Shown here: positions 1 to 64,000 of the stretch, piece after piece
Position numbering within the stretch: position 1 is the first letter of the stretch
Layout: the number at the start of each line of letters is the position of its first letter
From: Cytophagales bacterium
Lineage (GTDB): Bacteria; Bacteroidota; Bacteroidia; Cytophagales; Cyclobacteriaceae
DNA length: 64,000 nt
Direction of reading: 5' to 3'
Assembly (NCBI GenBank): GCA_025359125.1
Contig: JANYHI010000042.1
Coordinates: 1-64,000 of the forward strand
The notes under the pieces: generated by a model
Told to the model about the DNA's origin: nothing
Databases searched by the model: none
The model's input: the letters and a program-made list of their open reading frames with translations, nothing else
Position numbers and translations under genes: made by a program

Positions 1-43
1 CAACGGGTCAACCGATCTCAATACATTTTATCCCTCCAGATCT

Positions 44-139
44 GGTGGTCAGTTTGCTGCGGAAAACGGTGGTCAGCTTCCCGCGGAATCAGGTGGTCAC
101 ATTGCAACGGAAAAGAGTGGTCACATTGCGCGGAATCTC
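44..139 (+). repeat. Four tandem 24-bp repeats, probable IS21-type element end
   Basis: Four imperfect copies start at 44, 68, 92 and 116, exactly 24 bases apart. Each opens with (G/A)GTGGTCA, and most have a GCGG- or ACGG-containing second half. Multiple repeats of this kind, each a transposase binding site, are a hallmark of IS21-family ends. The istA and istB genes would lie to the left, outside the window. No transposase gene is visible in the window, so the family call rests on repeat style alone. Confidence 0.6.
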
Positions 140-445
140 CACTGAAGTCGAAATAAAAAGATTTGCTGACTTCATTCACAAGAACTTGACAGAATCCGCA
201 GGTGAGAATGAAAGGAATTTACTTATCTCAAAATTGCTAAGCGCAGAACAAATCAGAGAAGATATGTAACTTCGCTAGCCCGCGAAAATGGCAAGGCAAT
301 TCTAAGCCGTTTATGGTCTAGTATTTCGTAACCTTGCATTCTAAACCAAATTGGACGACTGACGGCCACACCTCTCAATTAGGTTAGCCCACCTTGTTAA
401 GGTTTCATTTTTAAAAACCAAAAATGTATGTATTTTGTATGTAGC
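140..445. other. Stretch without a recognisable gene beside the IS end
   Basis: An open frame runs out of the repeats and ends with a stop at 267-269. Its last 40 or so residues (RFADFIHKNLTESAGENERN and following) look like ordinary protein and could be the 3' end of a gene cut by the insertion. The part over the repeats is only translated repeat. I do not recognise the fragment. The rest, to 445, shows nothing convincing. Confidence 0.25.
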
Positions 446-483
446 AAAAAAATAGGCAGCAAACTTATTAGGTATAACTGCCT
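446..483 (-). terminator. Terminator of the tRNA-Asn gene
   Basis: AGGCAG (454-459) pairs with CTGCCT (478-483). On the minus strand the hairpin is followed by a run of T (complement of the A run at 446-452). It lies just downstream of the 3' end of the tRNA. Confidence 0.6.
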
Positions 484-493
484 GATTTTTAAG

Positions 494-567
494 CTCTCCC
501 TCCTGGACTTGAACCAGGGACCCTCTGATTAACAGTCAGATGCTCTAACCAGCTGAGCTAAGGAAGA
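494..567 (-). tRNA. tRNA-Asn (anticodon GTT)
   Basis: On the minus strand the sequence folds into a full cloverleaf of 74 nt. The acceptor stem TCTTCCT pairs with AGGGAGA with one G-T pair. The D arm begins TAGCTCAG, the anticodon loop is CTGTTAA with anticodon GTT, and the T arm is CCTGG/CCAGG around TTCAAGT. The discriminator base is G, as expected for asparagine tRNA. CCA is not encoded. Confidence 0.96.
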
Positions 568-664
568 ATTTGAGGTTGCAATATTAAGACTTTGAGGAAC
601 AATTATCAAAAGGGATCGTAAAAATTTATGCCCGGTTAAAACCTAATAGAGAAACTTTCGTATA

Positions 665-689
665 TTACTTTTAAATTAAAAGTACTTTT
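665..689. promoter_or_regulatory. Operator-like site before the membrane protein/regulator pair
   Basis: A 25-base element made of TTACTTTTAAA, three variable bases and AAAGTACTTTT ends one base before the ATG at 691. It contains the perfect inverted repeat ACTTTTAA/TTAAAAGT and the palindrome AAAAGTACTTTT. A second copy with 22 of 25 identical bases lies before creD (1618-1642). The regulator at 1302 is the obvious candidate to bind both, which would make the locus autoregulated. That link is inference. Confidence 0.6.
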
Positions 690-690
690 T

Positions 691-1305
691 ATGCGTAAAG
701 AATCTGCTCAAAGCGATATAGAGTCAATCCGCCAGCTGATGGAGCGCTCCGTTAAATTTGTTTCGCTCAGTGGTTTGTCTGGTATTTTAGCTGGTATTTA
801 TGCTTTGATTGGTGCTTCATTTGCGTATCAACAAATTTATTCTGGCTTTGTAGTTCGTTCAATCGAATACCAGGGTAATATTCCAATTGTTACTAATCTG
901 ATCATTATTGCGTCACTTGTTTTAATAGCGTCTCTTGTTACCGGTTGGTGGTTTAGTTTTCGTAAAGCAAAAAGATTAGGAACTAAAATCTGGGATAAAA
1001 CCAGCAAGCGATTACTAATCAAACTTGGTGTTCCTTTAGTAATAGGTGGCTTTTTTACTCTTGCTTTAGTTTACAATGGATACTATAATTTAATTGGAGC
1101 CTCCGTTTTACTATTTTATGGATTGGCTTTAATAAATGCCAGCTCTAGTTTATTTGAAGAAGTTCGTTATCTCGGATATTGTGAGTTAGCAATAGGCATC
1201 GTAGCTACTTTATTTCCCGGCTATGCATTGTTCTTTTGGGCAATGGGATTTGGATTACTTCATATCTTATACGGTAGCCTTATGTATTCTAAATACGATC
1301 GATGA
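691..1305 (+). CDS. Multi-pass membrane protein of unknown function
   Basis: The 204-residue protein has a polar N-terminus (about 25 residues) followed by five or six hydrophobic segments, near residues 28-50, 65-88, 108-130, 133-150 and 158-195. I do not recognise a named family. Its stop overlaps the start of the winged-helix regulator by four bases (ATGA), so the two are almost certainly co-translated, and creD follows. The arrangement suggests the membrane protein signals to, or is controlled with, the regulator. The ATG at 691 sits directly after the operator-like site, leaving almost no leader. Confidence 0.85.
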   Translation: MRKESAQSDIESIRQLMERSVKFVSLSGLSGILAGIYALIGASFAYQQIYSGFVVRSIEYQGNIPIVTNLIIIASLVLIASLVTGWWFSFRKAKRLGTKIWDKTSKRLLIKLGVPLVIGGFFTLALVYNGYYNLIGASVLLFYGLALINASSSLFEEVRYLGYCELAIGIVATLFPGYALFFWAMGFGLLHILYGSLMYSKYDR

Positions 1306-1604
1306 AGAACCCCTTTGAGAATTTAGATAAGATATTAGAGCATCGCCTTCGTCTTCAGATTGTTTCTGTATTAGTGGCAAATGATTCTTATGCTTTTAAC
1401 GAATTAAAAGAATTGCTAGATACTACCGATGGAAACTTAGCAACACACATTAAAGCACTGGAGCGTGAGAAATATATTTCGGTCACTAAATCATTCATAG
1501 AAAAAAAGCCGAATACACGCTATAAAATTTCGGAGCGAGGGCGATCGGCTTTTAAAAAGCATTTAGACGCACTCGAAGAGTTAATTAAGCAGCAGAAGAA
1601 ATAA
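1302..1604 (+). CDS. Winged-helix transcriptional regulator (HTH_34/ArsR-like)
   Basis: The 100-residue protein has a compact winged-helix fold. HRLRLQIVSVLVANDSYAFN is the typical first helix pair, ELLDTTDGNLATHIKALERE the recognition helix region, and a basic wing with RYKISERGRSAFKKHL follows. This is the small regulator type often found next to creD in Bacteroidota. There is no sensor domain, so ligand or partner is unknown. It overlaps the upstream membrane protein and precedes creD by 53 bases, which include a copy of the 25-base site it may bind. Confidence 0.88.
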   Translation: MKNPFENLDKILEHRLRLQIVSVLVANDSYAFNELKELLDTTDGNLATHIKALEREKYISVTKSFIEKKPNTRYKISERGRSAFKKHLDALEELIKQQKK

Positions 1605-1617
1605 TTTTTTTATCCAA

Positions 1618-1642
1618 TTACTTTTAAAAACAAAGTACTTTT
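1618..1642. promoter_or_regulatory. Second copy of the operator-like site, before creD
   Basis: The element reads TTACTTTTAAA, AAC, AAAGTACTTTT and differs from the copy at 665-689 only in the three central bases. It sits 15 bases before the creD start, so a bound repressor would block creD separately from the upstream pair. Confidence 0.6.
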
Positions 1643-1657
1643 AAAATAAATTTAAAT

Positions 1658-3076
1658 ATGGAAACCAACACACCAACAAACCTTCTTGAACGATTAAACA
1701 ACTGGATTAAAGAATCGATCACTATTAAACTGATTTCGATTGGTTTTCTCATCCTAATTTTAATGATCCCTTCTTCATGGGTTGAGTCATTAATCATCGA
1801 GCGTCAAACCCGTGCAGAATTGGTTGTAAAAGAAATATCAGATAAATGGTCTGGCGAACAAACCATTTCAGGACCTATTTTAATAATTCCATTTATTAAG
1901 CGAGAGAAGATTGATAAAGGAAACAATGGAATTGAAATTCGGGAGTGGAAAGAGAAGGCTTTTTTTCTTCCTGAAAAATTAAAGATAGATGGAAAGGTGA
2001 ATCCGCAGGTTTTACATCGTGGAATTTTCGAGGCGGCTGTTTACGAATCTACTATTCTTATGCAAAGTTCATTTGCCAAACCCGACTTTGTTAAATTAAA
2101 TGTAGATGAGAAGGACATCCTTTGGAAAGAAGCCTATTTGGTTTTGGGTATCAATGACCTTCGCGGAATCAATAAAAATCCAACCATTAAAGCTGGCGCT
2201 CTTGATCTACTTTCAGAACCTTCAAACCAGATTGGAGTTTCTACTCAATTTAATAAAGAAGTAAAAGATGGACTTCAAGATGAAGGAGCCAGCTACAAAA
2301 AACCAGAGCATACAACGAGTGGAATTACGGCTATACTTTCGTGGCAAGAAGCAAAAGACTTTGCTGGTAATATTTCTGTTTCGCTCGGATTAAAAGGAAG
2401 CACCTTGCTTTATTTTGTTCCCTCTGGCAAAACAACTCAGGTGAACCTTTCCGGTGATTGGCCAAATCCAAGTTTCACAGGTAACTTTTCACCATCATCT
2501 CGTGAAGTCACTGAAAAAAAATTTAAAGCTCAATGGGACATTCTGCATTACAATCGCCCGTTTGCACAACAATGGATAGGAGAGGGACAAATACTAGAAG
2601 GAGCTGATTTTGGAGTTAAGTTACTGATACCCGTTGGTCAGTATCAAAAAAGTATGCGCACTGCCAAATATGGAGAACTAATTATTCTGTTAACATTTAT
2701 TGCTCTGTTCATGGTTGAGATCATGCGCAAAATTCGCATTCACCCATTTCAATATATTTTGGTAGGAGCCGCCTTGATTATTTATTATTCGTTGCTATTA
2801 TCTTTTTCAGAACATTTAGGATTTGATGCTGCCTATCTGATTTCTTCTATTGCAACCGTTGTGCTGATCAGCTTTTATTCAATTTCTTTTTTAAATACGC
2901 GAAAGCTTTCCATGATATTTTGTGCGTTGCTGACTTTTTTCTACGTGTTCATTTTTGTAATCATCCAGATGCAGGATTATTCATTGTTGATAGGAAGTGT
3001 TGGATTATTTATAATCATCAGTGCGGTCATGTATTTTTCTAAGAATATTAGGTGGTATAGCGAAGAGAAAATTTGA
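1658..3076 (+). CDS. creD: CreD-family inner membrane protein
   Basis: At 472 residues this matches the CreD family (cell envelope integrity/inner membrane protein, about 450 residues). One membrane segment lies near residues 25-45. A large periplasmic region follows, with the early family signature SGPILIIPF near residue 70. Five membrane segments lie after about residue 335. CreD is linked to envelope stress and beta-lactam or colicin tolerance in enterobacteria, but its biochemical action is unknown. There is no creBC two-component system here; the small winged-helix regulator takes that place. Confidence 0.92.
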   Translation: METNTPTNLLERLNNWIKESITIKLISIGFLILILMIPSSWVESLIIERQTRAELVVKEISDKWSGEQTISGPILIIPFIKREKIDKGNNGIEIREWKEKAFFLPEKLKIDGKVNPQVLHRGIFEAAVYESTILMQSSFAKPDFVKLNVDEKDILWKEAYLVLGINDLRGINKNPTIKAGALDLLSEPSNQIGVSTQFNKEVKDGLQDEGASYKKPEHTTSGITAILSWQEAKDFAGNISVSLGLKGSTLLYFVPSGKTTQVNLSGDWPNPSFTGNFSPSSREVTEKKFKAQWDILHYNRPFAQQWIGEGQILEGADFGVKLLIPVGQYQKSMRTAKYGELIILLTFIALFMVEIMRKIRIHPFQYILVGAALIIYYSLLLSFSEHLGFDAAYLISSIATVVLISFYSISFLNTRKLSMIFCALLTFFYVFIFVIIQMQDYSLLIGSVGLFIIISAVMYFSKNIRWYSEEKI

Positions 3077-3083
3077 TTTGAAG

Positions 3084-3166
3084 ATTTGATGATTGGTTAA
3101 TTTGAAAATAGATAGTGAGATACCCTACATTTAGGTTCAGTCTTTCAAATTAGCTGATCATCAAAT
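3084..3166. repeat. Long imperfect hairpin between convergent genes
   Basis: Two 24-base arms (3084-3107 and 3143-3166) are inverted copies with 21 of 24 bases pairing, around a 35-base loop. It fills the gap between creD and the convergent DUF486 gene. It could act as a two-way terminator, although neither side has a strong T run. It resembles other palindromic spacers in this window. Confidence 0.55.
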
Positions 3167-3170
3167 TAAT

Positions 3171-3539
3171 TTATTTTTTGAAAACAAAATACACGGCCAA
3201 AATCAGAAAAATAAATCCAATCAAATGGTTCATTCTAAAAGATTCGGTTTTAAAAACGATTAATGAAAAAATGACAAAGACAACGAGTGTTATTGCTTCT
3301 TGAATTACTTTCAACTCTATTAACGAAAAAGGACCACCATAATTTTTGAACCCAATACGGTTGGCTGGCACTTGTAAAATATATTCAAACAAGGCAATTC
3401 CCCAGCTAATTAAAATGATGGCAACCAAACCCAGATTTTGGCTCCATGTCATATCCTTAAACTTGAGATGGCCATACCAAGCCAACGTCATGAAGGTGTT
3501 GGAGAGAATAAGGAGAAGTATGGTGTAGAAAGCTTTCAT
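3171..3539 (-). CDS. DUF486 (DMT-like) small membrane protein
   Basis: The 122-residue protein has four membrane segments. The conserved core WGIALFEYILQVPANRIG and the segment SLIELKVIQEAITLVVF match the DUF486/DMT_6 family, distant relatives of the small drug/metabolite transporters. Substrate and role are unknown. The length is normal for the family. It lies 61 bases downstream of ettA on the same strand. Confidence 0.9.
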   Translation of the reverse strand: MKAFYTILLLILSNTFMTLAWYGHLKFKDMTWSQNLGLVAIILISWGIALFEYILQVPANRIGFKNYGGPFSLIELKVIQEAITLVVFVIFSLIVFKTESFRMNHLIGFIFLILAVYFVFKK

Positions 3540-3600
3540 TTTAGTTGTTAGATGTTTGTTGCTAGTGACGGATTACTATTAACCAACAACTATCACTTTA

Positions 3601-5283
3601 TTACTTAACCAGCTTCTTATACTTAATTCTGTGTGGCTGCTCATCGCCCAAGCGCTTGCGTTTATTTTCTTCGTATTCGCTAAAGCTGCCTTCAAACCAA
3701 AATACTTGAGAGTCTCCTTCGAATGCAAGAATGTGCGTACACACACGATCTAAGAACCACCTATCGTGAGAGATAATAACCGCACAACCTCCGAAATTTT
3801 CCAGTGCTTCTTCTAACGAACGAAGTGTATTTACATCCAAGTCGTTAGTTGGCTCATCTAACAACAATAAATTTCCACCTTGCTTTAGTGCAATAGCCAA
3901 GTGCGCACGATTGCGCATACCACCCGAGAGCTCTTTTACTTTTTTAGATTGATCAGTACCACTAAAATTAAATTTGCTCACATATGCGCGCGAGTTTATT
4001 TCTTTTCCACCTACCAGAATTAAATCGCTGCCACCAGTGATCGCTTGAAAAACGGTATCATCTGGCTTCAAATCATCGTGCTCCTGATCTACATAGGCAA
4101 ACTTTACAGTTTCACCCACGGCAAAAGTTCCGGCATCGGGTTTTTCTGCGCCCGTAATCATTTTAAACAAAGTAGTTTTACCCGCACCGTTAGGTCCAAT
4201 AATTCCTACAATGCCTGCCGGAGGAAGAGAGAAAGTCAAGTTTTCATACAGCAACTTATCGCCATATGCCTTCGATACTCCGCTTGCCTCAATTACTTTA
4301 TTTCCTAAGCGCGGACCGGGCGGAATGAATAATTCCAATTTTTCTTCTTTTTCGCGGGTCTCCTCACTAATCAATTTTTCATAGTTGCTTAAGCGAGCTT
4401 TTCCTTTTGCCTGTCTTCCTTTGGGGTTCATGCGCACCCATTCTAACTCACGCACCAATGCTTTCTGTCTCTTCGATTCCGATTTTTCCTCTTGTGCTAA
4501 ACGTTTTTGTTTTTGGTCCAACCAGCTAGAATAATTTCCTTTCCAGGGAATTCCTTCGCCACGATCTAATTCTAAAATCCAACCAGCCACATTATCTAAG
4601 AAGTATCTATCGTGCGTTACCGCGATAACAGTTCCTTTGTATTGCTTTAAGTGTTGCTCTAGCCAATAAACCGATTCGGCATCTAAGTGGTTGGTAGGCT
4701 CATCCAACAACAGAACATCTGGTTCCTGAAGAAGCAATCGGCACAAAGCAACGCGTCTTTTTTCACCGCCCGATAGCACTGAAATCTTTGCATCCGATGG
4801 TGGACAGCGCAGCGCATCCATCGCACGATCCAATCTTGCATCCAATCCCCACGCATCTGTTGCGTCTAATTTATCTTGCACCTCTGCTTGTTTGGCAATT
4901 AGTTTATCCATCGCGTCAGGATTTTCTAATACCGCAGGGTCTCCAAATTTTTCGTTAATCGCTTCAAATTCTTTTAGCAACGCAACCGTTTCCTTTACGC
5001 CCTCTTCCACAATCTCGCGCACGGTTTTACTTTTATCTAGTTGTGGCTCTTGCTCTAGCAAACCCACGCTAAAGCTTAAGTCAGAAACCACCTCGCCCTG
5101 AAATTCTTTATCGATGCCAGCAATAATCCGCAACAGCGATGACTTGCCCGAACCGTTCAACCCCAGCACGCCAATCTTGGCTCCGTAAAAGAAACCGAGA
5201 TAAATGTTTTTTAAAACTTGTTTTTGAGGCGGGTAAATCTTGTTTACGCCTGCCATCGAGAAAATTATTTTTTCGTCAGCCAT
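3601..5283 (-). CDS. ettA: ABC-F protein EttA, energy-dependent translational throttle
   Basis: The protein has 560 residues and two ABC ATPase domains without membrane segments. Walker A motifs are GLNGSGKSS (residues 41-49) and GPNGAGKTT in the second half. Signatures are LSGGEKRRVALCRLLL and LSGGMRNRAHLA, each followed by LLLDEPTN(H/D)LD. The arm and linker between the domains are of EttA type. EttA binds the ribosomal E site and gates the first elongation step according to ADP/ATP. The length equals that of the Escherichia coli protein (about 555). Confidence 0.95.
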   Translation of the reverse strand: MADEKIIFSMAGVNKIYPPQKQVLKNIYLGFFYGAKIGVLGLNGSGKSSLLRIIAGIDKEFQGEVVSDLSFSVGLLEQEPQLDKSKTVREIVEEGVKETVALLKEFEAINEKFGDPAVLENPDAMDKLIAKQAEVQDKLDATDAWGLDARLDRAMDALRCPPSDAKISVLSGGEKRRVALCRLLLQEPDVLLLDEPTNHLDAESVYWLEQHLKQYKGTVIAVTHDRYFLDNVAGWILELDRGEGIPWKGNYSSWLDQKQKRLAQEEKSESKRQKALVRELEWVRMNPKGRQAKGKARLSNYEKLISEETREKEEKLELFIPPGPRLGNKVIEASGVSKAYGDKLLYENLTFSLPPAGIVGIIGPNGAGKTTLFKMITGAEKPDAGTFAVGETVKFAYVDQEHDDLKPDDTVFQAITGGSDLILVGGKEINSRAYVSKFNFSGTDQSKKVKELSGGMRNRAHLAIALKQGGNLLLLDEPTNDLDVNTLRSLEEALENFGGCAVIISHDRWFLDRVCTHILAFEGDSQVFWFEGSFSEYEENKRKRLGDEQPHRIKYKKLVK

Positions 5284-5411
5284 GGGAGGTTCAAATCTTT
5301 TTAGGACGACAAATATGGCTTTTTTAACTCAATAGTCCACAGTTTGGGTAGGTGTTAAAGATTGTTAGGCACGGTTACTTTCATAAAAATTGCAAGATGC
5401 ACAGGTGCCTA

Positions 5412-5441
5412 TTGCCTATGGTCTAATTAATTCTATTTTTG
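5412..5441 (+). promoter_or_regulatory. Bacteroidota-type promoter of the DUF2795 gene
   Basis: TTG at 5412-5414 and TATTTTTG at 5434-5441 are separated by 19 bases, fitting the -33/-7 consensus TTG/TAnnTTTG. The ATG lies 26 bases after the box. GGGGGA just before it may serve as ribosome binding site. Confidence 0.65.
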
Positions 5442-5466
5442 CGACAAATTTAACGGGGGAAATATT

Positions 5467-5688
5467 ATGTACTGGACACTTGAATTAGCTTCTTACTTAG
5501 AGGACGCACCTTGGCCTGCTACCAAGGACGAATTGATTGACTTCTCCATCCGTTCTGGCGCGCCATTGGAGGTGGTAGAAAATTTGCAAGAGTTGGAAGA
5601 CGATGGTCAACCCTACGAGAGCATTGAGGAGATCTGGCCGGATTATCCAACGAAGGAAGATTTCTTCTTTAATGAAGATGAGTATTAA
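5467..5688 (+). CDS. DUF2795-type small acidic protein
   Basis: The 73-residue protein is strongly acidic, with a helical core (APWPATKDELIDFSIRSGAP) and an aromatic, acidic tail (EDFFFNEDEY). Proteins of this length and sequence are common and highly conserved in Cytophagales and are annotated DUF2795. Function is unknown. It is monocistronic, with its own promoter and a strong terminator. Confidence 0.88.
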   Translation: MYWTLELASYLEDAPWPATKDELIDFSIRSGAPLEVVENLQELEDDGQPYESIEEIWPDYPTKEDFFFNEDEY

Positions 5689-5715
5689 AAAAAATTAGTT
5701 GAAGATACCATTTGA

Positions 5716-5748
5716 GAAAGCCCTGCCAGTCGGGGCTTTTTTATTTTT
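5716..5748 (+). terminator. Rho-independent terminator after the DUF2795 gene
   Basis: AAAGCCC pairs with GGGGCTTT around TGCCAGTC and is followed by a run of T. Confidence 0.85.
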
Positions 5749-5886
5749 TGGCGGCATGCTTGCCGAAGCGTCAGCACCGGGCTGTCACCACTCGCCATCC
5801 ATCCGCATATTCCATTTCGGGCTCAAACAAGCCGTTCCATCCCTTGCCGAAGCTCACACGAAACAACTGCTTACCTAACTCTACTT
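5749..5886. other. GC-richer stretch downstream of ispD, unexplained
   Basis: This 138-bp stretch is richer in G and C than its surroundings. The minus strand has an open frame reading ...LFRVSFGKGWNGLFEPEMEY... for about 37 codons with no start. It looks like a coding fragment or a dispersed repeat rather than a spacer. I cannot name it. Confidence 0.25.
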
Positions 5887-6585
5887 TCAGCTACGCTTGG
5901 GTGTCTCTTTCTTCCTTCCCATCAATAATGCCTCTGCAATCACTAAATCTTCTGGTGTCGTAATTTTTATATTTTCATAGCTGCCTTCAAACAAAGAAAT
6001 AAGATGACCGGCTTTTTCAGCAACGCTAGCATCATCTGTTAAGCTCGAATCTTCTTTGACCTCATATGCTTTCTTGATTAATTGCAGATCAAATGTTTGT
6101 GGAGTTTGTATCAGGCGAAACTTTGATCTGTCAACAGCCTTCGTATTATCTTGATCGGTCACGCGAATAGATTCTTTTAGTCGAACTGCAGCCACAGCGG
6201 AGTGGTGCGCGGCAGCCAGGTGGAAAGATGCGCCAATAATATCTGAACTGATTAAAGGTCTCACTCCATCGTGTATGGCCACCAAGCCATTTCCTTCCAT
6301 CTTATTTAATCCATTTTTTACAGATTGAAATCTTGTTTCTCCCCCTTTTTCTAACAGAATAGGATGATTGAAATTATATTTAATACAAATAGATTTCCAA
6401 ATCGAAAAATCATCTTCTGGTAAAACAAGAATAATTTTTAATTCAGTTGAATAGCGAAGAAAGGCTTCAATGGTATGCAGTAAAATCGGCTTGCCCAATA
6501 GTTCAATAAATTGCTTTGGCAAAGCACTTTTAATGCGAGTGCCTTTACCACCGGCCACAATTAGTGCGTATTCTTTCTGCTTCAA
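5887..6585 (-). CDS. ispD: IspD, 2-C-methyl-D-erythritol 4-phosphate cytidylyltransferase
   Basis: The enzyme (232 residues) joins CTP to methylerythritol 4-phosphate, the third step of the MEP isoprenoid pathway. The N-terminal nucleotide-binding signature IVAGGKGTRI and PKQFIELLGKPIL are clear, as are AIHDGVRPL and the C-terminal TDDASVAEKAG. The only usable start is a TTG at 6583-6585, because an in-frame stop lies a few codons upstream with no ATG between. That TTG overlaps the ancestral hepT stop codon (TTGA), suggesting translational coupling to hepT. Confidence 0.93.
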   Translation of the reverse strand: MKQKEYALIVAGGKGTRIKSALPKQFIELLGKPILLHTIEAFLRYSTELKIILVLPEDDFSIWKSICIKYNFNHPILLEKGGETRFQSVKNGLNKMEGNGLVAIHDGVRPLISSDIIGASFHLAAAHHSAVAAVRLKESIRVTDQDNTKAVDRSKFRLIQTPQTFDLQLIKKAYEVKEDSSLTDDASVAEKAGHLISLFEGSYENIKITTPEDLVIAEALLMGRKKETPKRS

Positions 6586-6923
6586 AGATTTAAAAGGGTT
6601 TTTTCAATCGTAGATTTTAGCGGAGGCAAATAGATAGTAACGATTCTCCAAATGATTTCATATCAATTTTTTCATATTCGTGTGCTATAATATTTTCTAG
6701 ATCGTATGATTCTCTCCCATTCAATGTCTTCATGTTGACTTCTTATTTCTTTGGGAACTCGATTTGAGGCAATGCCGATAACTTCAAGGCATCGTAACAC
6801 AGCATACTTTGTTTTTAAATCTTGCTGGAAAGTTTCAAAGGAATTACCTCTAGTAAATTCTTCTATAGAATTTAATGCCTCAAAAATATCTACAAATAAA
6901 GGTTTGAAATCACGCTTAGACAT
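6582..6923 (-). pseudogene. hepT: HepT-like toxin gene with two compensating frameshifts
   Basis: The open frame from ATG 6923 stops after 83 residues at 6672. The HEPN family hallmark R-x4-6-H-x-Y is missing from it, but reads clearly in the next frame (NIIAHEYEKID). The original frame then resumes with YEIIWRIVTIYLPPLKSTIE to a TGA at 6582-6584. One extra base (A run, about 6690-6694) and one lost base (about 6658-6662) restore a 113-residue HepT of normal length. HepT is the RNase toxin of the MntA/HepT system. As it stands, the protein lacks catalytic residues and its C-terminus. It could be a decayed toxin or a sequencing artefact. Confidence 0.75.
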
Positions 6924-7206
6924 AGATAAGGTCTTCCTTTATGTGAGACCAATATCGTGGTTTTATGCCTTTTTTACTCACCAAGTCTATTTTAACACTT
7001 CCCAAAATATTCTCTAAATCAATTAGAAGGTCAACAAACTCAATTTCAACTGGCTTATCAAGTTCAACCATAATGTCAATATCACTTTCGGGCGATTCAT
7101 CACCTCGAACGAATGATCCAAACAATGCAAGACTTGCAACAGGATATTTTTGTTGAATCAGGGCTTTGTTAGACTTTAACTTTGCTATAATATCTGACTT
7201 TGTCAT
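6916..7206 (-). CDS. mntA: MntA-type nucleotidyltransferase antitoxin
   Basis: The 96-residue minimal nucleotidyltransferase carries GSFVRGDESPESDIDIMVEL, the G-S-x10-D-x-D motif that binds Mg-ATP. In the MntA/HepT type VII toxin-antitoxin system it silences HepT by adding AMP to the tyrosine of the HxY motif. The gene overlaps hepT by eight bases in the usual antitoxin-first order. The antitoxin is intact although its toxin is broken. Confidence 0.9.
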   Translation of the reverse strand: MTKSDIIAKLKSNKALIQQKYPVASLALFGSFVRGDESPESDIDIMVELDKPVEIEFVDLLIDLENILGSVKIDLVSKKGIKPRYWSHIKEDLIYV

Positions 7207-7240
7207 ATTACGAAGTTAAGTAAAATCAAGGATGGTTGCT

Positions 7241-7248
7241 TACTTTTG
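7241..7248 (+). promoter_or_regulatory. -7 box TACTTTTG
   Basis: A perfect TAnnTTTG match whose transcription start would fall near 7254-7256. This decides the start of the following gene: translation must begin at ATG 7259, not at an upstream in-frame ATG at 7232. Confidence 0.5.
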
Positions 7249-7258
7249 TAAAAAAGGT

Positions 7259-7504
7259 ATGGCTTTCATCAGAATTCTTTTGCTCGCTTTCAATACAGCA
7301 ATAGTAACCTATTTGGTCTACCGGCTATTGCAAATTTACAGGTCGGCATCTCCAAATAAAGCAATCATAATAGCAATAGGAATTTTTCTATTGTTATTGC
7401 CCGTATCTGTACTCATTGGCTTTATTAGGCCAACAACTATATACATTCTGCTATATCCGGTAGCTATTTCCCTTTTTGTTTACCTGATCAAAAGCGAAAA
7501 GTAG
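7259..7504 (+). CDS. Small three-pass membrane protein, unknown
   Basis: The 81-residue protein is almost entirely hydrophobic, with three membrane helices (near residues 2-20, 32-53 and 58-76) and a short basic linker after the first. I recognise no family. It is divergent from mntA and convergent with queA, which ends three bases after its stop. The start was chosen because of the -7 box at 7241-7248. Confidence 0.65.
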   Translation: MAFIRILLLAFNTAIVTYLVYRLLQIYRSASPNKAIIIAIGIFLLLLPVSVLIGFIRPTTIYILLYPVAISLFVYLIKSEK

Positions 7505-7506
7505 CA

Positions 7507-8553
7507 TTACACGATTAGCATCGCATCGCCATAAGTAAGAAATTTATATTTCTCCTTTTTAGCTGTTTCATAAGCTTTCATTACTAAATCGAACCCACCG
7601 AAAGCGGCAGTCATCATTAGTAGTGTAGACTCGGGCTGATGAAAGTTTGTTACCATTGCACTACAGATCTTAAAATCATATGGGGGAAAAATAAACCTGT
7701 CAGTCCACCCTTCACGTTCTTTCAAGCGGTTGTTTGCCGACACTGCAGACTCTAATGTACGCATGGTGGTGGTACCAATAGCACAAACTCTGTTTTTATT
7801 ATCCAACGCTTGATTTACAATTTTAACAGGCTCTGTGCCAACAATGAAATTCTCCGAATCCATTTTGTGCTTGGTTAAATCTTCCACATCCACCGCACGG
7901 AATGTGCCAAGGCCAATGTGCATGGTAACAAAGGCCATGTCTATACCCTTCAATTGCAAACGCTTTACCAGTTGCTTAGTAAAATGCATACCGGCTGTTG
8001 GGGCAGAAACTGCGCCTTTGTGCTTAGCGAAAATTGTTTGAAAACGTTCTTTATCGGCTGGCTCAACTTTACGTTTGATGTATTTTGGCAGCGGAGTTTC
8101 TCCTAAGGTTTCTACAATCTTATCAAAAGCGGCAGAATCTCCATCAAATAGAAATCTTATTGTTCTACCTCTTGAAGTAGTATTGTCAATTACTTCGGCT
8201 ACTAAATCGCCATCGCCAAAGTATAATTTATTACCAACTCTGATTTTGCGGGCTGGGTCTACCAAAACATCCCACAAATGCATTTCTGCGTTTAGCTCGC
8301 GCAGCAAGAAGACTTCAATTTTAGCGCCCGTTTTTTCTTTACGGCCATATAATCTTGCGGGAAACACAAGGGTATCATTCCCCACCATTACATCGCCATC
8401 ATCAAAATAATTAACAATGTCTTTAAAAATTTTATGTTCAATTTTTCCAGTGCTTTTGTGTAACACCATCATCCGTGCATCGTCTCTGTTTTCGGCAGGG
8501 TGGTTAGCAATTAAACTGGCGGGCAGATCAAATTTAAATTCTGATAATTTCAT
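7507..8553 (-). CDS. queA: QueA, S-adenosylmethionine:tRNA ribosyltransferase-isomerase
   Basis: QueA transfers and isomerises the ribosyl part of S-adenosylmethionine onto preQ1 in tRNA, the penultimate queuosine step. The 348-residue length is standard. Visible motifs include [12 protein letters not shown] near the N-terminus, [29 protein letters not shown] and [17 protein letters not shown]. The start overlaps the stop of an upstream 29-codon ORF by ATGA, pointing to translational coupling. Confidence 0.96.
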
Positions 8554-8639
8554 TTTGTAGAATAGATTTTTAAGATAAAAAATAAAGTCGCTTCACCATG
8601 GGTAATAAAATTGAAGCGATTGATAAGATGTGATTTCAT
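8550..8639 (-). CDS. 29-residue upstream ORF coupled to queA
   Basis: The ORF starts [19 protein letters not shown] and ends ...KIYSTK. Its TGA overlaps the queA ATG. Inside it lies a hairpin with 8-bp arms (8588-8595 and 8612-8619) followed on the minus strand by a T-rich run, that is, a terminator-like structure a translating ribosome would disrupt. A -7 box TATTTTTG (8696-8703, minus strand) lies about 60 bases upstream of its start. A regulatory leader is inference; no protein family is recognised. Confidence 0.4.
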
Positions 8640-8695
8640 GCGTTAAGCTTACGGGCTTTAAACCGGTTTTTCTCCGGCATTGTGAAATAAGGTTG

Positions 8696-8703
8696 CAAAA
8701 ATA
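8696..8703 (-). promoter_or_regulatory. -7 box of the queA transcript
   Basis: TATTTTTG on the minus strand matches TAnnTTTG. It implies a leader of about 140 bases before queA. I see no convincing -33 element. Confidence 0.45.
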
Positions 8704-8774
8704 GACATTTGTTTGGTTCTTGAAATAAAAATTAGAATAGGAATCTCAAAATCATAAAATACCGTTAAAAGGCC

Positions 8775-10037
8775 ATGCTTACATTACGATTAATTCTTGA
8801 AAGTCTAGGGTTCGCCTGGAAAGCTCTTAAATCCAACATCTTACGAACCGTGCTTTCTTTATTAGGGGTAACTATTGGCATATTTTCAATTATTGCCGTG
8901 CTCACCTTAGTTGATTCGTTAGAGAAGAATATCCGCGACAGTCTTAATTTTTTAGGCAGCAATGTGATTTATGTTGATAAATGGCCATTTACGGGAGGAA
9001 ACAGCAGGGACTGGTGGAAAGATTATATCAAGAGACCGAACCCGTCTTACAATGAATATCGCTTTTTAAAAGCCAACCTAAAGAATGGGCAAACTGTTGC
9101 AATTTATGCAATGACGGGAGAAGTAACGGTGAAGAGCAACAATAATGGGATTAATAAGATTCGACTAGCTGGAGCTTCTATAGACTATGACAAAGTATTT
9201 GAGGTTAATGTGGATCAAGGAAGATACTTAACTAATGATGAAATAGAAGGTGGAAGAAATATTGTTGTGTTGGGGTATGAAGTGGCACGCGCTTTATTTC
9301 CTAAAACAGATAATCCGGTGGGGGGATATGTGAAAATTAAAAATCTGCGGTTCAATATTGTTGGAGTTATAAAAAGGGAAGGCGAGAGCTTTATTGGTAA
9401 TACCAGTAACGACTATAGTTGCATTATTCCCTATGATTCCTATCGAAAACTATTTCAAACAGGTTCTGGCAGATGGAACGAGAACGGATCTCACATTGGC
9501 CTCAAAGGATTCGATAATGATATTGGATTAGTTGAGCTAGAGAGTGAAGTGCGTGGTGCGGTACGTGTAAAGCGTGGCCTCAAACCTTTTCAAAAAGATA
9601 ATTTTGAATTGAACCGACCTGAAGCAATTGGAAAAGCTATTAGCGGTGTGTTTGATGTGTTAGGTACTGCGGGTTGGATTATCGGTGGTTTCTCAATGTT
9701 GGTGGGGGGCTTCGGGATTGCAAACATCATGTTCGTTTCTGTTAAGGAACGAACCAGCATTATTGGGCTTCAAAAATCATTAGGTGCTAAAAACTATTTT
9801 ATCTTATTTCAATTTTTGTTTGAATCAATATTCTTGAGTTTGATAGGTGGGTTAGCGGGGTTATTCTTGGTATGGCTACTAACGCTGGTACCCTTTGGTA
9901 GCTTACAAGTTGTACTATCGGTAAAGAATATTGTATTAGGCCTGGGGGTATCTTCGGTGATTGGTTTAGTGGCAGGTATTGTTCCAGCTGCTATGGCAGC
10001 TAGGTTAGATCCAGTAATAGCTATAAGGGCTAATTAG
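8775..10037 (+). CDS. MacB/FtsX-type ABC transporter permease
   Basis: The 420-residue protein has one N-terminal membrane helix (TVLSLLGVTIGIFSIIAVLT, about residues 26-46), a periplasmic MacB-type domain of about 240 residues, and three C-terminal helices of the FtsX fold starting near residue 298. Such permeases power export or lipoprotein transfer together with a separate ATPase. No ATPase gene lies beside it. Substrate unknown. Confidence 0.92.
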   Translation: MLTLRLILESLGFAWKALKSNILRTVLSLLGVTIGIFSIIAVLTLVDSLEKNIRDSLNFLGSNVIYVDKWPFTGGNSRDWWKDYIKRPNPSYNEYRFLKANLKNGQTVAIYAMTGEVTVKSNNNGINKIRLAGASIDYDKVFEVNVDQGRYLTNDEIEGGRNIVVLGYEVARALFPKTDNPVGGYVKIKNLRFNIVGVIKREGESFIGNTSNDYSCIIPYDSYRKLFQTGSGRWNENGSHIGLKGFDNDIGLVELESEVRGAVRVKRGLKPFQKDNFELNRPEAIGKAISGVFDVLGTAGWIIGGFSMLVGGFGIANIMFVSVKERTSIIGLQKSLGAKNYFILFQFLFESIFLSLIGGLAGLFLVWLLTLVPFGSLQVVLSVKNIVLGLGVSSVIGLVAGIVPAAMAARLDPVIAIRAN

Positions 10038-10064
10038 ATTTTTGTAAGGGTAAGGAAGGAGATA

Positions 10065-12116
10065 TTAGGAGAACTTTTTAACGGTAAAATAAAAGGTGCT
10101 TCCTTTTCCTTCTTCGCTCTCTAACCAAATTTTGCCGCCATTGCGTTCAACAAATTCCTTACAGAGAATTAAGCCGAGACCTGTTCCTTTTTCATTTGCT
10201 GTACCGCGCGTGCTGTATCCGGCAGTTTTTTCAAAAAGTAATTTTTGAACAGCAGGGCTCATCCCAACGCCATGATCTGTCACGGATATAATTATACTGG
10301 CTCCCTCTTCTTTTGAAGCCACTTCAATCAGATCACCGGCTTCAGAAAATTTAATGGCATTGGTCAGTAGGTTTCGCAATACTAGATTAATCATATTGGT
10401 ATCTCCCAGTGCCAAAGTTTGAGGAGTAACAAGATTATTTATTTTAACCTCTTTAAAATGAAGGGAAGTTAATAACTTAACGTTGGTGTCAATTAATGAA
10501 CTTAATTCAATCTTCTCCATTTGAATTTTTAACTTATCCATTTGAAGCAGAGTCCAATCTAATAAATTATTAATTAGTGTTTTTGTGTGATTGAACTGAA
10601 TTCGTAATTCCTTATTTAGCTTTGAAAATTCCTCGGGCGAAATGCGATCTTTATCCATCAGATCTAAAATGCCAGATAGCGCATTCATAGGAGAGCGTAA
10701 ATCGTGAGAGATGATTGAGAAGAATTTATCTTTTACTTGATTGAGTTGTTCTAATTCGATGCTTCGCTTTTTTATATCGTCTTGATGTTCTAGCAATAGC
10801 TTGTTGATTTTGATTCTTCGCTGACCGCTTCGATAAACAGTAAATAGGAGAATGACCGTAAGTGCCACCGCCACAACCAAAATATTGCTAATCAATTCTT
10901 GTTTCTTTACCTCATCCTTACCAAGTTGTTCCATTTTGGTAAGGGCTTTAATCTGCTCTTCTTTTGAGGCTGTTTCAAATTGAATTTGATCTTGCAGAAG
11001 TTTTGCCTGCATTCCCTGACTGAACAAGCTATCTTTTATTTGCGACTGATGTTTGAAATAGCTTAATGATTTCTGATAGTCACCCTTCTCTTCCAGTAAC
11101 ATAGAAAGATTTTGATAGCATTCAACTTCAAGTGTACGTGCGTTTAACCGATGGGCTACTTCAGCACTTTTCTCGATTAGCTTTTGTGCTTCAGCGTATT
11201 TTTTCTCTTGCATGAAAAGTAATCCTCTTCCCAGCGATACTTGTGCTAGTCCGAATTGATTATCGGTTTTTGTAAATAAGATTGACGCGCTATCATAGTA
11301 GCGAACAGCGGCTTCGTTATCTTTAAGGTGCATGTAGGTTTTGGCAATATCAATCAACACACCTGGTTCTACTTCATTAATAGATAATTTTCTTTCTCTG
11401 GTTAGGCGTAGCGATAGTTTAAGCGTAGTAAGGGCAGAATCATATTTACCTTGCTTCATGTAAAGATCTCCAATCTCGCTATAATTATAGGGAGCGCCCT
11501 CTAGATCTTGTATCTCTTCACTCATTCGCATAGATAATTTGAAATAGTCAAGAGCTCTATCGTATTGACCAAGTTCTTTAAATACCGATGCAATATTATG
11601 CAAAGAGATAGCCCTTTTTAATTTTGCGTTACGGGAATCACGTCCTTTAACCGAGTTAGCAAGATTGTAGCTTTGAGTGTGATAAAAGTAAGCCTCATCA
11701 TATTTGCCAAGTGAGTAGTATTCTGTGCCAAGATTGTTATAGCAGGTGGCAATACTCAAGCTGTCTTTTAATTGAAAATTTAAATTAAGAGCCAGATTAT
11801 TGTTTTTTATAGATGAAGCTAAATCGCCTTGAATACTATTTAAAGATGCCAGGTTGCTATAGACTTTAGGTTTTGCCCAAACCAAATTTTTATCCTCAGC
11901 AATTTTTACTGCCTCTTCGGCATATTCCATGCCCTTACCTATATCGATGTATTGATATTCCCCTGAAAGTTTAATTAATAGTCTGATTTTAAGAGAGTCG
12001 TTATCGGTCTTTTTTAGTGCTGTAAAAAGGCTATCGACCGTAGATTGTCCGATAACATCACCAGCATAAAAAATAGATACGGCCAGTGTTAAATAGTAAA
12101 CTATAGACTTATTCAA
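10065..12116 (-). CDS. TPR-containing membrane sensor histidine kinase
   Basis: The 683-residue protein starts with a signal sequence, followed by about ten TPR-like helical repeats (residues 40-380, periplasmic), a membrane helix near 405-425 and a short coiled coil. Then come a HisKA domain with the phosphorylated histidine in FFSIISHDLRSPMNALSGIL, and an ATPase domain with N box LRNLLTNAIKFS and G boxes DHGVGMS and GTGLGLILCKEF. This TPR-kinase architecture is common in Bacteroidota. No response regulator is adjacent, so its partner is unknown. Confidence 0.94.
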   Translation of the reverse strand: MNKSIVYYLTLAVSIFYAGDVIGQSTVDSLFTALKKTDNDSLKIRLLIKLSGEYQYIDIGKGMEYAEEAVKIAEDKNLVWAKPKVYSNLASLNSIQGDLASSIKNNNLALNLNFQLKDSLSIATCYNNLGTEYYSLGKYDEAYFYHTQSYNLANSVKGRDSRNAKLKRAISLHNIASVFKELGQYDRALDYFKLSMRMSEEIQDLEGAPYNYSEIGDLYMKQGKYDSALTTLKLSLRLTRERKLSINEVEPGVLIDIAKTYMHLKDNEAAVRYYDSASILFTKTDNQFGLAQVSLGRGLLFMQEKKYAEAQKLIEKSAEVAHRLNARTLEVECYQNLSMLLEEKGDYQKSLSYFKHQSQIKDSLFSQGMQAKLLQDQIQFETASKEEQIKALTKMEQLGKDEVKKQELISNILVVAVALTVILLFTVYRSGQRRIKINKLLLEHQDDIKKRSIELEQLNQVKDKFFSIISHDLRSPMNALSGILDLMDKDRISPEEFSKLNKELRIQFNHTKTLINNLLDWTLLQMDKLKIQMEKIELSSLIDTNVKLLTSLHFKEVKINNLVTPQTLALGDTNMINLVLRNLLTNAIKFSEAGDLIEVASKEEGASIIISVTDHGVGMSPAVQKLLFEKTAGYSTRGTANEKGTGLGLILCKEFVERNGGKIWLESEEGKGSTFYFTVKKFS

Positions 12117-12216
12117 AGTTTTAAATTTTTATTATAAATGCAAATATGGATTATTGCAGCTACTAAAATCGGTAAAATTTCAATAAATCCTACATTCTCA
12201 CTTTACTAGGTTATAA

Positions 12217-13029
12217 TTAATTCCATAAAGGATGCCATTGAAGCTTTACCTTCTCGCCAAAAAATAATTGGGTAGCAGCTTCAAATGATTCGGTATAGTC
12301 GGACACCAGAAATTGTAGATTTGCAATTCCAGACTGATTTAATAAGTTTTCTTTTTGTAGCTGGTGCCCCAGCGCCTGAGCTACAACTTGTGCTGAATCA
12401 AGAATCGCAACCTTACTATCATAAAAGTCATTAATTTCTTTTTTGATGAGAGGGTAATGAGTACAGGCAAGTATCAAAGCGTCAATAGCCGCAATGGATG
12501 AATCGGAAAGGTAGTTTGCAATTATTTCATGGCTGATCTGATTGTTGTAAAAACCTTCCTCAATCATAGGAGCTAATAATGGAGTGGCCAGTGTTTGAAT
12601 TTTTAATTCTGGATTTATAAGCTTTATTTTTTTAGAATAAATTCCCGATTGAATGGTACGTTTGGTTCCAATCAGTCCGATTTTTTTATTATTCAATGTA
12701 GAAGCCACGAGTTCTATCATGGGATCAATTACGTTGATAATAATTGCTTGATCTCGAACATATTCTTTCAATAATTCATACGATGCTGAGCTGGCAGAAT
12801 TACAGGCAATAACAATGGCCTTACATCCTTTCTTTAATAAGAGGTCAGCAATTTTTATAGAATAGGCCTGTATGGCCGCTTCCGATTTATCACCGTAAGG
12901 CAAGTGAGCTGTGTCACCAAAGTAAATAATATTTTCATGGGGAAAGCGTTCATAAATAGAATGTGCAACAGTTAGCCCGCCAATTCCGCTATCAAAAATT
13001 CCAATAGGAGCCTCTCGAGAATGCTTCAA
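12217..13029 (-). CDS. murI: Glutamate racemase MurI
   Basis: This enzyme makes D-glutamate for peptidoglycan. The 270-residue protein has IGIFDSGIGGLTV at the start, GDTAHLPYG, and the two catalytic cysteines in IVIACNSAS (Cys76) and LILACTHYPLI (Cys189). The length is normal. Confidence 0.96.
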   Translation of the reverse strand: MKHSREAPIGIFDSGIGGLTVAHSIYERFPHENIIYFGDTAHLPYGDKSEAAIQAYSIKIADLLLKKGCKAIVIACNSASSASYELLKEYVRDQAIIINVIDPMIELVASTLNNKKIGLIGTKRTIQSGIYSKKIKLINPELKIQTLATPLLAPMIEEGFYNNQISHEIIANYLSDSSIAAIDALILACTHYPLIKKEINDFYDSKVAILDSAQVVAQALGHQLQKENLLNQSGIANLQFLVSDYTESFEAATQLFFGEKVKLQWHPLWN

Positions 13030-13101
13030 TGTTTACGCGTTTATTTCAGAATTCAAACATGCTATCAGAAACTCAGTACTACTCCACCATACTAAAATAA
13101 A

Positions 13102-13130
13102 AGAGGCTACCATTTTTATTGGTAACCTCT
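13102..13130 (-). terminator. Terminator-like hairpin between murI and the next minus-strand gene
   Basis: AGAGGCTACC (13102-13111) pairs with GGTAACCTCT (13121-13130) with one G-T pair. On the minus strand it is followed by TTTTATTTTAG, so it would end the transcript of the 13161-13895 gene before murI. Confidence 0.7.
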
Positions 13131-13160
13131 ACTAGATCATTTATTAATGAGGTACGAATT

Positions 13161-13895
13161 TTAAACGTTGCTAGAGAGTTTGGCTAGTTTCACTTCTTTG
13201 GCCTCGCGATGATTGCAATAGCTACATTTATAGTGTTTTAAAAGTAGGCCGGGCTCATTTGCCGTAGGCTTGGTTTCAAGTTCTTCTTTATCAATTTTAA
13301 ATGTATAAAAGCCACACTCGCTGCAAAGTTCAGCGTGTAAATAGCTATTGTATTTTTCAATTTTCTTGTACCCTGTTTTATCATCTAACCATACATCATA
13401 ATCAACAGAGTGAATGTTTTCTTCTTCTGCAATCTGACTGGCATCCAAGTGGGTATCTTCTTCCGCTTCATCCAGTTTCCTCATCTGATTTCCCTCAGGC
13501 GAAATGCGAGGTGTATTTCTTAATTTAACCAATCGCTTTTCTACCGATTTTGGATAGTAAATTCTAACCATGCTATAGAACACGAAATAGAAAATGACCA
13601 AAAAGGAGATTGTGATAAATAACCGAACATAAAACCAAAGCATGCCGCTAATAATAATTTGTTCAGTTCTTACCGAATTTGAGAAGAAAGCCAACGCGAA
13701 AATCAACGCTAAGATGGCATACCAGAAGTATCTCACCTCGTGGAGGTTTACGTAATCGTACTTCTCTTTATAATCTTTAATCTGTAGAACTCTGTATTCA
13801 TGATAAAGAAAGATCAATATACCAATTGCAATGCAGGCAACAGCTGCAATATCCATGTATCGATCCCAAGCAAGTACAAATTCGTGATGTTGCAT
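13161..13895 (-). CDS. Membrane protein with C-terminal zinc ribbon, unknown
   Basis: The 244-residue protein has three membrane helices (about residues 12-30, 57-73 and 82-108), an acidic cytoplasmic linker (EEDTHLDASQIAEEE), and a C-terminal zinc ribbon with two CxxC pairs (CSEC and CSYC, about 35 residues apart). I do not recognise the family. The ribbon could bind nucleic acid or protein near the membrane. Confidence 0.82.
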   Translation of the reverse strand: MQHHEFVLAWDRYMDIAAVACIAIGILIFLYHEYRVLQIKDYKEKYDYVNLHEVRYFWYAILALIFALAFFSNSVRTEQIIISGMLWFYVRLFITISFLVIFYFVFYSMVRIYYPKSVEKRLVKLRNTPRISPEGNQMRKLDEAEEDTHLDASQIAEEENIHSVDYDVWLDDKTGYKKIEKYNSYLHAELCSECGFYTFKIDKEELETKPTANEPGLLLKHYKCSYCNHREAKEVKLAKLSSNV

Positions 13896-14075
13896 ATTTT
13901 TGGAGGTTTAGGTGGTCAAATTTAACTTAAAGTTTTAAAATGGGGTAAATCTTACAGAAAAATTACATTTATTTTTAAATGAATAAAATTTTCCGTTCGC
14001 TGGTTTGATTTTTAATCTGTCCCTTTAAAAGATGAGATTTTGTATACTTGCATGATCTTTTAACCCCGAAGACGT

Positions 14076-14888
14076 ATGGCCAATAACTTATTAAAAGGAA
14101 AACGAGGAATTATTTTTGGAGCTTTAGATGAAAACTCAATTGCTTGGAAAACAGCATTGAAAGTGAAAGAAGAAGGAGGAAGTTTTACCTTAACCAATGC
14201 GCCCATTGCCATGCGCATGGGTAAAATAAATGAATTGGCTAAAGCTTGTAATGCAGAAGTAATTCCAGCTGACGCAACTTCAGAAGCCGATTTGACTAAT
14301 CTTTTTACCAAATCCATGGAGGTTTTGGGCGGAAAGCTTGATTTTGTTCTTCACTCTATAGGTATGAGCCCAAACATTAGAAAGGGACGCCAATACGGAG
14401 ATATGAATTACGAATGGTACTTAAAAACCCTAGACATCTCAGCACTTTCTTTCCATAAAGTTTTACAAACATCAGAAAAGCTAGACGCGCTAAACGAGTA
14501 CGCTTCTGTAATTGCTTTGAGTTATATAGCCTCCCAGCGTGCATATCCAGATTATACCGATATGGCTCAGGCGAAAGCCATGTTAGAATCCGTTGCTCGC
14601 AGCTATGGGCAGCGATACGGAACAAAGAAAAAGGTTCGCGTTAATACCATTTCTCAATCGCCCACCAGAACAACTGCTGGGGCGGGAATCTCTGGGTTTG
14701 ATGTATTCTTTGACTTTGCCCAGATGATGTCACCACTAGGAAACGCTACTGCCGAAGATTGTGCCAATTATATAGCCGTTATGTTCTCAGATTTCACCCG
14801 CATGGTAACCATGCAAAACCTGATGCACGATGGCGGTTTCTCAACTTCCGGAATAACTGAAGAATTAGTTAACCGGCTGTCAAAATAA
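14076..14888 (+). CDS. fabI: Enoyl-ACP reductase FabI
   Basis: The 270-residue short-chain dehydrogenase carries the FabI catalytic pattern Tyr-(x)6-Lys as YTDMAQAK (Tyr160, Lys167), SIGMSPNI after the cofactor region and a C-terminal DGGFSTSGI. It performs the last reduction of fatty acid elongation with NADH. It is followed after 37 bases by ispE on the same strand, probably one transcript. Confidence 0.95.
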   Translation: MANNLLKGKRGIIFGALDENSIAWKTALKVKEEGGSFTLTNAPIAMRMGKINELAKACNAEVIPADATSEADLTNLFTKSMEVLGGKLDFVLHSIGMSPNIRKGRQYGDMNYEWYLKTLDISALSFHKVLQTSEKLDALNEYASVIALSYIASQRAYPDYTDMAQAKAMLESVARSYGQRYGTKKKVRVNTISQSPTRTTAGAGISGFDVFFDFAQMMSPLGNATAEDCANYIAVMFSDFTRMVTMQNLMHDGGFSTSGITEELVNRLSK

Positions 14889-14925
14889 TTTTCGAGTAGG
14901 ATTCTTAATTAATGTAGAAGTTTAC

Positions 14926-15735
14926 ATGATTGCGTTTCCTCCTTGTAAAATTAACTTAGGGTTAAATGTCCTCTCAAAAAGAGAAGATGGATATCATAAC
15001 CTTGAAACTATCTTTTATCCTGTTCAGAGGACGGATATCATTGAGATAATACCCTCTGAAGAAACCACTTTTACAAGTTCTGGTATATCTATTCCTGGCG
15101 AGCATTCTGAAAATTTATGTTTAAAGGCTTATCAACTTTTAAAGGATGATTTTAAGATTGCCCCGGTAAAAATTCATTTACATAAAATTATTCCGATAGG
15201 AGCAGGCTTGGGTGGAGGATCTTCGGACGCAGCTCATATGCTACGGCTACTTAATTCCATTTTTAAACTATCGCTTTCTTCTGATCAACTAAAGCAATAT
15301 GCTGCAAGGTTAGGTAGTGATTGTTCTTTTTTTGTGGAAGATCGCCCTATGCTGGGAACTGGTAAGGGGGAAATTTTAGAGCCAATTGAACTAAGCTTAA
15401 AGAAATATTATTTGGTTTTAATTAAGCCTCCCATTCATGTTTCTACGCGGGAAGCTTATTCGGGCATTTGTCCTCAGCAACCTACAAATAAATTAAGCGA
15501 AGTGATTCAACTGCCTGTGCGAGAATGGAAAAATTCATTGAAGAACGATTTTGAAGAATCTGTTTTTAATAAATATCCAGCCATAGAAAAAATAAAAATC
15601 AAATTGTATTCGCATGGAGCAGTCTATGCCAGCATGAGTGGCTCAGGTTCTTCTGTTTTTGGCTTGTTTGAAAAATCAATCTTGCTGAGAGAAAAATTTA
15701 TAGGATTGGATTATTGGGAGGGAGGTTTGAATTGA
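14926..15735 (+). CDS. ispE: IspE, 4-diphosphocytidyl-2-C-methyl-D-erythritol kinase
   Basis: A GHMP kinase of 269 residues with the ATP loop PIGAGLGGGSSDAAHML, the N-terminal PPCKINLGLNVLSKREDGYH and the C-terminal YASMSGSGSSVFGLF. It phosphorylates the product of IspD in the MEP pathway, whose gene lies 8 kb away in this window. Confidence 0.95.
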   Translation: MIAFPPCKINLGLNVLSKREDGYHNLETIFYPVQRTDIIEIIPSEETTFTSSGISIPGEHSENLCLKAYQLLKDDFKIAPVKIHLHKIIPIGAGLGGGSSDAAHMLRLLNSIFKLSLSSDQLKQYAARLGSDCSFFVEDRPMLGTGKGEILEPIELSLKKYYLVLIKPPIHVSTREAYSGICPQQPTNKLSEVIQLPVREWKNSLKNDFEESVFNKYPAIEKIKIKLYSHGAVYASMSGSGSSVFGLFEKSILLREKFIGLDYWEGGLN

Positions 15736-15752
15736 ATTGATATTCAATCTCA

Positions 15753-16046
15753 ATGCCACTATTGCTTAACATTATTTAATTTAGCCGCAGTTTTCTCTTT
15801 CTTAATTGGCCTTTATCATCTCGTTGACATTTCCTTTCCAGTAAATGAGTCGCCTCCTTGGCGGCATTTCTTGTTTGTAATTATCAATTTGTTTTGTTGC
15901 TATGGTTTGTTGAAGAGACGCCATCGTACTTCAAATATTTTTTCTTTATTCTGTTGATCCAACTATACTATAGCCACGTTAGTGCTTTAAATTTTATGTT
16001 TTTTATTCTTTTGAATCTTGTTTTCGATACAAAAAAGGAAAGTTGA
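15753..16046 (+). pseudogene. Broken small membrane protein gene
   Basis: Three segments in two frames join into one plausible membrane protein: MPLLLNI from 15753, then FNLAAVFSFLIGLYHLVD through SPPWRHFLFVIINLF to KRR in the next frame, then PSYFKYFFFILLIQLYYSH to a stop at 16044-16046. One extra base near 15774 and one missing base near 15920 separate them. The restored length is 97 residues. The pattern resembles small Bacteroidota membrane proteins with a WRHxLFVxIN core. Decay and sequencing error are both possible. Confidence 0.4.
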
Positions 16047-16062
16047 TAGGATCAAAAAACAA

Positions 16063-16103
16063 AAAACCGCAAGCCAAAGCTAGTAGCTCAAACTTGCGGT
16101 TTT
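16063..16103. terminator. Bidirectional terminator between ispE region and recA
   Basis: AAAACCGCAAG (16063-16073) and CTTGCGGTTTT (16093-16103) pair perfectly, with A and T runs on the outer sides, so the hairpin can stop both recA and the opposite transcript. Confidence 0.85.
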
Positions 16104-16119
16104 AGCTGAAATCTTATAC

Positions 16120-17175
16120 CTATTCTTCCTCTTTCTTCACCTCTTCGCCCGCAGCAATTTTCTCTTTTATTCTCTTTTCTAATTCGTCCATTAATTCCGG
16201 ATTATCTTCAATTATTTGTTTCACCGAGTCTCGTCCTTGGCCAAGTTTGTTACCACTGTATGAAAACCAAGAACCTGACTTTTGGATAACATTAAGCTCT
16301 ACACCTAAGTCAACAATCTCGCCCGATTTGGAAATACCCCTACCGTACATTATATCAAACTCTACCACTTTAAATGGAGGTGCTACTTTATTTTTTACCA
16401 CTTTCACCTTCACGCGATTTCCCGTGATGTTGTCTGCATCCTCTTTAATTTGACCAATTCTACGAATGTCTAAACGCACAGATGCGTAGAATTTTAGCGC
16501 ATTACCACCCGTAGTTGTCTCTGGGTTACCAAACATAATCCCAATTTTTTCTCTTAACTGATTAATAAAAATACAGGCGCATCCTGTTTTGCTAATAGTA
16601 CCCGTTAATTTTCTTAATGCCTGCGACATTAAACGAGCCTGCAACCCCATTTTACTTTCGCCCATCTCGCCTTCCAATTCGGCTTTAGGCACCAAAGCAG
16701 CTACCGAGTCAATAACAATAATATCAATAGCGCCAGATCTGATTAAATGCTCAGCTATTTCAAGTGCTTGTTCTCCATTGTCGGGTTGAGAGATTAATAG
16801 ATTCTCAGTGTCAATCCCTAATTTTTCGGCATAGCTCTTATCGAAAGCATGTTCGGCATCAATAAATGCAGCTAGCCCACCTCGCTTTTGAGCTTCGGCA
16901 ATAGCGTGCATTGTTAAAGTGGTTTTACCTGAAGATTCTGGACCATAAATTTCTGTGACTCTGCCTCTGGGTAATCCTCCTATGCCAAGGGCAATATCTA
17001 AACCTAATGAGCCTGTAGAAATAGCTGGCACATCCATTACCTTCTGGTCATTTAACTTCATTACGGTGCCTTTGCCATAGGTCTTTTCTAGCTTATCAAT
17101 AGTTAATTGAAGAGCCTTTAGCTTTTCTTTTACCTCCTTATTTTCTTTTACTTCTTTCTCTTTTACCTCACTCAT
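16120..17175 (-). CDS. recA: Recombinase RecA
   Basis: The 351-residue protein has Walker [10 protein letters not shown] (residues 78-86), [19 protein letters not shown], the L2-region [20 protein letters not shown] and the conserved core throughout. It pairs homologous DNA and triggers the SOS response. The N-terminus is extended by about 20 charged residues rich in K and E. I do not see a clear LexA box upstream. Confidence 0.98.
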
Positions 17176-17344
17176 ATAATGGTTGTTTTTCGTTTTTGAA
17201 TCGATTAGGTATCAATATTACCAAATCAAAAGTTGTATTAAATCAAATCATTTGAAATGCTAAATTAATTAGTAATTGCTAAAAAACAAATCACTCATTC
17301 TTTTTAAACCAAAAAATCATGGAACTAGCTTAATTTGCAAGAAG

Positions 17345-18370
17345 ATGCTTAAAAAGGTTGGATGGGTTCTGTTGATATTGTTGGCTAGTATAGTTATTTG
17401 GTATTGGTCGCTTATTTATTACGGCATTAGGCAGGGTATTGGCCAACTTCAAATTGTTTGGAATGCTCGCCCGGTTGAACAGTTTTTATCAGATCCTACT
17501 TTTCCTGATTCTTTAAAAACAAAGCTTAGGCTTATTGAGGATGTGCGCAAATTCGCCATTGATTCTTTGGGTTTAAAAGACTCGAAAAATTACAAAACCC
17601 TCTACGACCAAAAGAATGAGGAAATAATGTGGGTGGTGCAGGCGTGCGAGGCCTTCCAATTGAAGCCCAAGCTCTGGCATTTTCCTATTGTTGGCTCGGT
17701 GCCATACAAAGGTTTTTTTAGTAAGGATAAGGCTATACAGTTAAGAAAAGACCTAGAAGCCGAAGGGTATGATGTGAGTATTAGAAATCCAGGAGGTTGG
17801 TCAACGCTGGGATGGTTTAACGATCCAATTCTTTCGGGTATGCTAGATAGAACCGATGGTGATTTAGCCAGTTTAATTATTCATGAAATGGTCCATTCAA
17901 CTATTTTTATAAAAGACGATGTTGACTTTAATGAAAACCTAGCTGATTTTATTGGAGATACTACCGCTTATGATTTTTTAAAGTACCGCTTTGGCAGAAA
18001 TTCAAAACAATACAAGGAGTACTTATACAACGACCAAGACTACCGAAAATTTACCAAGCATATTTTAAGAGGCACACTGTCATTAGATAGTTTATATAAA
18101 TCCATTCCCGAAAGTTTGTCGATTGAAACTAAGAAGCAACTGAAAGACTCAATGATTTATAAAATCGTATTATCTATTGATACGCTAAAGCTGCATGAGG
18201 AGAAGAGATCTACCAGGCTACAGAAGAGATTGCCCAACAATACATTCTTTATGTCGTATCGATTGTATAAAGCTAAGCAACATGATTTTGAAAAAGAATT
18301 GAATGCATCTTTTAAAGGTAATATGCGAGCGTATATTCAATACTTAAGTCAGAAGCATCCATTTCTGTAG
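17345..18370 (+). CDS. Putative aminopeptidase (DUF2265/PF10023 type)
   Basis: From ATG 17345 the protein has 341 residues, an N-terminal membrane anchor (VGWVLLILLASIVIWYW) and the zinc motif HEMVH, with NENLADFIGD downstream supplying the third ligand. This fits the putative aminopeptidase family PF10023. A longer frame opens upstream at a TTG (17276). The ATG is preferred because it gives a clean signal anchor and has AAGAAG in front. Confidence 0.85.
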   Translation: MLKKVGWVLLILLASIVIWYWSLIYYGIRQGIGQLQIVWNARPVEQFLSDPTFPDSLKTKLRLIEDVRKFAIDSLGLKDSKNYKTLYDQKNEEIMWVVQACEAFQLKPKLWHFPIVGSVPYKGFFSKDKAIQLRKDLEAEGYDVSIRNPGGWSTLGWFNDPILSGMLDRTDGDLASLIIHEMVHSTIFIKDDVDFNENLADFIGDTTAYDFLKYRFGRNSKQYKEYLYNDQDYRKFTKHILRGTLSLDSLYKSIPESLSIETKKQLKDSMIYKIVLSIDTLKLHEEKRSTRLQKRLPNNTFFMSYRLYKAKQHDFEKELNASFKGNMRAYIQYLSQKHPFL

Positions 18371-18466
18371 GTGCGAGTTGCATTAAGTAATTGTTAAGTT
18401 GATAACAATGGTTTTTAATTGGGGTAATTTACTTCTACTTTTAAATCGAATTTTAATAATTGAAAT

Positions 18467-19156
18467 ATGGCTACTAAGCCGACACAAAAAGTTTTAGTGG
18501 TAGATGATGAAGAACCTATTCTGGAGCTTCTCAAGTACAATTTGGAAAAGCAAGGGTACGATGTGCGTACCGCAGCAGAAGGGCAAGAAGCCGTTGACAT
18601 TGCCAAGAAATTTCATCCCGATCTTGTTCTGTTAGATATTATGATGCCGAAGATGGATGGTGTGGAGGCATGCAGGCAGATTCGCGCAATTCCTGAACTG
18701 ATCAATACGTTCATCGTGTTTTTAACGGCACGCGCTGAAGAATACTCTGAGATTGCCGCATTTGATGGCGGAGCGGATGATTATATTTTAAAACCTATTA
18801 AGCCTAGGGCATTGATGAGTCGTATCAGTGCTATCTTCAGAAGAGATTCGAAAAAGAAAAGCACTAGCAGTCAAATCAAAATCGGAGATTTAATTGTAGA
18901 CCGCACCAGTTATACTGTAAAAATAAACGGGCGAGAAGTAAGCTTACCCAAAAAAGAATTTGAGCTTTTGTTTTTCCTAGCTCAAAATCCAAACAAAGTA
19001 TTTAACCGCGAAGAATTGTTGCAGAACATCTGGGGTTCGGATGTCTACGTGCTCGCTCGTACAGTTGATGTGCACATCCGTAAGGTGCGCGAGAAAATTG
19101 GAGACGATTATATTACTACTGTAAAAGGAGTAGGGTATAAATTTAATCTAAGTTAA
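18467..19156 (+). CDS. OmpR/PhoB-type response regulator
   Basis: The 229-residue regulator has a receiver domain (phosphoacceptor Asp in LLDIMMPKMDG, TAR motif, lysine in ILKPIKP) and a winged-helix output domain ending VDVHIRKVREKIGDDYITTV and KGVGYKF. It precedes a PhoR-like kinase gene. Phosphate control is a guess from family likeness. Confidence 0.95.
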   Translation: MATKPTQKVLVVDDEEPILELLKYNLEKQGYDVRTAAEGQEAVDIAKKFHPDLVLLDIMMPKMDGVEACRQIRAIPELINTFIVFLTARAEEYSEIAAFDGGADDYILKPIKPRALMSRISAIFRRDSKKKSTSSQIKIGDLIVDRTSYTVKINGREVSLPKKEFELLFFLAQNPNKVFNREELLQNIWGSDVYVLARTVDVHIRKVREKIGDDYITTVKGVGYKFNLS

Positions 19157-19222
19157 AAATTGGTACTAGGCAGCTCTGATTTCTAATACCGATTAACTAG
19201 AAACTAGGAACTGGAAACCAAT
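19157..19222. repeat. Palindromic spacer between regulator and kinase genes
   Basis: AAAATTGGT at one end pairs with ACCAATTTT at the other, and an inner stem TTTCTA/TAGAAA lies between them. It is one of several AT-rich hairpin spacers in this window. Confidence 0.45.
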
Positions 19223-19250
19223 TTTGTACTTTGCATTTCATTTAAGTGAA

Positions 19251-20312
19251 ATGGTTTATAGTGCTCGTACCCTTGCTTTGTTATTGGCTGCCTCCATTGC
19301 TGTAGTTACCGCACTGTTCCTATCGTTGGTAGAAAATGTAAATCAAAGTGCCATCTTGGTTGCAGCTATCATTAGTTTCTCAGCTTCCTATTTGTTGACC
19401 TTCGTTATTCTAGAATTCTTGGTCTTCAGAGAAATCAACAAGATTTACAAAATGTTGAGTAAGCTGAGGAAGAAAGAGCTATCAGGAATTGCCAAGGAAA
19501 AATCAGGGCCGCTCAATCCACTACAAAAAATTAATGAAGAAATATTTTCTTTTGCCACGCTTAAGCAAAAAGAGATTGATGAGCTAAAAAAACTGGAGGC
19601 TTTCCGTAGAGAATTTATTGCAGATGTTTCGCACGAGTTGAAGACTCCCATTTTTGCCGCCCAAGGGTTTGTGCATACGTTATTAGATGGCGCTGTTAAC
19701 GACAAAAATGTTCGCACCAAATTTTTAAAAAAAGCAGCTAAAAGTTTAGATGGGCTCGATGATCTTGTTCAGGATTTGTTAACCCTTTCTCATTTGGAGA
19801 CAGGCGATATTAAAATGCATTTCGAGCAAATTGATTTAAGGAAATTATGTGAGGAAGTGATTGAGCAATTTGAAGAAAAAGCAGAAAAGAAAAGTATTCA
19901 AATAAAATTAGTGACCGACCACCATTCTAAGCTTTTAGTGTATGCAGATTGGAAAAGAATTTCGCAGGTAATAACCAATCTTGTTTCTAACGCTATAAAA
20001 TATAGCCATGAAAACAGTGAAGTGGTGATCACGTTTGACGTAGGCAAGAAAAATATTACCACTTTTATTTCAGATCGTGGCGAGGGTATTCCATCCAGCC
20101 ACTTGCCCAGAATTTTTGAACGCTTTTACAGGGTTGATAAAAGCCGAAGTAGGGAGAAAGGAGGTACAGGTTTAGGCTTGGCCATTGTTAAACATATTTT
20201 AGAAGGACACAATACGAAAGCTGAGGTGCAGAGCAACGTGGGCGAGGGGTCTGTTTTCAGCTTTAAATTGCCACGATCTAAAGGCGATGAGAATGATTTG
20301 CACGAGGCGTAG
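19251..20312 (+). CDS. PhoR-like sensor histidine kinase
   Basis: From ATG 19251 the protein has 353 residues, two membrane helices (about residues 4-27 and 32-58) with almost no periplasmic loop, HisKA with FIADVSHELKTPIFAAQGFV, and an ATPase domain (ITNLVSNAIKYS, DRGEGIP, GGTGLGLAIVKH). The frame also opens at a TTG at 19224, but a promoter-like TACTTTG covers that point, so the ATG is preferred. It is the natural partner of the upstream response regulator. Confidence 0.93.
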   Translation: MVYSARTLALLLAASIAVVTALFLSLVENVNQSAILVAAIISFSASYLLTFVILEFLVFREINKIYKMLSKLRKKELSGIAKEKSGPLNPLQKINEEIFSFATLKQKEIDELKKLEAFRREFIADVSHELKTPIFAAQGFVHTLLDGAVNDKNVRTKFLKKAAKSLDGLDDLVQDLLTLSHLETGDIKMHFEQIDLRKLCEEVIEQFEEKAEKKSIQIKLVTDHHSKLLVYADWKRISQVITNLVSNAIKYSHENSEVVITFDVGKKNITTFISDRGEGIPSSHLPRIFERFYRVDKSRSREKGGTGLGLAIVKHILEGHNTKAEVQSNVGEGSVFSFKLPRSKGDENDLHEA

Positions 20313-20320
20313 TAGATTTG
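20313..20320 (+). promoter_or_regulatory. -7 box TAGATTTG before the pseudouridine synthase
   Basis: A perfect TAnnTTTG match starting directly after the kinase stop codon and ending four bases before the GTG start, which would give a nearly leaderless message. Confidence 0.4.
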
Positions 20321-20324
20321 CACC

Positions 20325-21044
20325 GTGAAGCCTATAAAATTTAATTTCAAAGAAGCTATTCTGTTTGAAGATCAGGATTTTGTATTAGTTAACAAACCTC
20401 CATTTTTATCGACTCTAGACGATCGCCACGAAAATCAAAATCTGTTGGCCTTAGCCAGAATGGAGTTTGATGATGCCCAGGTTTGTCACCGGTTAGATAA
20501 AGATACCTCTGGTGTTTTAGCTATTGCCAAAAATCCGGAAGCCTATCGACATTTGGCGATGCAATTTGAAAATAGAGAAGTTTCGAAAGTTTATCATGCT
20601 ATTGTAGATGGAATACACGCTTTTGATAATAAACTAGTAGATGCATCCATTCTTAAATTAAATGACGGAACGGTAAAAATATCCCGTGAGGGGAAAACTG
20701 CCCAGACCTATTTTACAACGCAGGTAGCTTATAAAAACCACACGTTAATTGAATGCCGCCCGATTACCGGCAGAATGCACCAAATTCGTATTCATTTGCG
20801 ATTACTAAGAGCCCCTATTACCGGAGATGAGGTTTATGGAGGCAAGCCTTTCTTTGTTTCTTCTGTTAAAAGAGGGTTTAATTTAAAAAAAGAGACAGAC
20901 GAACTTCCGTTGATTAAGCGAATGGCTTTGCATGCATTTTCTCTTGAATTTGCCCTATTAAATGGTCAAACCATCAAGATAGAGGCACCTTATCCAAAAG
21001 ATTTTCAGGCACTGGCCAAGCAATTGGCTGAAAATACGAGGTAA
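20325..21044 (+). CDS. RluA-family pseudouridine synthase
   Basis: The 239-residue protein carries the catalytic motif HRLDKDTSGVLAIAKN with the nucleophilic aspartate, and CRPITGRMHQIRIHL. There is no S4 domain. It converts uridine to pseudouridine in rRNA or tRNA; the exact site cannot be told. The GTG start at 20325 is needed because no in-frame ATG follows for over 40 codons. Confidence 0.92.
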   Translation: MKPIKFNFKEAILFEDQDFVLVNKPPFLSTLDDRHENQNLLALARMEFDDAQVCHRLDKDTSGVLAIAKNPEAYRHLAMQFENREVSKVYHAIVDGIHAFDNKLVDASILKLNDGTVKISREGKTAQTYFTTQVAYKNHTLIECRPITGRMHQIRIHLRLLRAPITGDEVYGGKPFFVSSVKRGFNLKKETDELPLIKRMALHAFSLEFALLNGQTIKIEAPYPKDFQALAKQLAENTR

Positions 21045-21089
21045 AAAAGCCTTTAGTTGGGGAAATAATAAAAATCAAATCAGTCGGTG

Positions 21090-21120
21090 TTGGATATTCA
21101 GTTTCTTGAACCTACTTTTG
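21090..21120 (+). promoter_or_regulatory. Promoter of the L13-S9-S2 operon
   Basis: TTG at 21090-21092 and TACTTTTG at 21113-21120 with a 20-base spacer fit the Bacteroidota consensus very well. Confidence 0.7.
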
Positions 21121-21172
21121 TGTCCCTTTTTAAAAGGCAAAGAGTTATTTAATAGGTTTTAAAGCAAATAAA

Positions 21173-21616
21173 GTGGATCACAATAGTTACAAAACGATCA
21201 ACGCCAACAACGCAACTGCCGATAAGCAGTGGGTGATTGTAGATGCAAAAGATCAAATCTTAGGTCGCGTGGCAAGCCAGATTGCTAGCGTATTGCGTGG
21301 TAAACACAAAGCCAGTTACACTCCTAACACCGACATGGGAGATCATGTGGTGGTTATTAATGCTGAGAAAATCCGCATGACTGGTAAAAAATGGAACGAT
21401 CGCTTGATGTTCTTCTATTCTGGTTATCCGGGTGGACAGAAACAAGTATCTCCAAAGATGATGACTGAAAAACACCCAGCCCGTTTGATCGAGCACAGTG
21501 TAAGAGGCATGTTACCAAAAAACACAATGGGTCGTCAGTTATTCAGAAGCCTGCATGTTTATGCAGGTACTGAGCATCCTCATACGGCACAACAACCAAA
21601 AGAATTAAAGTTCTAA
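21173..21616 (+). CDS. rplM: Ribosomal protein L13
   Basis: The 147-residue protein shows VDAKDQILGRVASQIASVLRG, the YSGYPGG motif and RGMLPKNTMGRQLFRSLHVY. It is an early-assembling 50S protein. The start is GTG. It is the first gene of the rplM-rpsI-rpsB unit. Confidence 0.97.
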   Translation: MDHNSYKTINANNATADKQWVIVDAKDQILGRVASQIASVLRGKHKASYTPNTDMGDHVVVINAEKIRMTGKKWNDRLMFFYSGYPGGQKQVSPKMMTEKHPARLIEHSVRGMLPKNTMGRQLFRSLHVYAGTEHPHTAQQPKELKF

Positions 21617-21619
21617 TAC

Positions 21620-22006
21620 ATGGAGATAATCAACACCATCGGAAGAAGGAAGACCTCAGTGGCACGTATTTATATGCAACCAGGAAAAGGTCAGATCATT
21701 ATAAATCAAAGAGAGTTAAAAGATTATTTCCCTTCAGAAATTCTTCAAACTACCGTGAAACAGGCTCTTACTATTGTAAAGCAAGACGCTAATTACGATG
21801 TAACAGTTACTGTTGATGGTGGTGGAACAAAAGGTCAGGCCGAAGCCATTCGCTTGGCTATTGCGCGTGCATTAGTTCACATCAACAACGAAAATCGTCC
21901 TGCTTTGAAAAAAGAAGGATTGATGACTCGCGACTCACGTATGGTTGAGCGTAAAAAACCAGGTCGTAGAAAGGCAAGAAGGAAGTTCCAATTCAGCAAG
22001 CGTTAA
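21620..22006 (+). CDS. rpsI: Ribosomal protein S9
   Basis: The 128-residue protein starts with GRRKTSVARIYMQPG, has the GQAEAIRLAIARAL core and the basic tail KPGRRKARRKFQFSKR that reaches the P site of the 30S subunit. It begins three bases after rplM. Confidence 0.97.
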   Translation: MEIINTIGRRKTSVARIYMQPGKGQIIINQRELKDYFPSEILQTTVKQALTIVKQDANYDVTVTVDGGGTKGQAEAIRLAIARALVHINNENRPALKKEGLMTRDSRMVERKKPGRRKARRKFQFSKR

Positions 22007-22016
22007 TAGGATAAGC

Positions 22017-22778
22017 ATGGCAGAGAAAATAACAACACAGAGTTTGATGGATGCAGGTGTTCATTTTGGACACTTAACCAGAAAGTGGAACCCTAAGATG
22101 TCTGAGTACATCTACATGGAAAACAATGGTATTCACATCATCGATTTGAATAAAACCCTTAAGTGCTTAGACGAGGCTACTTTCGCTATCAAAAACATTG
22201 TACGTTCTGGTCGTAAGATCATGTTTGTAGCTACCAAAAAGCAGGCTAAGGATATCATTAATCAAGAAGCTACTCGCCTAAACATGCCGTTTGTTACCGA
22301 GCGTTGGTTGGGTGGTATGCTTACTAACTTTGCAACGATTCGTAAGTCATTAAAAAAGTTAGCACAGATCGATAAATTGATGAAAGACGAAGCTTTCAAT
22401 AATCTTGCTAAACGCGAGCGTTTGATGGTAACCCGTGAGAAAGCCAAGTTGGAGAAATTATTAGGTGGAATCACTGACTTAAATCGTTTACCGGCAGCGT
22501 TGTTTATAATTGATGTAAAACGTGAGCATATAGCAGTAGCAGAAGCTCAAAAGTTGAACATCCCTGTTTTTGCAATGGTGGATACCAATTCAGATCCTTC
22601 TAATATTGATTTTCCTATTCCGGCTAATGATGATGCATTCAAGTCAATCTCTATCATCACCAATCATTTAGCAAAAGCAATTGAAGAAGCGTTGATGGAG
22701 CGTAAGAAAGATAAAGAAGAAGCAGGGATGAAGAAAGAGGAAGAAGATAAGAAAAAAGTAGACGAGACCGTAGCATAA
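22017..22778 (+). CDS. rpsB: Ribosomal protein S2
   Basis: The 253-residue protein starts MAEKITTQSLMDAGVHFGHL and contains TERWLGGMLTNFATI and the late FAMVDTNSDPSNIDFPIPAN. The ATG at 22017 was chosen. The frame is open to 21945, but that overlaps rpsI and would add unrelated residues. The C-terminal tail is highly charged (K/E). Confidence 0.97.
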   Translation: MAEKITTQSLMDAGVHFGHLTRKWNPKMSEYIYMENNGIHIIDLNKTLKCLDEATFAIKNIVRSGRKIMFVATKKQAKDIINQEATRLNMPFVTERWLGGMLTNFATIRKSLKKLAQIDKLMKDEAFNNLAKRERLMVTREKAKLEKLLGGITDLNRLPAALFIIDVKREHIAVAEAQKLNIPVFAMVDTNSDPSNIDFPIPANDDAFKSISIITNHLAKAIEEALMERKKDKEEAGMKKEEEDKKKVDETVA

Positions 22779-22818
22779 GTTTACTAACTGGCCAATCGGC
22801 TAGGTGCCAATATAAAAT

Positions 22819-22853
22819 CGAACATCGGTCTAAAGCCGGTGTTCAATTTTTTT
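22819..22853 (+). terminator. Hairpin between rpsB and tsf
   Basis: GAACATCGG (22820-22828) pairs with CCGGTGTTC (22836-22844) with one G-T pair and is followed by seven T. It may give partial termination so that tsf is made at a different level. Confidence 0.7.
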
Positions 22854-22900
22854 AAAGCAGTTGTAATTCATAATTTGTTAATACTAAATCAAAAAATAAG

Positions 22901-23734
22901 ATGTCAGCAATTTCAGCACAAGATGTAAACAAGCTCCGCACCATGACAGGTGCCGGAATGATGGATTGTAAAAAAGCTTTGACCGAAGCAGAAGGCGATT
23001 TCGAAAAGGCAATTGAAATATTAAGAAAGAAAGGACAAAAAGTTTCGGCTTCCCGTTCTGATAGAGACGCAAAAGAGGGTTCTGTTTTCATAAAATTATC
23101 AGACGATAAAAAAGAAGCTGTATTGATTGCCCTTAACTGCGAAACAGATTTCGTTGCTAAGAACGATGAGTTCCAAAATTTAGGAAAGTTGATTGCCGAA
23201 ACTGCATTCACTAAAAAATCAGCTACTAAAGAAGCGTTGCTTGCTGAGTCGGTTGGTGGGTTATCTATCAATGATAAAATCACTGAATTGGTTGGTAAGA
23301 TTGGCGAGAAGTTAGAGATCAGTTCGTTTGTTCATATGACGGGTGAAGCAATTGTTCCTTACATCCACAGCGGGAGTAAATTAGGAGTGTTGGTTTCATT
23401 GAAAGGCGTAAATGGAAAAGATGTTACTGATGCGGGTAAAGACATTGGTATGCAAATAGCGGCCATGAACCCAGTTGCCGTTAACGAAAGTGATGTAGAC
23501 AAAACGCTGATTGAAAAAGAATTAGAAATTGCCAAAGCACAAATTTTAGCCGAAGGCAAACCTGAGCACATGGTAGAAAAAATTGCGCAAGGTAAGTTGA
23601 ACAAGTTCTTTAAAGAGAGCACCTTGTTACCACAAACTTTTGTAAAGGACAATTCTAAAACTGTAGCTCAATATCTAGACAGCGTAACGAAAGGATTAAC
23701 CGTTGCAGAGTTTAAGAGAGTTTCTATTGGATAA
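22901..23734 (+). CDS. tsf: Elongation factor Ts
   Basis: The 277-residue protein has the N-terminal UBA-like region with LRTMTGAGMMDCKKALTEA and the TDFVAKNDEF motif that opens the nucleotide site of EF-Tu. It recycles EF-Tu-GDP. It follows rpsB as in most bacteria. Confidence 0.97.
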   Translation: MSAISAQDVNKLRTMTGAGMMDCKKALTEAEGDFEKAIEILRKKGQKVSASRSDRDAKEGSVFIKLSDDKKEAVLIALNCETDFVAKNDEFQNLGKLIAETAFTKKSATKEALLAESVGGLSINDKITELVGKIGEKLEISSFVHMTGEAIVPYIHSGSKLGVLVSLKGVNGKDVTDAGKDIGMQIAAMNPVAVNESDVDKTLIEKELEIAKAQILAEGKPEHMVEKIAQGKLNKFFKESTLLPQTFVKDNSKTVAQYLDSVTKGLTVAEFKRVSIG

Positions 23735-23756
23735 AAAATCCTACTATAATAAAATG

Positions 23757-23783
23757 AAAGGGAGCGATGAGCTCCTTTTTTTA
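23757..23783 (+). terminator. Terminator after tsf
   Basis: GGAGC (23761-23765) pairs with GCTCC (23771-23775), flanked by AAAG and a run of seven T. Confidence 0.8.
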
Positions 23784-24055
23784 TTTCATTTTCATTTGGG
23801 CAAAATAGGGATGGTCGGGATTAACAACGAGTTCTTGCTTTAAGGGATGAATGAGAACATCTATATCCTCCATAGGAAATATTTTTAGTCTCACTAAAAT
23901 CAAACCTTATATTAAGATATTAAACTTTCTTCTTACTCTTCGCAATAATTATTTAGCCAATGAAGTGTAGCGGTATAATTTGCTGGCAAGAAAATCTTAT
24001 AACAGATTTGTCGCGGCTGACCCCACTCTTTGAGAAGAATTCCCTATAAATAATA
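23784..24055. other. Gene-poor stretch with two short minus-strand open frames
   Basis: On the minus strand a 30-codon frame ends ...HPLKQELVVNPDHPYFAQ..., and farther upstream a startless frame reads ...LKEWGQPRQICYKIFLPANY.... Both look more like protein than chance, but neither is complete and I cannot name them. They may be remnants of a lost gene. Confidence 0.25.
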
Positions 24056-24373
24056 TTATCGTTTTATTTTTTTACCTAACGACAGTTTTTTCCGAAAGAA
24101 TAAGAATGCAAAGAAAAAATGAATGATGCTAAAGCCAATGCAGGTTAGTAGCCAAGTAAAGGCTGACTGGTCGGCAAATAGATTCTTAAATAGTTCGGTG
24201 GGATGGTTTTCCATAAAATCAAAAAGTAAAATAAGCCCTACCAGCATGTTAAATACGGTAGAGCCTATTTCTAAAATAATAACATCTTCAATAATGGTGT
24301 AGGAAGTTGATTTATTTCTGCACCAAAAGACTAATGAAATTATTGTAATATTTATTAATAGAACAATTTGCAT
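24056..24373 (-). CDS. Small membrane protein next to a TolQ-like gene, unknown
   Basis: The 105-residue protein has three to four hydrophobic helices and a basic C-terminus (KKLSLGKKIKR). It begins eight bases after the TolQ-like gene, so the two are probably made together. Family not recognised; it is not ExbD/TolR-like. Confidence 0.65.
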   Translation of the reverse strand: MQIVLLINITIISLVFWCRNKSTSYTIIEDVIILEIGSTVFNMLVGLILLFDFMENHPTELFKNLFADQSAFTWLLTCIGFSIIHFFFAFLFFRKKLSLGKKIKR

Positions 24374-24381
24374 GTATAAAA

Positions 24382-24774
24382 TTAGCTTCCCCTTTTTTCT
24401 AATGCTTTAAAGATAATATAAGCAAACATAGATAACAGATAAGTAAAGAAGCCAGTTAGAGCAGTTATTAAGGCGACTTTCAATCCACCGTAAATAATAT
24501 TATCGGGGAGAGGTTCCTTTAATGCTTCTAATGCATCAAAGGCTTCCATCAATCCTATTAATGTGCCAAACGCACCGAAGGCCAATCCTAATCCTCCTAT
24601 GTGTTTCAAGAGTTCAAGTTGCTTAATTGAGATATCCTTTTTCGAGATAATTTGAAAAAGGAAATAGCCAATAAGGCAAATGTTAATTATTAAACATAGT
24701 TCAATGGGATACATAAAAGGCGCACCACCTTGATCGTGCCACTCAGAAATAGAAAATGCTAGCATAGTTGTCAT
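24382..24774 (-). CDS. Short MotA/TolQ/ExbB-like membrane protein
   Basis: The call rests on the central GGLGLAFGAFGTLIGLMEAF and the following GLKVALITALTGFFTYLLSM, which match the pore helices of proton-channel subunits of the MotA/TolQ/ExbB superfamily. From the ATG at 24774 the protein has 130 residues and three helices, shorter than ExbB. A frame opening ten residues earlier is possible. No ExbD/TolR partner is adjacent. Confidence 0.65.
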   Translation of the reverse strand: MTTMLAFSISEWHDQGGAPFMYPIELCLIINICLIGYFLFQIISKKDISIKQLELLKHIGGLGLAFGAFGTLIGLMEAFDALEALKEPLPDNIIYGGLKVALITALTGFFTYLLSMFAYIIFKALEKRGS

Positions 24775-24984
24775 AAAGTTTAGTTTAAGTTTTTGTTTCA
24801 GCAAGCTTACGCTGATTTATGGTTCGGGATTTTTCTTTATGACCAGTTATCATTCCAAGTGCCGATTTACATTGCTAAGTTGAGGATTTGGCGAAAGGGT
24901 GTGGTAGTAAGTTGAAAGGGTTGTTTTATTGGTTGTTCGTTTAGTATACACTTGCACAACAATATTTTTATTAATTATGTAAGT

Positions 24985-25986
24985 ATGAATAGGATCGGCC
25001 ATTGGATGGATTATCTCTTTACGCGGCAGCGGTGGCTTGTTCATGTTTTCTTTTGGGTAATCATCCTTTGTTTTTATGTTATTTTCTTCGGAAGAAAAAA
25101 TAATAACTACATCCAAACATTTTTCTTTGTGTGCTTGCTGATGCCAGTTACGATCACTTCCAGTTATTTCTTGAATTACTTTTTGGTGCCTCGCTACTTA
25201 ATGAAGGAGAAGTACGGGTTTTTTATTTTGTATTTTATTTATGTGCTTATTAGTTCGCTTTGCGCGGAAATGATGATTGCCATGATTACATTTTTAGCGA
25301 TGGCGGGTTCGCGCACGCAAGCGATGAGTCCTGCTTCTTTTGATTTGGTTTTCTTACTAACCTCATTGTTGGTAGTCGTATTTTTAGCTGTTGCCATTAA
25401 AATGGTTTTGCATTGGCGCCAATCAAAAGAAGATTACCAAACGCTAATGCGCGAGAAGGTAGAGGCTGAATTGAGATTTTTAAAACTTCAATTGAATCCA
25501 CACTTTCTGTTTAACACATTAAATAATCTGTATTACCTCACAACAGAAAAATCTGATAAGGCACCTAGAGCCATTCTAGCATTAAGTCAGTTGCTAGATT
25601 TTGTTATTCATCAAACCAAGAAAGAGTTTATAGAGTTGGAAGATGATGAAGATCGTTTAAAGATTGATTTAGTAGTGGAGGGAACAGTGGATGATAAAAA
25701 GATCGGGCCTATGATTTTGTTAACGTTAGTAGAGAACGCATTCAAACATGGAGTGATGAAATCTTCTGGAAAGAGTTGGATCCAAATTAAAGTAAAGTGC
25801 GAAACATCAAATATTATAATTTTGATTTCGAATTCGTTTGTAGAATTGACTAACACAAAAGCAGGAATCGGGTTAGAGAATTTGAAGAACCAATTGCAAT
25901 TACTCTATCAAGAACACTATGAATTATCTATTGCTAAAACCGATTCTGTATTCACAACATATTTGAGTTTAAGTAATGCGATATGA
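24985..25986 (+). CDS. LytS/YehU-type sensor histidine kinase
   Basis: The 333-residue protein has four N-terminal membrane helices and the His_kinase domain with FLKLQLNPHFLFNTLNNLYY, the phosphorylated histidine being in NPHFLFN. The ATPase N box is TLVENAFKHGV. The frame opens at a TTG at 24952, but the ATG at 24985 fits better. It overlaps the response regulator by ATGA. Confidence 0.93.
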   Translation: MNRIGHWMDYLFTRQRWLVHVFFWVIILCFYVIFFGRKNNNYIQTFFFVCLLMPVTITSSYFLNYFLVPRYLMKEKYGFFILYFIYVLISSLCAEMMIAMITFLAMAGSRTQAMSPASFDLVFLLTSLLVVVFLAVAIKMVLHWRQSKEDYQTLMREKVEAELRFLKLQLNPHFLFNTLNNLYYLTTEKSDKAPRAILALSQLLDFVIHQTKKEFIELEDDEDRLKIDLVVEGTVDDKKIGPMILLTLVENAFKHGVMKSSGKSWIQIKVKCETSNIIILISNSFVELTNTKAGIGLENLKNQLQLLYQEHYELSIAKTDSVFTTYLSLSNAI

Positions 25987-26675
25987 CAAACTGCCTGATT
26001 GTAGATGATGAACCGCTCGCCAGAAAATTAATGGCTTCGCATATTTCTAAAATCGAGAACCTTACGTTGGCGGGCGAATGCGCTACAGCTGTGGAGGCGA
26101 TCGCATTTCTTCAACGAAGAAAAATAGATTTAATTTTTCTGGATATACAAATGCCTGAAATCACCGGTTTACAGTTTATTAAGACACTTAAAAATCCCCC
26201 CACTATTATTTTGATGACGGCCCATCGCGAATTTGCCTTTGAGGCATTTGATTTGAACGTACTCGACTATCTTCAAAAACCAATTTCGTTTGAACGACTT
26301 TTGAAAGCTGTCAATAAATATTTCGAGGCAAAGCCCACCCATCTAATTCAGAACGATGCAGAAACTGATGAGTTTATTTATTTAAAGTCAAAACGAAAAA
26401 ATATTCGTGCGTTACTAAAAGATATTTTATACATCGAGAGTTTAGATGATTATGTGAAAGTTTATTTTCAAGATCGCTTTATTATAACGCGCGAAAATAT
26501 TTCTTCTTTAGAACAAATTTTACCGAAATCAAAGTTTGTACGTGTGCACCGGTCTTTTATTGTTTCTATTTCTAAAGTAGAGGGCATGACTGCCGAATAT
26601 CTTGAAATAGGCAAAAAGCAAATTCCGTTTGGACGTGCATTTAAACAAGCGGCTATGACTTCTCTTGGATTTTAA
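25983..26675 (+). CDS. LytTR-type response regulator
   Basis: The 230-residue protein has a receiver domain (IVDDEPLARKL, phosphoacceptor Asp in FLDIQMPEITG) and a LytTR DNA-binding domain (LLKDILYIESLDDYVKVYF, VRVHRSFIVSISKVEGM). It forms a two-component pair with the overlapping upstream kinase. Target genes unknown. Confidence 0.95.
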   Translation: MTNCLIVDDEPLARKLMASHISKIENLTLAGECATAVEAIAFLQRRKIDLIFLDIQMPEITGLQFIKTLKNPPTIILMTAHREFAFEAFDLNVLDYLQKPISFERLLKAVNKYFEAKPTHLIQNDAETDEFIYLKSKRKNIRALLKDILYIESLDDYVKVYFQDRFIITRENISSLEQILPKSKFVRVHRSFIVSISKVEGMTAEYLEIGKKQIPFGRAFKQAAMTSLGF

Positions 26676-26897
26676 ATCTGTTGTCCGACTTTTCTACTGC
26701 TTTCTCTCCATCACTTACTTTTTTCAATATTTTGCTGTAAGTTTGAATTCAATTATAAATGCCTGTGAAGTTTTTTATTTCGTTTAACCTCGCTCAGAGC
26801 CTCGTTAAATAAATCGTGAATCCGCTTTGCGGGTTTATACCCCAAGCAAATCTTGGGTATTCTGTACATTCATTTTATTTAACAATCTATTTCAATC
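26676..26897. other. Spacer with two small hairpins upstream of the MATE gene
   Basis: AATCCGCTTTGCGGGTTT and ACCCCAAGCAAATCTTGGGT form two hairpins in a row (about 26818-26865). They could be a terminator for the LytTR gene or part of the leader of the exporter gene. No gene seen. Confidence 0.35.
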
Positions 26898-28304
26898 ATG
26901 ACAGCTTCTACAAAAAAGGCTTCGATATTTAATTTATTTAAACAGGCGGTGCTGGGCACCGAACAGAATTTTACAGAAGGCAGTATCAACCGCGCCATCT
27001 TTCTTTTATCTATACCTATGATTTTAGAAATGGCGATGGAATCGGTATTTGCTTTAGTAGATATATTTTTTGTGAGCCGACTCAACAGTAGCGATTCAGT
27101 CGCGGTAATTGGCCTGACAGAATCCATGTTGGCTATTGTGTATTCATTGGCCATGGGTATAAGCATGAGTGCTACTGCTATGGTGGCCAGGCGTGTGGGT
27201 GAAAAAGATACAGAAGGAGCTGCTGTGGCGGGTGTGCAAGCCATTTTTTTAGGCGTTGGTCTTTCTCTTCTTATCTCCTTATCGGGAGTGATTTTTTATA
27301 AAGACATTCTTCGATTGATGGGTGCTTCAGAATCGGTAATTGCAATTGGCTCTGGTTATACATTCTGGATGTTTGCCGGCAATATGTCTATTATGATGTT
27401 GTTTCTTATCAACGGTATTTTTCGCGGGGCTGGTAATGCAGCCATTGCCATGCGCTCGCTTTGGGTTGCGAATATCTTAAACATGATATTAGATCCTATT
27501 TTTATTTTTGGATGGGGACCTGTCCCTGCCTTTGGTGTGAAAGGTGCCGCCATTGCAACCAACATTGGCCGCAGTGTAGGTGTTGCATTTCAGTTGTATT
27601 ACTTGTTCTCATCTAAAGGAATTGTAAAATTGAACGCAAAGAATTTTGTGTTGGATTGGGAAGTGATCAAACGGTTGGTAAACGTTTCGCTTGGTGCAAC
27701 GGGTCAGTTTTTAATTAGCTCTGCCAGTTGGATTTTTTTGGCGCGCATCATTGCGCAATTTGGTAGTGCAGCCGTTGCGGGTTATACCATTGCTATTCGT
27801 GTAATCATTTTTACTATTCTTCCCTCGTGGGGAATGGCTAATGCAGCAGCCACTCTCGTTGGACAAAACCTAGGAGCTGGCCAACCCGAACGCGCAGAGA
27901 AATCTGTATGGAAGGCTGGCTTTATGAACATGGTGTTTCTCGGTTTGGTGTCTATTGTTTTCTATTTTGCTTCCGAAGCGATTTTAAAATTCTTTACACA
28001 AGATGTGGAAGTGATTGATTATGGAACCAGGTGTTTGCAGATTGTTGCCTTTGGGTACATCATGTATGGATATGGAATGGTGATCAGCCAATCGTTTAAT
28101 GGTGCAGGCGACACGAAGACACCAACCATACTAAGCTTCTGCGGATTCTGGTTATTTCAAATACCATTAGCTTATTTTTTAGCCATGAAAACGAACCTTC
28201 AAACAGATGGTGTTTTCTGGGCTATCGCTATTGCCGAATCGGCTATGGCCATTGCTGGCATCATAATTTTTAGAAGAGGAAACTGGAAGAAAGTAAAGAT
28301 TTAG
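26898..28304 (+). CDS. MATE-family multidrug exporter
   Basis: The 468-residue protein has about twelve membrane helices in two similar halves. Typical MATE segments are IPMILEMAMESVFALVDIFF near the N-terminus, GNAAIAMRSLWVANILNMIL, and in the second half GQNLGAGQPERAEKS and SQSFNGAGDTKTPT. Exporters of this family expel cationic drugs in exchange for Na+ or H+. An Nqr sodium pump is encoded in the same window, so Na+ coupling is possible. Confidence 0.93.
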   Translation: MTASTKKASIFNLFKQAVLGTEQNFTEGSINRAIFLLSIPMILEMAMESVFALVDIFFVSRLNSSDSVAVIGLTESMLAIVYSLAMGISMSATAMVARRVGEKDTEGAAVAGVQAIFLGVGLSLLISLSGVIFYKDILRLMGASESVIAIGSGYTFWMFAGNMSIMMLFLINGIFRGAGNAAIAMRSLWVANILNMILDPIFIFGWGPVPAFGVKGAAIATNIGRSVGVAFQLYYLFSSKGIVKLNAKNFVLDWEVIKRLVNVSLGATGQFLISSASWIFLARIIAQFGSAAVAGYTIAIRVIIFTILPSWGMANAAATLVGQNLGAGQPERAEKSVWKAGFMNMVFLGLVSIVFYFASEAILKFFTQDVEVIDYGTRCLQIVAFGYIMYGYGMVISQSFNGAGDTKTPTILSFCGFWLFQIPLAYFLAMKTNLQTDGVFWAIAIAESAMAIAGIIIFRRGNWKKVKI

Positions 28305-28376
28305 TTTTTGAAATGGGAATATTTATAATCTTTGCTTTGTCTAAAATCAAAAACTTATTAACTTATTTCTCCAACT

Positions 28377-28883
28377 ATGAGCAATCAAAATCAAACCATG
28401 CGAATTTATCATCGGTATCTTGGGTTTTTTCTGGCCGGCATAATGGCCATTTATGCAGTTAGCGGTGTGTTGATGATCTTTCGAGATACAGATTTTTTAA
28501 AATTCGATAAGATCAATACGGTAACTATTCCTGTAGACACAAAACTTGAAGATGTAGGACGCGCGCTAAGAATTCGCGAGTTTAAAGTTGATAAAGAAGA
28601 AGGTGGTGTACTCTATTTCCGCCAGGGAAATTATAACATCGCCACGGGTGTTGCTACTCTTACCTCGAAAGAATGGCCAACAGCATTAGAGAAACTTACC
28701 GATCTTCATAAGGCAACTACTAAAAGCCCATTGTTTTTTTTAAACATCTTCTTTGGAGCTTCTTTGTTGTTTTTTGTGGTATCTGCTTTTTACATGTTTA
28801 TGCCTTCTTCAGATGTTTTTAAGAAAGGATTATACTTTACAATAGGAGGTGCAGCACTGGTTTTAATTATGCTTTTGTTTTAA
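28377..28883 (+). CDS. PepSY-associated membrane protein
   Basis: The 168-residue protein has an N-terminal helix in the pattern RIYHRYLGFFLAGIMAIYAVSG typical of PepSY-TM proteins, a soluble middle part of about 75 residues and two C-terminal helices. The role is unknown; relatives often accompany iron or reductase systems. Confidence 0.7.
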   Translation: MSNQNQTMRIYHRYLGFFLAGIMAIYAVSGVLMIFRDTDFLKFDKINTVTIPVDTKLEDVGRALRIREFKVDKEEGGVLYFRQGNYNIATGVATLTSKEWPTALEKLTDLHKATTKSPLFFLNIFFGASLLFFVVSAFYMFMPSSDVFKKGLYFTIGGAALVLIMLLF

Positions 28884-28898
28884 GGCTAGCCGATTATT

Positions 28899-28936
28899 AA
28901 AAAAATAGTTATTCCAACAGGGGTAACTATTTTTTT
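28899..28936. terminator. Bidirectional terminator
   Basis: AAAAAAATAGTTA (28899-28911) is the exact inverse of TAACTATTTTTTT (28924-28936). It serves the two convergent genes on either side. Confidence 0.85.
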
Positions 28937-28937
28937 G

Positions 28938-29204
28938 CTAGGATGATTTCTTTTTAAAGGCAGCATTTAATGCTTTATTCAATTCTTCTCTAGCTTTCTT
29001 TAAGCTCTCTTCTACTTCCTTCCAGCGCTCTTTGTTTTCAGCCTCACTTTTTAGTTTTTCTGCAGCCACTTTCAACTCTTCAAATTTACTCTTTAAATCT
29101 GCCTCTACTCGTGTGCCTGCATCTTTGGCTTCTACCAAAAATTGATCAAACTTCTTCCCGAAGTCTTTAAAGAATTTCTCTGCAGGTCCTTTTTGATTTT
29201 CCAT
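28938..29204 (-). CDS. Small helical, highly charged protein
   Basis: The 88-residue protein consists almost wholly of K, E and A-rich helix (FKKDFGKKFDQFL-like start, KLKSEAENKERWKEVEESLK). It is likely a coiled coil with no membrane segment. Family not recognised. Confidence 0.7.
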   Translation of the reverse strand: MENQKGPAEKFFKDFGKKFDQFLVEAKDAGTRVEADLKSKFEELKVAAEKLKSEAENKERWKEVEESLKKAREELNKALNAAFKKKSS

Positions 29205-29338
29205 TTGATTTTACAATTTATTCAAACTAGACAAATATCTTCAGTTGACAAAAGTAAATTCAAGTTAAATTATGGATTAGAAACTTGCTTGGTTAGCAGG
29301 GTTGCTTAAATTTGATCATCAAAAAAAACTGGTCGCTT

Positions 29339-29479
29339 GTGAAGATTAGAACTTTCATTTTTATTTTTCTCTGCTTGTTTGTGGGGCTGTCATGTGCCCA
29401 CCACAGCAACGGGTATCAGCCTAAATACAAAAAACCAAATCCAAATAAACCATTGCCCTGTCCGCAAAAAGATTGTTGA
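29339..29479 (+). CDS. 46-residue lipoprotein candidate before cmk
   Basis: A GTG start gives a basic N-terminus, a hydrophobic stretch TFIFIFLCLFVGL and then SCAHH, so the cysteine near residue 19 could be a lipidation site. The mature part is short, basic and proline-rich (KYKKPNPNKPLPCPQKDC). The stop is three bases before cmk. Small lipoproteins of this kind are common in Bacteroidota but have no known role. Confidence 0.5.
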   Translation: MKIRTFIFIFLCLFVGLSCAHHSNGYQPKYKKPNPNKPLPCPQKDC

Positions 29480-29482
29480 CCC

Positions 29483-30181
29483 ATGCGCAAAATTATCATA
29501 GCCATTGATGGATATTCTGCATGTGGTAAAAGCACCACGGCAAAAGAAGTGGCGCGTGAGTTAGGTTATAAGTACATTGATTCGGGTGCTATGTACCGGG
29601 CGGTAACGCTCTATTTTTTAGATCACCTGGTGGCGTTTACCAACCCGAAGGAGGTAGACAAAGCACTTCAAAATATCAGCCTTGCTTTTCGGGTAAATGC
29701 AAAAGGAGTTTCGGAAATATTTTTGAATGGCATTAATGTAGAGCAAAGCATTCGCAAGATGCGCATTTCAGAAAATGTAAGTCCGGTTAGTACGATCAAA
29801 GAAGTTAGACAAGCGATGGTTGCCCTGCAGCGTAAGCTTGGCAAAGACAAAGGTGTAGTAATGGATGGCCGCGACATTGGTTCAGTCGTTTTTCCAGATG
29901 CGGAGCTAAAGCTTTTCTTAACTGCTGATATTTTGGTTCGAGCCATCCGCAGGCAAAAGGAATTGTTAGAAAGAGAAGATTTGGTAGATGTTGACACGAT
30001 CATTCAAAACCTTCAACAGCGAGATCAAATTGATAGCACGCGTAAAGAAAGCCCCTTGGTTCGCCCGGCCGACTCGGTTGAAATTAATACCACCCATATA
30101 ACTATTGATGAACAGGTGGATGAGGTGATTCGGTTAGCCCTATCTAAGATTGTTGCCGCTGGTAAAAGAAAATTTACCTAA
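29483..30181 (+). CDS. cmk: Cytidylate kinase
   Basis: The 232-residue enzyme phosphorylates CMP and dCMP. It shows the P-loop IAIDGYSACGKSTTAK, DSGAMYRAVTLYFL, MDGRDIGSVVFPDAELKLFL and RDQIDSTRKESPLVRP. The length is normal for the long Cmk form. Confidence 0.96.
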   Translation: MRKIIIAIDGYSACGKSTTAKEVARELGYKYIDSGAMYRAVTLYFLDHLVAFTNPKEVDKALQNISLAFRVNAKGVSEIFLNGINVEQSIRKMRISENVSPVSTIKEVRQAMVALQRKLGKDKGVVMDGRDIGSVVFPDAELKLFLTADILVRAIRRQKELLEREDLVDVDTIIQNLQQRDQIDSTRKESPLVRPADSVEINTTHITIDEQVDEVIRLALSKIVAAGKRKFT

Positions 30182-30194
30182 AATTAGAAAGTAG

Positions 30195-30656
30195 TTAATT
30201 CCCAGAACCATAAGGTAATCCATCACCCGCTAAACGTGCTAAGTTTTTTAATGCCAAAGGAAATTTAGTTTGATATTCCTTTTTTAGAACTAGCCCATAG
30301 ATTTAAGATAAAAATCCGGTGCAGATTACTTCGTGATTAATAATACAACTTTTATCCGTAGTAATTAAAGTATGAACAAACGTCATTTGTGCACCGAACA
30401 AACTGGTTACTTCTGTGTAACTTTTGAATCGACTTTCCTCTGTAAAAACCATATCGAATTCCATTCCACTAGGAGCCGTATTAATACCGGTTGTTCCTAC
30501 ACGGAATGGGCCATTTAATTTTATTTTTCCAACTAAAGGATCCCAGCTAGGAGCAATATCTGTTGCCTCATACCATTTCCATACTGTTTCGGCTGATGCG
30601 GTGGTGTTTTCGCTTCAAAAAAAGTTGGTCAATATACTATCAGCTCTAAACGTCAC
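30195..30656 (-). pseudogene. Decayed SRPBCC (START-like) gene
   Basis: The minus strand reads TTASAETVWKWYEATDIAPS, then WDPLVGKIKLNGPFRVGTTG and a SYTEVTSLFGAQMTFVHTL core, as in SRPBCC/polyketide-cyclase-like proteins. An in-frame TAA at 30303-30305 is followed in the same frame by IYGLVLKKEYQTKFPLALKN to a stop at 30195-30197. The 5' end is also broken by a frame change at a T run near 30617. It is a pseudogene, not two genes. Confidence 0.75.
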
Positions 30657-30866
30657 CTTTCCCGAGATTTTTGCCGCTGGTAGTAGAAAGGGTTAAACCG
30701 CCTTTAAGATACAGCCGGAGTACCCGAGGTTGGGAGATTTGTGGAGAAATAAAGTAGTCTATGTTTAATTTTTATTTGCCAGGTGTGTGTATTATTTCAA
30801 CCCTACATTTACTACATCATTTTATTTTTTAGGAATGATAGCTTGATAGTTTGAGGTTTATAAAAA

Positions 30867-30894
30867 AAATGGGTTGCCGAAGGGCAACCCATTT
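30867..30894 (-). terminator. Terminator of the ice-binding-like gene
   Basis: AAATGGGTTGCC and GGCAACCCATTT pair perfectly around GAAG. On the minus strand it is followed by a T run. Confidence 0.9.
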
Positions 30895-30912
30895 AAATTT
30901 CTTAATAATTAT

Positions 30913-32616
30913 TTACTGTGGTTTCGTAATAGCATTGCTATCTAATATCACAGCTGTTTGTGCAAGAGCTCTGCCATTCATAGAAGCACCTGTTTTAAAG
31001 GTAACGCCCGTTTTCGATAAGATGATTCCTTCAAAATGAGAGGTAGTTCCGACAGAAACAGTACCTGCAACTTGCCAGAAAATATTCTTTGCTAGTGCTC
31101 CACCCATCAGTGTAATATTTACTGCATTGCTCACAGTTAAATCACCTGCAACCTGAAATATCCAAACATCATTAGCACCACCTGAAATAGTAACATCTGA
31201 TGGAAGGGTTACTGTGTTAGTCCATTTGTAAAGACCAGCACCCAGCGTTTGACCTCCAATATTTCCTGTTCCCAATTCAGAGAAATCTGGTGAAGGGCGA
31301 CCCGCTGCATCGTTGTAGGCAGTAATCATATCAGCAACTGCTGTTGTCAAATTAATTGGTGTAGGACTCGCCTGATCTGCGGCATATATTTTCCCTGTCA
31401 CTTGTGGTGAAGTTGCATAGCCTGTTGCGTCTGTCAATGAAAATCCAGTGATGAAAGATTCTGCAGCCGGGCTTAAACCCATATCTCCAGTAATGGCAGA
31501 TGTAGGACTGTTATTGATAGCTGTCTTAGCAAGGATTACATAATTAATGGAAGAACCTAGATTAACTACTGCTTGAGCTGCTGAAGCGCTAGTGCCAGTT
31601 GTAAAACTCCATACAGTGTTTGCGGCAAGCGCATTCCCCGATAAATCCTTGGCTCCGATAGTTACCGTTGCAGTGTATACAAGACTAGCACTTAGCAAGG
31701 CAGATGATGTGAACTTCGCTGTATTTCCAGAATATGAAACTGTACCTGCAACAGCTGTTGTTCCCTGTTTCAACATAAAGGTAGAAGTCGTAATCGTTAA
31801 GGGATCCATTGGTTTACTAAAAGTAAGTGTAACAGCCTTATTCGTGGCCACACCTGTCGCATTGTTCAATGGATCGGTTGCATTTACTATTGGTGGAGAT
31901 GTGTCTTTGGTGGTGAAACTAAAAAGATAATTTGCAGCAATGGTATTACCCGCCAAGTCTTTTGCACCTGTAGTAATGGTAGCAGTATAAACTGTATTTG
32001 AGGAAAGTGCGCTAGATGGGGTAAAGGTTGCTTTTGATGCCGCATAAGTTACCAAACCGGCTACAGCTGTGGTTCCTTGCTTTAAAGTAAAAGTAACAGG
32101 AGTGATTGAGGTAGCATCCATAGCTTCACTAAAAGTAACAACCACTAAGTGGTCAAGAGTTACACCCGTTGCGTTGTTTAAAGGATCTGTTAACGTAGCA
32201 GTGGGTTTAGTTACATCTGGTGCAGCACCTGTGGTGAAGGTCCATACATAATTACTAGCCAATGTAGTTCCGGCAGCATCTTTCACGCCAGTTTTAAGAG
32301 TGGCGGTATAAGTTGTGTTTGGTAAAAAATTAGCAGAAGGAGAAAACAGTGCTGTTGAGTCAACTGCTGATACCGTACCTGCTACTGCAGTGGTTCCTTG
32401 TTGCAAACTAAATGTTTCGCTTGTAATAGAAGCAACACTCAATGCCGCACTGAATTTTGCGGAAACCTTACCATTCAAAACTACTCCGGTGGCGCTGCTA
32501 ATTGGATTGGTTGAAATCACTCTTGGACGCACTGCCGGATCATCATCCTTTTTGCAGCCACCCATTATTACAGCCACTAGCATAGCTACGATTGCGATTA
32601 CATTTCTTGTTTTCAT
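30913..32616 (-). CDS. Lipoprotein with three Ig-like domains and an ice-binding (DUF3494) domain
   Basis: From ATG 32616 the protein has 567 residues. A lipoprotein signal (MLVAVIMGGCKKDDD) is followed by three Big_5-type Ig-like repeats of about 105 residues. Each has a 'NNATGV' style start, a QGTTAVAG centre and an end in W(T/S)FTTG. A C-terminal DUF3494 ice-binding-like domain follows (from about SSINYVILAKTAINNSPTSA to the end). DUF3494 proteins bind or structure ice, though relatives also serve as adhesins. An earlier in-frame ATG at 32670 would spoil the signal peptide. Confidence 0.92.
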   Translation of the reverse strand: MKTRNVIAIVAMLVAVIMGGCKKDDDPAVRPRVISTNPISSATGVVLNGKVSAKFSAALSVASITSETFSLQQGTTAVAGTVSAVDSTALFSPSANFLPNTTYTATLKTGVKDAAGTTLASNYVWTFTTGAAPDVTKPTATLTDPLNNATGVTLDHLVVVTFSEAMDATSITPVTFTLKQGTTAVAGLVTYAASKATFTPSSALSSNTVYTATITTGAKDLAGNTIAANYLFSFTTKDTSPPIVNATDPLNNATGVATNKAVTLTFSKPMDPLTITTSTFMLKQGTTAVAGTVSYSGNTAKFTSSALLSASLVYTATVTIGAKDLSGNALAANTVWSFTTGTSASAAQAVVNLGSSINYVILAKTAINNSPTSAITGDMGLSPAAESFITGFSLTDATGYATSPQVTGKIYAADQASPTPINLTTAVADMITAYNDAAGRPSPDFSELGTGNIGGQTLGAGLYKWTNTVTLPSDVTISGGANDVWIFQVAGDLTVSNAVNITLMGGALAKNIFWQVAGTVSVGTTSHFEGIILSKTGVTFKTGASMNGRALAQTAVILDSNAITKPQ

Positions 32617-32829
32617 TTTTTTAAATTTAGAGAAGATAGTGCTTTCTTGTACTTCAAGAATATGCCACAAAAGTCGCTTGACTGCCCGAGCTATCTGTTA
32701 CATTCTTGTTGATGAAGATTACACATATCGCAGAAATGAGAACATTACTCAAAGATTCTGATTAAAAACAGGCCCTGCATATTAAGTAATGCTTGCTACT
32801 TAAATATATCATTGGTAATAGCAACAACT

Positions 32830-33366
32830 AATGTCAAGCTTTATCATGATAAAGAATTTTTCAATAACTATAATCAGGGTTACCGAAATATTGTGACAAC
32901 CCATAATAGGAATAGAAACAAGTGCTGTAAACTTCTTTTAATAAAAAGAGTATTTTTGTAAAAATGATTTAGGGTTATCGAAATATCTGTCAAGCACTTT
33001 TAGAAACCACCTCAAAAAGTGTCAAGTAATTTTAGGAAGGTTCAACTAGTTAAACTCCATCAAATGAAAAATAAAGCACCTCCTGTCATCCAGGTTTAGG
33101 AATACAGTTAAGCACTGTCAACCTGTTTTAGGAATAAGCTCAACCGCTGTATTCTAAATACAGGAATACCGTTGAGAAGCGTAACCCGAATTCAGGAATA
33201 ACAGTCCAAGTCGTAAACCTAATCCAGAAATAACAAGTTAAACCTGTCGGTTCTTTTAGGAAGAGTAAAAACATTTGTAACATTGAACTAGGATTAAGCT
33301 CTAACCCTGTAAAACACTTTTAGTAACTACCCTTAAAAGTGTCAAGTAATTTTAGGAAGGTTCACT
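32830..33366. repeat. Degenerate tandem array, 32-bp period, about 17 units
   Basis: The core pattern TGT(A/C)AA, five variable bases, TTT, AGGAATA recurs with its AGGAA anchor at 32876, 32908, 32940, 32971, 33002, 33034, 33067, 33098, 33130, 33162, 33194, 33226, 33258, 33290, 33322 and 33354, with a weaker one near 32846. Spacing is 31-33, mostly exactly 32. There are no spacers, so it is not CRISPR, and 32 is not a multiple of three, so it is not coding. Function unknown. Confidence 0.85.
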
Positions 33367-33659
33367 TTGCTGAACAAGATCGGTGCTTAGTTGTGCGTGA
33401 TCAGTCTTTTCTTGACTGTTATCGCTGCTTTGTTGACCATGATTGGTATGTTCTTTGCTGTTGCCGATGCCTTCTGTGATGTGATCAGTGCGTTCTTCAC
33501 CGTTGATGATGCCTTATGTGTTGTGATTGGTGCATTCTTCACCGCCATCGCTACTTTGTTGAGCATGATCGGTACCTTGTTGACTGTGATTAGTGCGCTG
33601 TTGACCGCAATTGGTGCTTCGTTTATCACGGCAGATGCTCGGTTGTACCGAACAGGTGC
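33366..33659. repeat. Tandem array, exact 21-bp period, 14 units
   Basis: Fourteen units of exactly 21 bases run from 33366 to 33659 without a single indel. The consensus is YTTGTTGACC followed by GTGATYGGTGC. The units have diverged in sequence, but the length is fixed. Because 21 is a multiple of three, long frames are open on both strands (seven-residue repeats); I do not consider them genes. The array begins where the 32-bp array ends. Confidence 0.88.
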
Positions 33660-33782
33660 TTAGCAGATGTATTAAGCGACTCGATTAGGTGCTATCTGAG
33701 AATGTTGCCGAAGTAAAAAGAGAGGGTTAAGCGGCCTATTTAATAACTTCTCGTCACTTCTAATTTCTTCGATTTTAAGTGC

Positions 33783-33812
33783 TTTGTAGCGTGGATTTAA
33801 TTGCTAATTTTG
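33783..33812 (+). promoter_or_regulatory. Promoter of the nqr operon
   Basis: TTTG at 33783-33786 and TAATTTTG at 33805-33812 with an 18-base spacer fit the Bacteroidota consensus. The start codon is at 33868. Confidence 0.65.
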
Positions 33813-33867
33813 CCGCAACCCCACTGCTACAGTGGGTATTTTTAACCTAACTTATTGCCAACCACAC

Positions 33868-35232
33868 ATGGGCAAATTAATCCGATTAAAGAAAGGCTTT
33901 ACCATTAACCTGGCGGGCAAAGCTGCCCCCAAAGTGGTAGAGACCGAACAACCCGAAACATTTGTTATTAAGCCAACAGATTTCTTTGGCACCTACATGC
34001 CAAAGCCAGTAGTAAAAGAAGGAGATACTGTAAAAGCAGGCACCGTTCTTTTTCATGATAAAAAGCATGAAAATGTAATGTACACCTCACCCGTAAGCGG
34101 AGAGATTGTAGAAATTAAGCGTGGCGAAAAGCGCAAGCTTTTAGAGATCAAGATTTTGGCCGACAAAAAAGTTGAACACGAGCCGTTCAAAAAATATTCT
34201 GTTTCAGAGATTGCCAATCTTTCAATAGCCGATTTAAAAGATCAGCTATTAAAGTCAGGCGTTTGGCCTATGTTAGTTCAACGTCCTTTTGGCGTGGTGG
34301 CAGATCCTGCAGTCACGCCAAAAGCAATTCACATTTCTGCTTTTGACACCCATCCTTTGGCACCTGATTATTCAATTTTATACAAAGGACAAGATCAATT
34401 TTTTCAAGTAGGGGTAGATGTTTTGAAGAAACTCACCTCTGGTGCAGTGCACGTTAATACACACACTACGAGCGAAATCTCAACCGTTTTCTCGCAGGTA
34501 AAAGGGGCAGAGGTAAATAAGTTTTCAGGGCCACATCCGGTGGGTTGCGTGGGTGTTCAAATTCATCATATCGATCCCATCAATAAAGGTCAGATTGTTT
34601 GGACAATTACTCCTGCCGGTGTTATTCAAATCGGCAAACTTTTCCTTAACGGGATTTATGATGCCTCTAAGTTAATAGCGGTAACAGGCTCTGAAGTTAA
34701 AAATCCGCAGTACTACAAAACATATACGGGCGCATCGGTAAAAAAATTGCTTGAAAATAATTTAAAACAAGATCACGTTCGTGTGATTTCCGGAAATCCT
34801 TTAACAGGAATTTCCATTGGAAAAGAGGGTCATCTTGGATTTTTCGATCAGCAGCTCTCTGTTTTGCCTGAGGGCGACTATGCAGAGTTTATTGGATGGA
34901 TTACACCCGGAGAACGCAAGCTAAGTTTCCACCGTGCCATCGGGTTGTTCTCATTCCTTTCTCCTAATAAAGAAAGAGTGGTTGATACCAATACCCACGG
35001 AGAGCCACGTTCTTTTGTGCAAACCGGAATATTCGAGCAAGTAACACCGATGGATGTTTTGCCAACCTACTTGCTAAAAAGCATTTTAGCAGAAGACATT
35101 GATGAAATGGAGGCATTGGGTATTTACGAAGTGATTGAAGAAGATCTAGCGCTTTGCGAATTTGTAGATGTATCCAAACACAAAGTTCAAGAGATTTTGA
35201 GAGAGGGAATAGAATTAGTTCAACATAGTTAA
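33868..35232 (+). CDS. nqrA: Na+-pumping NADH:quinone reductase subunit A
   Basis: The 454-residue protein starts MGKLIRLKKGFTINLAGKAA, typical of NqrA, and has the biotinyl-like region GDTVKAGTVLFHDKKHENVM. NqrA lies on the cytoplasmic side of the complex and takes part in quinone binding. The ATG at 33868 was chosen over an upstream in-frame codon because the family starts here. Confidence 0.96.
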   Translation: MGKLIRLKKGFTINLAGKAAPKVVETEQPETFVIKPTDFFGTYMPKPVVKEGDTVKAGTVLFHDKKHENVMYTSPVSGEIVEIKRGEKRKLLEIKILADKKVEHEPFKKYSVSEIANLSIADLKDQLLKSGVWPMLVQRPFGVVADPAVTPKAIHISAFDTHPLAPDYSILYKGQDQFFQVGVDVLKKLTSGAVHVNTHTTSEISTVFSQVKGAEVNKFSGPHPVGCVGVQIHHIDPINKGQIVWTITPAGVIQIGKLFLNGIYDASKLIAVTGSEVKNPQYYKTYTGASVKKLLENNLKQDHVRVISGNPLTGISIGKEGHLGFFDQQLSVLPEGDYAEFIGWITPGERKLSFHRAIGLFSFLSPNKERVVDTNTHGEPRSFVQTGIFEQVTPMDVLPTYLLKSILAEDIDEMEALGIYEVIEEDLALCEFVDVSKHKVQEILREGIELVQHS

Positions 35233-35243
35233 TTAAGCGGTCA

Positions 35244-36446
35244 ATGGATTTTATAAAACATCAGATTGAAAAGATTAAGCCGAACTTTGAAAAAGGTGGC
35301 AAGTGGGAGAAGCACTATTATTCGTTCGAGGCACTTGAAACATTTTTGTTTGCACCCGCTACTACCAACGGTATTAAAGGAGCTCAAATCAGAGACGCCA
35401 TCGATTTGAAAAGATTGATGATGACTGTAATCATATCCATGGTTCCTTGTTTACTTTTTGGAATGTGGAATGTTGGTCATCAACACTTTTTAGCGATTGG
35501 TCAGGCAAGCGCAACGTTCGGGCAAAAGTTTTGGGTTGGCATTGTTCAGGTAATGCCAGTAGTAGTTGTTTCGTACGGTGTTGGTTTAGGAATTGAATTT
35601 ATCTTCGCCACATTCAGAAGACATCCAGTGAATGAAGGATTTCTGGTAACGGGTATGTTAATTCCGTTGGTAATGCCTCCTGATATCCCACTTTGGCAAG
35701 TTGCCATTGCTACAGCCTTCGCTGTAATTATTGGTAAAGAAGCTTTTGGCGGAACAGGTATGAATGTGTTGAACGTAGCATTAACCGCTCGTGCATTTTT
35801 GTACTTCGCGTATCCTACAGATATTTCAGGAAGTGTATGGACTTATTTAGGAGATGCGAAAGCCGCGGCAGGATATTCCGGTGCTACACCGCTATCACTT
35901 GCGGCAGATGCAGCTACTACCGGAACAAATGTTGTTTCGTCATTGAATTCTTTTGGGGCTGGTTGGAATGAGGGTGTGTTTTCATTCTCCAATATGTTTA
36001 TGGGCATCATGCCTGGCTGCATTGGAGAAACTTCAACACTAATGTGTTTGATAGGCGCATTCATATTAATAGCAACAGGCGCAGGGAGCTGGAAAGTGAT
36101 TGTAAGTGTTTTTGGTGGCGCTTATGCTATGGGCTTATTATTAAACCTGATTGGAGGAAATGCTTTTATGGAAATGCCAGCGCATTACCACTTAGTAATT
36201 GGCGGTTTAGCCTTCGGTGCTGTCTTTATGGCGACAGATCCGGTAACGGCATCGCAAACAGAAACAGGAAAATGGATTTATGGCATTTTAATCGGTATGT
36301 TTACTGTATTGATTAGAGTGTTTAACCCAGCCTATCCGGAAGGAATCATGCTGGCGATTTTGTTGATGAATGTGTTCGCTCCGCTCATCGATTATTTTGT
36401 AGTAAACGCAAATAAAAAAAGAAGATTACAACGTGCGACAGTCTAA
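35244..36446 (+). CDS. nqrB: Nqr subunit B
   Basis: The 400-residue membrane subunit has about ten helices. It contains the flavinylation motif SGAT in GYSGATPLSLA, where FMN is attached to threonine, and GKEAFGGTGMNVLNVALTAR. It forms the main sodium path with NqrD/E. Twelve bases follow nqrA. Confidence 0.96.
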   Translation: MDFIKHQIEKIKPNFEKGGKWEKHYYSFEALETFLFAPATTNGIKGAQIRDAIDLKRLMMTVIISMVPCLLFGMWNVGHQHFLAIGQASATFGQKFWVGIVQVMPVVVVSYGVGLGIEFIFATFRRHPVNEGFLVTGMLIPLVMPPDIPLWQVAIATAFAVIIGKEAFGGTGMNVLNVALTARAFLYFAYPTDISGSVWTYLGDAKAAAGYSGATPLSLAADAATTGTNVVSSLNSFGAGWNEGVFSFSNMFMGIMPGCIGETSTLMCLIGAFILIATGAGSWKVIVSVFGGAYAMGLLLNLIGGNAFMEMPAHYHLVIGGLAFGAVFMATDPVTASQTETGKWIYGILIGMFTVLIRVFNPAYPEGIMLAILLMNVFAPLIDYFVVNANKKRRLQRATV

Positions 36447-37161
36447 CCTTTACATCGTTTTATACGCAGCTGCCATCACCATTGTGTGTGGAGGTGCGTT
36501 GGCCATTGCATCTCAAGGCTTAAAGCCTATGCAAGATGCGAACATCGAATTAGAAAGAAAGAAAAATATTCTCTCCACAGTAATGGAATTGAAAGAAGGA
36601 GATAATGTTGAAAAACTTTATTCTGCTCGAGTAAAAGAGAGAGTCATAGATTTTCAAGGAAACGTAAAGAAAGGAATGAAAGCAAGTACAGTAGTAATTG
36701 CAGAACAATATAAGTTGAAGCCCGAAGAAAGACTTCTTCCTATATATGAATTCCTGAATCAAGCCGATACTACCCAAATTGAAAATGCAGTGATGCCTGT
36801 TTATGGTTACGGATTGTGGAATAACATCTGGGGATTTGTTGCTTTAAAATCTGATTTGAATACAGTGCAAGGCGTGAAGTTTGAACATGCAGGTGAAACA
36901 CCGGGTTTGGGCGCGCGCATTACCTCCGAAGAAGTTCAAGCACGCTTTAAAGGCAAAACTGTTTTTGAAGGAGATAATCTAATGTCTGTTACCATTCAAA
37001 AAGGAGAAGGGATGGATTACTCATCCGATGCTCACAAAGTGGATGGAATGTCTGGAGCTACCCTTACGGGGAAAGGCGTAAACAACATGCTGAAGGATTA
37101 CTTCGCTTGTTACAAAAATTATTTAAAGAAGAATCAAAAAACTTTATCACTTAACTTATGA
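36433..37161 (+). CDS. nqrC: Nqr subunit C
   Basis: The 242-residue protein has one N-terminal helix and a periplasmic FMN domain with the covalent flavin motif SGATLT in [17 protein letters not shown]. It overlaps nqrB by 14 bases. The flavin transferase ApbE needed to load it is not in the window. Confidence 0.95.
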
Positions 37162-37826
37162 GTACCGCTGCAGCAGAACTGGAAGTTGTAGAGAAAAAGG
37201 CAGAACCACTTTTCTCTAAGAAGAATAAGACGCTAATTACTAACCCGTTGGATATTGACAATCCAATTACAGTTCAAATCTTGGGTGTTTGTTCTGCTTT
37301 GGCGGTAACAACCCAAATGAAGCCGGCCTTCGTAATGTCGTTAGGTTTGATGATTGTAACCGCATCTTCTAACGTGGTTATATCTATGATGAGGAATTCA
37401 ATCCCTTCACGCATTCGTATCATCGTGCAATTGGCGGTCGTTTCCTTATGGGTAATTTTGGTAGACCAGCTTTTGAAAGCCTATGTGTACGATGTATCAA
37501 AACAATTATCAGTTTTCGTTGGATTGATCATTACCAACTGTATTGTAATGGGGCGCTTAGAAGCCTTTGCCATGGCGAATAAACCTTGGCCCTCTTTTCT
37601 GGATGGTATTGGAAACGGATTAGGTTACGGAGTAATTTTGATGCTGGTGGCTTTCGTACGCGAGCTATTTGGAGGTGGAAGTTTATTCGGATATAAAGTG
37701 TTTGATGCGCTCGGCATTCACTACCAAGGAAATGGTTTACTATTGTTGCCTGCCGGTGCTTGTATTTTGGTGGGAGTTATAATTTGGGTGCAGCGTACAT
37801 TAAACGGACACAGAGAGTCTCATTAA
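37158..37826 (+). CDS. nqrD: Nqr subunit D
   Basis: The 222-residue protein has six helices. [14 protein letters not shown] carries the conserved cysteine that, with one in NqrE, holds the intramembrane iron centre. It overlaps nqrC by four bases. Confidence 0.96.
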
Positions 37827-37836
37827 TATTTAGACT

Positions 37837-38451
37837 ATGGAAAATTTAGTAAACATCGGCATCAGATCGATCTTTATCGATAACATGATCTTCGCTTACT
37901 TCTTAGGAATGTGTTCTTTCTTAGCCATTTCTAAAAAAGTAAAAACAGCAATCGGATTGGGCGTGGCCGTAATCTTTGTAATTGGCATCACCGTTCCAAT
38001 CAACTGGTTAATTCAGAATTATGTATTAGTTCCGGGTGCATTAGCTTGGCTAGGTGACGATTTTAAAAACATTGATTTAAGCTTTTTACAGTTTATTGTT
38101 TTCATTTCTGTTATAGCAGCGATAACGCAGTTAACGGAAATGGCAGTTGAAAAATTCTCTCCTGCACTTTACGGGACACTTGGAATTTTTCTTCCGTTGA
38201 TTGCGGTAAATTGTTCAGTATTAGGTGCTGCCTTATTTATGGTTGGTCGCCCTTACAATTTAGCAGAGGCTACTGTTTTTGGAATTGGATCGGGAACCGG
38301 ATGGATGTTGGCCATTGTTGCCTTGGCGGGAGTGAGAGAGAAAATGAAATACTCGAATGTGCCTGCTCCGTTAAGGGGATTGGGAATTACTTTCATTTTG
38401 GTTGGGTTAATGTCGTTGGGCTTCTTAAGTTTCTTGGGCTTCTCAATATAG
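37837..38451 (+). CDS. nqrE: Nqr subunit E
   Basis: The 204-residue protein is homologous to NqrD, with [14 protein letters not shown]-like start ([13 protein letters not shown]) and [13 protein letters not shown] carrying the iron-binding cysteine. The operon ends here with a terminator. nqrF, which normally follows, is absent. Confidence 0.96.
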
Positions 38452-38475
38452 AATGCAGTTAACGAAAGAAATGTA

Positions 38476-38499
38476 AAGGCTTCGCAAGAAGCCTTTTTT
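38476..38499 (+). terminator. Terminator after nqrE
   Basis: AAGGCTTC pairs with GAAGCCTT around GCAA, followed by a T run. Confidence 0.88.
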
Positions 38500-38523
38500 G
38501 TTGAATAGAAAATTTTTAAAATT

Positions 38524-39096
38524 ATGATGAAGGGAATTTTTGGGAAAATTGTGCGCTACTTTTTTAACGGTACGCTATTTATTGTACCCTTGGTGGCGAC
38601 AGTATATTTTATCATTATTTCTTTTCAATGGCTGGATAGCCGACTGAATCTTCCATACCCGGGAGTAGGCTTTGCCATTATTTTATCGGTGATAACACTC
38701 TTTGGTTATTTCACCACCAACTTTGCTTTCAAAGCATTTTCTAATTGGTTCGATCGCGGAATGAACCGCATTCCGCTGGTGAAACTAATTTACTCTTCGG
38801 TGAAGGATTTACTAGCAGCTTTTGTAGGCGATAAGAAAAAATTCGATCGACCCGTATTGGTTTGCATTAATAAAGAGAACCAACTTCACCGCATAGGCTT
38901 TATCACGCAACAAGATTTGACAGAGCTTGGTTTAAAAGATATGGTAGTAGTTTATTTTCCACAATCGTACGCAGTAGCAGGCGATCATTTTGTAGTGCCT
39001 CGCGAAAGTGTACAATCATTAAATATCCCCGGATCAATTGCTATGAAATTTATCATTTCCGGTGGAGTTTCAGGATTTAGTGAGGTGAAAGATTAA
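38524..39096 (+). CDS. DUF502 membrane protein
   Basis: The 190-residue protein has two helices (near residues 12-32 and 48-70) and the family segments PGVGFAIILSVITLFGYF, RIPLVKLIYSSVKDLL and the late VFFPQSYAVAG-like VYFPQSYAVAGDHFVVP. DUF502 members are widespread and have no settled function. Confidence 0.92.
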   Translation: MMKGIFGKIVRYFFNGTLFIVPLVATVYFIIISFQWLDSRLNLPYPGVGFAIILSVITLFGYFTTNFAFKAFSNWFDRGMNRIPLVKLIYSSVKDLLAAFVGDKKKFDRPVLVCINKENQLHRIGFITQQDLTELGLKDMVVVYFPQSYAVAGDHFVVPRESVQSLNIPGSIAMKFIISGGVSGFSEVKD

Positions 39097-39318
39097 TCAA
39101 TCGCTAATTTCTCAACAACTTTTCACCAGTCGAAGAGCATTCGTAATGTTGAAAGAGAAGTTGTTCGCATCAATAAGCTTTTAGAAGGCTTAATTATTAA
39201 AGGACAAATTAACATCCGTTAGCTGGAAGAATTACCATTTCTCTTTTGCCATCTCACCAACTAAACTCTACTTTCGAACTTTATTAACTCTGCCACGACA
39301 GGAACCATCAACTACATT
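39097..39318. other. Spacer with a startless open frame
   Basis: Directly after the DUF502 stop, in the same frame, about 41 codons stay open (…NVEREVVRINKLLEGLIIKG…) to a stop near 39222. No start codon is seen. It may be a gene remnant or a chance frame. Confidence 0.2.
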
Positions 39319-40620
39319 ATGCGTCAACAATTATTAAGTGAGGGAGCGAAAGAGCTGAGCTATGAAATACGAGAGATCGTAAAGAAGGCAGAGCAAATTA
39401 AAAATTTGGGAAAGGAAATTCAGTGGGAAAATATTGGAGATCCAATTCAAAAGAATCATTTTATTCCTGCATGGATCAAACAAATTATTGCTGATCTTTC
39501 TTTGCAGAACGACACGTATGGCTATTGTTCATCAAAAGGAATTTTAGAAACACGTCAGTTTTTGGCTACTCAAAATAATTCGCGCCAAGGCGCACAAATT
39601 ACACCCGATGATATTTGTTTCTTCAACGGCTTGGGTGATGCCATCGCAAAAGTATATCAATACATCGCACCCACCTCGCGCATTATTGGCCCATCGCCTG
39701 CTTACTCAACACACTCTAGTGCCGAGGCAGCACATGCTAGCAATGAGCCACTTACCTATAAGTTAGATCCCGATAATAAATGGTACCCTGATCTCGATGA
39801 CTTGTATAATAAAGTCAAGTACAATCCCAATGTAGTGGGTATCCTTATTATCAATCCGGATAACCCAACAGGTATGGTCTATCCGTTAGAAACATTGAAA
39901 CGGATTGTGGCCATCGCGCGCGAGTTTAATTTATTTTTGATTTGCGATGAGATCTATTTGAACATCATCTATAATGGGGCTCGCGCATATGCATTGGCCG
40001 AAGTAATTGAAGATGTTCCGGGTATAGCTATGAAAGGCATTTCGAAAGAACTTCCTTGGCCTGGCGCGCGCTGCGGTTGGATGGAATATTACAACCGCAA
40101 TAAAGATGTTGACTTCAATCGTTTATGCAACGCTATCGACAATGCAAAAATGATTGAGGTTTGTTCTACTAAACTTCCGCAGTTGGCAATTCCCAAAATT
40201 TTGGGCGACTCTCGCTTTAAAGCTTATCGAGAAGAAACGAACCAGAAGATTGGCAAGCGCAGCAAAATAATTTGTGATATTTTTAGAACGGTGCCACAGC
40301 TAACTTTTAATGAAACATTTGGCGCATTTTATAATACTATTATTTTTAGAACGGGTGCATTAAAGCCTAATCAAAAAATAGAAATTCAGGATGCTAAAAT
40401 TAAAGCGCTAGTAGAAGAATGGACAGCCCAAGAAATGCCTTTTGATAAACGCTTTGTCTATTACTTGCTTGGCGCGAAGGGTATTTGCGTAGTACCTATC
40501 TCTTCATTTTGTTCAGAGCTTCAAGGCTTTCGTGTTACGTTGCTGGAAGAAAATGAAGAGACGTTGGTTAAAACATTTACAGCGATTAGTGATGGGATTG
40601 TAGAGTATTTAGGTTCTTAG
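39319..40620 (+). CDS. Class I/II pyridoxal-phosphate aminotransferase
   Basis: The 433-residue protein has NPDNPTG near residue 180, CDEIYLNI, and SKELPWPGARCGW with the cofactor lysine. It is close to alanine/aspartate-type aminotransferases of fold type I. The substrate cannot be told, but its place just before the ilv cluster would suit a role in amino acid synthesis. It is separated from ilvE by the attenuator and probably has its own transcript. Confidence 0.9.
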   Translation: MRQQLLSEGAKELSYEIREIVKKAEQIKNLGKEIQWENIGDPIQKNHFIPAWIKQIIADLSLQNDTYGYCSSKGILETRQFLATQNNSRQGAQITPDDICFFNGLGDAIAKVYQYIAPTSRIIGPSPAYSTHSSAEAAHASNEPLTYKLDPDNKWYPDLDDLYNKVKYNPNVVGILIINPDNPTGMVYPLETLKRIVAIAREFNLFLICDEIYLNIIYNGARAYALAEVIEDVPGIAMKGISKELPWPGARCGWMEYYNRNKDVDFNRLCNAIDNAKMIEVCSTKLPQLAIPKILGDSRFKAYREETNQKIGKRSKIICDIFRTVPQLTFNETFGAFYNTIIFRTGALKPNQKIEIQDAKIKALVEEWTAQEMPFDKRFVYYLLGAKGICVVPISSFCSELQGFRVTLLEENEETLVKTFTAISDGIVEYLGS

Positions 40621-40729
40621 TTAACCGCTTACCTAACATTCGTTATCTCAAAAACCAAAACTTTTTTCTTCACTTTCGTTGATTACCACAACAAAATTTT
40701 GCCATCTTGCACTAGCACAAACAGAGCAG

Positions 40730-40834
40730 ATGAAAAATATTAATTTTTTAAAAGTAAAAATGAATCAGGTTGCCCTGATCCATAATTTGCTTGTGCTAAT
40801 TATTGTCATTATTCTCCGAAAACCGGGGCTGTGA
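40730..40834 (+). CDS. ilv leader peptide
   Basis: The 34-residue peptide has 17 Leu, Ile or Val residues, ten of them in a row (LLVLIIVIIL, residues 20-29). Its stop is at 40832-40834. A terminator hairpin follows at 40856-40886 and ilvE starts at 40926. This is the classical layout of amino acid attenuation: scarce charged Leu/Ile/Val tRNA stalls the ribosome in the run. A second ATG at 40760 could also start it. Confidence 0.85.
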   Translation: MKNINFLKVKMNQVALIHNLLVLIIVIILRKPGL

Positions 40835-40894
40835 CGATTTTGTAAAAGAAATTTTAAACCGTCCCGCCAAAAAGCGGGACGGTTTTATTTTATA
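40764..40894 (+). promoter_or_regulatory. Transcription attenuator of the ilv operon
   Basis: A first hairpin, ATCAGG (40764-40769) with CCTGAT (40774-40779), could act as a pause site. The terminator is CCGTCCCGC (40859-40867) with GCGGGACGG (40874-40882), followed by TTTTATTTTAT. CGGGGC (40824-40829) can pair with GTCCCG (40861-40866) and so prevent the terminator. A ribosome stalled in the Leu/Ile/Val run leaves CGGGGC free, while one at the stop codon three bases beyond it covers it. The pairing is my reading and needs folding analysis. Confidence 0.78.
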
Positions 40895-40903
40895 GCTACC
40901 ACA

Positions 40904-40920
40904 ACAAACTAACGATTGTT
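40904..40920 (+). promoter_or_regulatory. 17-base element shared by ilvE and leuC leaders, copy 1
   Basis: ACAAACTAACGATTGTT lies five bases before the ilvE ATG. The identical sequence lies directly before the leuC GTG (60457-60473). It contains the short inverted repeat ACAA/TTGT. It may be an operator or an RNA element shared by the two branched-chain operons. Confidence 0.55.
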
Positions 40921-40925
40921 TCAAC

Positions 40926-41819
40926 ATGATAGAATATTATAACGAACAGACGGTACTTTTTCTGGATGGAAAATTTGTAAAAGCCAACGAGGCGAAAATG
41001 GATTTGTTCGGACAAACGTTTCACTATGGCTACGGAGTGTTTGAAGGGATTCGTTCGTACGAAACGGTGAATGGTGTAAAAGTATTTAAGCCTCGTGCGC
41101 ACTTCGAGCGACTTCAACGCAGTTGCCAACTGATGGGTATTCCATTTACCTACAGCGTGGATGAGCTCATTCAATTAACCTATCAGGTTTTAGAAAAAAA
41201 TAACTTGGCCAATGCCTACATCCGTCCATTGGTTTTTTGTGGCCCTAATATGGAACTTACTTCACCTTCCAATGTATCGTTAATGATCACCGCGTGGGAG
41301 TGTGAGCAACATCCTACCCTAAATCCAAAACGCATTTGCATTTCTTCATTTCAACGCCCTAATCCAAAAGCGGTAACTGTAGAAGCGAAAGTGTGTGGCT
41401 TGTATGTGAACTCAATCTTAGCTACCACCGAAGCAAAAAGACGTGGCTTTGATGATGGATTGTTGTTAGACTTAAGTGGATTTGTTGCTGAAGGTCCTGG
41501 TGCTAATTTCTTTTACGAGAAAGAGGGCGTGATTTATACACCACCTGCAACCAGCATCTTGCCGGGCATCACTCGCAAAACGGTTATTGAAATTTGTAAG
41601 GAGTTGGAATTGCCTGTAGAAGAAAAATACTTTAAGCCCGAAGAATTATTTGAGGCAGACAGCGCATTTTTCTGCAGTACCATGCAAGAGATAGTAGCAA
41701 TAGAATCCTTCGAACGTCAGTCAGTAACAAAAGTATGGAAAGATTCGATGGGAGCGTTGATTCAAGAGACTTACAGAAATCTTGTATTGGAGAAAAGTTA
41801 TTCGTATGTAATTGTATAA
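40926..41819 (+). CDS. ilvE: Branched-chain amino acid aminotransferase
   Basis: A fold type IV aminotransferase of 297 residues. FGQTFHYGYGVFEGIRSYET is near the N-terminus, the cofactor lysine is in VEAKVCGLYVNSILA, and the glutamate loop is VAEGPGANFF. It does the last step to Leu, Ile and Val. It is the first structural gene after the attenuator. Confidence 0.94.
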   Translation: MIEYYNEQTVLFLDGKFVKANEAKMDLFGQTFHYGYGVFEGIRSYETVNGVKVFKPRAHFERLQRSCQLMGIPFTYSVDELIQLTYQVLEKNNLANAYIRPLVFCGPNMELTSPSNVSLMITAWECEQHPTLNPKRICISSFQRPNPKAVTVEAKVCGLYVNSILATTEAKRRGFDDGLLLDLSGFVAEGPGANFFYEKEGVIYTPPATSILPGITRKTVIEICKELELPVEEKYFKPEELFEADSAFFCSTMQEIVAIESFERQSVTKVWKDSMGALIQETYRNLVLEKSYSYVIV

Positions 41820-41904
41820 TTAGTTATTAGTTAATTGAAAATCGTTAATAGTCCATAATTAAAAATACCATTAACGAATAGCTAATAACCAACCACTAAT
41901 TTAA
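41820..41904. repeat. Palindromic AT-rich spacer ilvE-ilvD
   Basis: GTTATTAG at the left pairs with CTAATAAC at the right, and an inner stem CGTTAAT/ATTAACG lies between. It occupies almost the whole spacer. Confidence 0.5.
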
Positions 41905-43584
41905 ATGGAACTAAATAAATACAGTCGCACTATCACCCAAGATCCAACACTTCCTGCATCGCAGGCGATGTTATACGGAATTGGATTGACGGAACACGAT
42001 TTAAAAAAGGCACAAGTAGGAATTGTGAGCACTGGTTTTGATGGCAACACGTGCAACATGCATTTGAATGCGCTGGCGCAAGAAGTAAAGACTGCCGTCT
42101 GGGATCAGGAACTGGTTGGTTTAATTTTTCATACAATTGGAGTGAGCGATGGGATTTCGAACGGCACTGAAGGCATGCGCTATTCGTTAGTGAGCCGAGA
42201 AGTAATTGCAGACTCCATTGAAACTGTTTGTGGCGCACAATATTACGATGGGTTAATTGCCGTAGTGGGTTGTGATAAAAATATGCCTGGCTCTGTGATG
42301 GCAATGGGAAGATTGAATCGTCCTGCTATTATGGTATATGGAGGAACGATAGCTGGAGGACATTACAAAGGGAAAGAGTTGAACATCGTTTCAGCTTTTG
42401 AAGCACTGGGTGAAAAAATTCAAAATAAACTTTCGGATGAAGACTTTAAAGGTATCATCCAAAATGCTTGCCCTGGTGCAGGCGCATGTGGTGGCATGTA
42501 CACTGCCAATACAATGGCATCTGCTATTGAAGCGTTGGGCATGTCGCTTCCGTACTCTTCTTCTAATCCGGCATTGAGCAAAGAAAAATCTGAAGAGTGT
42601 GCTGAAGCAGGTAAAGCAATTCGCCTGTTGTTAGAAAAGGATTTAAAACCGCGCGACATCATGACGGAGAAGGCATTTGAAAATGCAATTACTATTGTGA
42701 TGGTATTGGGTGGATCTACCAATGCCGTGTTGCATTTAATTGCGATGGCTAAATGTGTGGGCGTTAAAATCACGCAAGAAGATTTTCAGCGCATCTCAGA
42801 TAAAACTCCGCTGATCGCGGATTTGAAGCCGAGTGGAAAATACCTGATGGATGCACTTCATAAAATTGGTGGGGTGCCATCGGTAATGAAATATTTATTG
42901 CAAAAAGGTTTTCTCCATGGCGATTGCATCACCGTTACAGGTAAAACCATAGCTGAGAATATCACCAAAGCAAAAAATCTTGATTTTGAAAAACAAGATA
43001 TTATTGTTCCGCTCGAAAGGCCGATTAAGAAAACGGGTCACTTACAGATTCTCTACGGTAATCTAGCAGAGAAGGGATCAGTAGCAAAAATTACGGGCAA
43101 GGAAGGCGAACGCTTTAAAGGCACCGCTCGTGTTTTTAATGGTGAGTTTGAATTGACAGATGGTATTCGGTCGGGTAAAATAAAAGAAGGCGATGTAGTA
43201 GTGATACGATATGTAGGCCCGAAGGGTGCACCGGGAATGCCAGAGATGTTGAAGCCAACGAGTTTGATTATGGGATCGGGCTTAGGTAAATCTGTTGCGT
43301 TGATAACGGATGGAAGATTTTCAGGAGGCTCTCACGGATTTGTGATTGGTCACATCACACCGGAAGCAGCGGAGGGCGGATTGCTTTCTTTAGTGGAAGA
43401 TGGCGACTGGATTGAGATTGATGTAAAGAAGCATCAGATCAATTTATTAGTAGATGAAAAAACAATAGCGATCAGGCGATCGCTCTATAAAGCACCAGCT
43501 TCTCGTGCAACGAGTGGCGTACTTTATAAATATGCAAAACAAGTAAAAACGGCTGCCGATGGATGCGTTACTGACGAAGACTAA
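41905..43584 (+). CDS. ilvD: Dihydroxy-acid dehydratase
   Basis: The 559-residue iron-sulfur enzyme has [20 protein letters not shown] and [20 protein letters not shown] with the cluster cysteines, and [19 protein letters not shown]. It dehydrates dihydroxy acids in Val and Ile synthesis. Its end overlaps ilvB by 26 bases. Confidence 0.97.
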
Positions 43585-45316
43585 GGAAAAAGTGGCTGCG
43601 CCCACACTTAAAAAAATTACCGGATCAGAAGTACTGCTACGTTGCCTAGTAGCCGAAGGTGTTGATGTACTTTTCGGTTATCCGGGTGGTGCTATCATGC
43701 CGGTGTATGATGCGCTCTATTCGTATGCCGATAAGTTGAATCATATTTTAGTTAGGCATGAGCAAGGTGCGATACATGCTGCACAAGGTTTTGCGCGTGT
43801 AAGCGGACAAGTGGGAGTGGCATTGGCAACGTCTGGCCCTGGTGCTACCAATTTAGTAACAGGCTTAGCTGATGCGTTGATTGACTCAACACCAGTAGTG
43901 TGTATCACAGGCCAAGTGTTTGCGCACTTGTTAGGTACCGATGCATTTCAAGAAATTGATGTGATAAATACAACGCTTCCGGTAACGAAATGGAACATAC
44001 AAGTAACCGAAGCAAAAGACATTGCACCTGCCGTGGCGAAAGCATTTTATATTTCTAAGACGGGCAGGCCCGGTCCCGTGCTGATCGACATCACTAAAAA
44101 TGCTCAGAACGAATGGATCGAAGAGTTTGAATACGAAAAGTGTGAATCGATCAGAACATACAAACCAAAACCTGTTGTTCAGAAATCACAAATTGAAGTA
44201 GCTGCAGAATTAATAAATAACGCAAAGCGTCCTTATATTTTAGCCGGGCAAGGAGTATTACTTTCGGGTGCCACAAAAGAATTGATTGCTTTCTCAGAAA
44301 AAACAGGAATACCTGTTGCTTCTACTTTGTTAGGATTAGGCGCCTTTCCACAAGATCATCCTAACTATGTGGGCTACCTCGGCATGCACGGAAACTATTC
44401 CACTAACGTGAATACGAACGAGTGTGATGTATTGATAGGATTAGGGATGCGTTTTGATGATCGTGTAACTGGTAACGTAAGTAAGTATGCCCAACAAGCT
44501 AAGATCATTCATATTGATATTGATAAAGCAGAGATCAATAAAATTATAAAGACAGACGCATTTATTTTAGCCGATGCAAGAGAAGCATTAATTGCTTTAA
44601 TTGAAAAATGCGATTCAAAAAAGCATATAGAGTGGATGGATACGTTTCATCAAATGGATAAAATTGAATACGAGAAAGTTATTCGACATGAGTTTGAGCC
44701 GAAGAGCGAAGAGTTGATGATGGCTGAAGTAATTAATTGTCTTTCTAATAAAACGAATGGAGAGGCAATTGTGGTGACAGATGTAGGGCAACACCAAATG
44801 GTAACTTCACGCTATTATAAATTTAAGAATCCACGCACCAATGTTACTTCAGGTGGTGCGGGTACAATGGGATTTTCTTTACCTGCAGCCATGGGTGCTA
44901 AGCTGGCCATGCCACATAAGCAAGTAGTTGCTGTAATTGGCGATGGTGGTTATCAGATGACGGTGCAAGAATTGGGTACGATTATGCAGTACAAGATTCC
45001 TGTTAAAATATTGGTGTTGAATAATAATTTTTTAGGAATGGTTCGGCAGTGGCAACAACTATTTCATGAAAAACGCTATTCATTTACTGAAATGCAGAAT
45101 CCGAATTTTGTAAAAATTGCAGAAGCATATGACATCCCCGCAAGGAAAGTTGTAAAACGAGAAGAGTTGGATTTGGCAATACAAGAAATGTTGGATGCAA
45201 AGACTTCTTATTTCTTAGAAGCCGTGGTTGGGAAGGAAGATAATGTTTTTCCGATGGTGCCGGCTGGCGCTGGTGTGGGGGAAGTAATTTTGGAAATACC
45301 GAACAGTAGCAAGTAG
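43559..45316 (+). CDS. ilvB: Acetolactate synthase large subunit
   Basis: The 585-residue thiamine-diphosphate enzyme has the catalytic glutamate in [31 protein letters not shown] and the cofactor region [20 protein letters not shown]. The ATG at 43559 lies inside ilvD in another frame, so translation is coupled. Confidence 0.97.
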
Positions 45317-45391
45317 TAAGATATAAGTAACAAGAAAGTCATTGTACCAAGATTCTCACGTCCTGCTACTTACGTCTAACATCTAAAAAAT
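45317..45391. repeat. Spacer ilvB-ilvN with weak inverted repeat
   Basis: GTAGCAAGTAG near the left end partly pairs with CTGCTACTTAC near the right end. It is less perfect than the other spacers of the cluster. Confidence 0.3.
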
Positions 45392-45682
45392 ATGAAAAAA
45401 GATTTTACACTGGAGTTGGCTGCGGATAATAATTTTTCAGTATTGAACCGAATTATTAATATCCTCAACAGGCGCAGGGTGCGTATTAAAAAATTAATGG
45501 CGCATGAAAATGAAAATGACTTTAGAAGAGGCGGTGTGATTTTGTTGCTCCATACCACTGAAGAAATGATTGAGAAAGTCTCAAATCAGTTGGAAAAACT
45601 AATAGAAGTTGAAAACGTAAGGTCGCGTGAAGGAAGTGATTTATATTTTGAACTAAGTGAACGGATTGTAGATGTAGACTAA
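45392..45682 (+). CDS. ilvN: Acetolactate synthase small (ACT) subunit
   Basis: The 96-residue protein is a single ACT domain (LELAADNNFSVLNRIINILN, RRVRIKKLMA) like the short E. coli IlvM/IlvN. It regulates the large subunit by valine feedback. The second domain found in longer IlvH proteins is missing, which is usual for Bacteroidota of this type. Confidence 0.9.
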   Translation: MKKDFTLELAADNNFSVLNRIINILNRRRVRIKKLMAHENENDFRRGGVILLLHTTEEMIEKVSNQLEKLIEVENVRSREGSDLYFELSERIVDVD

Positions 45683-45788
45683 AGGTTAAAAGTTATTAAT
45701 TAATTGTAAGAGACTTTTTAATCGATTGATAACTGATATAACTATTAATGAAAAGCAGATAACTAATAAATAACTAACAACTAATAAA
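45683..45788. repeat. Palindromic AT-rich spacer ilvN-ilvC
   Basis: It is built of words such as GTTATTAATTAATTG at the left and ACTAATAAATAACTAAC at the right that are partly inverse to one another. No gene. Confidence 0.4.
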
Positions 45789-46859
45789 ATGGCAAAGATT
45801 AATTTTGGAGGAACGATAGAAGAAGTGGTGACTCGTGAGGAGTTTCCGATGGAGATGGCGGTGAATGTTTTGCAAAACGAAACGATCGCGATTATTGGAT
45901 ATGGTGTGCAAGGCCCAGCCCAAGCGTTGAACTTGCGCGATAATGGATTCAATGTAATTGTGGGTCAACGTAAGGGATCTAAGACATGGGATAAAGCGGT
46001 TGCTCATGGATGGTTGCCCGGAGAAACTTTATTTGAAATTGAAGAGGCTGTAAAAAAAGGAACCATCATTCAGTTCTTACTTTCGGATGCAGGACAGATT
46101 GCACTGTGGCCATCCATCAAACAATATATTACTAAAGGCAAAACACTTTATTTCTCTCACGGTTTTGGAATTACATTTAAGGATCAAACTGGAATTATCC
46201 CCTCGCCAGATGTGGATGTTATTTTGGCTGCACCAAAAGGTTCAGGCACTTCTGTACGCAGATTGTTTTTGCAAGGAAAAGGAATCAACGCAAGTTATGC
46301 TGTGTTCCAAGACGCTACCGGAAATGCCAAGGGGAAAGCTATCGCATTAGGTATTGGTGTAGGTGCAGGTTATTTATTTGAAACCGATTTCAAGAAAGAA
46401 GTTTATTCTGATTTGACGGGAGAGCGCGGTACGTTGATGGGAGCAATTGCCGGAATCTTTGAAGCGCAGTATGAAGTGTTGCGCTCGAAAGGCCATACAC
46501 CATCCGAAGCATTTAATGAAACCGTTGAAGAACTTACTCAAAGCCTAATGCCTCTTGTGGCTGAGAATGGAATGGATTGGATGTATGCTAACTGTTCTAC
46601 CACAGCACAGCGTGGTGCATTAGATTGGAAGAAGAAATTTAAAGCAGCCACGCTTCCTGTTTTCAAAGAATTATATGATAGTGTAGCAAGCGGTGCCGAA
46701 GCAAAGCGTACCATTGATACCTGTAGCAAACCAGACTATCGCGAAAAGCTAGCGGAGGAATTGAAAGAACTACGCGACAGCGAATTATGGCAAGCAGGTG
46801 CTGCCGTGCGTTCATTAAGACCTGAGAAGGCAACAGTAGAAGCGAGCATGATAAATTAA
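45789..46859 (+). CDS. ilvC: Ketol-acid reductoisomerase
   Basis: The 356-residue protein has IAIIGYGVQGPAQALNLRDNG as the nucleotide-binding loop, FSHGFGITFKDQ, and the acidic metal site in DLTGERGTLMGAIAGIFEAQ. It isomerises and reduces acetohydroxy acids. It is slightly longer than class I enzymes (about 330). Confidence 0.95.
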   Translation: MAKINFGGTIEEVVTREEFPMEMAVNVLQNETIAIIGYGVQGPAQALNLRDNGFNVIVGQRKGSKTWDKAVAHGWLPGETLFEIEEAVKKGTIIQFLLSDAGQIALWPSIKQYITKGKTLYFSHGFGITFKDQTGIIPSPDVDVILAAPKGSGTSVRRLFLQGKGINASYAVFQDATGNAKGKAIALGIGVGAGYLFETDFKKEVYSDLTGERGTLMGAIAGIFEAQYEVLRSKGHTPSEAFNETVEELTQSLMPLVAENGMDWMYANCSTTAQRGALDWKKKFKAATLPVFKELYDSVASGAEAKRTIDTCSKPDYREKLAEELKELRDSELWQAGAAVRSLRPEKATVEASMIN

Positions 46860-46938
46860 AATTAGTTGAAAGTTGATAGTTATTGGTTGTTTGTGAAAAG
46901 CTTCTAATAACTATCAACACGCAACTATCAATATTAAA
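46860..46938. repeat. Palindromic spacer ilvC-ilvA
   Basis: GTTGATAGTTATT and AATAACTATCAAC are perfect 13-base inverted arms around about 20 bases. A strong hairpin without a T run. Confidence 0.65.
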
Positions 46939-48189
46939 ATGGTTTCCGTACTCCATCAACAAATCGATATCAACCGTGCTCATCTAATTTTAAAAGATGT
47001 AGTACTTAAAACACCTTTGCAGTTTCACCGAAAACTATCGGAGAAGTTTGGTTGCGAAATTTATTTGAAGCGCGAAGACTTACAAGTAGTCCGCTCCTAC
47101 AAAATTCGTGGGGCTTATAATTTAATTCAGAGCTTAACTGTAGAGCAATGTGAGCGTGGAGTAGTGTGTGTGAGTGCAGGAAACCACGCACAGGGAGTTG
47201 CCTTCTCTTGCAAGTTGTTGAGTATTAAAGGAGTCATTTACATGCCTGCCATCACACCCAAACAAAAAATTAATCAAGTGAAAATGTTTGGGAACGGTTG
47301 GGTAGATATTGTTTTAGTGGGCGATACGTTTGATGAATGTCAATCTCATGCGCTCGCATTTACAAAAGAAAAGAACATGATTTTTATTCCCCCCTTTGAT
47401 CATGAGAAAGTGATTGAAGGCCAAGGAACAGTGGGCAAAGAAATTTTAGAAGAGCAATCGAATATTGATTACGTGTTTGTTCCGGTAGGTGGTGGTGGGC
47501 TATCTGCTGGGATGGGATGTTATTTTGCTACTTATGCTCCGCTTATAAAAATGATTGGGGTAGAGCCGCAAGGGGCACCATCAATGAAGGAAGCTTTAAA
47601 AGCCGGCAAGCCAATTATTCTCGATTCTATTCAACGCTTTGTAGATGGGGCTTCTGTAAAAAAAGTAGGCGACCGGAATTTTGAAATTTGCAAAGATGCA
47701 TTGGCCGATATGTTGCTAGTTCCGGAAGGGAAAGTAAGTTCTACCATTCTGCAATTGTACAATGAAGATGCGATTGTAGCGGAGCCAGCGGGAGCGCTTT
47801 CCATTGCAGCTTTAGATCAATATGCAGAACAGATCAAAGGAAAAAAAGTTGTTTGCATTTTAAGCGGTGGCAATAATGACATTGATCGGATGCAAGAGAT
47901 TAAAGAGCGCTCGTTACTATATGAAGGCCTCAAACATTATTTTATTGTTCGCTTTGCACAGCGCCCGGGTGCCCTCAAAGAATTTGTCAATCATATCTTA
48001 GGCCCTACTGATGATATTGTTCGGTTCGAATTTATTCAGAAACACAATAAAGAAACAGGCCCTGCATTAATTGGCATCGAAGTAAAATCTAAAGATGACT
48101 TCATTTTTTTGATTGAACGGATGAATAGCCACAAGCTCAACTATACGCTCGTGAATCAAAACGAGAATCTTTTCGAGTACTTGGTCTGA
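46939..48189 (+). CDS. ilvA: Threonine dehydratase
   Basis: The 416-residue enzyme makes 2-oxobutanoate from threonine, the entry to isoleucine. The cofactor lysine is Lys55 in REDLQVVRSYKIRGAYN, and the phosphate loop is PVGGGGLSAGMG. A C-terminal regulatory domain (from about HYFIVRFAQRPGALKEFVNH) is single and shorter than in E. coli. Confidence 0.94.
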   Translation: MVSVLHQQIDINRAHLILKDVVLKTPLQFHRKLSEKFGCEIYLKREDLQVVRSYKIRGAYNLIQSLTVEQCERGVVCVSAGNHAQGVAFSCKLLSIKGVIYMPAITPKQKINQVKMFGNGWVDIVLVGDTFDECQSHALAFTKEKNMIFIPPFDHEKVIEGQGTVGKEILEEQSNIDYVFVPVGGGGLSAGMGCYFATYAPLIKMIGVEPQGAPSMKEALKAGKPIILDSIQRFVDGASVKKVGDRNFEICKDALADMLLVPEGKVSSTILQLYNEDAIVAEPAGALSIAALDQYAEQIKGKKVVCILSGGNNDIDRMQEIKERSLLYEGLKHYFIVRFAQRPGALKEFVNHILGPTDDIVRFEFIQKHNKETGPALIGIEVKSKDDFIFLIERMNSHKLNYTLVNQNENLFEYLV

Positions 48190-48204
48190 CAATTTGTTAA
48201 TTAA

Positions 48205-48275
48205 TCTATAAATTCTATAGACTTTTAGCATTCGCTTGCGTATTAGTGTTACATTTGCCTATCAATCTAGTAGAT
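48205..48275 (+). promoter_or_regulatory. cys operon promoter with flanking palindromes
   Basis: The -7 box TACATTTG is at 48250-48257. Upstream lies TCTATA-AATTC-TATAGA (48205-48221), and downstream the palindrome ATCTAGTAGAT (48265-48275). These sit where activator and repressor sites would be expected. No regulator gene is nearby. Confidence 0.5.
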
Positions 48276-48291
48276 AAATAGACTAAAAACC

Positions 48292-49194
48292 ATGCACACG
48301 ATTGAATATTTAGATCAATTAGAGTCGGAAGCCATTCACATCATGCGCGAAGTGGCCGGGCAATTTGAAAAGCCAGCTCTTTTATTTTCGGGTGGAAAGG
48401 ACTCTATTACATTGGTTCGAATAGCCGAAAAAGCATTTCGTCCGGGAAAGTTTCCGTTTCCACTGGTGCATATTGATACAGGTCATAATTTTCCGGAAGC
48501 CATTGAATATAGAGATCGCTTAGTAAACCAATTGGGTGAGAAATTAATTGTAGGAAGTGTAGAGGAAACCATTCGGGAAAAAGGATTAACTGTTCCTGTT
48601 GGAAAGTTTGCGAGCCGCAATGCACTACAAACTTTTACGCTGTTGGATATTATAGAAAAACATGGATTTGATGCGTGCATTGGTGGCGCGCGAAGAGACG
48701 AGGAAAAAGCACGCGCGAAGGAAAGGATATTTTCGGTACGGAATGAATTTGGTCAATGGGATCCAAAACTTCAGCGCCCAGAGCTGTGGAATATTTACAA
48801 CGGTAGAATCCATAAAGGAGAAAACGTAAGAGCATTCCCCATCAGCAATTGGACCGAACTGGATGTTTGGAATTATATCCGTAAAGAAAAAATTGATCTC
48901 CCATCCATTTACTTTTCTCATGAGCGACTGTGTTTGTCTTATCAAGAGCAATTGGTAGCGGTCTCTCCCTTTATTACCATTGATGAAGACGATGAAATTT
49001 CAATGAAACGGGTGCGCTACCGCACTGTAGGTGATATGACTTGCACGGCAGCAGTAGAATCGAATGCGACTACCATTGATGAAATTATAAATGAAATAAT
49101 TGCGACCAAAACCAGCGAGCGAGGAGAAACTCGGATTGACGATAAAGTTTCAGAAGCAGCCATGGAAGACAGAAAGAAGAATGGATATTTTTAA
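48292..49194 (+). CDS. cysD: Sulfate adenylyltransferase subunit CysD
   Basis: The 300-residue PP-loop protein (LLFSGGKDSITLVRIAEKAF) makes APS from sulfate and ATP together with CysN. Typical segments are FPLVHIDTGHNFPEAIEYRD, GGARRDEEKARAKERIFS and the C-terminal RKKNGYF. Confidence 0.97.
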   Translation: MHTIEYLDQLESEAIHIMREVAGQFEKPALLFSGGKDSITLVRIAEKAFRPGKFPFPLVHIDTGHNFPEAIEYRDRLVNQLGEKLIVGSVEETIREKGLTVPVGKFASRNALQTFTLLDIIEKHGFDACIGGARRDEEKARAKERIFSVRNEFGQWDPKLQRPELWNIYNGRIHKGENVRAFPISNWTELDVWNYIRKEKIDLPSIYFSHERLCLSYQEQLVAVSPFITIDEDDEISMKRVRYRTVGDMTCTAAVESNATTIDEIINEIIATKTSERGETRIDDKVSEAAMEDRKKNGYF

Positions 49195-49210
49195 TTAGCA
49201 CAATTTACAA

Positions 49211-50452
49211 ATGGATTTACTTCGATTAATAACAGCAGGAAGTGTTGACGATGGAAAGAGCACATTAATTGGCAGGCTTTTGTATGATAGCAAGTCGATT
49301 ATGATAGATCAACTCGAAGCCATTGAAAAGCAAACAAAGAATAAGGAAAACGGATCGATTGATTTAGCTCTGCTAACAGATGGACTTCGAGCGGAGCGTG
49401 AACAGGGAATTACAATTGATATTGCCTATAAATATTTTTCTACACCTAAGCGTAAATTTATTTTGGCAGATGCACCCGGTCATATTCAATATACTCGCAA
49501 TATGGTTACAGGTGCTTCTAATGCTGATTTAGCTATTATATTAATTGATGCCCGCAAGGGTGTGATCGAACAGACGAAGCGCCACTCCATTATTGCGAGC
49601 ATGCTCGGCATCAAACACATAGTTGTGGCCATTAATAAAATGGATTTGGTTAATTTTTCTCAAGATGTTTTTACAAACATTCTTTTAGATTATACAAAAA
49701 CAGCGAGCGAGCTTGGATTGAAGAATGTAATCTATATTCCTATCAGCGCTTTGCAGGGAGATAACATTGTAGAAAAATCAGTATTCATGCCTTGGTATGA
49801 TGGCGAAAGTCTTTTACATATTTTGGAAAATGTAAAACTTGATAGTGAAGTAAATTGGAATGACGCACGTTTTCCGGTTCAATATGTGATTCGCCCGCAG
49901 ACACTTGCACTGCACGATTATCGCGGCTACGCTGGTAAAATTACAAGTGGAACTTACAAGGTGGGAGATAAAATTACGGTATTACCCGCGGGCTTGGAAA
50001 GCACTCTTAAAACAATTGAAATAGGTGGCAAGCAAGTGACAGAAGCTTTTGCTTCTCAGAGTGTAACCTTTCAATTGACGGATGATATTGATATTAGTAG
50101 AGGAGATATTATTGTGAAACAAGAAAATCAGCCACTGCTAACACAAGATCTGGAAGTGCTCTTGTGTTGGATGGATGCAAAGCCATTGAAGGCGGGAAAT
50201 AAGTATTTACTGCAAATCAACAGTCGCGCTGTTAAAAGTGTGGTAAAAAATATCGAGTATAAGCTGGATGTAAATACACTTGAAAAATTACGCTCTCCTG
50301 AAAACGTTGGATTGAATGATGTTATCAAGGCTACCATTCGTACGGCATTGCCGGTGGCAGTAGATTCATATCCTATTAATAAATCCACCGGTAGTGGAAT
50401 TCTAATTGATGAAACCAGCAACGCTACAGTAGGTGCCTGCATGATTCAATAA
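49211..50452 (+). CDS. cysN: Sulfate adenylyltransferase GTPase subunit CysN
   Basis: The 413-residue EF-Tu-like GTPase has the P-loop GSVDDGKSTLIGRLLYD, DAPGHIQYTRNMVTGAS and NKMDLVN. It couples GTP hydrolysis to APS formation. It ends after the beta-barrel domains and has no fused APS kinase domain. Confidence 0.96.
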   Translation: MDLLRLITAGSVDDGKSTLIGRLLYDSKSIMIDQLEAIEKQTKNKENGSIDLALLTDGLRAEREQGITIDIAYKYFSTPKRKFILADAPGHIQYTRNMVTGASNADLAIILIDARKGVIEQTKRHSIIASMLGIKHIVVAINKMDLVNFSQDVFTNILLDYTKTASELGLKNVIYIPISALQGDNIVEKSVFMPWYDGESLLHILENVKLDSEVNWNDARFPVQYVIRPQTLALHDYRGYAGKITSGTYKVGDKITVLPAGLESTLKTIEIGGKQVTEAFASQSVTFQLTDDIDISRGDIIVKQENQPLLTQDLEVLLCWMDAKPLKAGNKYLLQINSRAVKSVVKNIEYKLDVNTLEKLRSPENVGLNDVIKATIRTALPVAVDSYPINKSTGSGILIDETSNATVGACMIQ

Positions 50453-50491
50453 AAAAATTTAAATTTTCAATCTACTTAATCCATAGGATAA

Positions 50492-51301
50492 ATGGGATAT
50501 AACCTAACTATTAAAACGGGCAAAGTTATTCTGGCAGGAGCTGGGCCGGGCGATCCTGAACTGATTACCTTAAAGGCGTTGCGATATTTGTTGCGGGCAG
50601 ATGTAATTATTGTAGACCGGTTGGTGAGCCCTGAATTATTGCGCGAGATTCCAACAAGTGTAGAAGTGATTTACGTTGGCAAACAAGGGGGGAATGCCGA
50701 GTCAACGTCACAAGAAACAATTAATCAATTATTGGTAAAATTTGCGCTCGAAAATAAATTAGTTCTGCGGTTGAAAGGAGGCGATGTTGCCTTTTTTTCT
50801 AATGTGCTCGATGAGTTAGAGACATTAGTCGCTCATAGTATTCCATATGAAATTATTCCGGGCATAACGTCTGCCTCTGGAGCTTCCGCTTATGCAGGTA
50901 TTCCTTTAACAGCAAGCGGCTATGCATCTTCCGTTCGATTTCTTGCCTATAATAATCCAGAGATTATTCATGCAGAGTTGATGAGAGAGTGGGCAAACAC
51001 CAATGATACGCTTGTTTTTTATATGTCTTCTTTTCGGTTGAATTCTTTATTGACTAGACTTATTGACTACTCGATTGATGCCGATAAATGGGTAGCCGCA
51101 ATTGAACAAGCAACTACGCCCCAACAAAATGTGAGGGCATTTCCTATTCATTCTTTTTTAAAAAATACGAAAAATGAAAAATTCGCGTTACCCACATTGA
51201 TAATCATAGGCAAAGTGGCGCAGCTTCATACCAGATTTCAGTGGAATAATAATGTTGTTGATGAGGTCAACTATTTCAGATCAATAAGTGCTGGTTATTA
51301 A
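50492..51301 (+). CDS. cobA: Uroporphyrinogen-III C-methyltransferase
   Basis: The 269-residue methyltransferase (VILAGAGPGDPELITLKALR, IIPGITSASGASAYAGIPLT) makes precorrin-2 for siroheme. The usual GGDPFVFGRG-type loop reads GGDVAFFSNV here, a deviation in the S-adenosylmethionine pocket. The place inside the cys cluster shows it feeds the siroheme of CysI. Confidence 0.9.
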   Translation: MGYNLTIKTGKVILAGAGPGDPELITLKALRYLLRADVIIVDRLVSPELLREIPTSVEVIYVGKQGGNAESTSQETINQLLVKFALENKLVLRLKGGDVAFFSNVLDELETLVAHSIPYEIIPGITSASGASAYAGIPLTASGYASSVRFLAYNNPEIIHAELMREWANTNDTLVFYMSSFRLNSLLTRLIDYSIDADKWVAAIEQATTPQQNVRAFPIHSFLKNTKNEKFALPTLIIIGKVAQLHTRFQWNNNVVDEVNYFRSISAGY

Positions 51302-51313
51302 TTACTCAATAAA

Positions 51314-52993
51314 ATGTTAGAAGAGATAAAATTAAAATCATTGAATGCATTAGTCGAGGGTCTCTCTCAAGAGGAGTTGATATGGCTAAATGGATACATG
51401 GCCGGATTGGTAAAGAGTTCTCAGTCAGAGGTGAAGAGTATTCCATCTGTTGCAGAAAAGATTACAATTTTATTTGGCACCGAAACAGGCAATTCAAAAA
51501 AACTGGCCACTGCATTTGCTGCGAAATTAAGAAAGATAGGATTGACAGCTAAACTTTCTTCGATGGATCAGTATAAGCTGAGTGATCTGGAAAAAGAAGA
51601 AATTTTGTTAGTAATTATCAGTACTCACGGAGAGGGCGAACCCCCGGCTGCAGCAAAGAAATTTTATGATCATCTTCAAAATAATCAATTAAACTTATCT
51701 AAGTTAAAGTATAGCGTACTGGCGTTGGGCGATACTGCGTACCCATTATTTTGTAAAGCGGGTGAAGACATTGATGTAAAGCTAAGCGGTTTTGGAGCGG
51801 TGAGTTTACACGCGTTGCAAAAATGCGATGCAGATTATGAGCAGTCGGCCAATGAATGGTTTGATTTGATAGTAGAGAAGTTAACCCTTAAACAATCAGC
51901 AGAAATTAAACTGCCCAGTGTTTCTACCAGTAGACAAAGAAAGGTTTATGAGGGAAAAATTAATTCGAAAGTAAACCTTAACGGAAATGGTTCTTTGAAA
52001 GAAACATTTCATATAGAAATAGAAGCAGGTGAACTACAATATGAGCCAGACGATTCTATCGGTATAATTCCTGAAAATCCGGTGGCAACAGTTCGATCCA
52101 TTATTAATCTTACTGGCGTTAACGGTTTAGAAACAATTTTTCTTAAAGACCAGGAGATTTCAATTGAAGAATCTTTGAATGAAAAATTAAATATATTTTT
52201 TCTGGCAGAGCGTGTCGTTAAAAAATATGCTGCTATTGTAAATCAGGAAATACCATCTATCCGAATGGATCTTCTGGACTTGATTAAAATTTATCCTCCA
52301 AAGAACGCAGTTCAATTTAAAGAAATACTGATAGTGTTGGAGCCAATAGCGCCACGACTTTATTCAATTTCTTCTTCACTCACGGCTCATACTGGAGAAG
52401 TACATATTACAGTAGCCCGAAATTGTTTTCAACTAGATCAAGAACTACGCCACGGATTATGTTCAAATTATTTGAGTCAGTTTGAAGAAGGAACCTCCAT
52501 AAAGTTTTATGTGCATAGAAATCTCCAATTTAAATTGCCTAGTGCCGATAAAGATATTATTATGATTGGCCCTGGAACAGGTGTTGCTCCCTTTCGGGCG
52601 TTTATAGAAGACCGTGCCAACACGGGAGCCACAGGTAAGAGTTGGCTATTTTTTGGAGACCAACATTTTACTACGGATTTCTTATATCAAACAGAATGGC
52701 AAGGTTATTTGGCTTCTGGTGTGCTTACAAAAATGAATGTTGCCTTTTCGCGCGATCAGCAAGAAAAAATTTACGTGCAACATAAAATGCTTTATCATGC
52801 AGTTGAATTATACGATTGGCTTATGAATGGTGCTTACGTTTTTGTATGCGGAGCGAAGAACCCGATGAGTTTGGACGTAGAAATTGCTCTCCTCAAAATT
52901 CTGGAAACGGAAGGAAGTTTATCTGCGGAAGAAGCGCAGAATTTCCTCAATCAATTGAGTGCTGAGAACAGATATGTAAAAGATGTGTATTAA
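51314..52993 (+). CDS. cysJ: Sulfite reductase flavoprotein subunit
   Basis: The 559-residue protein has a flavodoxin domain (ITILFGTETGNSKKLATAF), an FAD domain with RLYSISSSLTAHTGEVHI and an NADPH domain with IMIGPGTGVAPFRAFIEDR. It brings electrons to CysI. About 40 residues shorter than in E. coli. Confidence 0.93.
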   Translation: MLEEIKLKSLNALVEGLSQEELIWLNGYMAGLVKSSQSEVKSIPSVAEKITILFGTETGNSKKLATAFAAKLRKIGLTAKLSSMDQYKLSDLEKEEILLVIISTHGEGEPPAAAKKFYDHLQNNQLNLSKLKYSVLALGDTAYPLFCKAGEDIDVKLSGFGAVSLHALQKCDADYEQSANEWFDLIVEKLTLKQSAEIKLPSVSTSRQRKVYEGKINSKVNLNGNGSLKETFHIEIEAGELQYEPDDSIGIIPENPVATVRSIINLTGVNGLETIFLKDQEISIEESLNEKLNIFFLAERVVKKYAAIVNQEIPSIRMDLLDLIKIYPPKNAVQFKEILIVLEPIAPRLYSISSSLTAHTGEVHITVARNCFQLDQELRHGLCSNYLSQFEEGTSIKFYVHRNLQFKLPSADKDIIMIGPGTGVAPFRAFIEDRANTGATGKSWLFFGDQHFTTDFLYQTEWQGYLASGVLTKMNVAFSRDQQEKIYVQHKMLYHAVELYDWLMNGAYVFVCGAKNPMSLDVEIALLKILETEGSLSAEEAQNFLNQLSAENRYVKDVY

Positions 52994-53014
52994 TAGCTGC
53001 ATAAATTAGAAATA

Positions 53015-54691
53015 ATGGCAAAAGCTGTAAACCTATCACCGATAGAAAAAATTAAAAAGGAAAGTAATAATCTCCGCGGAACAATTACTGAAAGTTTACG
53101 CGATGAAATTACTGGAGCAATTGTAGAAGAGGATCAGGCCGTAATTAAGTTTCATGGAATGTATCAACAAGATGATCGTGATATCCGGGAAGAACGAGCA
53201 TCTAAAAAATTGGATAGGCTCTATACGTTTATGATTCGCCTTCGGCTGCCTGGTGGGTTTCTTACACCCGAGCAATGGATAGCCACTCACAATATCGCAG
53301 GCGAAAACTCAACAGGTATAATAAAAATAACTACCCGTCAAACGCTTCAGCTTCATGGATTAATTAAATCTAAAATTAAACCTACCATCAGAGCTTTTAA
53401 TGAAGCGAAGTTAGATTCGATTGCAACCTGCGGAGATATCAACAGAAATGTGGTGTGCAGTTCTCATCCAAAACAATCTTCTATACATAACGAAATTTTT
53501 TCTTATGCAGATAAAATAAGTCAGTTGTTGATGCCCAAGACAAAAGCATATTATGAGATATGGCTGGACGAAGAAAAAATTCTTGATAAGAAAGAGGAAG
53601 AAGATCTTCTCTATCAAGATCGATACTTACCACGGAAATTTAAAATTGCTATAGCTATTCCTCCCAATAATGATGTGGATGCTTTTGCAAACGATATTGG
53701 ATTGATTGCAATTATTGAAAATGAAAAACTACTAGGATATAATATAGCAGTAGGTGGGGGGCTATCTGCTACGCATGGAAATGATGCGACCTATCCGCGA
53801 CTGGCAACGGTAATCGGATTTTGTAATAGTGAAGAGCAAACACTTAAAGCAGTTTACGAAACACTCACCATTCAGCGCGACTTTGGTAATAGAAGTGATC
53901 GTAAACTGGCAAGATTGAAATACACGCTCGATAAATTTGGAGTGGAATGGTTCAAGCAAGAATTGGAAAATAGAATTGGTTTTAAATTAGAGAAGCCGAG
54001 AGAATACACATTCAACGAACGATCTGATTATTACGGGTGGCATCAAAATCATGAAGGCTTGTGGTATTACACTTTGTTTGTTGAGAATGGACGCGTGTTA
54101 GATACAGACGAAGTAAAATTAAAATCTGCTTTGTTGGCCGTTGCCAAAGCCGGAACCGCTAACTTCCGATTTACCTGTAATCAAAATATAATCCTGTCTG
54201 ATATAGCCGATCAACATAAAAGTAAGATTGAAACGTTGCTTCAAAACCATGGAGTAATTAAACACACAACAGGAACTTCTGCTATTAGAAAAAATTCAAT
54301 GGCATGTGTGGCGCTAAATACATGTCCCTTAGCATTGGCAGAGGGACAACGCTATTTGCCTTCTCTCATTTCTAAGATTGAACCGCTCCTACAAAAACAT
54401 CAACTCAGTGAAGAAGATATTATTATTAGGATGACAGGTTGCCCTAATGGTTGTGCTCGCCCCTATGTGGCAGAAATCGGATTGGTAGGTACTGCTTATG
54501 GAAAGTATAATATGCACATTGGTGGCGATCATCAGGGAGAGCGATTGAATAAATTGTTTAAACATAATTTAAATGAGGCAGCCATCTTACTTCAGTTAGA
54601 TAAACTTTTTGAAAAATTTAATAAATCAAGAATGAGCTTCGAGCGTTTTGGTGATTTTGCTTTGAATGAGGTTAACCAGTTATTAAACTAA
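53015..54691 (+). CDS. cysI: Sulfite reductase hemoprotein subunit
   Basis: The 558-residue protein has the siroheme and 4Fe-4S ligands in CVALNTCPLALAEGQRYLP and TGCPNGCARPYVAEIG (C-x5-C and C-x3-C). It reduces sulfite to sulfide with electrons from CysJ. Confidence 0.97.
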   Translation: MAKAVNLSPIEKIKKESNNLRGTITESLRDEITGAIVEEDQAVIKFHGMYQQDDRDIREERASKKLDRLYTFMIRLRLPGGFLTPEQWIATHNIAGENSTGIIKITTRQTLQLHGLIKSKIKPTIRAFNEAKLDSIATCGDINRNVVCSSHPKQSSIHNEIFSYADKISQLLMPKTKAYYEIWLDEEKILDKKEEEDLLYQDRYLPRKFKIAIAIPPNNDVDAFANDIGLIAIIENEKLLGYNIAVGGGLSATHGNDATYPRLATVIGFCNSEEQTLKAVYETLTIQRDFGNRSDRKLARLKYTLDKFGVEWFKQELENRIGFKLEKPREYTFNERSDYYGWHQNHEGLWYYTLFVENGRVLDTDEVKLKSALLAVAKAGTANFRFTCNQNIILSDIADQHKSKIETLLQNHGVIKHTTGTSAIRKNSMACVALNTCPLALAEGQRYLPSLISKIEPLLQKHQLSEEDIIIRMTGCPNGCARPYVAEIGLVGTAYGKYNMHIGGDHQGERLNKLFKHNLNEAAILLQLDKLFEKFNKSRMSFERFGDFALNEVNQLLN

Positions 54692-54696
54692 TCGAC

Positions 54697-56199
54697 ATGA
54701 CAGCTATTACCACGGCATCACAAAAAGAAACGAATACACTTTTCCCAATTTTTTTAAAGTTGGAACAAATGCGGTTGCTTATTGTAGGCGGGGGTTTCGT
54801 TGGGTTAGAGAAATTGAATGCTGTCACAACAAATTCGCCCAATACAAAAATTAAGTTAGTAGCAATTTCTATTAGTGATGAAATTAAAAAATTGGCAAGT
54901 GAGATTTCTACCATTGAACTTTACGAAAGGCCGATAGAGGTAAATGATTTGAATGAAGCTGATATTATTATTGTAGCCGTAAATGACAAATTAGTAAGCA
55001 AATGGATTAGGTCTGAAGCCAAGGCATTAGGAAAATTAGTAAACGTTGCAGATACCCCCGAGCTATGTGATTTTTATTTGAGCTCAGTGGTAAAAAAGGG
55101 CAACTTAAAGATTGCGATTTCTACCAATGGCAAATCGCCTACCATAGCAAAACGACTGAAAGAAGTTTTTACAGAAGCCTTGCCAGATCAGATTGATCAC
55201 CTGCTGGATAATATGGGAACGATCCGGAATAAGCTCAGTGGAAATTTGCCTGAAAAGATAATTCGCCTAAATGAAATTACCAGTGAACTTGCAGCAGATG
55301 ATATACAATTAAGAAAAGCAACCGAGCAACGATGGAAACGCATAGCTTCTTATTTTTTGTTTGCGTTCTTCTTTATGTTTCTAGGCCATTTGGTTTTATC
55401 ATACATTCCTTTTAGTAATATAATAGACGATGCGCTACTGTTAACAAAAAATTTAAGTTCTGATTTTTATTGGATGATTGCTGCCGGCTTTGCAGCACAA
55501 TTAGTAGATGGTGCATTGGGCATGGGCTATGGCGTTACCAGCACTACTATTTTACTTTCAATGGGTATTAACCTTCCCGCCATTAGCGGAAGTGTACACA
55601 CGGCAGAGATGTTCTCAAGCGGGATTTCGGGCTACAGTCATTTTAAATTCGGAAACGTAAATAAAAAATTATTTAAAACACTTTTAATACCGGGGGTATT
55701 AGGCGCTATTGCCGGAGCCTATTTGCTTTCTACATTAGGAAATCAATATGCAAATTATGTTCGCCCAGTGCTGGCTACTTACACTCTTTTTTTAGGAATT
55801 AAAATCATTACTAATCTTTTCAGAAAAACCATTCCTGAAAAAGTTAAACGAGTAGGTTGGCTGGCTGGTGCGGGAGGATTCCTAGATTCATTTGGAGGTG
55901 GAGGATGGGGTCCGTTAGTGACCAGTACATTGATTGCAAAAGGAAGAAGCCCTCGCTATGTGATTGGTTCAGTAAGTATAACAGAATTTTTTGTAACGCT
56001 AGCCAGTGCTGTTACTTTCTTTGCGTTACTCGGAGTATCTCATTGGCCTGTAATTTTAGGATTGATAATAGGCGGAACAATCGCGGCACCATTGGCAGCC
56101 AGGTTAACTGGAAAACTTCCATTGAAGACAATGTTTATTTGTGTAGGAGCACTTGTTATAATTTGGAGTTTGAGAATTTTATTGAAGTTATTTATTTAA
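54697..56199 (+). CDS. Fusion of siroheme synthase (CysG N-part) and TauE/SafE permease
   Basis: Residues about 15-210 are a precorrin-2 dehydrogenase/ferrochelatase domain (RLLIVGGGFVGLEKL, VAVNDK, NVADTPELCDFYLSSVVKKG, STNGKSPTIAKRLKE). Residues about 215-500 are a TauE/SafE sulfite or anion permease with about eight helices (AQLVDGALGMGYGVTSTTIL, SFGGGGWGPLVTS). The frame is continuous, so it is a true fusion. It may combine siroheme making with export of excess sulfite. Confidence 0.93.
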   Translation: MTAITTASQKETNTLFPIFLKLEQMRLLIVGGGFVGLEKLNAVTTNSPNTKIKLVAISISDEIKKLASEISTIELYERPIEVNDLNEADIIIVAVNDKLVSKWIRSEAKALGKLVNVADTPELCDFYLSSVVKKGNLKIAISTNGKSPTIAKRLKEVFTEALPDQIDHLLDNMGTIRNKLSGNLPEKIIRLNEITSELAADDIQLRKATEQRWKRIASYFLFAFFFMFLGHLVLSYIPFSNIIDDALLLTKNLSSDFYWMIAAGFAAQLVDGALGMGYGVTSTTILLSMGINLPAISGSVHTAEMFSSGISGYSHFKFGNVNKKLFKTLLIPGVLGAIAGAYLLSTLGNQYANYVRPVLATYTLFLGIKIITNLFRKTIPEKVKRVGWLAGAGGFLDSFGGGGWGPLVTSTLIAKGRSPRYVIGSVSITEFFVTLASAVTFFALLGVSHWPVILGLIIGGTIAAPLAARLTGKLPLKTMFICVGALVIIWSLRILLKLFI

Positions 56200-56201
56200 C
56201 G

Positions 56202-56921
56202 ATGATGAATAAAGCGCAATTCGAAAAGATAGAAAACGAATTAACAAAATTAACGCCTCAAGAAGGATTACGTTATGTAAATGAATTTTTTGGTGAGGCC
56301 GCTACGCTGTCTACTTCATTTGGATTAGAAGATCAGGTGATCAGCCATATGATCGCAAACGCAAAATTAAAAATTGGAATTTTTACTATTGATACGGGTA
56401 GGCTATTTCAAGAAACATGTGATGTTCATGATCTCACCAGAAAAAAATATCAGCTTCCCATCTCTACGTTTTATCCGCAGACATCTTCCGTTCAGCAATT
56501 AATTGATACCAAGGGCCCCAATAGTTTTTATGAATCAGTTGATAATCGAAAACAATGTTGTTTCATTCGAAAAGTAGAACCTTTACAACGTGCATTAAAA
56601 GGCAAGTCAGTTTGGATTACTGGATTGAGAGCCGATCAATCTGTAAACCGAGGCGGAATGAATAAAGTGGAATGGGATGAAAACTATCAAGTTATTAAAT
56701 ACAATCCCATTTTAGATTGGAGTTTGGATGAAGTGAATTCTTTTATCGAACGTAACAACATTCCAACTAACACACTTCATAAAAAAGGATTTCCGAGCAT
56801 TGGCTGCGCACCTTGTACACGTGCCATTCATGCTGGAGAAGATATTCGTGCTGGCCGATGGTGGTGGGAAAATTCGGGAAAAGAGTGCGGCCTACACGAA
56901 GCAAAAATACCAGTGAAGTAA
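56202..56921 (+). CDS. cysH: APS/PAPS reductase CysH
   Basis: From ATG 56202 the protein has 239 residues (a longer frame from 55857 overlaps the upstream gene and is not used). It has the C-terminal catalytic ECGLH, and CC (KQCCFIRKVEPL) plus CAPC (SIGCAPCTRAI), the four cysteines of a 4Fe-4S cluster. That marks the APS-reducing type. Absence of cysC in the cluster agrees. Confidence 0.94.
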   Translation: MMNKAQFEKIENELTKLTPQEGLRYVNEFFGEAATLSTSFGLEDQVISHMIANAKLKIGIFTIDTGRLFQETCDVHDLTRKKYQLPISTFYPQTSSVQQLIDTKGPNSFYESVDNRKQCCFIRKVEPLQRALKGKSVWITGLRADQSVNRGGMNKVEWDENYQVIKYNPILDWSLDEVNSFIERNNIPTNTLHKKGFPSIGCAPCTRAIHAGEDIRAGRWWWENSGKECGLHEAKIPVK

Positions 56922-56994
56922 ATTTTGATGCATCTCGAAATTCCAGCTAAGACATTTCGCCTTTATTGTATACCTTGAGTTTCGAATTTAACTG

Positions 56995-58215
56995 ATGAAA
57001 CTCGTTCGTAAAATTCTTTTGAGCCTCGCGGCATTGGTGCTGGTGGCAACACTAATCGTTGTACTATTCTATCGTCAAGAATCGTATCAACTCTATAAAG
57101 TACTTACCTTCTTTGACAAGGATAATATCTCCGATAATTTTAAAAATGTTAAAGAGATATTTCCTTACTCTGTTGTTCCAAAGCCTGATCAATCCAATCC
57201 GTTTCCAGTAAGCACTGCCACTTATTCGCTAGCAGATAATTTTCTGGTAAATGATTCTACGGTGAATACAAAGGCATTTTTCGATCAAACCCTTACAGAT
57301 GCTTTATTAATTATTAAGAACGACACTCTTTTATATGAGTATTATGGAAATGGATTTAAAGCGACAGATCATCACATTTCCTGGTCGATGGCCAAGTCCG
57401 TTGTCTCTGCTTTATTTGGCATAGCAATTCAGGAAGGGAAAATTAAAAGCATAGAGCAAACGGTTACAGATTATCTTCCCGATTTTGCCGGAACAGGTTA
57501 TGATAAAGTTAGAATTAAAGATGTATTGCAGATGTCTTCTGGCGTTGGCTTTAATGAAGACTATGGAGATTTTAATTCTGACATCAATATTATGGGGCGC
57601 TATTTTGCGTTGGGCATGCCGATGGCAGATTTTTCTAAGAAGTTAAAACGGCAATGGCAACCCGGCACGTACAATCATTATGTAAGCATCGATACGCAAG
57701 TGTTGGGAATGATTCTTACTAAAGCCACAGGTAAATCGATTACCGAATACATGAAAGAGAAATTATGGTCGCAGATAGGAGCAGAGTCTGAAGCGTATTG
57801 GATTGTTGACAAGAGCGGGATGGAGTTTGCTTTGGGTGGATTAAATGCCACGGCAAGAGATTACGCTAAACTAGGTCAATTATTTTTGGATAGTGGTAGA
57901 TGGCAAAGAAAACAAGTGGTACCAAAAGAATGGGTGTTGGCCTCCATCACACCAGATGCTCCTCATTTGATGCCCGGCAAAAGGGCAACTGCCGCGCATA
58001 AAGATGGTTATGGATTTCAATGGTGGATACCAGAAGGTAGCACGGGTGAATTTGATGCACAAGGAATTTACGATCAGTTTATTTATGTAGATCCTAAAGC
58101 GAAAATGGTAATCGTGAAGTTATCATCTAATTATCTTTTTAAAAATGATAAGAAAAGAGTGTTTCACGATTTGGAGATTGCGCTATTTAGAGAAATTGTG
58201 AAGCAATCGAAATAA
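56995..58215 (+). CDS. Serine hydrolase of the class C beta-lactamase family
   Basis: The 406-residue protein has an N-terminal membrane anchor (LLSLAALVLVATLIVVLFY). The SxxK motif is SMAK in HISWSMAKSVVSALFGIAI, with YNHYVSIDTQVLGMIL in the place of the YxN region. Substrate unknown; such enzymes are peptidases or esterases rather than resistance enzymes. Confidence 0.88.
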   Translation: MKLVRKILLSLAALVLVATLIVVLFYRQESYQLYKVLTFFDKDNISDNFKNVKEIFPYSVVPKPDQSNPFPVSTATYSLADNFLVNDSTVNTKAFFDQTLTDALLIIKNDTLLYEYYGNGFKATDHHISWSMAKSVVSALFGIAIQEGKIKSIEQTVTDYLPDFAGTGYDKVRIKDVLQMSSGVGFNEDYGDFNSDINIMGRYFALGMPMADFSKKLKRQWQPGTYNHYVSIDTQVLGMILTKATGKSITEYMKEKLWSQIGAESEAYWIVDKSGMEFALGGLNATARDYAKLGQLFLDSGRWQRKQVVPKEWVLASITPDAPHLMPGKRATAAHKDGYGFQWWIPEGSTGEFDAQGIYDQFIYVDPKAKMVIVKLSSNYLFKNDKKRVFHDLEIALFREIVKQSK

Positions 58216-58253
58216 TAGTTAGCGAGCTACCACCTACTTGCGCAATATTTTAA

Positions 58254-58276
58254 TTTGTAATACATTTGTAATACAA
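58254..58276 (+). promoter_or_regulatory. Operator and promoter of the vapBC pair
   Basis: TTTGTAATACA occurs twice in tandem (58254-58264 and 58265-58275). TTGTAATACAA is a palindrome about its central A. The -7 box TACATTTG (58261-58268) lies across the junction, so a bound antitoxin would shut the promoter. Confidence 0.65.
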
Positions 58277-58286
58277 TTACTATTTT

Positions 58287-58535
58287 ATGCTTACTGTCAG
58301 GCTATCATCCTCCGAAGAAAAAACACTAAACGAGTACTGCAAGATGGAAGGGCTTCCCAAATCGCAGGTCGTTAAAGAGGCCATCGAATTGTATCTCATT
58401 CAGCACCGTAAAAATTCAAAACCCTACGAGGTAGGAGCCGACCTTTTTGGTAAGGAAGGAAGTAGAATTAAAAATAAATCAACGACATATAAGAAGCGGA
58501 TAAAAGAACTCTTAAATGAAAAATACTCTCGTTGA
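58287..58535 (+). CDS. vapB: Ribbon-helix-helix antitoxin
   Basis: The 82-residue protein begins MLTVRLSSSEEKTLNEYCKM, a classic CopG/RHH fold, followed by LPKSQVVKEAIELYLIQH. It should bind the repeat upstream and neutralise the overlapping PIN toxin. Confidence 0.88.
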   Translation: MLTVRLSSSEEKTLNEYCKMEGLPKSQVVKEAIELYLIQHRKNSKPYEVGADLFGKEGSRIKNKSTTYKKRIKELLNEKYSR

Positions 58536-58929
58536 CGCTGGGCCGCTGATCGCACTTTTTGATAAGAGTGATCAGTACCATGTGAAAGCTATCCAATTCT
58601 TAAAGAACTATAAAGGTATATTACATACCACTTGGCCGGTGATTACCGAAACATCTCACATGTTGGCCTTTAGTGTGCGTACACAAATTGCTTTTTTGCA
58701 ATGGATTAACCGAGGCGGTTTGCATCTGCTTGAAACAGAGTATTCATCCATCACCCGATTAATTGAGCTATGTAATAAGTTTGAAGATGTGCCCATGGAT
58801 TTAGCAGATGCCACACTGATTGTTGCTGCTGAGGAACATAACATTTCCGAAATAGCAACGATAGATTCTGACTTTTATATTTACAGAGACGTCCGCAAAC
58901 GGTATTTAAAGAATATTTTTATCAAATAA
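58516..58929 (+). CDS. vapC: PIN-domain toxin (VapC-like)
   Basis: The 137-residue PIN-domain protein has the acidic residues of the RNase site in LVDAGPLIALFDKSD, VITETSHML, MDLADATLIV and IATIDSDF. VapC toxins cut tRNA or rRNA. It overlaps vapB by 20 bases and appears intact. Confidence 0.9.
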   Translation: MKNTLVDAGPLIALFDKSDQYHVKAIQFLKNYKGILHTTWPVITETSHMLAFSVRTQIAFLQWINRGGLHLLETEYSSITRLIELCNKFEDVPMDLADATLIVAAEEHNISEIATIDSDFYIYRDVRKRYLKNIFIK

Positions 58930-58997
58930 AAGAATATTCATCTTACAGAAATTATAAAGACTTATTTTAACTACTGAGATTAAATAAATATTAATAC

Positions 58998-59771
58998 ATG
59001 AAACAAGGATTATTAATTGATATGGATGGCGTGATTTACAGTGGCGAGGCATTGATTCCAGGCGCAGATAAATTTATTGCACACTTATTATCTGAAAAAA
59101 TTCCCTTTATGTTTATGACTAATAATAGTCAGCGCACACGCGTAGATGCCGTGAGAAAGTTAGAGAAGCTTGGCATCAAAGTAAGTGAAGAACATGTTTA
59201 CACGAGTGCCATGGCCACAGGCAAATTTTTGTCTAGTCAAATCCCGAATGGAACAGCGTATGTTTTAGGCGAAGGCGGATTACTTTCAAGTTTGCATGAA
59301 AATGGAATTTCATTGGTAAATTCAGATCCTGATTTTGTGGTATTGGGCGAAGGAAGGAATTTTACGTTGGAGATGGTGCAAAAAGCAGTGGATATGATTT
59401 TGGCAGGTGCAAAATTTGTAATTACCAACCGCGATCCATCGCCAAAGAAAAAAGGTTGGGATAATTTAGGAATTGCTGCTACCAGCGCAATGATTGAAGA
59501 GGCCACAGGCGTTCGGGCTTTTGTAGTGGGTAAGCCAAGCCCAGTGATGATGCGCTCGGCACGTAAAGCACTTGGATTAGAAACAGCCGAGACAACTATC
59601 ATCGGAGATACCATGGACACCGACATTCGGGGTGGTGTGCAGATGGGTTACAAAACTATTTTGGTGTTAAGTGGCATTACCAAGAAAGAACAACTAACTC
59701 GTTACGCCTTCAAGCCAGATTTAGTGGTTGAATCTGTAAATGAATTACCACTGCCATTAACTTGGTGGTAA
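58998..59771 (+). CDS. HAD-IIA family phosphatase (NagD-like)
   Basis: The 257-residue protein has LIDMDGVIYSGEALIPGADK (nucleophile aspartate), FMTNNSQRTR, and IIGDTMDTDIRGGVQMGYKT. It is of the NagD/AraL/4-nitrophenylphosphatase type. Exact substrate unknown. Confidence 0.92.
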   Translation: MKQGLLIDMDGVIYSGEALIPGADKFIAHLLSEKIPFMFMTNNSQRTRVDAVRKLEKLGIKVSEEHVYTSAMATGKFLSSQIPNGTAYVLGEGGLLSSLHENGISLVNSDPDFVVLGEGRNFTLEMVQKAVDMILAGAKFVITNRDPSPKKKGWDNLGIAATSAMIEEATGVRAFVVGKPSPVMMRSARKALGLETAETTIIGDTMDTDIRGGVQMGYKTILVLSGITKKEQLTRYAFKPDLVVESVNELPLPLTWW

Positions 59772-59841
59772 TTTTATTGAACTGATTTGAAATACTTTTG
59801 TTAAACAATAAATCAATTTTAAAACTTAAATAGAAATTTTT

Positions 59842-60252
59842 ATGAAACGCACAGCATCAGCACATTGGGAAGGCGACTTGAAAACTGGAAATGGAAATAT
59901 TTCCTCACAGAGCACTGTATTGAATAAAACACAATACTCATTTAACACACGTTTTGCAGATGGTATTGGAACTAATCCCGAAGAATTATTGGCGGCAGCA
60001 CATGTCGGTTGTTTTACAATGGCAGTTTCAGCTACATTGGCACAAACGGGTATTGTAGCTACTTCACTAGATACGATTGCTACTCTTACATTAGAAGGAT
60101 TGGATGTAACCGGTATTCATCTTTCTATTAAAGGTGTAGTTACGGGTATTACGAAACAACAATTTGAAGAAGTTACAAAAGGCGCTGAAAAAAATTGCAT
60201 TATCTCTAAAGCATTGAAAGTAGCTATTACTTCAGATGCGACATTGCTATAA
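59842..60252 (+). CDS. OsmC-family peroxidase
   Basis: The 136-residue protein has the two catalytic cysteines in EELLAAAHVGCFTMAVSATL and AEKNCIISKAL. These proteins reduce organic hydroperoxides; regulation by osmotic stress is known for E. coli OsmC. Confidence 0.93.
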   Translation: MKRTASAHWEGDLKTGNGNISSQSTVLNKTQYSFNTRFADGIGTNPEELLAAAHVGCFTMAVSATLAQTGIVATSLDTIATLTLEGLDVTGIHLSIKGVVTGITKQQFEEVTKGAEKNCIISKALKVAITSDATLL

Positions 60253-60322
60253 ATAATTACTTTGGTGATGCGTATAAATTTATAAAACGCTACCAAACAC
60301 TTGTAAGCGATAGAAATTTTTT

Positions 60323-60358
60323 TTGCTTCTAATTGTAAATGTTGTAGAAGAAAAATAG
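60323..60358 (+). CDS. Possible leu leader peptide
   Basis: A TTG start gives an 11-residue peptide reading MLLIVNVVEEK (codons TTG CTT CTA ATT GTA AAT GTT GTA ...). With an in-frame stop just upstream it cannot be longer than 14 codons. Six of its first eight residues after the start are Leu, Ile or Val. Short and without ATG, so it is only a candidate. Confidence 0.4.
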   Translation: MLLIVNVVEEK

Positions 60359-60473
60359 CATCTTCGTAACGAAATAAAATTAACGGTTCGCCCCGTGATA
60401 TAATCTCAAAAAAACGAGAATGTATCACGGGGCGCTTCTGTTCTAATAGGTCTTCTACAAACTAACGATTGTT
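60342..60473 (+). promoter_or_regulatory. Structured leader of leuCDBA, attenuator candidate
   Basis: A hairpin with 19-base arms and two mismatches spans 60389-60407 and 60416-60434 (CGCCCCGTGATA with TATCACGGGGCG at its base). TTGTAGAAGA (60342-60351) is the exact complement of TCTTCTACAA (60451-60460), and its GAAGA part can instead pair with TCTTC (60361-60365). The 17-base element shared with ilvE follows at 60457-60473. No long T run follows the hairpin, so translation control is as likely as termination. Confidence 0.5.
60457..60473 (+). promoter_or_regulatory. 17-base element shared by ilvE and leuC leaders, copy 2
   Basis: ACAAACTAACGATTGTT ends directly before the GTG start of leuC. 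It is identical to 40904-40920. Confidence 0.55.
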
Positions 60474-61886
60474 GTGAGCGAGAAAAAACCAAGAACAATT
60501 TTTGAAAAAATCTGGGACTCGCACGTGGTGAAACGTGCCGAAGGATATCCTGATGCTTTATTTATCGACCGTCATTTTATTCATGAAGTAACAAGCCCGC
60601 AAGCATTTGATGGATTAAAAAAAAGAGGCATTAAAGTTTTTAATACATTAAGAACTACTGCCACTGCCGATCACAATGTTCCTACGAAAGATCAACACCT
60701 TCCTATCAAAGAAGCATTAAGTCGCCATCAGGTAGAAACGCTGCGTACAAACTGTAAAGAATTCGGTGTAGAGTTATATGATTTGGGTCATCTTTACCAA
60801 GGCATTGTTCACATCATCGGTCCAGAGTTAGGGTTAACATTACCCGGCATGACCATTGTGTGTGGCGATAGTCACACGAGTACACACGGGGCATTTGGAA
60901 ATATTGCATTCGGTATTGGTACCAGCGAAGTAGAACAGGTCTTAGCTACGCAGTGTATTTTACAATATCGCCCCAAGACAATGAAGATTGAGATCAACGG
61001 TCAGATAGGAAAAGGTGTGGTCAGCAAGGATATTATTCTTTATATTATTTCAAAAATATCAGCCAGTGGAGCCACTGGCTTTTTTGTGGAATACGCTGGC
61101 GATACGATTCGCAATTTATCGATGGAGGCGCGTATGACTATTTGCAACATGAGCATTGAGATGGGTGCCCGTGGCGGATTGATTGCACCTGATGAAACTA
61201 CTTTCAACTATATTAAAGGAAGAAAATTTGCACCACAAGAAGTTGAATTTGAAAAGAAAGTTGCTGAGTGGAGAAAACTTGTAACGGATGATGATGCGGT
61301 GTACGATGTAGAGTTGAAGTATGATGCAGCCGATATTGCTCCGATGATCACCTATGGAACGAATCCGGGAATGGGTATGAAAGTTACGGATTACATCCCA
61401 ACAGTTGAGGAACTAAAAGAAATCAGCGAGCAAGGGTCATTTAAAAAATCTTTAGAATATATGGGGCTTGAGCCGGGATCACAATTACTTGGCAAATCCA
61501 TTGACTACGTTTTCATTGGCAGTTGCACCAACGCGCGAATAGAAGATTTAAGATTGGTGGCAAAAATGGTGAAAGGAAAAAAGAAAGCTAACAATGTGGA
61601 GGTGTGGGTAGTGCCCGGATCTAAACAAGTAGAAGCACAAGCAATACAAGAAGGACTAGACAAAGTTTTTGAAGCAGCAGGTTTTGAATTGCGGAGCCCC
61701 GGCTGTTCTGCCTGTTTAGGCATGAATGAAGATAAAGTGCCGGCCGGAAAATATTGCATCAGCACTTCTAACAGAAATTTTGAAGGAAGGCAAGGTCCAA
61801 AATCAAGAACTTTTTTAGCAAGCCCATTAAGTGCAGCTGCGGCTGCGATAACGGGGAAGGTGACGGATGTAAGAGAATTTAAGTAG
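60474..61886 (+). CDS. leuC: 3-isopropylmalate dehydratase large subunit
   Basis: The 470-residue protein has [33 protein letters not shown] and [17 protein letters not shown] with the cysteines of the iron-sulfur cluster. It acts with LeuD in leucine synthesis. The start is GTG at 60474, with [19 protein letters not shown] as usual N-terminus. Confidence 0.97.
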
Positions 61887-61970
61887 AGATAAGTTGATAA
61901 TTATTAGTTAACCGCTGAATGATTTGATAATCACTGATAACAAATAACTATCAACAGACAACATTAAAAA
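61887..61970. repeat. Palindromic spacer leuC-leuD
   Basis: GTTGATAATTATTAGTTA pairs with TAACAAATAACTATCAAC in 16 of 18 positions. It shares the GTTGATAGTTATT word with the ilvC-ilvA spacer. Confidence 0.6.
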
Positions 61971-62555
61971 ATGAAAGATAAATTTATAACACTAAGATCA
62001 ACAGCCGTTCCGCTGCCAAACGAGAATATTGACACTGATCAGATTATTCCGGCTCGTTTCCTGAAAGCAACTACGCGCGAAGGCTTTGGAGATAATCTGT
62101 TTAGAGATTGGCGCTACGATACAGAGAATAATCCGGTAACGGATTTTGTGCTAAATGATCCTACCTATTCTGGAAGGATTTTAGTAGCAGGAAAAAATTT
62201 TGGTTGTGGCAGCAGTCGCGAACATGCTGCATGGGCTATTTATGATTTTGGATTTAGAGTAGTGGTGTCAAGTTTTTTTGCAGACATCTTTAAAAATAAT
62301 GCACTCAACAATGGATTACTTCCCATTGTAGTTTCTGATAATTTCTTAAAACAGATGATTCAGGCCATCAAAGAAAATCCATCAACGGAAATTATGGTGG
62401 ATTTAGAAAATCAGATTTTACAAGTGGGTTCAGTAAGGGAAACTTTTGAAATCAATGCTTATAAAAAAACGTGTTTGATGAATGGGTATGATGACATTGA
62501 TTACTTGTTGAGTTTGAATAAAGAGATTAGAGAGTTTGATGCAGTACATAGTTAG
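61971..62555 (+). CDS. leuD: 3-isopropylmalate dehydratase small subunit
   Basis: The 194-residue protein has [40 protein letters not shown] and [18 protein letters not shown]. It completes the active site of LeuC. Confidence 0.97.
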
Positions 62556-62559
62556 ACTA

Positions 62560-62598
62560 GTTTCCCAGTCACGGCAACCGTAAACTGGGAACAAAAAT
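62560..62598. repeat. Hairpin spacer leuD-leuB
   Basis: TTTCCCAGT pairs with ACTGGGAA, with an inner ACGG/CCGT stem around CAA. Another compact palindrome between genes of the cluster. Confidence 0.5.
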
Positions 62599-62609
62599 TA
62601 GACTGAAAG

Positions 62610-63713
62610 ATGAAAAGAAAGATTGTTATACTGCCAGGAGATGGCATAGGCAAAGAAGTAACAACCGAAGGAAAAAAGGTGTTGCAGAAGATTGCCGAGA
62701 TTTTTGATCATCAATTTGATTTTGAAGAATCTATTATTGGACATGATGCGATTGAGGCATCTGGAAATCCGTTGCCGGATGAAACAATAGTGCAACTCAA
62801 AAATTGCGATGCCATTTTATTTGGAGCTGTCGGTCATCCTAAATATGATAATGATCCAACTCTTAAAGTAAGACCCGAGCAGGGCCTCTTAAAAATGCGT
62901 AAAGAGTTGGGCTTGTATGCTAATCTTCGCCCGATAAAATTATTTGATGAGTTATTAGAAGCATCCAGTATTAAAGCGGAAATTTTAAAGGGCTCAGATA
63001 TTTTATTTTTCCGCGAACTTACGGGAGATGTGTATTTCGGTGAGAAGGGTAGAAAGGATGATGGCAATACTGCCTATGATTTAATGATTTATCAAAGATA
63101 TGAGATAGAGAGAATTGCTCACAAAGCTTTTCTGGCAGCACGAACGCGTAGAAGAAAAGTTACTTCTGTTGATAAAGCAAATGTGTTGGAAAGTTCGCGC
63201 CTATGGAGACAGGTGGTGACAGAAATTGCAAAAAATTATCCTGACGTTGAACTGGATCATCAGTTTGTAGATTCTGCCGCGATGAAGCTAATCCAAAACC
63301 CAAGAAGTTTTGATGTAGTACTTACAGGAAATTTATTTGGAGATATTCTTACAGATGAAGCGTCTCAAATTGCTGGCTCAATGGGAATGCTGGCCTCTGC
63401 TTCAGTAGGAGACTCGGTAGGATTATATGAACCTATTCACGGAAGTGCGCACGACATTACAGGTAAGGGAATTGCTAATCCGTTGGCATCAATTTTATCT
63501 GCTTCGCTGTTGCTTGATATTTCCTTCGGATTGAAGGAAGAATCGGAATTAATAATTAAAGCTATTGAAGCCACTCTAAAATCTGGTTATCGCACAGTAG
63601 ACATTGCAGATTCAAAAACATCAAAAGATAAAATTTTAAACACAAGCACAATGGGAAGTTTTGTAGTGAGTCAACTGGAAAAGATACCAGTTGTAAATTA
63701 TTTTAACTCCTAA
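62610..63713 (+). CDS. leuB: 3-isopropylmalate dehydrogenase
   Basis: The 367-residue enzyme starts [20 protein letters not shown]. It has [13 protein letters not shown], the substrate/metal-binding region [20 protein letters not shown], and [20 protein letters not shown] for NAD binding. Confidence 0.96.
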
Positions 63714-63738
63714 CTTCTGTATTCTAACTTCTACATTT

Positions 63739-64000
63739 ATGACTAACAAAATTCAAATCTTCGATACTACTCTTCGTGATGGAGAACAAGTTCCAGGCTG
63801 TCAGTTAAAGACGCACGAGAAAGTGATCATTGCAAAAGAATTGGAAGCGTTGGGTGTAGATGTGATTGAAGCTGGATTTCCTATTTCAAGCCCCGGAGAT
63901 TTTTTATCGGTTGTAGAAATTTCTAAAGCAGTGAAGAATGTTACTGTTTGCGGCTTAACGCGATCGAAGAAAGATGACATTGATGTAGCAGCAGAAGCAC
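63739..64000 (+). CDS. leuA: 2-isopropylmalate synthase, 5' part
   Basis: The window ends inside this gene. The first 87 codons read [20 protein letters not shown] and go on with [14 protein letters not shown], the start of the HMGL-like TIM barrel of LeuA. It condenses acetyl-CoA with 2-oxoisovalerate, the first leucine step. Its regulatory C-terminus lies outside. A citramalate or homocitrate synthase is less likely given leuCDB upstream. Confidence 0.9.

Follow-up and report, generated by a model that had tools for sequence, protein, structure and literature searches.

The enterobacterial operons ilvGMEDA (ilvL), ilvBN (ivbL) and leuABCD (leuL) are preceded by attenuators with leader peptides. 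Ribosome-coupled attenuation requires that polymerase and ribosome travel together, and Bacteroidota mostly begin translation without Shine-Dalgarno signals. Attenuators or leader ORFs before ilv genes are described in Actinobacteria (ilvBNC; PMC1262725, PMC11857589, PMC10272879), i.e. in another phylum, and we liken these to the present locus by description and not by sequence. For Flavobacterium psychrophilum, a 2021 paper refers in one sentence to strong clues of leader-peptide attenuation upstream of amino-acid operons (PMC9723704). This species shares phylum, proposed mechanism and operon type with the case studied here and belongs to another order; the section holding that sentence names no ilv element, shows no covariation and points to a supplementary table. 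Moreover, sORFs in Bacteroides thetaiotaomicron 5' UTRs are mentioned as reminiscent of leader peptides (PMC7366714), and Bacteroid-trp (RF01692; PMC2864571) is listed as a Bacteroidetes cis-regulatory RNA candidate, linked to trp by its name. Bacteroid-trp differs from the present element in that it has no match in the window (the whole stretch of 64,000 nucleotides that was analysed), in the trp and his loci of the same genome or in 20 related ilv loci. Our literature searches yielded neither an ilv attenuator of Cytophagales nor a paper on tandem leader-peptide attenuators. The original prediction had called this kind of attenuator rarely described in the phylum; documentation is indeed thin, but the sentence in the 2021 Flavobacterium paper already suggests the mechanism. 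The mechanism belongs to textbook knowledge, and earlier work had hinted that the phylum has it. The present ilv element, by contrast, did not come up in our literature searches and matched no Rfam family, and the operator pair around it is less explained.

With high confidence we read the region upstream of ilvE in the window as an attenuator that controls transcription of ilvEDBNCA through ribosome coupling; it is real, conserved and very probably functional. The leader ORF, its codon run, the terminator, the alternative pairing, their conservation, the match of leader ends to their own terminator arms and, in a folding model, the dependence on ribosome position are seen by sequence and computation. 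The locus resembles ilvL, ivbL and leuL in having a short leader with a Leu/Ile/Val run, an intrinsic terminator and an alternative pairing set by the ribosome, and in serving the same pathway. Unlike in the enterobacterial ilv and leu attenuators, the antiterminator strand in the window lies at the leader stop codon, and most relatives are, according to our model, without an effective protective 1:2 hairpin. Phylum and promoter type also differ, operator-like sites lie on both sides, and the likeness is one of layout and does not stem from sequence comparison.

The leader region upstream of ilvE

The leader, terminator, promoter and gene features of the window given below are on the forward strand. 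The leader ORF (40730-40834) has 34 codons followed by TGA and reads MKNINFLKVKMNQVALIHNLLVLIIVIILRKPGL; an ORF rich in Ile, Leu and Val is also present in relatives. Codons for the amino acids that the operon makes are over-represented in it: leader codons 20-29 (40787-40816; LLVLIIVIIL), the control codons, form a row of ten that all specify Leu, Ile or Val. Its stop codon is at 40832. Between the leader ORF and the first structural gene there is an intrinsic terminator hairpin (40856-40885; 12 pairs and a loop of 6; -21.8 kcal/mol by itself), followed by TATTTTAT with the U-rich tract at 40886-40893. The 5' arm of this hairpin (40856-40867) doubles as the 3' strand of the antiterminator, the 5' strand of which, CGGGGC (40824-40829), is situated just ahead of the leader stop codon and can form six pairs, including one G-U, with GTCCCG (40861-40866). 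In addition, a protective hairpin (segment 1:2; 40802-40838; -13.7 kcal/mol) has its 5' arm within the control codons and its 3' arm spanning the stop codon. The gene for the branched-chain aminotransferase, ilvE (40926-41819), starts 40 nt past the terminator hairpin and is followed by ilvD, ilvB, ilvN, ilvC and ilvA (41905-48189). On the basis of adjacency these six genes are presumed to be one operon with ilvE as its first gene; ilvE scores above the NCBIfam cut-off of TIGR01122 and ilvN under its NCBIfam cut-offs. The 34-codon ORF with ten straight Leu/Ile/Val codons, the strong terminator with ilvE soon after and the pairing of CGGGGC near the stop with the terminator arm were all found as the original prediction had described them. 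For its gene row, ilvEDBNC, the order stands while the end does not, as the row runs on to ilvA.

Upstream of the ORF, the blocks TTG (40679-40681) and CATCTTG (40703-40709), separated by a 21 nt spacer, make up what we take to be a Bacteroidota-type promoter (40679-40709), and similar TTG ... CTTG blocks were seen by eye at many of the 46 loci that were compared for the upstream operator-like site (see below). With 12 genes of the window as reference, the control codons include three rare ones (GTC, 4% of Val; CTC and CTA, 7% and 8% of Leu, respectively); on the opposing side, the run uses ATT, the most frequent Ile codon, four times.

The 231-nt region 40700-40930 folds with -63.8 kcal/mol compared to -41.1 kcal/mol for shuffles (z -4.97) and better than 200 of 200 dinucleotide shuffles. 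Units of this kind were recognized by a detector that looks for a terminator-like site shortly preceded by the end of a short ORF in which a stretch of ten codons is rich in Leu, Ile and Val. When both strands of the window were scanned (19 terminator-like sites on the forward and 18 on the reverse strand), a unit with at least 8 of 10 Leu/Ile/Val codons appeared at this place only. Among 80 related loci found by ilvE, which share kinship and are not independent draws, the last 450 nt before ilvE held a unit in 46 at the threshold of ≥8 and in 67 at ≥6. The control flanks of these loci (546,217 bases with 113 terminators) gave no unit at ≥8 or at ≥7, and at ≥6 a unit at five terminators, about 4%, for which reason individual cases at this threshold may be false. 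The first version of the detector accepts uninterrupted stems only and misses leaders that are visible by eye (e.g. L046, L047, L099, L104 and L108). The shuffle folds, the window scan and the control flanks lead us to reject a chance origin of leader and terminator.

A DNA search of the draft genome (3.68 Mb, 87 contigs) with the 231-nt leader region gave a single place. Leaders with other codon runs were noted in the same genome. Specifically, a leader ORF reading MNVTVNIMMWWWHKSNLDRCMAAI, with WWW, and then a terminator occupy bases -156 to -27 relative to the presumed ATG start of trpE, a gene so called for its anthranilate-synthase domain (PF04715); judged from its sequence this leader (L220) is probably a trp attenuator. 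Before hisG (L219) a leader ORF reading MKYTQNIFRQHHATSLLGGFMF, with HH, is likewise followed by a terminator and is possibly a his attenuator. These trp and his loci gave no match to any Rfam family, Bacteroid-trp included.

Alternative pairing and the position of the ribosome

Tight coupling of transcription and translation in this phylum is assumed in the mechanism that we propose, and its transcription start, translation of the ORF, stalling kinetics and response to amino acids are what we infer. Transcription would begin near 40715 and a ribosome would translate the leader behind the RNA polymerase. A shortage of charged tRNA for Leu, Ile or Val would stall the ribosome at codons 22-29 and leave the strand 40824-40829 free; this strand would pair with the nascent 5' arm of the terminator, resulting in read-through into ilvE. 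With ample amino acids the ribosome would instead reach the stop codon at 40832 and cover 40824-40829, and the terminator would form. If no ribosome is loaded, the leader-internal hairpin would tie up the antiterminator strand such that termination is favoured, as predicted for the window and not for most relatives.

The evidence for the alternative pairing comes foremost from a comparison, referred to as the own-arm test, in which all leader ends were combined with the 5' arms of all terminators. The sample started from 157 loci (111 found by ilvE and 46 by ilvD), from which 43 without a unit and 11 near-duplicates were dropped, leaving 103. The mean duplex energy of leader ends with their own arms was -14.5 kcal/mol compared to -10.9 kcal/mol with the arms of other loci, and none of 5000 permutations reached the observed mean, the best giving -12.0 kcal/mol. 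Examples of such pairs, located at the leader stop codon or directly ahead of it, are GAGGTG-CGCCTC (L075), GGGAATGG-CCATTCCC (L031) and GTGAGA-TCTCAC (L085). Exceptions, with a rank of the own arm above 0.5, were 15 of the 103 loci, and for eight of the 103 the rank was above 0.7 (L013, L056, L086, L128, L133, L134, L137 and L138). The window's own pair ranks 0.51, i.e. as ordinary among arms, because the arms within its family are alike.

For covariation we used an alignment (A1) of 46 of 60 loci, from which near-identical and ill-placed ones had been removed. For the terminator, 98.2% of the cells were paired with 24 double-change cells in three pairs, which none of 500 shuffles reached, although its double-change pairs were equalled in number by 165 of the 500 and its pair types by 459. 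The antiterminator was paired in 83.1% of the cells with seven double-change cells in four pairs, again reached by none of 500 shuffles. Slid antiterminator controls gave at most 53% pairing, but two of them equalled or exceeded the double-change counts (five pairs at -2 and seven cells at +1 vs four and seven). The protective hairpin was paired in 71.6% of the cells, and its slid versions exceeded it in double-change cells (33 and 27 vs 24). For the alignment of ilvE upstream regions proposed with the original prediction, the codon run is kept and the pairing of terminator and antiterminator is high, whereas the double-change counts of the antiterminator are no better than those of slid controls. 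That antiterminator and terminator exclude each other is supported by the own-arm test together with the percentage paired, with double-change counts at or below those of the slid controls; the case is carried by the own-arm test, and covariation counts alone are insufficient.

The effect of the ribosome was modelled on RNA ending at the terminator loop by shifting a 30-nt ribosome footprint codon by codon. In the window, the model probability of the 5' arm of the terminator being paired to upstream RNA was 0.67-0.76 with the A site at codons 22-29 and at most 0.22 at codons 1-21, fell to 0.53 at codon 30 and 0.22 at codon 31, and was about 0 from codon 32 through the stop; without ribosome it was 0.17. 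Eight of the ten codons of the run therefore switch the fold. The remaining two, codons 20 and 21, gave no switch in the main model, and codons 18-21 were intermediate (about 0.3-0.5) when the RNA was shortened at its 5' end. The masking suggested with the original prediction thus has the outcome expected from it, the antiterminator with the ribosome at codons 22-29 and its loss with the ribosome at the stop. When the stretch from run to terminator was shuffled, four of 150 shuffles equalled the contrast between run and stop, and none of the 150 equalled both contrasts. Masking close to the arm also cuts pairing in shuffled RNA (0.57 in the run and 0.26 at the stop), and the contrast across loci is therefore partly built in.

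Across 92 loci, the mean antitermination in the model was 0.74 for ribosome-free RNA and 0.78 with the ribosome in the run, and dropped to 0.31 with it at the stop. In 85 of the 92 the run mean was above the stop value, and in 38 it was above the ribosome-free value. From these means, what recurs is the loss of the antiterminator when a ribosome occupies the stop codon. Most of the 92 loci already favour antitermination as ribosome-free RNA, and the protective hairpin, strong in the window, is without effect in most of them. An enterobacterial-like layout, as originally predicted, is seen in the window, but its four-segment form is not general, with ribosome-free RNA antiterminated in most of the 92 loci. 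At equilibrium the full-length RNA always gave the terminator in the model, and the switch therefore depends on the timing and kinetics of transcription. It is by modelling that the fold depends on where the ribosome stands, at the control codons or at the stop.

Occurrence in Bacteroidota

The nearest named relatives of the window are metagenome-assembled Flammeovirgaceae, Cyclobacteriaceae and Cytophagales. Within family genomes, the first 29 loci fetched had a unit in 25 cases at ≥6 and in 18 at ≥8, and for 20 loci picked from the next places the numbers were 17 and nine, respectively. Relatives with a unit at ≥6 include, by record titles, Flavobacterium, Crocinitomicaceae, Chitinophagaceae, Xanthovirga and Chryseotalea. 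The N-terminus and the length of the leader differ among relatives, while the run and its nearness to the terminator are kept. Related genomes without codon run and terminator had been named as an outcome speaking against the original prediction; the relatives retain both, and their leader ends match their own arms.

An ilvD match at E 1e-100 was present in 209 of 296 genomes of the phylum. The unit is not universal and was detected in 26 of 50 phylum-wide ilvD loci at ≥6, with the view upstream of ilvD limited to 2.5 kb or less; of these 26, one or more (L131 among them) are doubtful. The 111 ilvE loci include identical pairs that are counted twice (L001/L002, L004/L069, L017/L107 and L018/L102). 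The best reading of these data is that ribosome-coupled attenuation is also present in several further Bacteroidota lineages. An attenuator signature in several lineages would constitute a natural reporter of transcription-translation coupling there, and for annotation it suggests the rule that such ORFs are probably regulatory leaders and not orphan genes.

Taken over all 181 ilv loci scanned at ≥6, 138 had at least one unit and 13 had two in series. The 13 reduce to 11 distinct tandem cases, as L018 is the same as L102, and L027 has a first unit that on visual inspection resembles coding sequence. These tandem leader-ORF and terminator units with branched-chain amino acid (BCAA) codons, before ilvE or ilvD, are found at L081, L084, L085, L088, L097, L102, L106, L130, L135, L136 and L226, and at L136 and L081 the two units are near copies.

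Operator-like sites and rival explanations

An operator-like site, CTAACATTCGTTA, with the core AAC-N4-GTT is located upstream of the promoter (40633-40645), and at least eight of nine core bases of this site were present in 46 of 46 loci compared to 146 of 9200 mononucleotide-shuffled windows. A downstream operator-like site, ACAAACTAACGATTGTT (40904-40920), lies between the terminator and ilvE and has a second exact copy (60457-60473) directly before leuC, which starts at 60474. With at most one mismatch the downstream site was present at 63 of 111 ilvE loci, the remaining 48 having four or more mismatches, and at 15 of 30 leuC loci of the family, the others having at least three. When 39 genomes were searched with the pattern ACAAACTAACNNTTGTT, 17 genomes, all belonging to one genus, yielded 20 exact matches, eight of them directly before ilvE and 12 before leuC; the reversed pattern, used as control, gave one. 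The window's genome has two exact copies, before ilvE and leuC only, together with five copies that differ by one or two mismatches vs three for the control. The spacing between the upstream and downstream sites is 249-295 bp (53 loci). We read the paired AAC-N4-GTT sites as a putative DNA operator pair bracketing promoter and attenuator. Ten further window proteins were scanned against Pfam and matched no regulator family.

Three other explanations of the locus were weighed. The string LLVLIIVIIL resembles a membrane segment and a terminator behind a gene is ordinary, and the ORF might hence encode a real small hydrophobic membrane protein with a terminator that merely ends upstream transcription. 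However, among relatives the run stays, close to the terminator, in leaders that differ in N-terminus and length, and the leader end tracks complementarity to its own terminator arm, on which grounds we reject a coding microprotein. A terminator of an upstream gene is rejected from the arrangement in genome G094, where leuC and ilvE are divergent (L208) and a terminator precedes ilvE (L005); with a divergent neighbour this terminator cannot serve an upstream gene. Overall we regard this combination as extremely unlikely. Control by a metabolite riboswitch, T-box or other known RNA family would have a terminator and an alternative fold in common with the locus. Yet the sole Rfam match in the window at gathering score is a tRNA far away, the 11 weak matches in 40600-40960 are all under their gathering scores, 20 related loci searched against Rfam gave one tRNA only and, by eye, the alignment has no conserved aptamer-like block. 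The Rfam amino-acid leader families and Bacteroid-trp, specifically, gave no gathering-score match in the window, at L219 and L220 or in the 20 related loci. As, apart from tRNAs elsewhere, neither the leader region of the window nor the 20 loci has a gathering-score match, a known Rfam family is rejected, and we give RNA-family control of the terminator hardly any credence.

A DNA-binding regulator acting on the AAC-N4-GTT operators could also control the locus, with the hairpin setting basal read-through only. This would fit the conserved sites flanking promoter and attenuator, the exact downstream sites that in the 39 genomes occur solely before ilvE and leuC, and leuC itself, which has a site and a hairpin and is without a clear leader ORF. 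It leaves the codon run and the matched antiterminator arms unexplained, and both occur in lineages without the downstream site; as the sole control we consider it very unlikely. An operator layer and an attenuator layer are compatible and can coexist. We tentatively suggest, at somewhat less than even confidence, a two-layer control of BCAA genes in which a new regulator would act on the paired AAC-N4-GTT operators, with possible looping of the leader region and with leuC sharing the operator, and the attenuator would act between them; elsewhere in Bacteroidota the attenuator would be duplicated in series for steeper control.

In the nine leuC loci read, the region ahead of the gene showed no leader ORF with an evident run of Leu codons. 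In the window, a long hairpin (60389-60434) with a poor T tract lies just before leuC and is followed by the operator-like site. At L208-L210 the ilv and leu operons are divergent with operator-like sites in their common intergenic region. Finally, a site with one mismatch (L146, 1501-1517) precedes a gene that, from reading its sequence, we name acyl-CoA dehydrogenase-like.
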